Source: JBGPLH01 sp041486365 [NCBI: Thermodesulfobacteriota bacterium] (GTDB taxonomy: Bacteria > JAUYMQ01). From it: DNA of 11,383 nucleotides. This document shows positions 1 to 11,383 of the stretch, piece by piece. Numbering within the stretch: the stretch's first letter is position 1; each line of letters starts with the position of its first letter. The notes under the pieces are model-generated. The model searched no databases. It worked only from the letters and a program-made list of their open reading frames with translations, and was not told the DNA's origin. The translations under genes and the position numbers were made by a program. Where the stretch lies: contig JBGPLH010000073.1 of NCBI GenBank assembly GCA_041486365.1, positions 1 to 11,383 of the forward strand, read 5' to 3'.

Positions 1-27
1 ACATGAATGACGTCTCCAAGCATCGGT

Positions 28-67
28 AGCCGTTTCCGGATCGAGGGCCGTTCCGGAGGCGGCTTTT
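28..67 (+). terminator. Intrinsic terminator or csp attenuator
   Basis: Bases 29-40 pair with 52-63 over 12 positions (two G-U pairs; TCCGGA at both inner ends) around an 11-nt loop, followed directly by TTTT at 64-67. This is the form of a Rho-independent terminator on the plus strand. It probably ends a gene lying left of the window. If csp is transcribed from further upstream it would instead act as an attenuator in the csp leader. The window edge prevents a choice. Confidence 0.65.
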
Positions 68-70
68 GCG

Positions 71-160
71 TTCTTGTGCGGGGCCGCCGAGGCGAAGTCG
101 CACAAGAGGTTCGTGCGCTCCCCTGACCTCAGAGGGACTGGCGATTTCGTGCGCCAGGGG
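71..160 (+). promoter_or_regulatory. Structured leader of csp with nested inverted repeats
   Basis: Three inverted repeats lie between the upstream terminator and the csp ribosome-binding site. TCTTGTGCG (72-80) pairs with CGCACAAGA (99-107). CTGGCG (138-143) pairs with CGCCAG (152-157). CCCCTG (120-125) can pair with CAGGGG (155-160), which would compete with the second stem. TTCGTGCGC also occurs twice (110-118 and 146-154 approximately). Long foldable leaders are known for cold-shock genes and control translation with temperature; that this leader does so is inference. No convincing -35/-10 pair was found here. Confidence 0.4.
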
Positions 161-181
161 GTCGCAGAAGGAGGAAGTTTC

Positions 182-382
182 ATGCCCACGGGTAAGGTGA
201 AGTGGTTCAACGAGAAGAAGGGCTACGGTTTCATCGCGCAGGAGTCCGGGGACGACGTCTTCGTTCACTTCTCCGCCATCAGCGGTGACGGCTTCAAGAC
301 GCTCGCCGAGGGAGAGACCGTCGAGTTCGAGATCACCCAGGGTCCCAAGGGCCCGCAGGCGGCCAACGTCACGCGCCGCTGA
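182..382 (+). CDS. csp: Cold-shock domain protein (CspA family)
   Basis: This is a 66-residue single cold-shock domain protein, the usual length for bacterial CspA-type RNA chaperones. These bind single-stranded RNA or DNA and melt secondary structure in the cytoplasm. RNP1 is visible as KGYGFI (residues 13-18) and RNP2 as VFVHF (26-30). The N-terminal GKVKWFN and the C-terminal GPQAANV are also typical. The ATG at 182 is chosen because AAGGAGG (168-174) sits 7 nt upstream and the domain begins there; a longer reading from position 74 adds 36 residues unlike the family. The gene lies alone between the hairpin at 28-67 and a strong terminator at 404-437, so it is probably monocistronic. Which csp paralogue it is, and whether it is cold-induced, cannot be told from sequence. 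Confidence 0.97.
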
Positions 383-403
383 TCCCCCGCCACTATCCTC
401 AAG

Positions 404-437
404 AGGAACCCCCGGGCCGCCGGGGGTTCTTTGTTTT
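404..437 (+). terminator. Rho-independent terminator of csp
   Basis: GAACCCCCGG (406-415) pairs perfectly with CCGGGGGTTC (420-429) around a GCCG tetraloop, followed by TTTGTTTT (430-437). The stem begins 23 nt after the csp stop. The minus-strand side lacks a clean U-tract, so it is at best a weak terminator for the converging rqcH homologue that ends at 478. Confidence 0.93.
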
Positions 438-477
438 GCTCGCCACGCGCGATCCGGAACGGGACGGGCGCACCGGA

Positions 478-2361
478 TCATTCGCCCGCGCCGTTCCCGG
501 GAGCTCCCACCTCCGGTCCGGGGAGGCCGGCCCGCACGCGCAGCGTCCGTCCCTGCGTGACTTCCACCTGACCCGCCGCGAGTCCTTTGCGCTTGCGCAC
601 GTGCCGGAGCGCCGCGACGATCACGTCGACGCCCGCCTCCTCCCGCGCCGGGCTGTAGTACGCCGCGACGCGCGCGGCCGCCTCGACGACCGAGGCGGGG
701 GGTTCCATGCGTGCGGGATTGCGGAGCAGGACGTGCGCGCCGGGAACGTTGCGCGCGTGGAACCAGAGGTCCTCGGGGCGGCCCCAGGCGGTCACGATCC
801 GATCGTTGTCACGGCTGTGTCGCCCCGCGAGAATCTCCCAGCCGTCCACGACGAATCGGCGCGGGCCCGTGGCGGCGGCAGGCTTCTGGAGCGCGGCTCC
901 CGCTTTGTCGGGCGCTCTCGGCCCCTGCTTCGCAGGGGACGTCTTGTCAGATGATCTCGGCCCCTGCTTCGCAGGGGACCTTGGGTGGGCTCCAAGGGAC
1001 TCACGCAGCCGGAGCGCGATCCTGTCGAGCGAGCCGATCTCCTCCGCGGCCAGCGCGTGGACGCGCGCGTCCTCGATCAACCTGATCTCCTCCTCACCCT
1101 GCGCGATGATCCGCGAGAGGAGCCCGACGGCGCGGGCGGATTTTTTCGCGCGCTGGTAAAGTCGCGCGGCGTTCTCAGCGAGCGAGAGCGCCGGGTCGAG
1201 AGGAATCGTCACGCGGGGAAGGGAACTGTCGTGGAGATCCGTGACATCGATCGACGTCTCGCCGCGCCGATTGGGGTTCCTCTGCGCCAGGAGCAGGTCC
1301 GCCAGGACGCGGCGGCGATGGCCGAGGCGGGCTTCCTCGAGCTCCCCGCGCTGGCGGGCGAGCTTCGTTTCCCGGTGTGCGCACTGCCTGCCGATCAACC
1401 GGATCACTTCCGCCCGGCGCGCGTCCAGCCGCGCCATCCGTCCCTGCCGCGCGTGCACGCGCTCAAGGGCTTCGGAGATGGAAGGGACGGGCCGCAGGCG
1501 AAGGCCCGGTTCGGGGAAAGGGCCCGGGAGGATCTCGAGGGGGGTTCCTTCCTCGTCGAGCACGGCGTGGGGGGCACAGGGCGCCGCGAGGATCTCGCGA
1601 AGCGCCGAGAGAAAGCGCGCGGCGGCCTCCCCGCCCATGGCGGAGGGAGGACCCTCCGGATCGATCCCCGCGCGGCGTAGGGCCTCCGCCGCCGTACGGC
1701 GCCCGACGCCTTCGAAGGCCCGGGAGAGCACCCGATCAGTTCTTGTCGACCCCCTCTGCGAGGCGGGCCGGTGGGAAGAATGGATGGTGAGCCGCGCGAT
1801 CGTCTCCTCGAGATCGGCCGCGGACGCGGTGCGTGGGTCGAGCCTTCCCGGACGGGTCGGGGGCGTCCATGGGGCGCCCGCGGACAGATCGCGCTGCGCC
1901 CGGGGAAGCGGCCTCAGGAGGCCCAGCACGCGCTGAACACCTTCGCGCTCCGCGAGCAACGCCACGGTGCTCGCGTGCCCCGTCCACTCCACGACAAGGC
2001 GCACGTGCTCCGGTGACGCGTCCTCGCGCCCCACCGGGGCTCGCGGACCGAAGCGGAGGGTGATCACCGGAAGCGCCGGATGGACGGAGGCCTCCTCGAA
2101 GGGGCGCCCCTCGAGGTGCTTCCGCGCGAGCATGCAGAAGGGGAAGGGGATTTTCGGATTGGGGCGGTCCACCTGCGTGAGATGGACGCGGACCTCGGCC
2201 GGATCGGCGCATGCGAGCAGGCGACGCTCTCCCACAGGACCCCACAGGCGAAGGATCAGCGTCAGTGGGTCGGGCTGGTGCACCCGTCGCACACGGCATC
2301 CCCGCAGCGCCGAGTCGATCTCGCGGGCCAGGGCGTCCAGGACGGGCCCATCGGGGATCAC
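478..2361 (-). CDS. rqcH: NFACT-family ribosome quality-control protein (RqcH/Rqc2 homologue)
   Basis: The 627-residue protein has the full NFACT layout. NFACT-N spans about residues 1-200 (MIPDGPVLDALAREI and the FCMLARKHLEG signature at 75-85). A helix-hairpin-helix lies near 209-233, and charged coiled-coil segments flank VTIPLDPALSLAENA (384-398). NFACT-R spans about 500-610, with DLWFHARNVPGAHVLLR, AAYYSPAR and HVRKRKG. Family members bind obstructed 50S subunits carrying peptidyl-tRNA and, in bacteria, recruit tRNA-Ala to add alanine tails that mark the chain for degradation. Two oddities stand out. The Asp-Arg pair expected at about 97-98 reads Pro98-Val99. The linker (462-487) carries a 13-residue tandem repeat. 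The start is GTG at 2361 with no clear Shine-Dalgarno sequence. The gene is divergent from the glycosyltransferase gene, with a 56-bp GC-rich gap. Family assignment is firm; tailing activity is not. Confidence 0.93.
   Translation of the reverse strand: MIPDGPVLDALAREIDSALRGCRVRRVHQPDPLTLILRLWGPVGERRLLACADPAEVRVHLTQVDRPNPKIPFPFCMLARKHLEGRPFEEASVHPALPVITLRFGPRAPVGREDASPEHVRLVVEWTGHASTVALLAEREGVQRVLGLLRPLPRAQRDLSAGAPWTPPTRPGRLDPRTASAADLEETIARLTIHSSHRPASQRGSTRTDRVLSRAFEGVGRRTAAEALRRAGIDPEGPPSAMGGEAAARFLSALREILAAPCAPHAVLDEEGTPLEILPGPFPEPGLRLRPVPSISEALERVHARQGRMARLDARRAEVIRLIGRQCAHRETKLARQRGELEEARLGHRRRVLADLLLAQRNPNRRGETSIDVTDLHDSSLPRVTIPLDPALSLAENAARLYQRAKKSARAVGLLSRIIAQGEEEIRLIEDARVHALAAEEIGSLDRIALRLRESLGAHPRSPAKQGPRSSDKTSPAKQGPRAPDKAGAALQKPAAATGPRRFVVDGWEILAGRHSRDNDRIVTAWGRPEDLWFHARNVPGAHVLLRNPARMEPPASVVEAAARVAAYYSPAREEAGVDVIVAALRHVRKRKGLAAGQVEVTQGRTLRVRAGLPGPEVGAPGNGAGE
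916..979. repeat. Tandem palindromic repeat inside the rqcH linker
   Basis: A 25-nt unit occurs twice without mismatch (916-940 and 955-979), with a 39-nt period. Each copy contains the perfect hairpin CCCCTGCTTCGCAGGGG, a 7-bp stem with a TTC loop. A third inverted repeat, CCTTGG/CCAAGG (979-984 and 992-997), adjoins it. The period equals 13 codons, so the protein repeats SPAKQGPRSSDKT as SPAKQGPRAPDKA between the coiled coil and NFACT-R. It could be a captured palindromic element or simple slippage duplication. Confidence 0.85.
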
Positions 2362-2417
2362 GGCCGGGGCCGGAGGGGAGAGGCTGCGGGCGAGTCCGGG
2401 AGGTGCGGGGTGACCGG

Positions 2418-3515
2418 GTGCGTGATTCCTTGAGTATCGTCTTTTACGTGAGCGGTCATGGCTTCGGCCACGCGGTGCGCTGCGCCGAGGTGATGCGCGC
2501 GATCCTCGCCCGTGAGCCCGGGGCGCGCATCCACGTCCGCACGAGCGCGCCCGCCTGGCTCTTTCCCGCCGCCGATCGCCTGCGGGTCTCCGAAGCCTCC
2601 CTCGACGTCGGGGTCGTGCAGGCGCACAGCCTCACCCTCGATCCCGAGGCGACCCTTCGCGCGATGGCGGCGATCCTCGATGGCGCGGAGGCGCTCGTCG
2701 ACGCCGAAGTCGGATTTCTTCGCGAGGTGCGGGCGCGCGTTGTGGTGGGTGACATCCCGCCGCCGGCCTTCGAGGCGGCGCGCCGGGCGGGCGTCCCCGG
2801 CATCGCCATCGCGAACTTCTCCTGGGACTGGATCTACCGCGCCTACCTTCCCGCCGAGCCGCGATTCGGACCGCTGATCGACACGATGGCGTCGATGTAC
2901 GCCGCCGCGACGCTGCTCCTCCGGCTCCCCTTTCACGGCGACCTCTCGGTGTTCCCGGTGATCCGTGACATTCCCCTCATCGCGCGCCGGTCGGCCCGGG
3001 GACGGGAAGGAGCGCGGCGGGATCTGGGCCTCGGCGAGGGCCCGGTCGCGCTTCTCACTTTCGGCGGATTGGGGCTTGCCCCGCTGCCGGTTGCCGACAT
3101 CGCCCGCGCGCGCCCGGCCTGGACGTTCCTGGTGCCGTGGGCTCCCGAGGGCGGCGTCCCCGGAAACCTTCGCGTGCTCGCCGGCAGGACGATCCGGCAC
3201 GAGGATCTCGTGGCGGCCGCCGACGTCGTCGTGACGAAGCCCGGCTACGGGATCGTGGCCGAGTGTCTGGCCAACGGCGCGCGGGTGCTCTACACGTCGC
3301 GCGGCGATTTCCCGGAGTACCCGATCCTGGAGGCGGCGGTGCGGCGGCACGCGCGAGCCCGCTACGTGCCCCCCGTGGATCTGCTCGCCGGGAGGATCGG
3401 GAAGGCGCTCGACGACGTGCTGGCGGTGGACGACCCCGTGGAGCGTCTCGCGGATTCCGCCTTCGAGGGAGCGGCCACCGCCGCGGAGGCGATCCTCGGG
3501 CGCGCGGGCGCCTGA
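2418..3515 (+). CDS. GT-B glycosyltransferase-like protein (arabinokinase N-domain type)
   Basis: With the GTG start at 2418 the protein has 365 residues. It opens with SIVFYVSGHGFGHAVR (G13-H18), the glycine/histidine loop of this group. The middle holds VVGDIPPPAFEAA and NFSWDWIY (133-140). The C-terminal half has TFGG (214-217) and the nucleotide-sugar-binding-like TKPGYGIVAE (273-282). This order matches the N-terminal domain of plant L-arabinokinases and related stand-alone bacterial proteins of the UDP-glycosyltransferase/glycogen phosphorylase superfamily. There is no signal peptide or membrane segment, so it is probably cytoplasmic. No kinase domain follows. Donor and acceptor are unknown. 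The start is uncertain: GTG at 2403 and TTG at 2430 are in frame, and GGGAGG lies at 2398-2403. It ends 19 bp before the convergent mini-secretin gene with no T-tract terminator between them. Confidence 0.85.
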   Translation: MRDSLSIVFYVSGHGFGHAVRCAEVMRAILAREPGARIHVRTSAPAWLFPAADRLRVSEASLDVGVVQAHSLTLDPEATLRAMAAILDGAEALVDAEVGFLREVRARVVVGDIPPPAFEAARRAGVPGIAIANFSWDWIYRAYLPAEPRFGPLIDTMASMYAAATLLLRLPFHGDLSVFPVIRDIPLIARRSARGREGARRDLGLGEGPVALLTFGGLGLAPLPVADIARARPAWTFLVPWAPEGGVPGNLRVLAGRTIRHEDLVAAADVVVTKPGYGIVAECLANGARVLYTSRGDFPEYPILEAAVRRHARARYVPPVDLLAGRIGKALDDVLAVDDPVERLADSAFEGAATAAEAILGRAGA

Positions 3516-3534
3516 GGGCGGGGGACGGGCCGTC

Positions 3535-4413
3535 TCAGGGCATCGATCGGGCGCGGACCAGCAGGAAGGTGTCCTCTCCCTCGCGCACGCGCCGTCCGCC
3601 GCGGAGGATCTCGCGCAGCACCTCGCTTCGCTCGCGATTCGAGCTTCCGATCACCACCGCCCCGCCGTCCTTCACCTCGATCTGCGTCGCCGCCTCCGTG
3701 ACCTCGATGCTCGCGCCCCGCGGCGAGAGGTTCCGCATGCGCGGCGTGATCTCGAGCAGGATGCGGTCGTTTCCAATCATGCGCGGATGGACGACGAAGC
3801 CCGTGTCCACCGCCACCCATTGCGTGTTGGTGGCGACGTAGCCGTGGCCCGCCGCGTAGCCGTGGAACACGTCGGTGAAGGGGACCTCGTGTCCCGTGGC
3901 GATCTCGGCCTTCCCGTCGTTCATGACGGTCACGGTCTGCACGGCCCGGGCGCTGGAGCTTCCCCGCTCCGCCCCCGCGGTCGCGAGCGCGGAGAAGCCG
4001 CTGCCGGGGAGGACGACCGGAATGTTTCCGATCTGCCAGCCGCCGGTGCGATAGGCCCAGTCGACCTGGAGGTGCCTCGCGTCGAGATCGCGTTTCGTGA
4101 CCGTCTCGACGGTTATCTGGATGTTCCTCTGCCGGAGGTCCTGCGCCTCGAGCAGCGCCCGGGCCTGCGCCACGCTGGCGGGCGCGTCCACGATGACGAG
4201 CGAGTTGGTGCGCGAATCGACGCTCGCGCGTCCCGTGGGCGAGAGCACGGCGGTCACCGGGCCGTAGAGCTCCTCGGCGACCCGGTACTTCATCTTATAG
4301 ACGAAGACTTCGTCGCCGGCGGCGGCCCGGACGGGAGCTGCGGGAACGAGCGAGGTCAGAACGAGGAGAAGGACGGCGGCCAGGATGCGCGCCGTGCCCG
4401 ATCGCTTCGGCAT
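3535..4413 (-). CDS. Exported short secretin-domain protein
   Basis: The 292-residue protein has a Sec signal peptide (hydrophobic run at about 10-28, cleavage near PVRA|AAG). A small N1-like secretin domain follows at about 36-92 (SVDSRTNSLVIVDAPASVAQ). A secretin-like region runs from about 97 to 288: VQTVTVMNDGKAEIATGHEV, then DTGFVVHPRMIGNDRILLEI and IEVKDGGAVVIGSS. Full secretins such as PilQ or GspD are typically 550-750 residues and carry N0 and several N domains. Here the stretch between N1 and the secretin strands is very short, so a complete gated channel is doubtful. The ATG at 4413 follows AAAGGGAG (4421-4428) with 7 nt spacing. It lies 62 bp downstream of the GH84 gene on the same strand but has its own likely promoter. 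No pilus or type II secretion genes are nearby. Its role is unknown; it may be an outer-membrane-associated or periplasmic secretin remnant. Confidence 0.85.
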   Translation of the reverse strand: MPKRSGTARILAAVLLLVLTSLVPAAPVRAAAGDEVFVYKMKYRVAEELYGPVTAVLSPTGRASVDSRTNSLVIVDAPASVAQARALLEAQDLRQRNIQITVETVTKRDLDARHLQVDWAYRTGGWQIGNIPVVLPGSGFSALATAGAERGSSSARAVQTVTVMNDGKAEIATGHEVPFTDVFHGYAAGHGYVATNTQWVAVDTGFVVHPRMIGNDRILLEITPRMRNLSPRGASIEVTEAATQIEVKDGGAVVIGSSNRERSEVLREILRGGRRVREGEDTFLLVRARSMP

Positions 4414-4449
4414 GGGGGTTCTCCCTTTGAATTTGAGTGGCTGGGGCTC

Positions 4450-4479
4450 AGGCTAGCCGGGGATTCCTCGCGGGGTCAA
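4450..4479 (-). promoter_or_regulatory. Likely sigma-70-type promoter of the mini-secretin gene
   Basis: Reading the minus strand, TTGACC (4479-4474) is followed after 18 nt by TAGCCT (4455-4450), which fits TAnnnT. The -35 box overlaps the TGA stop of the upstream GH84 gene. Transcription would begin near 4443, giving a leader of about 30 nt that contains the ribosome-binding site. Confidence 0.5.
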
Positions 4480-6893
4480 GGAGAACCCGCGACGCGGGGC
4501 CTTTCGGGTGAGGCGAGGCGCGACGCCTCCCGGAAGCGGGCCTCCTGCTCGCGCACCGTCCCCGCGAGATCCTCGAGGAGATCGTCGTCACGCCCCCGCA
4601 GCGCTCGCGTGAGCGCGCTCCAGCGTTCGGAGGATCTCGCGCGGGCCCCGGCGAGCCGGACGGCGCCGTCCCCGGGGAGGGATCCGCGCGACCAGGCGAG
4701 CCGGTTGATCCACAGACGCTCTTCCCAGTAGGCAGCGTCCCATGCGAGCACCAGGGCGGCGTCGCCCCGTCCCCAGCGGGCCACCATCGCGCGCCACAGG
4801 GAGTGATCGGGATCGTAGGCCTCCGGGTTCCACAGGTAGTCGGCGACGGTCGCCATTTTGACCCGGTAGCGACCGCCGCTGGAGCCGTTGACGTAGATCT
4901 CCGCGTCGGCGCTCATGCCCGCGAGCCCCTCCGCGTCGATGGCGAAGGGCTCGAAGAAGCTCGCCAGCCGCGCGCGCAGCGGGCTCTCGCCGTAGTACGC
5001 GCCCAGCTCCATCGCGTAGAGGGTGTTGTCCCAGAGCACGATCGGGCGGCCCCCGATCGATCGCGAGAAGCGCTCGAGGCTCACGCCGTCCACCGCCAGG
5101 GAGCGCACCGTAGGTCCCGTCCAGACAATGCCCGTGTCCCGCGGAAGACCGCGCCCGATGTCCTCGAGGTAGTCTTCCGCGAAACCGCCTCCCATCTCTC
5201 GAAAGCTCTCGTTGTACCAGGGCGGAACGAAGAAAAAGGACGCCTCCGGGGCTCTTGCGCGAATGCGCCGGTCGAGATCCCGCGCGAGCCAGACGTGGGC
5301 CGCCGCGAGGGAGGTGAAACGGCGCAGGTCCCGCGGCTCCGTGAGCGCGTACTCCAGCCGGTCATGGCCCCAGGAGGGCGTGAAGTCGTCGGCGCAGAGC
5401 ATCACCCTCCGGGCCCCCGCGTCGAGCGCCCGGCGCACGGCGCGCCACAGCAGGCGGACATCCTCCGGGCGGCTGATCTCGAAGGTGTCGCCGAGCGTGG
5501 GATCGGAGCGCTGGAAGTACGGATTCACGAGGACGCCGAGCGCGAAGAGCCCTGTCTGCCGCGAACGTGCGCCGAGCCCTCGCAGGAGATCCGTGTATGC
5601 GCGGGGAGGCTCCCACCAGCGCGCCGACATGAGGGGATAGTTGAGGTAGAGCCGGTTGAGCTTCCACTCCGCCATCCAGCGAGACGCCGCGTCCAGACGT
5701 CGTGCGCCCAGGGGTCCCTGGTCGGCCTCGGAGACAGGACGGCCGTGGAAGGCCGGCCAGTCGCGGACCGTCACCGCCCTGAGGCCCGCGCCGCCGCCGG
5801 GCGCGGGCCGGAGCAGCTGGCGCAGGGTCTCGATCCCGTACACCGTTCCGCGCGCGTCGGCTCCCCGAATTCGCAGCGTCGGCCGTCCTCGCGCATCCTC
5901 GCGCGTGTCGATCGCGTAGCCCTCCGGCCCGGTGTCGTCTGCACCTCGAGGCCTCCGGCGCGGGCCGATGGACTCGATGACGACCCGAGCGTCGCAGCCT
6001 GGATCGGGCCTGTCCCCGAAGGAAACGACCGTGCCCAGGCTCCGGAGGCGATCCTCGAAGACGACGAGCCGCTCGGAGAGTCCCGCGGGGATTGGGCGGG
6101 GCAGGGCGAGGCAGACCCTGCGGAGCGGGACCACGGGGCCGCGCTCCTCGATCACGCGCGGCGCGGGGATTACGCGGCCGAGCGCGTCGTCGTCGAGGTC
6201 GCGCCAGGGGGAGACCCGCTCGGTGAGGGTGAAGTTGCGGCGGCTGTACGTGAAGCGGACGTCGTCCAGCCAGGCCTCCCCGGGGCCGCGCAGCGTGAAA
6301 CGGATCCGCGCGAACGCCGCCCCCTCGGGCGCATCTTCCGGGGAAGGGTCGTTGTAGCCGGAAAGGAAGACAGCGCGACGCCAGGGAAAGGCCATCGCGT
6401 CCCGGAGGAAGTAAAGAGGATAGGGGCGCTCGCCGGGCTCGAACATCCTCCCGGGGCCCCGGAGCGCGGGAGCCGGAAGGGGTCTTCGCGCGTGATCGAG
6501 CCAGGTGACGCGCACGCGGAGGCGATCGCTCACGCGCTCTCCAGGGGGTGGCGCGATGCCGGCAAGGCGTACCGCCGCCGAGAGAACATGTTCGCCCGCA
6601 ATGATCGCGACTTCCGTCTCCGCCCCGGCCTCCGCCCCGCGGGACGCGCGAAGATACAGGACGCGCCCGTCGGCGGACCCGATCACGCCCGCCGTTCCCT
6701 CCATCCGCCAGCCTTCGCCGCCGCGCTCGAATCCCCCGTCGACGATCAGGTTTCCCTTGGCGAGGGCGGCGCGGCGCGCGTCGATTGGCAGCCCGGGGAA
6801 TTCCGCGCCGCGGGCGCTCGTGGGGAGCATCAGAAGGAGCGCGATGAACGGGAACGGGATGAGAAACGGCCGGATGGGCGAGCGCGTTGCCAT
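4476..6893 (-). CDS. Exported GH84-type beta-N-acetylglucosaminidase-like glycosidase
   Basis: The ATG at 6893 gives 805 residues beginning with a signal peptide (FLIPFPFIALLLMLPTSARG, cleavage near residue 29). An upstream extension to 7070 would bury that signal and is rejected. A jelly-roll carbohydrate-binding-like module follows (about 48-216, NLIVDGGFERGGEGWRM). Next is a GH20b/GH84 N-terminal alpha/beta domain (about 241-361, DARGTVYGIETLRQLL). The catalytic barrel runs from about 377, starting TVRDWPAFHGRPV. The catalytic Asp pair is visible as CADDFTPSWG (Asp502, Asp503). Further family marks are FVPPWYNESF, IVWTGPTV (W591) and VLWDNTLY (621-623). The usual EGFYG loop reads SEADQG here, so substrate preference may differ. 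GH84 enzymes remove beta-GlcNAc by substrate-assisted catalysis. Divergence from anmK suggests amino-sugar or cell-wall salvage, which is inference. No clear Shine-Dalgarno sequence precedes the start. Confidence 0.88.
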   Translation of the reverse strand: MATRSPIRPFLIPFPFIALLLMLPTSARGAEFPGLPIDARRAALAKGNLIVDGGFERGGEGWRMEGTAGVIGSADGRVLYLRASRGAEAGAETEVAIIAGEHVLSAAVRLAGIAPPPGERVSDRLRVRVTWLDHARRPLPAPALRGPGRMFEPGERPYPLYFLRDAMAFPWRRAVFLSGYNDPSPEDAPEGAAFARIRFTLRGPGEAWLDDVRFTYSRRNFTLTERVSPWRDLDDDALGRVIPAPRVIEERGPVVPLRRVCLALPRPIPAGLSERLVVFEDRLRSLGTVVSFGDRPDPGCDARVVIESIGPRRRPRGADDTGPEGYAIDTREDARGRPTLRIRGADARGTVYGIETLRQLLRPAPGGGAGLRAVTVRDWPAFHGRPVSEADQGPLGARRLDAASRWMAEWKLNRLYLNYPLMSARWWEPPRAYTDLLRGLGARSRQTGLFALGVLVNPYFQRSDPTLGDTFEISRPEDVRLLWRAVRRALDAGARRVMLCADDFTPSWGHDRLEYALTEPRDLRRFTSLAAAHVWLARDLDRRIRARAPEASFFFVPPWYNESFREMGGGFAEDYLEDIGRGLPRDTGIVWTGPTVRSLAVDGVSLERFSRSIGGRPIVLWDNTLYAMELGAYYGESPLRARLASFFEPFAIDAEGLAGMSADAEIYVNGSSGGRYRVKMATVADYLWNPEAYDPDHSLWRAMVARWGRGDAALVLAWDAAYWEERLWINRLAWSRGSLPGDGAVRLAGARARSSERWSALTRALRGRDDDLLEDLAGTVREQEARFREASRLASPERPRVAGSP

Positions 6894-6903
6894 AATAGAA
6901 GAG

Positions 6904-6954
6904 GATCGGAACCCCGGCGCCGAACTTGACCCGCCCTGGATCGATCCCCGGCGC
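6904..6954. promoter_or_regulatory. Palindrome and direct repeats between the GH84 gene and anmK
   Basis: The 133-bp divergent spacer holds the perfect 10-bp palindrome GGATCGATCC (6938-6947) and two copies of CCCCGGCGC (6912-6920 and 6946-6954), each preceded by GATCG 3-4 nt earlier. The arrangement could be an operator pair serving both genes. No known regulator site is recognised, and short GC-rich repeats can arise by chance in this genome. Confidence 0.3.
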
Positions 6955-6964
6955 TTTCGGATGC

Positions 6965-6994
6965 TTGACGGTTTTCCCGGGCGGCTGATAGGGT
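6965..6994 (+). promoter_or_regulatory. Likely sigma-70-type promoter of anmK
   Basis: TTGACG (6965-6970) is followed after 18 nt by TAGGGT (6989-6994), which keeps the T, A and final T of the -10 box. A start near 7001 would give a leader of about 26 nt containing GGAG (7016-7019). The same TTGAC-N18-TAnnnT form is seen before the mini-secretin gene. Confidence 0.5.
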
Positions 6995-7026
6995 CCGGCC
7001 TACCCAGACGCCTTCGGAGCAAGCGA

Positions 7027-8193
7027 ATGAACGTGATCGGCCTCATGTCGGGAACCTCGGCCGATGGCATCGACGCCGCGCTCGTGACCTTCGAGGGGGA
7101 CGCCTTCCGGCTCGTCGCCTTTCACCAGAACCCCTATCCCCCCGAATTGAGAAAACGGATCCTCGCGGTGTCCTCCCCGGGCACGTCGCGCCTGGAGGAC
7201 GTCGCGCGGCTCCACTTCCTGCTCGGCGAGCGCTTCGCGGAGGCGGCGCACGCCGTCGCCGGCGTGGCCGGGATGCCCATGGAGCGGATCGATCTGATCG
7301 GGAGCCACGGGCAGACGATCCTCCACCTTCCCGAGGCGGTTCCCGAGGGCGACCTCGTGTTGCGGGCCACGCTTCAGATAGGCGAGCCCTCGGTGATCGC
7401 GGAGCGCACCGGCGTCACGACGGTCGCGGACTTCCGTCCGCGGGATATCGCGGCAGGCGGGCAGGGGGCGCCGCTCACCCCCTACTTCCATTACCAGCTG
7501 CTCCGACATCCGGTGCAGGCCCGGGCGGCGCTCAATGTGGGCGGGATCGCGAACATGACGTACGTGCCTCCCGGCGCGGGCCCGGAGGCGGTGGTTGCCT
7601 TCGACACGGGCCCGGGGAACATGGTGATCGACGGGCTCGTCGAGCGGATCACCGGCGGCGCCCAAACGATGGATCTCGGAGGAGAGCGCGCGCGCCGCGG
7701 TCGCGCGCACCCGGAGCTCCTCGATGCGCTCCTGGCCGATCCGTACTTCTCTCAGGCGCCGCCCAAGACGACCGGTCGCGAGCGTTTTGGAGGTGCGTAT
7801 ATCGATGCGCTGCTCTCCCGCGGCCGCGCCCTCGGGATCTCGGACGACGATCTGATCGCCACCGCGACGGCGCTCACGGCGCGCAGCGTGGGGGCCGCCG
7901 TCCGGAACTTCCTCGGGACGCGCGCGCCGCTCGCCGAGATCGTCGTCGGGGGCGGCGGCGCCCGGAACCTCGCGCTCCTCGAGGCACTCGCGCGGGCGAT
8001 CCCGGGGGCGAAGATCTCCACCTTCGACGCGCACGGCGTCCCCGCGGAAGCACTGGAGGCGGTGATCTTCGCCGCGCTCGCGCGGCTCACCATCCTGAAC
8101 GTCCCCAACAACATCCCGTCGGCCACCGGCGCGAGCCATCCCGTCGTCCTCGGGAAGATCGTGCCGGGCCCGCGGGGCATTCCGCGCCTCTAG
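7027..8193 (+). CDS. anmK: Anhydro-N-acetylmuramic acid kinase
   Basis: AnmK opens the 1,6-anhydro ring of anhydroMurNAc released during peptidoglycan turnover and phosphorylates it to MurNAc-6-phosphate in the cytoplasm. The 388 residues show the complete family signature: GLMSGTSADGID (5-16), GSHGQTI (92-98), VADFRPRDIAAGGQGAPL (133-150), NVGGIANMT (170-178) and FDTGPGNMVIDG (192-203, containing the catalytic Asp). PYFSQAPPKTTGRE (239-252), GGGARN (308-313) and PSATGAS near the end also fit. Length is normal and no key residue is missing. The ATG at 7027 follows GGAG with 7 nt spacing and coincides with the conserved N-terminus; an extension to 6505 is rejected because it runs antisense through the GH84 gene. 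No murQ or other recycling gene is in the window, so the next enzyme must lie elsewhere. The divergent GH84 hydrolase is the only plausible pathway neighbour. Confidence 0.97.
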   Translation: MNVIGLMSGTSADGIDAALVTFEGDAFRLVAFHQNPYPPELRKRILAVSSPGTSRLEDVARLHFLLGERFAEAAHAVAGVAGMPMERIDLIGSHGQTILHLPEAVPEGDLVLRATLQIGEPSVIAERTGVTTVADFRPRDIAAGGQGAPLTPYFHYQLLRHPVQARAALNVGGIANMTYVPPGAGPEAVVAFDTGPGNMVIDGLVERITGGAQTMDLGGERARRGRAHPELLDALLADPYFSQAPPKTTGRERFGGAYIDALLSRGRALGISDDDLIATATALTARSVGAAVRNFLGTRAPLAEIVVGGGGARNLALLEALARAIPGAKISTFDAHGVPAEALEAVIFAALARLTILNVPNNIPSATGASHPVVLGKIVPGPRGIPRL

Positions 8194-8208
8194 CGCCCGG
8201 CGACAGCG

Positions 8209-8228
8209 GCGGCGCCGAAGGGCGCCGC
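8209..8228 (+). other. GC hairpin after anmK
   Basis: GCGGCGCC (8209-8216) and GGCGCCGC (8221-8228) form a perfect 8-bp stem with a GAAG loop, 15 nt past the anmK stop. There is no T-tract, so it may be a weak terminator or an RNA 3'-end stabiliser rather than a classical intrinsic terminator. Confidence 0.45.
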
Positions 8229-8273
8229 GGGGACTTCCAGACGCCGTCGCGCCATGCGGGAGCGCGCCTTTTC

Positions 8274-8282
8274 TGCTAGAGT
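8274..8282 (+). promoter_or_regulatory. Extended -10 element upstream of the tRNA gene
   Basis: TGCTAGAGT fits an extended -10 (TG, one base, then TAnnnT). It ends 23 nt before the tRNA, so transcription would start near 8289 with a 5' leader of about 17 nt for RNase P to remove. No TTGACA-like -35 lies at the right distance. The same nonamer occurs just before tilS. Confidence 0.45.
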
Positions 8283-8305
8283 CGGCTCCCCTCCAGATGC
8301 TTCGG

Positions 8306-8382
8306 GGCTGCGTAGCTCAGGCGGTTAGAGCGACGGTCTCATAATCCGTAGGTCGGTGGTTCGAGTCCACCCGCAGCCACCA
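8306..8382 (+). tRNA. tRNA with CAT anticodon, probably elongator tRNA-Met
   Basis: A complete 77-nt cloverleaf is visible. The acceptor GGCTGCG pairs with CGCAGCC; the D arm is GCTC/GAGC; the anticodon loop is CTCATAA; the T arm is GGTGG-TTCGAGT-CCACC; the discriminator is A and CCA is encoded. The G1-C72 pair and the lack of three GC pairs in the anticodon stem exclude the initiator. CAT could also mean tRNA-Ile2, whose C34 TilS changes to lysidine. The acceptor pairs at 4-69 (T-A) and 5-68 (G-C) resemble E. coli elongator tRNA-Met (T-A, A-T) more than Ile2 (C-G, C-G). In the anticodon stem ACGGT/TCCGT, positions 31 and 39 are a T-T mismatch. Confidence 0.95.
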
Positions 8383-8394
8383 GGTTGACGGGAA

Positions 8395-8427
8395 GGGGAG
8401 GGCCCGAAGCCCTCCTCGTCCTTTTTT
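8395..8427 (+). terminator. Rho-independent terminator of the tRNA gene
   Basis: GGAGGGC (8397-8403) pairs with GCCCTCC (8409-8415) around a CCGAA loop, extended outward by a G-U and a G-C pair. It is followed by CGTCC and TTTTTT (8422-8427). It starts 13 nt after the tRNA 3' end, so the tRNA is probably a single-gene transcript. Confidence 0.9.
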
Positions 8428-8471
8428 AAGTCCCGCCGGCGGACGCTTCGCAACGCGCTCTCCCCAGGATT

Positions 8472-8500
8472 TTGCCTCTCCTGGTTTCCCTCTCTATATG
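8472..8500 (+). promoter_or_regulatory. Likely promoter of the PEP-CTERM gene
   Basis: TTGCCT (8472-8477), a 17-nt spacer and TATATG (8495-8500) form a sigma-70-like promoter in one of the few AT-rich spots of the region; TATGAT at 8497-8502 is an alternative -10. The start near 8507 would give a leader of about 205 nt. Sigma-54 boxes, used by some PEP-CTERM genes, were looked for and not found. Confidence 0.5.
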
Positions 8501-8502
8501 AT

Positions 8503-8712
8503 GGCGCGCCCGCGCGCGCGATTGCCGCTCCACGCCACATGCGGCCGGGGTGATCGCAGAGGGGCGCCGAAGCAATCGACCGCTGTTCGACTCCCGTCCG
8601 TGCCACGAATGTCATCCGGGTACAGGCGCCTCCCGTGACACCTCGACGCCTCTCTCACCACTAACTCTGCAATCCAGCAGATTGAAAAATCTCCATCGTC
8701 GGGAGGCGTGCA
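8503..8712 (+). promoter_or_regulatory. Long leader of the PEP-CTERM gene with two competing hairpins
   Basis: No convincing gene lies between the tRNA terminator and 8713. Near its end, CAATC (8670-8674) can pair with GATTG (8680-8684). Alternatively AGATT (8679-8683) can pair with AATCT (8688-8692) around a GAAA tetraloop. The two stems share bases and cannot coexist. The second ends 8 nt before GGGAGG (8701-8706). A translation switch is possible but unproven, as both stems are short. Confidence 0.3.
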
Positions 8713-9462
8713 ATGGTTTTCATTCGCGCCAGGTGGGCCGTCGTGCGCCTGATCCTGGGTCTCTTACTGTGCCTGAGCGCTGCAAGCGCCAGGGCCATGA
8801 CTTTCACCGCCAACGGAGTGGCCAACACGGGGACGAAGCCGACGATCGACTTCGGCTACACGCCGACGAACGCCACGGCCGGAACTCTCACCATCACGGT
8901 CACGAACACCACCCCCAGCCCGCTACCGGGCGGAGCCTTCACGGGGTTGGCCTTCAACGTGCCGACGAACGTGACCGGGCTCACGGGCTTCGGCTTCTCG
9001 TCCACGGACAAGGGCGCCAAGAAGTTCACGTCGTTCATCAACGTCGATTCCGTCGTCGCGGGAAACCTGGGTGGCTTCGACGTCGGGATATCGAACGGGG
9101 GCCTGTCGGGGAAGAGCAAGGGCAAGAAGGGAAAGTCGAGCTCGGCGACGGCCTTCACCATCGATGGGGGCAAGGCCAAGGACGGCGTCGACCCGACCTT
9201 CCGCGCGACCTTCACGCTCGGCGTGACCGGCAACGGCATGGACGCGCTGAACGTCATGAACTTCCTGTCCGAGTTCTCCGCGGGGAGCGGCGGGGGCTGC
9301 TGCGAGAACTTCGCCGTTCGGTTTCTGGGGGTGAACAGCTCCAACGGAACGAGCGACTTCGCGGTGCCCAACCAGCCTCCCTCGAGCGTTCCGGAGCCCT
9401 CCTCGATCCTTCTCCTTGGAGCCGGCCTGGCGGGGGCGGTGCGCGCCTTACGGCGCCGCTAG
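8713..9462 (+). CDS. PEP-CTERM sorting-domain exported protein
   Basis: The 249-residue protein has a signal peptide (hydrophobic core at about 9-25, cleavage near SARA|MTF). A low-complexity body rich in Thr, Asn, Gly and Ser appears to be beta-sandwich. The tail is a textbook PEP-CTERM: VPEPSS (226-231), a short hydrophobic helix and the basic end RALRRR. Such proteins are exported by Sec, cut by an exosortase (EpsH family) and usually linked to exopolysaccharide or biofilm surfaces. No exosortase gene is present here, which is normal because substrates are scattered. The body carries a basic insert, GKSKGKKGKSSS (133-144), and a Cys pair (GGGCCENF, 196-197). The start ATG at 8713 follows GGGAGG with 6 nt spacing. 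The precise role of the body domain is not recognised. It is flanked by terminators and so probably monocistronic. Confidence 0.93.
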   Translation: MVFIRARWAVVRLILGLLLCLSAASARAMTFTANGVANTGTKPTIDFGYTPTNATAGTLTITVTNTTPSPLPGGAFTGLAFNVPTNVTGLTGFGFSSTDKGAKKFTSFINVDSVVAGNLGGFDVGISNGGLSGKSKGKKGKSSSATAFTIDGGKAKDGVDPTFRATFTLGVTGNGMDALNVMNFLSEFSAGSGGGCCENFAVRFLGVNSSNGTSDFAVPNQPPSSVPEPSSILLLGAGLAGAVRALRRR

Positions 9463-9489
9463 CCCGGAAGTGCTGAAAGGTGGAATGAC

Positions 9490-9517
9490 GGACGCGGCTC
9501 CCTCAGGGGCCGCGTCC
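9490..9517 (+). terminator. Strong hairpin after the PEP-CTERM gene
   Basis: GGACGCGGC (9490-9498) pairs perfectly with GCCGCGTCC (9509-9517), and CCC-TCA-GGG continues the stem inside past one bulged T. It starts 27 nt after the stop. The tail TGTCTGGTG is only partly T-rich, so this is a likely but not classical terminator, and it separates the gene from tilS. Confidence 0.65.
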
Positions 9518-9528
9518 TGTCTGGTGCG

Positions 9529-9537
9529 TGCTAGAGT
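9529..9537 (+). promoter_or_regulatory. Extended -10 immediately upstream of tilS
   Basis: TGCTAGAGT repeats exactly the element before the tRNA. TAGAGT ends 6 nt before the tilS ATG, which would place transcription start at or within a base of the A of ATG. That is the spacing of leaderless genes with TAnnnT boxes. No -35 box is visible. Confidence 0.45.
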
Positions 9538-9543
9538 GCAGGC

Positions 9544-10983
9544 ATGCTTCAGGCTCGAATCAGGCAGGCGATCAAGCGTTACGCGCTCCTGCGCGCCGGC
9601 GACACGGTCGTGGTGGCGGTTTCCGGTGGACCCGACTCCGTGGCGTTGCTCCACGTCCTGGCGCTCCTCGCGCGGAGCGAAGGATGGAAGCTCCACGCCG
9701 CGCACCTGCATCATGGGATCCGCGGCCCCGAGGCCGACGCGGACGAAGATCTGGTGGTGGCCATGGCCGCGCGCCTCGGGATCCCGGTGAGCGTGAGCAG
9801 GCTCGATCCGGCCGTCCTTCGGGGCGCCGCGCTGGAAGCGCGGGCCAGGCGGGCGCGGTACGCGTTCCTCCACGAGGTGGCCCGGCGGACGGGCGCGTCG
9901 CGGATCGCCACCGGCCACACGCGTGACGACCAGGCCGAGACGGTGCTGCTCCGGCTCCTGCGCGGAAGCGGGGCCAGGGGCCTCTCGGGCATCCAGCCCG
10001 CACGCGAGGACGGGGTGGTGCGGCCGCTCCTCCTCGCTTCCCGGGCGGAGGTGATCGAATTCCTGGGTCGCGGAAAGGTCGCGTTCCGCCAGGACGCGAC
10101 GAACCATGACCTGCGTTACCTGCGCAACCGCGTGCGGCACGAGGTGCTCCCGCTCCTGCGCGCGCTCTCGCCGAGAATCGACGAGCGCCTCGCGGCCCTC
10201 GCCGATGCGCTGCGCGCCGACGCGGAATGGCTCGAAGCGTCCGCGACGCGCGCGCGTCGGGAACGGAACATCGCGCCGGGACGGCCGATCGACCGCACAT
10301 GGCTCCGCGATCTCCCGGAAGCGATCCGGCGTCGCGTGGTGGGCGCCGCGCTTATCGAGGGGGGCACGCCGCCGGATCGCGTGGCGGGGGCGATCGTCGC
10401 GATCCTCGATACGCTGCGGGAGGAGGGCGCGACGCGATCCGTCCCTCTGCGGGGCGGCAACGTGGCGCGGGTCGATCCGGCGGAAGTCCGTGTCGAGAGA
10501 GGTGCGCGACCAGAGCTCAGGTCGTCCTTCGATCTTCCGCTCGCGGCGCCCGGCGTGACGCATCTCCCCGATGGTCGTTCCATCGAAGCAAAAGTGGGAG
10601 AGAGCGGGCCGCCGGCGGGGGCGCGGGAGGATGGCGCTAATCGCCCTTCCAGTGGGGAGGGCTGGCCGCCGGCCGACCATCCAACTGCCTTCTCCGCCTG
10701 CTTCGACGCCGCCGCGATTGTCGCGCCGCTGCGCGTGCGAAGCCGCCGGCCCGGTGATCGCATTCGGCCCCGCGGGTTCGGAGGCACCAGGAAGGTCCAG
10801 GATCTGCTCTCGGAGGCGCTCCTCCCTCCGGGCGAGCGGGATCGGGTCCCGATCGTGGTGATGGGCGAGGAGATCCTCTGGATCGGGGGCCTGCGCGCTG
10901 GAGAGATTGCGGTACCGGGACCGGGACCCGGGAGGCTACTGGTCCTGACGCTCCGGCCACCGGATCCCACCCGGGGTCTCTGA
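9544..10983 (+). CDS. tilS: tRNA(Ile)-lysidine synthase
   Basis: TilS uses ATP and lysine to convert C34 of tRNA-Ile2 (CAU) to lysidine, changing decoding from Met to Ile; it is essential in most bacteria. The 479 residues contain the PP-loop SGGPDS (27-32), HLHHGIRG (54-61), the adenylation-site segment GHTRDDQAET (124-133) and RNRVRHEVLPLL (194-205). The C-terminal TilS domain carries RRPGDRIRPRGFGG (about 401-414) and ends shortly after. Length is ordinary for the long form. A Gly/Pro-rich stretch (about residues 355-380) separates the last two parts. The ATG at 9544 begins a normal family N-terminus (MLQARIRQAIKRY) but lacks a Shine-Dalgarno sequence and lies 6 nt after a -10-like box, so leaderless translation is likely. 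ftsH follows on the same strand, as in many genomes, but the frequent hpt gene between them is absent. Confidence 0.97.
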   Translation: MLQARIRQAIKRYALLRAGDTVVVAVSGGPDSVALLHVLALLARSEGWKLHAAHLHHGIRGPEADADEDLVVAMAARLGIPVSVSRLDPAVLRGAALEARARRARYAFLHEVARRTGASRIATGHTRDDQAETVLLRLLRGSGARGLSGIQPAREDGVVRPLLLASRAEVIEFLGRGKVAFRQDATNHDLRYLRNRVRHEVLPLLRALSPRIDERLAALADALRADAEWLEASATRARRERNIAPGRPIDRTWLRDLPEAIRRRVVGAALIEGGTPPDRVAGAIVAILDTLREEGATRSVPLRGGNVARVDPAEVRVERGARPELRSSFDLPLAAPGVTHLPDGRSIEAKVGESGPPAGAREDGANRPSSGEGWPPADHPTAFSACFDAAAIVAPLRVRSRRPGDRIRPRGFGGTRKVQDLLSEALLPPGERDRVPIVVMGEEILWIGGLRAGEIAVPGPGPGRLLVLTLRPPDPTRGL

Positions 10984-11018
10984 CGTGCCGCATCCCGACG
11001 GTTGCGCGAGGTTTTCGG

Positions 11019-11047
11019 TTGTCAGCCCCGGGGGTGCATGTTATTTA
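11019..11047 (+). promoter_or_regulatory. Likely promoter of ftsH
   Basis: TTGTCA (11019-11024), a 17-nt spacer and TATTTA (11042-11047) form the best -35/-10 pair in the tilS-ftsH gap, in a conspicuously AT-rich patch (11038-11060). The start near 11054 would give a leader of about 150 nt. No sigma-32-type heat-shock consensus was recognised. Confidence 0.5.
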
Positions 11048-11110
11048 AACGTATACAAAAGGGTTTTGGGCACGGCTCACCCGTTCCCCAGGACCGGCCG
11101 ATAACCTCTC

Positions 11111-11169
11111 TGGGCCCGAAGGGTTGCGTCTGCTCCACGAAGCGGACGGTGGCGCCCTTCGGGAGCCCA
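11111..11169 (+). promoter_or_regulatory. Long stem-loop in the ftsH leader
   Basis: CCCGAAGGG (11115-11123) pairs perfectly with CCCTTCGGG (11155-11163). TGGG/CCCA extends the base past a two-nt bulge (11111-11114 with 11166-11169). CGTC/GACG (11127-11130 with 11145-11148) forms an inner stem. An alternative CCCAG/CTGGG pairing just upstream would compete with the base. It ends 21 nt before the ribosome-binding site and has no T-tract, so it is a leader structure rather than a terminator. It matches no RNA family I recognise. Confidence 0.5.
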
Positions 11170-11190
11170 TCCCGGTGGGTCGTCGGCTCC

Positions 11191-11196
11191 AGGAGG
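11191..11196 (+). promoter_or_regulatory. Perfect Shine-Dalgarno sequence that sets an ATT start for ftsH
   Basis: AGGAGG is followed by 7 nt (AACCTGA) and then ATT at 11204. An in-frame TGA occupies 11201-11203, so the reading frame cannot begin further left. The next usable codon, GTG at 11228, is 31 nt from the site and would remove conserved N-terminal residues. Confidence 0.85.
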
Positions 11197-11203
11197 AACC
11201 TGA

Positions 11204-11383
11204 ATTAACCCCTTCTATAAGAACCTGGTGCTCTGGATCGTCATCCTTGTGATGACCCTTCTCCTCTTCAAGGTCGTCACCCAGCCGAGCGCTCACGACG
11301 CCAAGATCGATTACAGCCAGCTCATCGAGCACCTGAACAAGGGCGATGTCTCGGAGGTGACGATCCAGGATCAGGCGATCGAA
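11204..11383 (+). CDS. ftsH: ATP-dependent membrane zinc protease FtsH, 5' part
   Basis: Only the first 60 residues are in the window. The product begins MNPFYKNLVLWIVI (reading the start ATT as Met), enters a transmembrane helix (about 8-25) and then the periplasmic domain with IDYSQLIEHLNKGDVSEVTI. This is the usual FtsH N-terminus of a short cytoplasmic tail, TM1 and a Y-S-x-hydrophobic motif. FtsH is a hexameric inner-membrane AAA+ protease that removes damaged membrane proteins and some regulators. The AAA and protease domains lie beyond the edge. The start codon appears to be ATT, set by AGGAGG at 7 nt and an in-frame TGA just before. Its position after tilS supports the assignment. A sequencing error turning ATG into ATT is the main alternative. 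Confidence 0.88.
   Translation, partial: MNPFYKNLVLWIVILVMTLLLFKVVTQPSAHDAKIDYSQLIEHLNKGDVSEVTIQDQAIE

Follow-up and report, generated by a model that had tools for sequence, protein, structure and literature searches.

The window, by which we mean the whole 11,383-nt stretch of DNA analyzed here, has in its final 180 bases the beginning of an ftsH gene that leaves the window at codon 60, and the question that this locus raises is at which codon translation of that gene starts. The original prediction placed the start at the rare codon AUU, 180 nt from the window end. The following features bear on the question:

9544-10983, plus strand: tilS, tRNA-Ile lysidine synthetase (TIGR02432, 5.5e-51; TilS_C, 1.2e-16)
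11038-11208, plus strand: open frame of 56 codons, with a weak coding signal and no Shine-Dalgarno match; its stop codon TAA (11206-11208) overlaps the ATT by one base
11191-11196, plus strand: Shine-Dalgarno sequence AGGAGG, 7 nt (11197-11203) ahead of the ATT
11201-11203, plus strand: TGA in the ftsH frame, immediately 5' of the ATT, closing the frame
11204-11206, plus strand: ATT, the proposed ftsH initiation codon, homologous to the GTG, TTG or ATG start in most other ftsH genes read
11204-11383, plus strand: 5' part of ftsH, 60 codons (PF06480 FtsH_ext; NCBIfam NF008004)
11228-11230, plus strand: in-frame GTG, a rival start with no Shine-Dalgarno match that would give a product 8 residues shorter

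The ftsH start site and its surroundings

Translation from the ATT begins INPFYKNLVLWIVILVMTLLLF and, continued to the end of the window, reads INPFYKNLVLWIVILVMTLLLFKVVTQPSAHDAKIDYSQLIEHLNKGDVSEVTIQDQAIE. Of the 59 residues that follow the ATT, residues 7-59 match the FtsH_ext domain (PF06480, 1.7e-10, above the cut-off), and the protein has both the N-terminal hydrophobic helix and the FtsH_ext domain that characterize the FtsH protease, in agreement with the earlier assignment of an FtsH N-terminus to this frame. The NCBIfam FtsH model NF008004 also matches the N-terminus (7.9e-7), a score far under the whole-protein cut-off because just 59 residues are available. With the window ending at codon 60, the AAA+ ATPase and M41 zinc protease domains expected of FtsH would lie beyond it. 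The AGGAGG with its 7-nt spacer and the TGA that closes the frame directly upstream were both found where the original prediction had put them. The hexamer itself shows no enrichment across the window (12 copies on both strands vs 8.04 expected); the probability that one of the five plus-strand copies sits by chance ahead of a given site, at any of five permitted spacings, is about 0.002. The cspA gene in the same window is preceded by the same motif at the same spacing (AGGAGG at 169-174, ATG at 182).

When the tilS-ftsH loci are compared, the ATT occupies the column of the start codon of most homologues, right before a conserved Asn/Ser. After the ATT, the G+C content at codon positions 1, 2 and 3 of the ftsH frame is 0.58, 0.22 and 0.88, a coding pattern, whereas in the same frame 5' of the ATT it is 0.60, 0.74 and 0.55, and the three-base coding periodicity is absent. 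The locus combines two features of an AUU-initiated gene, namely, a strong Shine-Dalgarno sequence at good spacing (AGGAGG at 7 nt) and an ATT at the homologous start position behind a closed upstream frame. Given the homologous position, the perfect Shine-Dalgarno sequence, the closed frame and the onset of coding periodicity, AUU at 11204 is the best reading of the ftsH start, as originally predicted. We consider it fairly probable that translation begins there, with low FtsH synthesis and an IF3-dependent FtsH level as the presumed outcome; initiation at the AUU itself is read from the sequence.

The additional claim that no ATG, GTG or TTG could replace the ATT holds upstream, where the TGA closes the frame, but not downstream, where GTG 11228, GTG 11249 and ATG 11252 are all in frame. 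Among these three candidates, only GTG 11228 precedes the hydrophobic stretch.

The end of tilS is separated from the ATT by a 220-nt gap, and the tilS-ftsH order, a common, not obligatory, neighborhood, recurs among the homologous loci. A simple scan detected neither a promoter nor a terminator 5' of ftsH, and the fold z-score of the ftsH leader (-0.95) gave no sign of special structure. Within the gap, a stretch of 46 bases (11030-11075) is only 46% G+C inside a window of 70% G+C and might be a promoter region; no sigma-70 match was found in it. An Rfam scan of the window returned nothing besides a tRNA. Other features of the window are:

2451-3515: open frame (about 354 aa) that matched neither Pfam nor NCBIfam at E 0.001, glycosyltransferase-like by eye only
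3535-4413, minus strand: short secretin-like protein, 292 aa, with Secretin_N and Secretin matches
8306-8382: tRNA-Met
8713-9462: protein with a PEP-CTERM sorting motif (PF07589, 1.5e-6), slightly downstream of the tRNA-Met

Start codons of ftsH in other genomes

To look for relatives of the window, TilS was searched in the 18 genomes behind the homologous loci and in phylum samples built around genomes labeled Acidobacteria (119 genomes), Bacillota (81), Deltaproteobacteria (79 and 59, two samples of one phylum with mostly overlapping genomes), Polyangia (57) and Nitrospirales (61). No close relative was found in this set: the best TilS match had 43% identity over most of the length, identity over short stretches reached at most 52%, and the 57 genomes of the Polyangia sample yielded no match at the strict cut-off. 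A search with AnmK in 12 further genomes gave two matches at 44-46%. Against viral contigs, TilS had three matches, remote or partial, and the FtsH N-terminus had none. In the distant homologues, the ATT is not conserved at the ftsH start.

Start codons were counted in 80 genomes from five phylum samples centered on loci titled Acidobacteria, Bacillota, Deltaproteobacteria, Polyangia and Nitrospirales. An ftsH gene was found in 78 of the 80 at E 1e-120, and the best copy per genome was taken (loci L105-L182). The genes ffh and nusA, whose N-termini allow homology anchoring, served as controls. For ffh, 71 of 75 hits were read, leaving out G343 and G339, and also G109 (hit cut at its C-terminus by a contig end) and G379 (partial hit); for nusA, 69 of 78 were read, leaving out nine in which the match started inside the gene (seven in the Polyangia sample). 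The start was defined as the ATG, GTG or TTG nearest to the homology anchor, with only these three codons considered. For ftsH, this rule placed the start on the anchor in 60 of the 78 genes and within four codons of it in 16, with two out of range. Because the rule could overlook an AUN codon beside an ATG, GTG or TTG, the ftsH anchor codons were inspected by eye.

By the nearest-start rule, ftsH starts with TTG in 32 genes, GTG in 23 and ATG in 21, with two unassigned. When the latter are taken as ATG by eye (the ATG lies two codons on in L110 and upstream in L116), the ATG count becomes 23/78, against 55/78 for GTG or TTG. By comparison, the starts of ffh are ATG 60, GTG 9 and TTG 2 (n=71), and those of nusA are ATG 60, TTG 5 and GTG 2, with two unassigned (n=69); for nusA, the rule seems to miscall some ATG starts as non-ATG (in L253, an ATG lies two codons before the GTG), which biases against the contrast with ftsH. 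With 23 ATG starts for ftsH, Fisher's test gives 6e-12 vs ffh and 7e-13 vs nusA, values that apply to related genomes and are uncorrected for phylogeny. Within genomes, pairs with a non-ATG ftsH and an ATG control outnumber the reverse by 43:3 for ffh (n=70) and 40:2 for nusA (n=68), also uncorrected for phylogeny. A stricter comparison, independent of the start rule, points the same way: when each frame is followed upstream of the start as far as the previous stop or the limit of the retrieved sequence (about 250 nt in the regions cut), no in-frame ATG is encountered in 45/78 ftsH genes, compared to 10/71 for ffh and 1/69 for nusA. All five samples show the contrast in this direction, with GTG or TTG starts in ftsH vs ffh of 18/20 vs 0/17, 12/14 vs 8/13, 9/15 vs 1/15, 9/14 vs 1/12 and 7/15 vs 1/14; it is weakest in the Bacillota sample (12/14 vs 8/13), where ffh itself often has a non-ATG start. 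Hence, non-AUG starts are far more frequent in ftsH than in the ffh and nusA genes of these genomes.

A rule that a weak start requires a strong Shine-Dalgarno sequence is not established by the census: a match of at least 5 nt precedes 38 of the 55 GTG/TTG starts of ftsH and 10 of the 21 ATG starts, with no clear difference (P 0.11). In the separate set of loci L001-L104, which shares some genomes with the census, ftsH was present in 74 of the 104 loci, with starts GTG 31, TTG 16 and ATG 16, and with none in range in 11, most of which have a longer upstream open frame when inspected by eye.

Some ftsH genes leave the three ordinary start codons altogether. In two soil Chloroflexi MAGs from one sampling series (L042, 6362-6364; L044, 6368-6370), where ftsH lies behind tilS, a single CTG and no ATG, GTG or TTG codon precede the hydrophobic stretch; two stop codons come directly before this CTG in L044, and in L042 a stop codon lies nine codons ahead of it. 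Since only CTG is left in these two genes, the window ftsH is not alone in departing from the ordinary starts. A second FtsH-like frame lies on the opposite strand in L044, and the ATG that the start rule assigned to this locus belongs to that frame; the tilS-linked copy is the one with CTG. A third candidate, L040, was dropped because a TTG lies five codons upstream of its CTG. None of the 78 census genes has ATT on the anchored column; L160 has ATC there, right after an ATG. When 395 genomes were searched with a pattern for ftsH-like genes that admitted ATN and CTN starts, 14 matches were obtained: six were ftsH, all with ATG (L328-L332 and L336), and eight proved not to be ftsH once translated. 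This search has low sensitivity, and little can be concluded from the absence of AUU among its matches. Taken together, this survey of other bacteria suggests that weak start codons are common in ftsH, a tendency with which the AUU is in keeping.

Alternative readings of the ATT

The main rival to an AUU start is that the gene truly starts with ATG and that the ATT reflects a single-base error in the consensus or a minor variant of the strain, which we regard as unlikely, albeit a serious possibility. ATG and ATT are one base apart, no second ftsH with ATT was found, and the genomes searched yielded no close relative. Against this reading, the long frames of the window that were identified as genes are intact, with no hint of indel errors, and ATG is the start in just 23 of the 78 homologous ftsH genes, whereas a change from GTG or TTG to ATT would take two errors.

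A start at GTG 11228, with the ATT and the next seven codons belonging to a 5' leader, is very improbable. This GTG is in frame, and GTG is a common ftsH start (23/78); however, no Shine-Dalgarno match of at least 3 nt was found in the 17 bases scanned upstream of it, and the AGGAGG is 31 nt away. The shortened protein would lose NPFYKNL, a segment alignable with homologous N-termini, and would have no basic residue left ahead of the hydrophobic stretch. We therefore judge GTG 11228 unlikely to be a usable alternative start.

Reinitiation at the AUU after termination of the 56-codon frame at its TAA, for which the stop/start overlap (ATTAA) and a frame open from ATG 11038 could be adduced, has hardly any likelihood, given that ATG 11038 lacks a Shine-Dalgarno match, the periodicity of the frame is weak (0.52/0.57/0.73), and the overlap, which would be abolished by ATG in place of ATT, may be a by-product; the frame itself is probably due to chance.

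Proposed mechanism and comparison with known starts

The initiator tRNA pairs with AUU despite the mismatch at the third base, a strong Shine-Dalgarno sequence keeps the 30S subunit in position, and IF3 destabilizes near-cognate start complexes, so that output is low. At the preferred start of the window ftsH, the AUU at 11204 would be decoded by the initiator tRNA as formyl-methionine, with the perfect AGGAGG at good spacing enabling initiation. The AUU would be expected to hold FtsH synthesis low, and the FtsH level might then be set by the strictness with which IF3 rejects near-cognate codons, a tie to IF3 and initiation fidelity drawn by analogy with infC and pcnB. The benefit would most likely be a low, steady supply of FtsH, with sensitivity to IF3 being a possible consequence rather than the purpose.

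Under this scheme, the AUU would be an extreme case of the wider habit of weak starts in ftsH. Tentatively, the use of weak codons by ftsH across phyla (UUG, GUG, rarely CUG, and here AUU) could represent a conserved throttle on membrane proteolysis, whereby the supply of FtsH tracks start-codon stringency, as set by IF3 and the state of the initiator tRNA, with AUU as its extreme form; we consider this broader proposal doubtful. FtsH is described as a quality-control protease that, in E. coli, adjusts LpxC and hence lipopolysaccharide synthesis. If the start codon limits FtsH synthesis, with AUU in this role in some lineages, the protease level would be coupled to initiation fidelity. The contrast of ftsH with ffh and nusA is a concrete pattern that is open to checking.

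AUU starts are already known as a kind, and the window ftsH is likely a new instance. Among the matches listed for the terms used in one literature collection, we found no report linking bacterial ftsH to non-AUG starts nor, under these terms, any description of ftsH favoring weak starts across phyla. In our view, this preference, which rests on our own count, is a more interesting result than the AUU itself.

The classical cases are E. coli infC, which encodes IF3, and pcnB, where AUU starts are reported to limit expression (PMC1780047, PMC9410913). The window ftsH resembles these genes in its proposed chromosomal AUU start, which would likewise limit expression. The starts of infC and pcnB have been proven experimentally, and infC feeds back on IF3, whereas the window ftsH encodes a membrane protease and is known from sequence.

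In Staphylococcus aureus, near-cognate starts with an extended Shine-Dalgarno sequence are described for cvfC1 (AUU), ccpN (AUA) and infC (AUA), with reporter output at about 10% of that of AUG in minimal medium and, for ccpN, up to 30% in rich medium (PMC13009471). These genes and the window ftsH are alike in placing a near-cognate start behind a strong Shine-Dalgarno sequence. The S. aureus starts were mapped by Ribo-Ret, and the AUU of cvfC1 is reported to be conserved among staphylococci, whereas the AUU of the window ftsH is read from one sequence.

The pncA gene (bbe22) of Borrelia burgdorferi is reported to start with AUU, with databases listing a shorter protein from a downstream start (PMC13398362). 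This AUU was missed by annotation, and the downstream start truncates the protein; the window ftsH is open to the same mistake, in that annotation admitting just ATG, GTG and TTG would misplace its start, here to GTG 11228. The Borrelia AUU, in a gene other than ftsH, is described as backed by genetics, biochemistry and structure. For one further published gene, also not ftsH, the AUU is presented as deduced from sequence since the full-length protein requires it. The nearest counterparts of the window start are the GTG and TTG starts of ftsH in our census, which share with it both the gene and the start column, the AUU being weaker and rarer than these ordinary starts.
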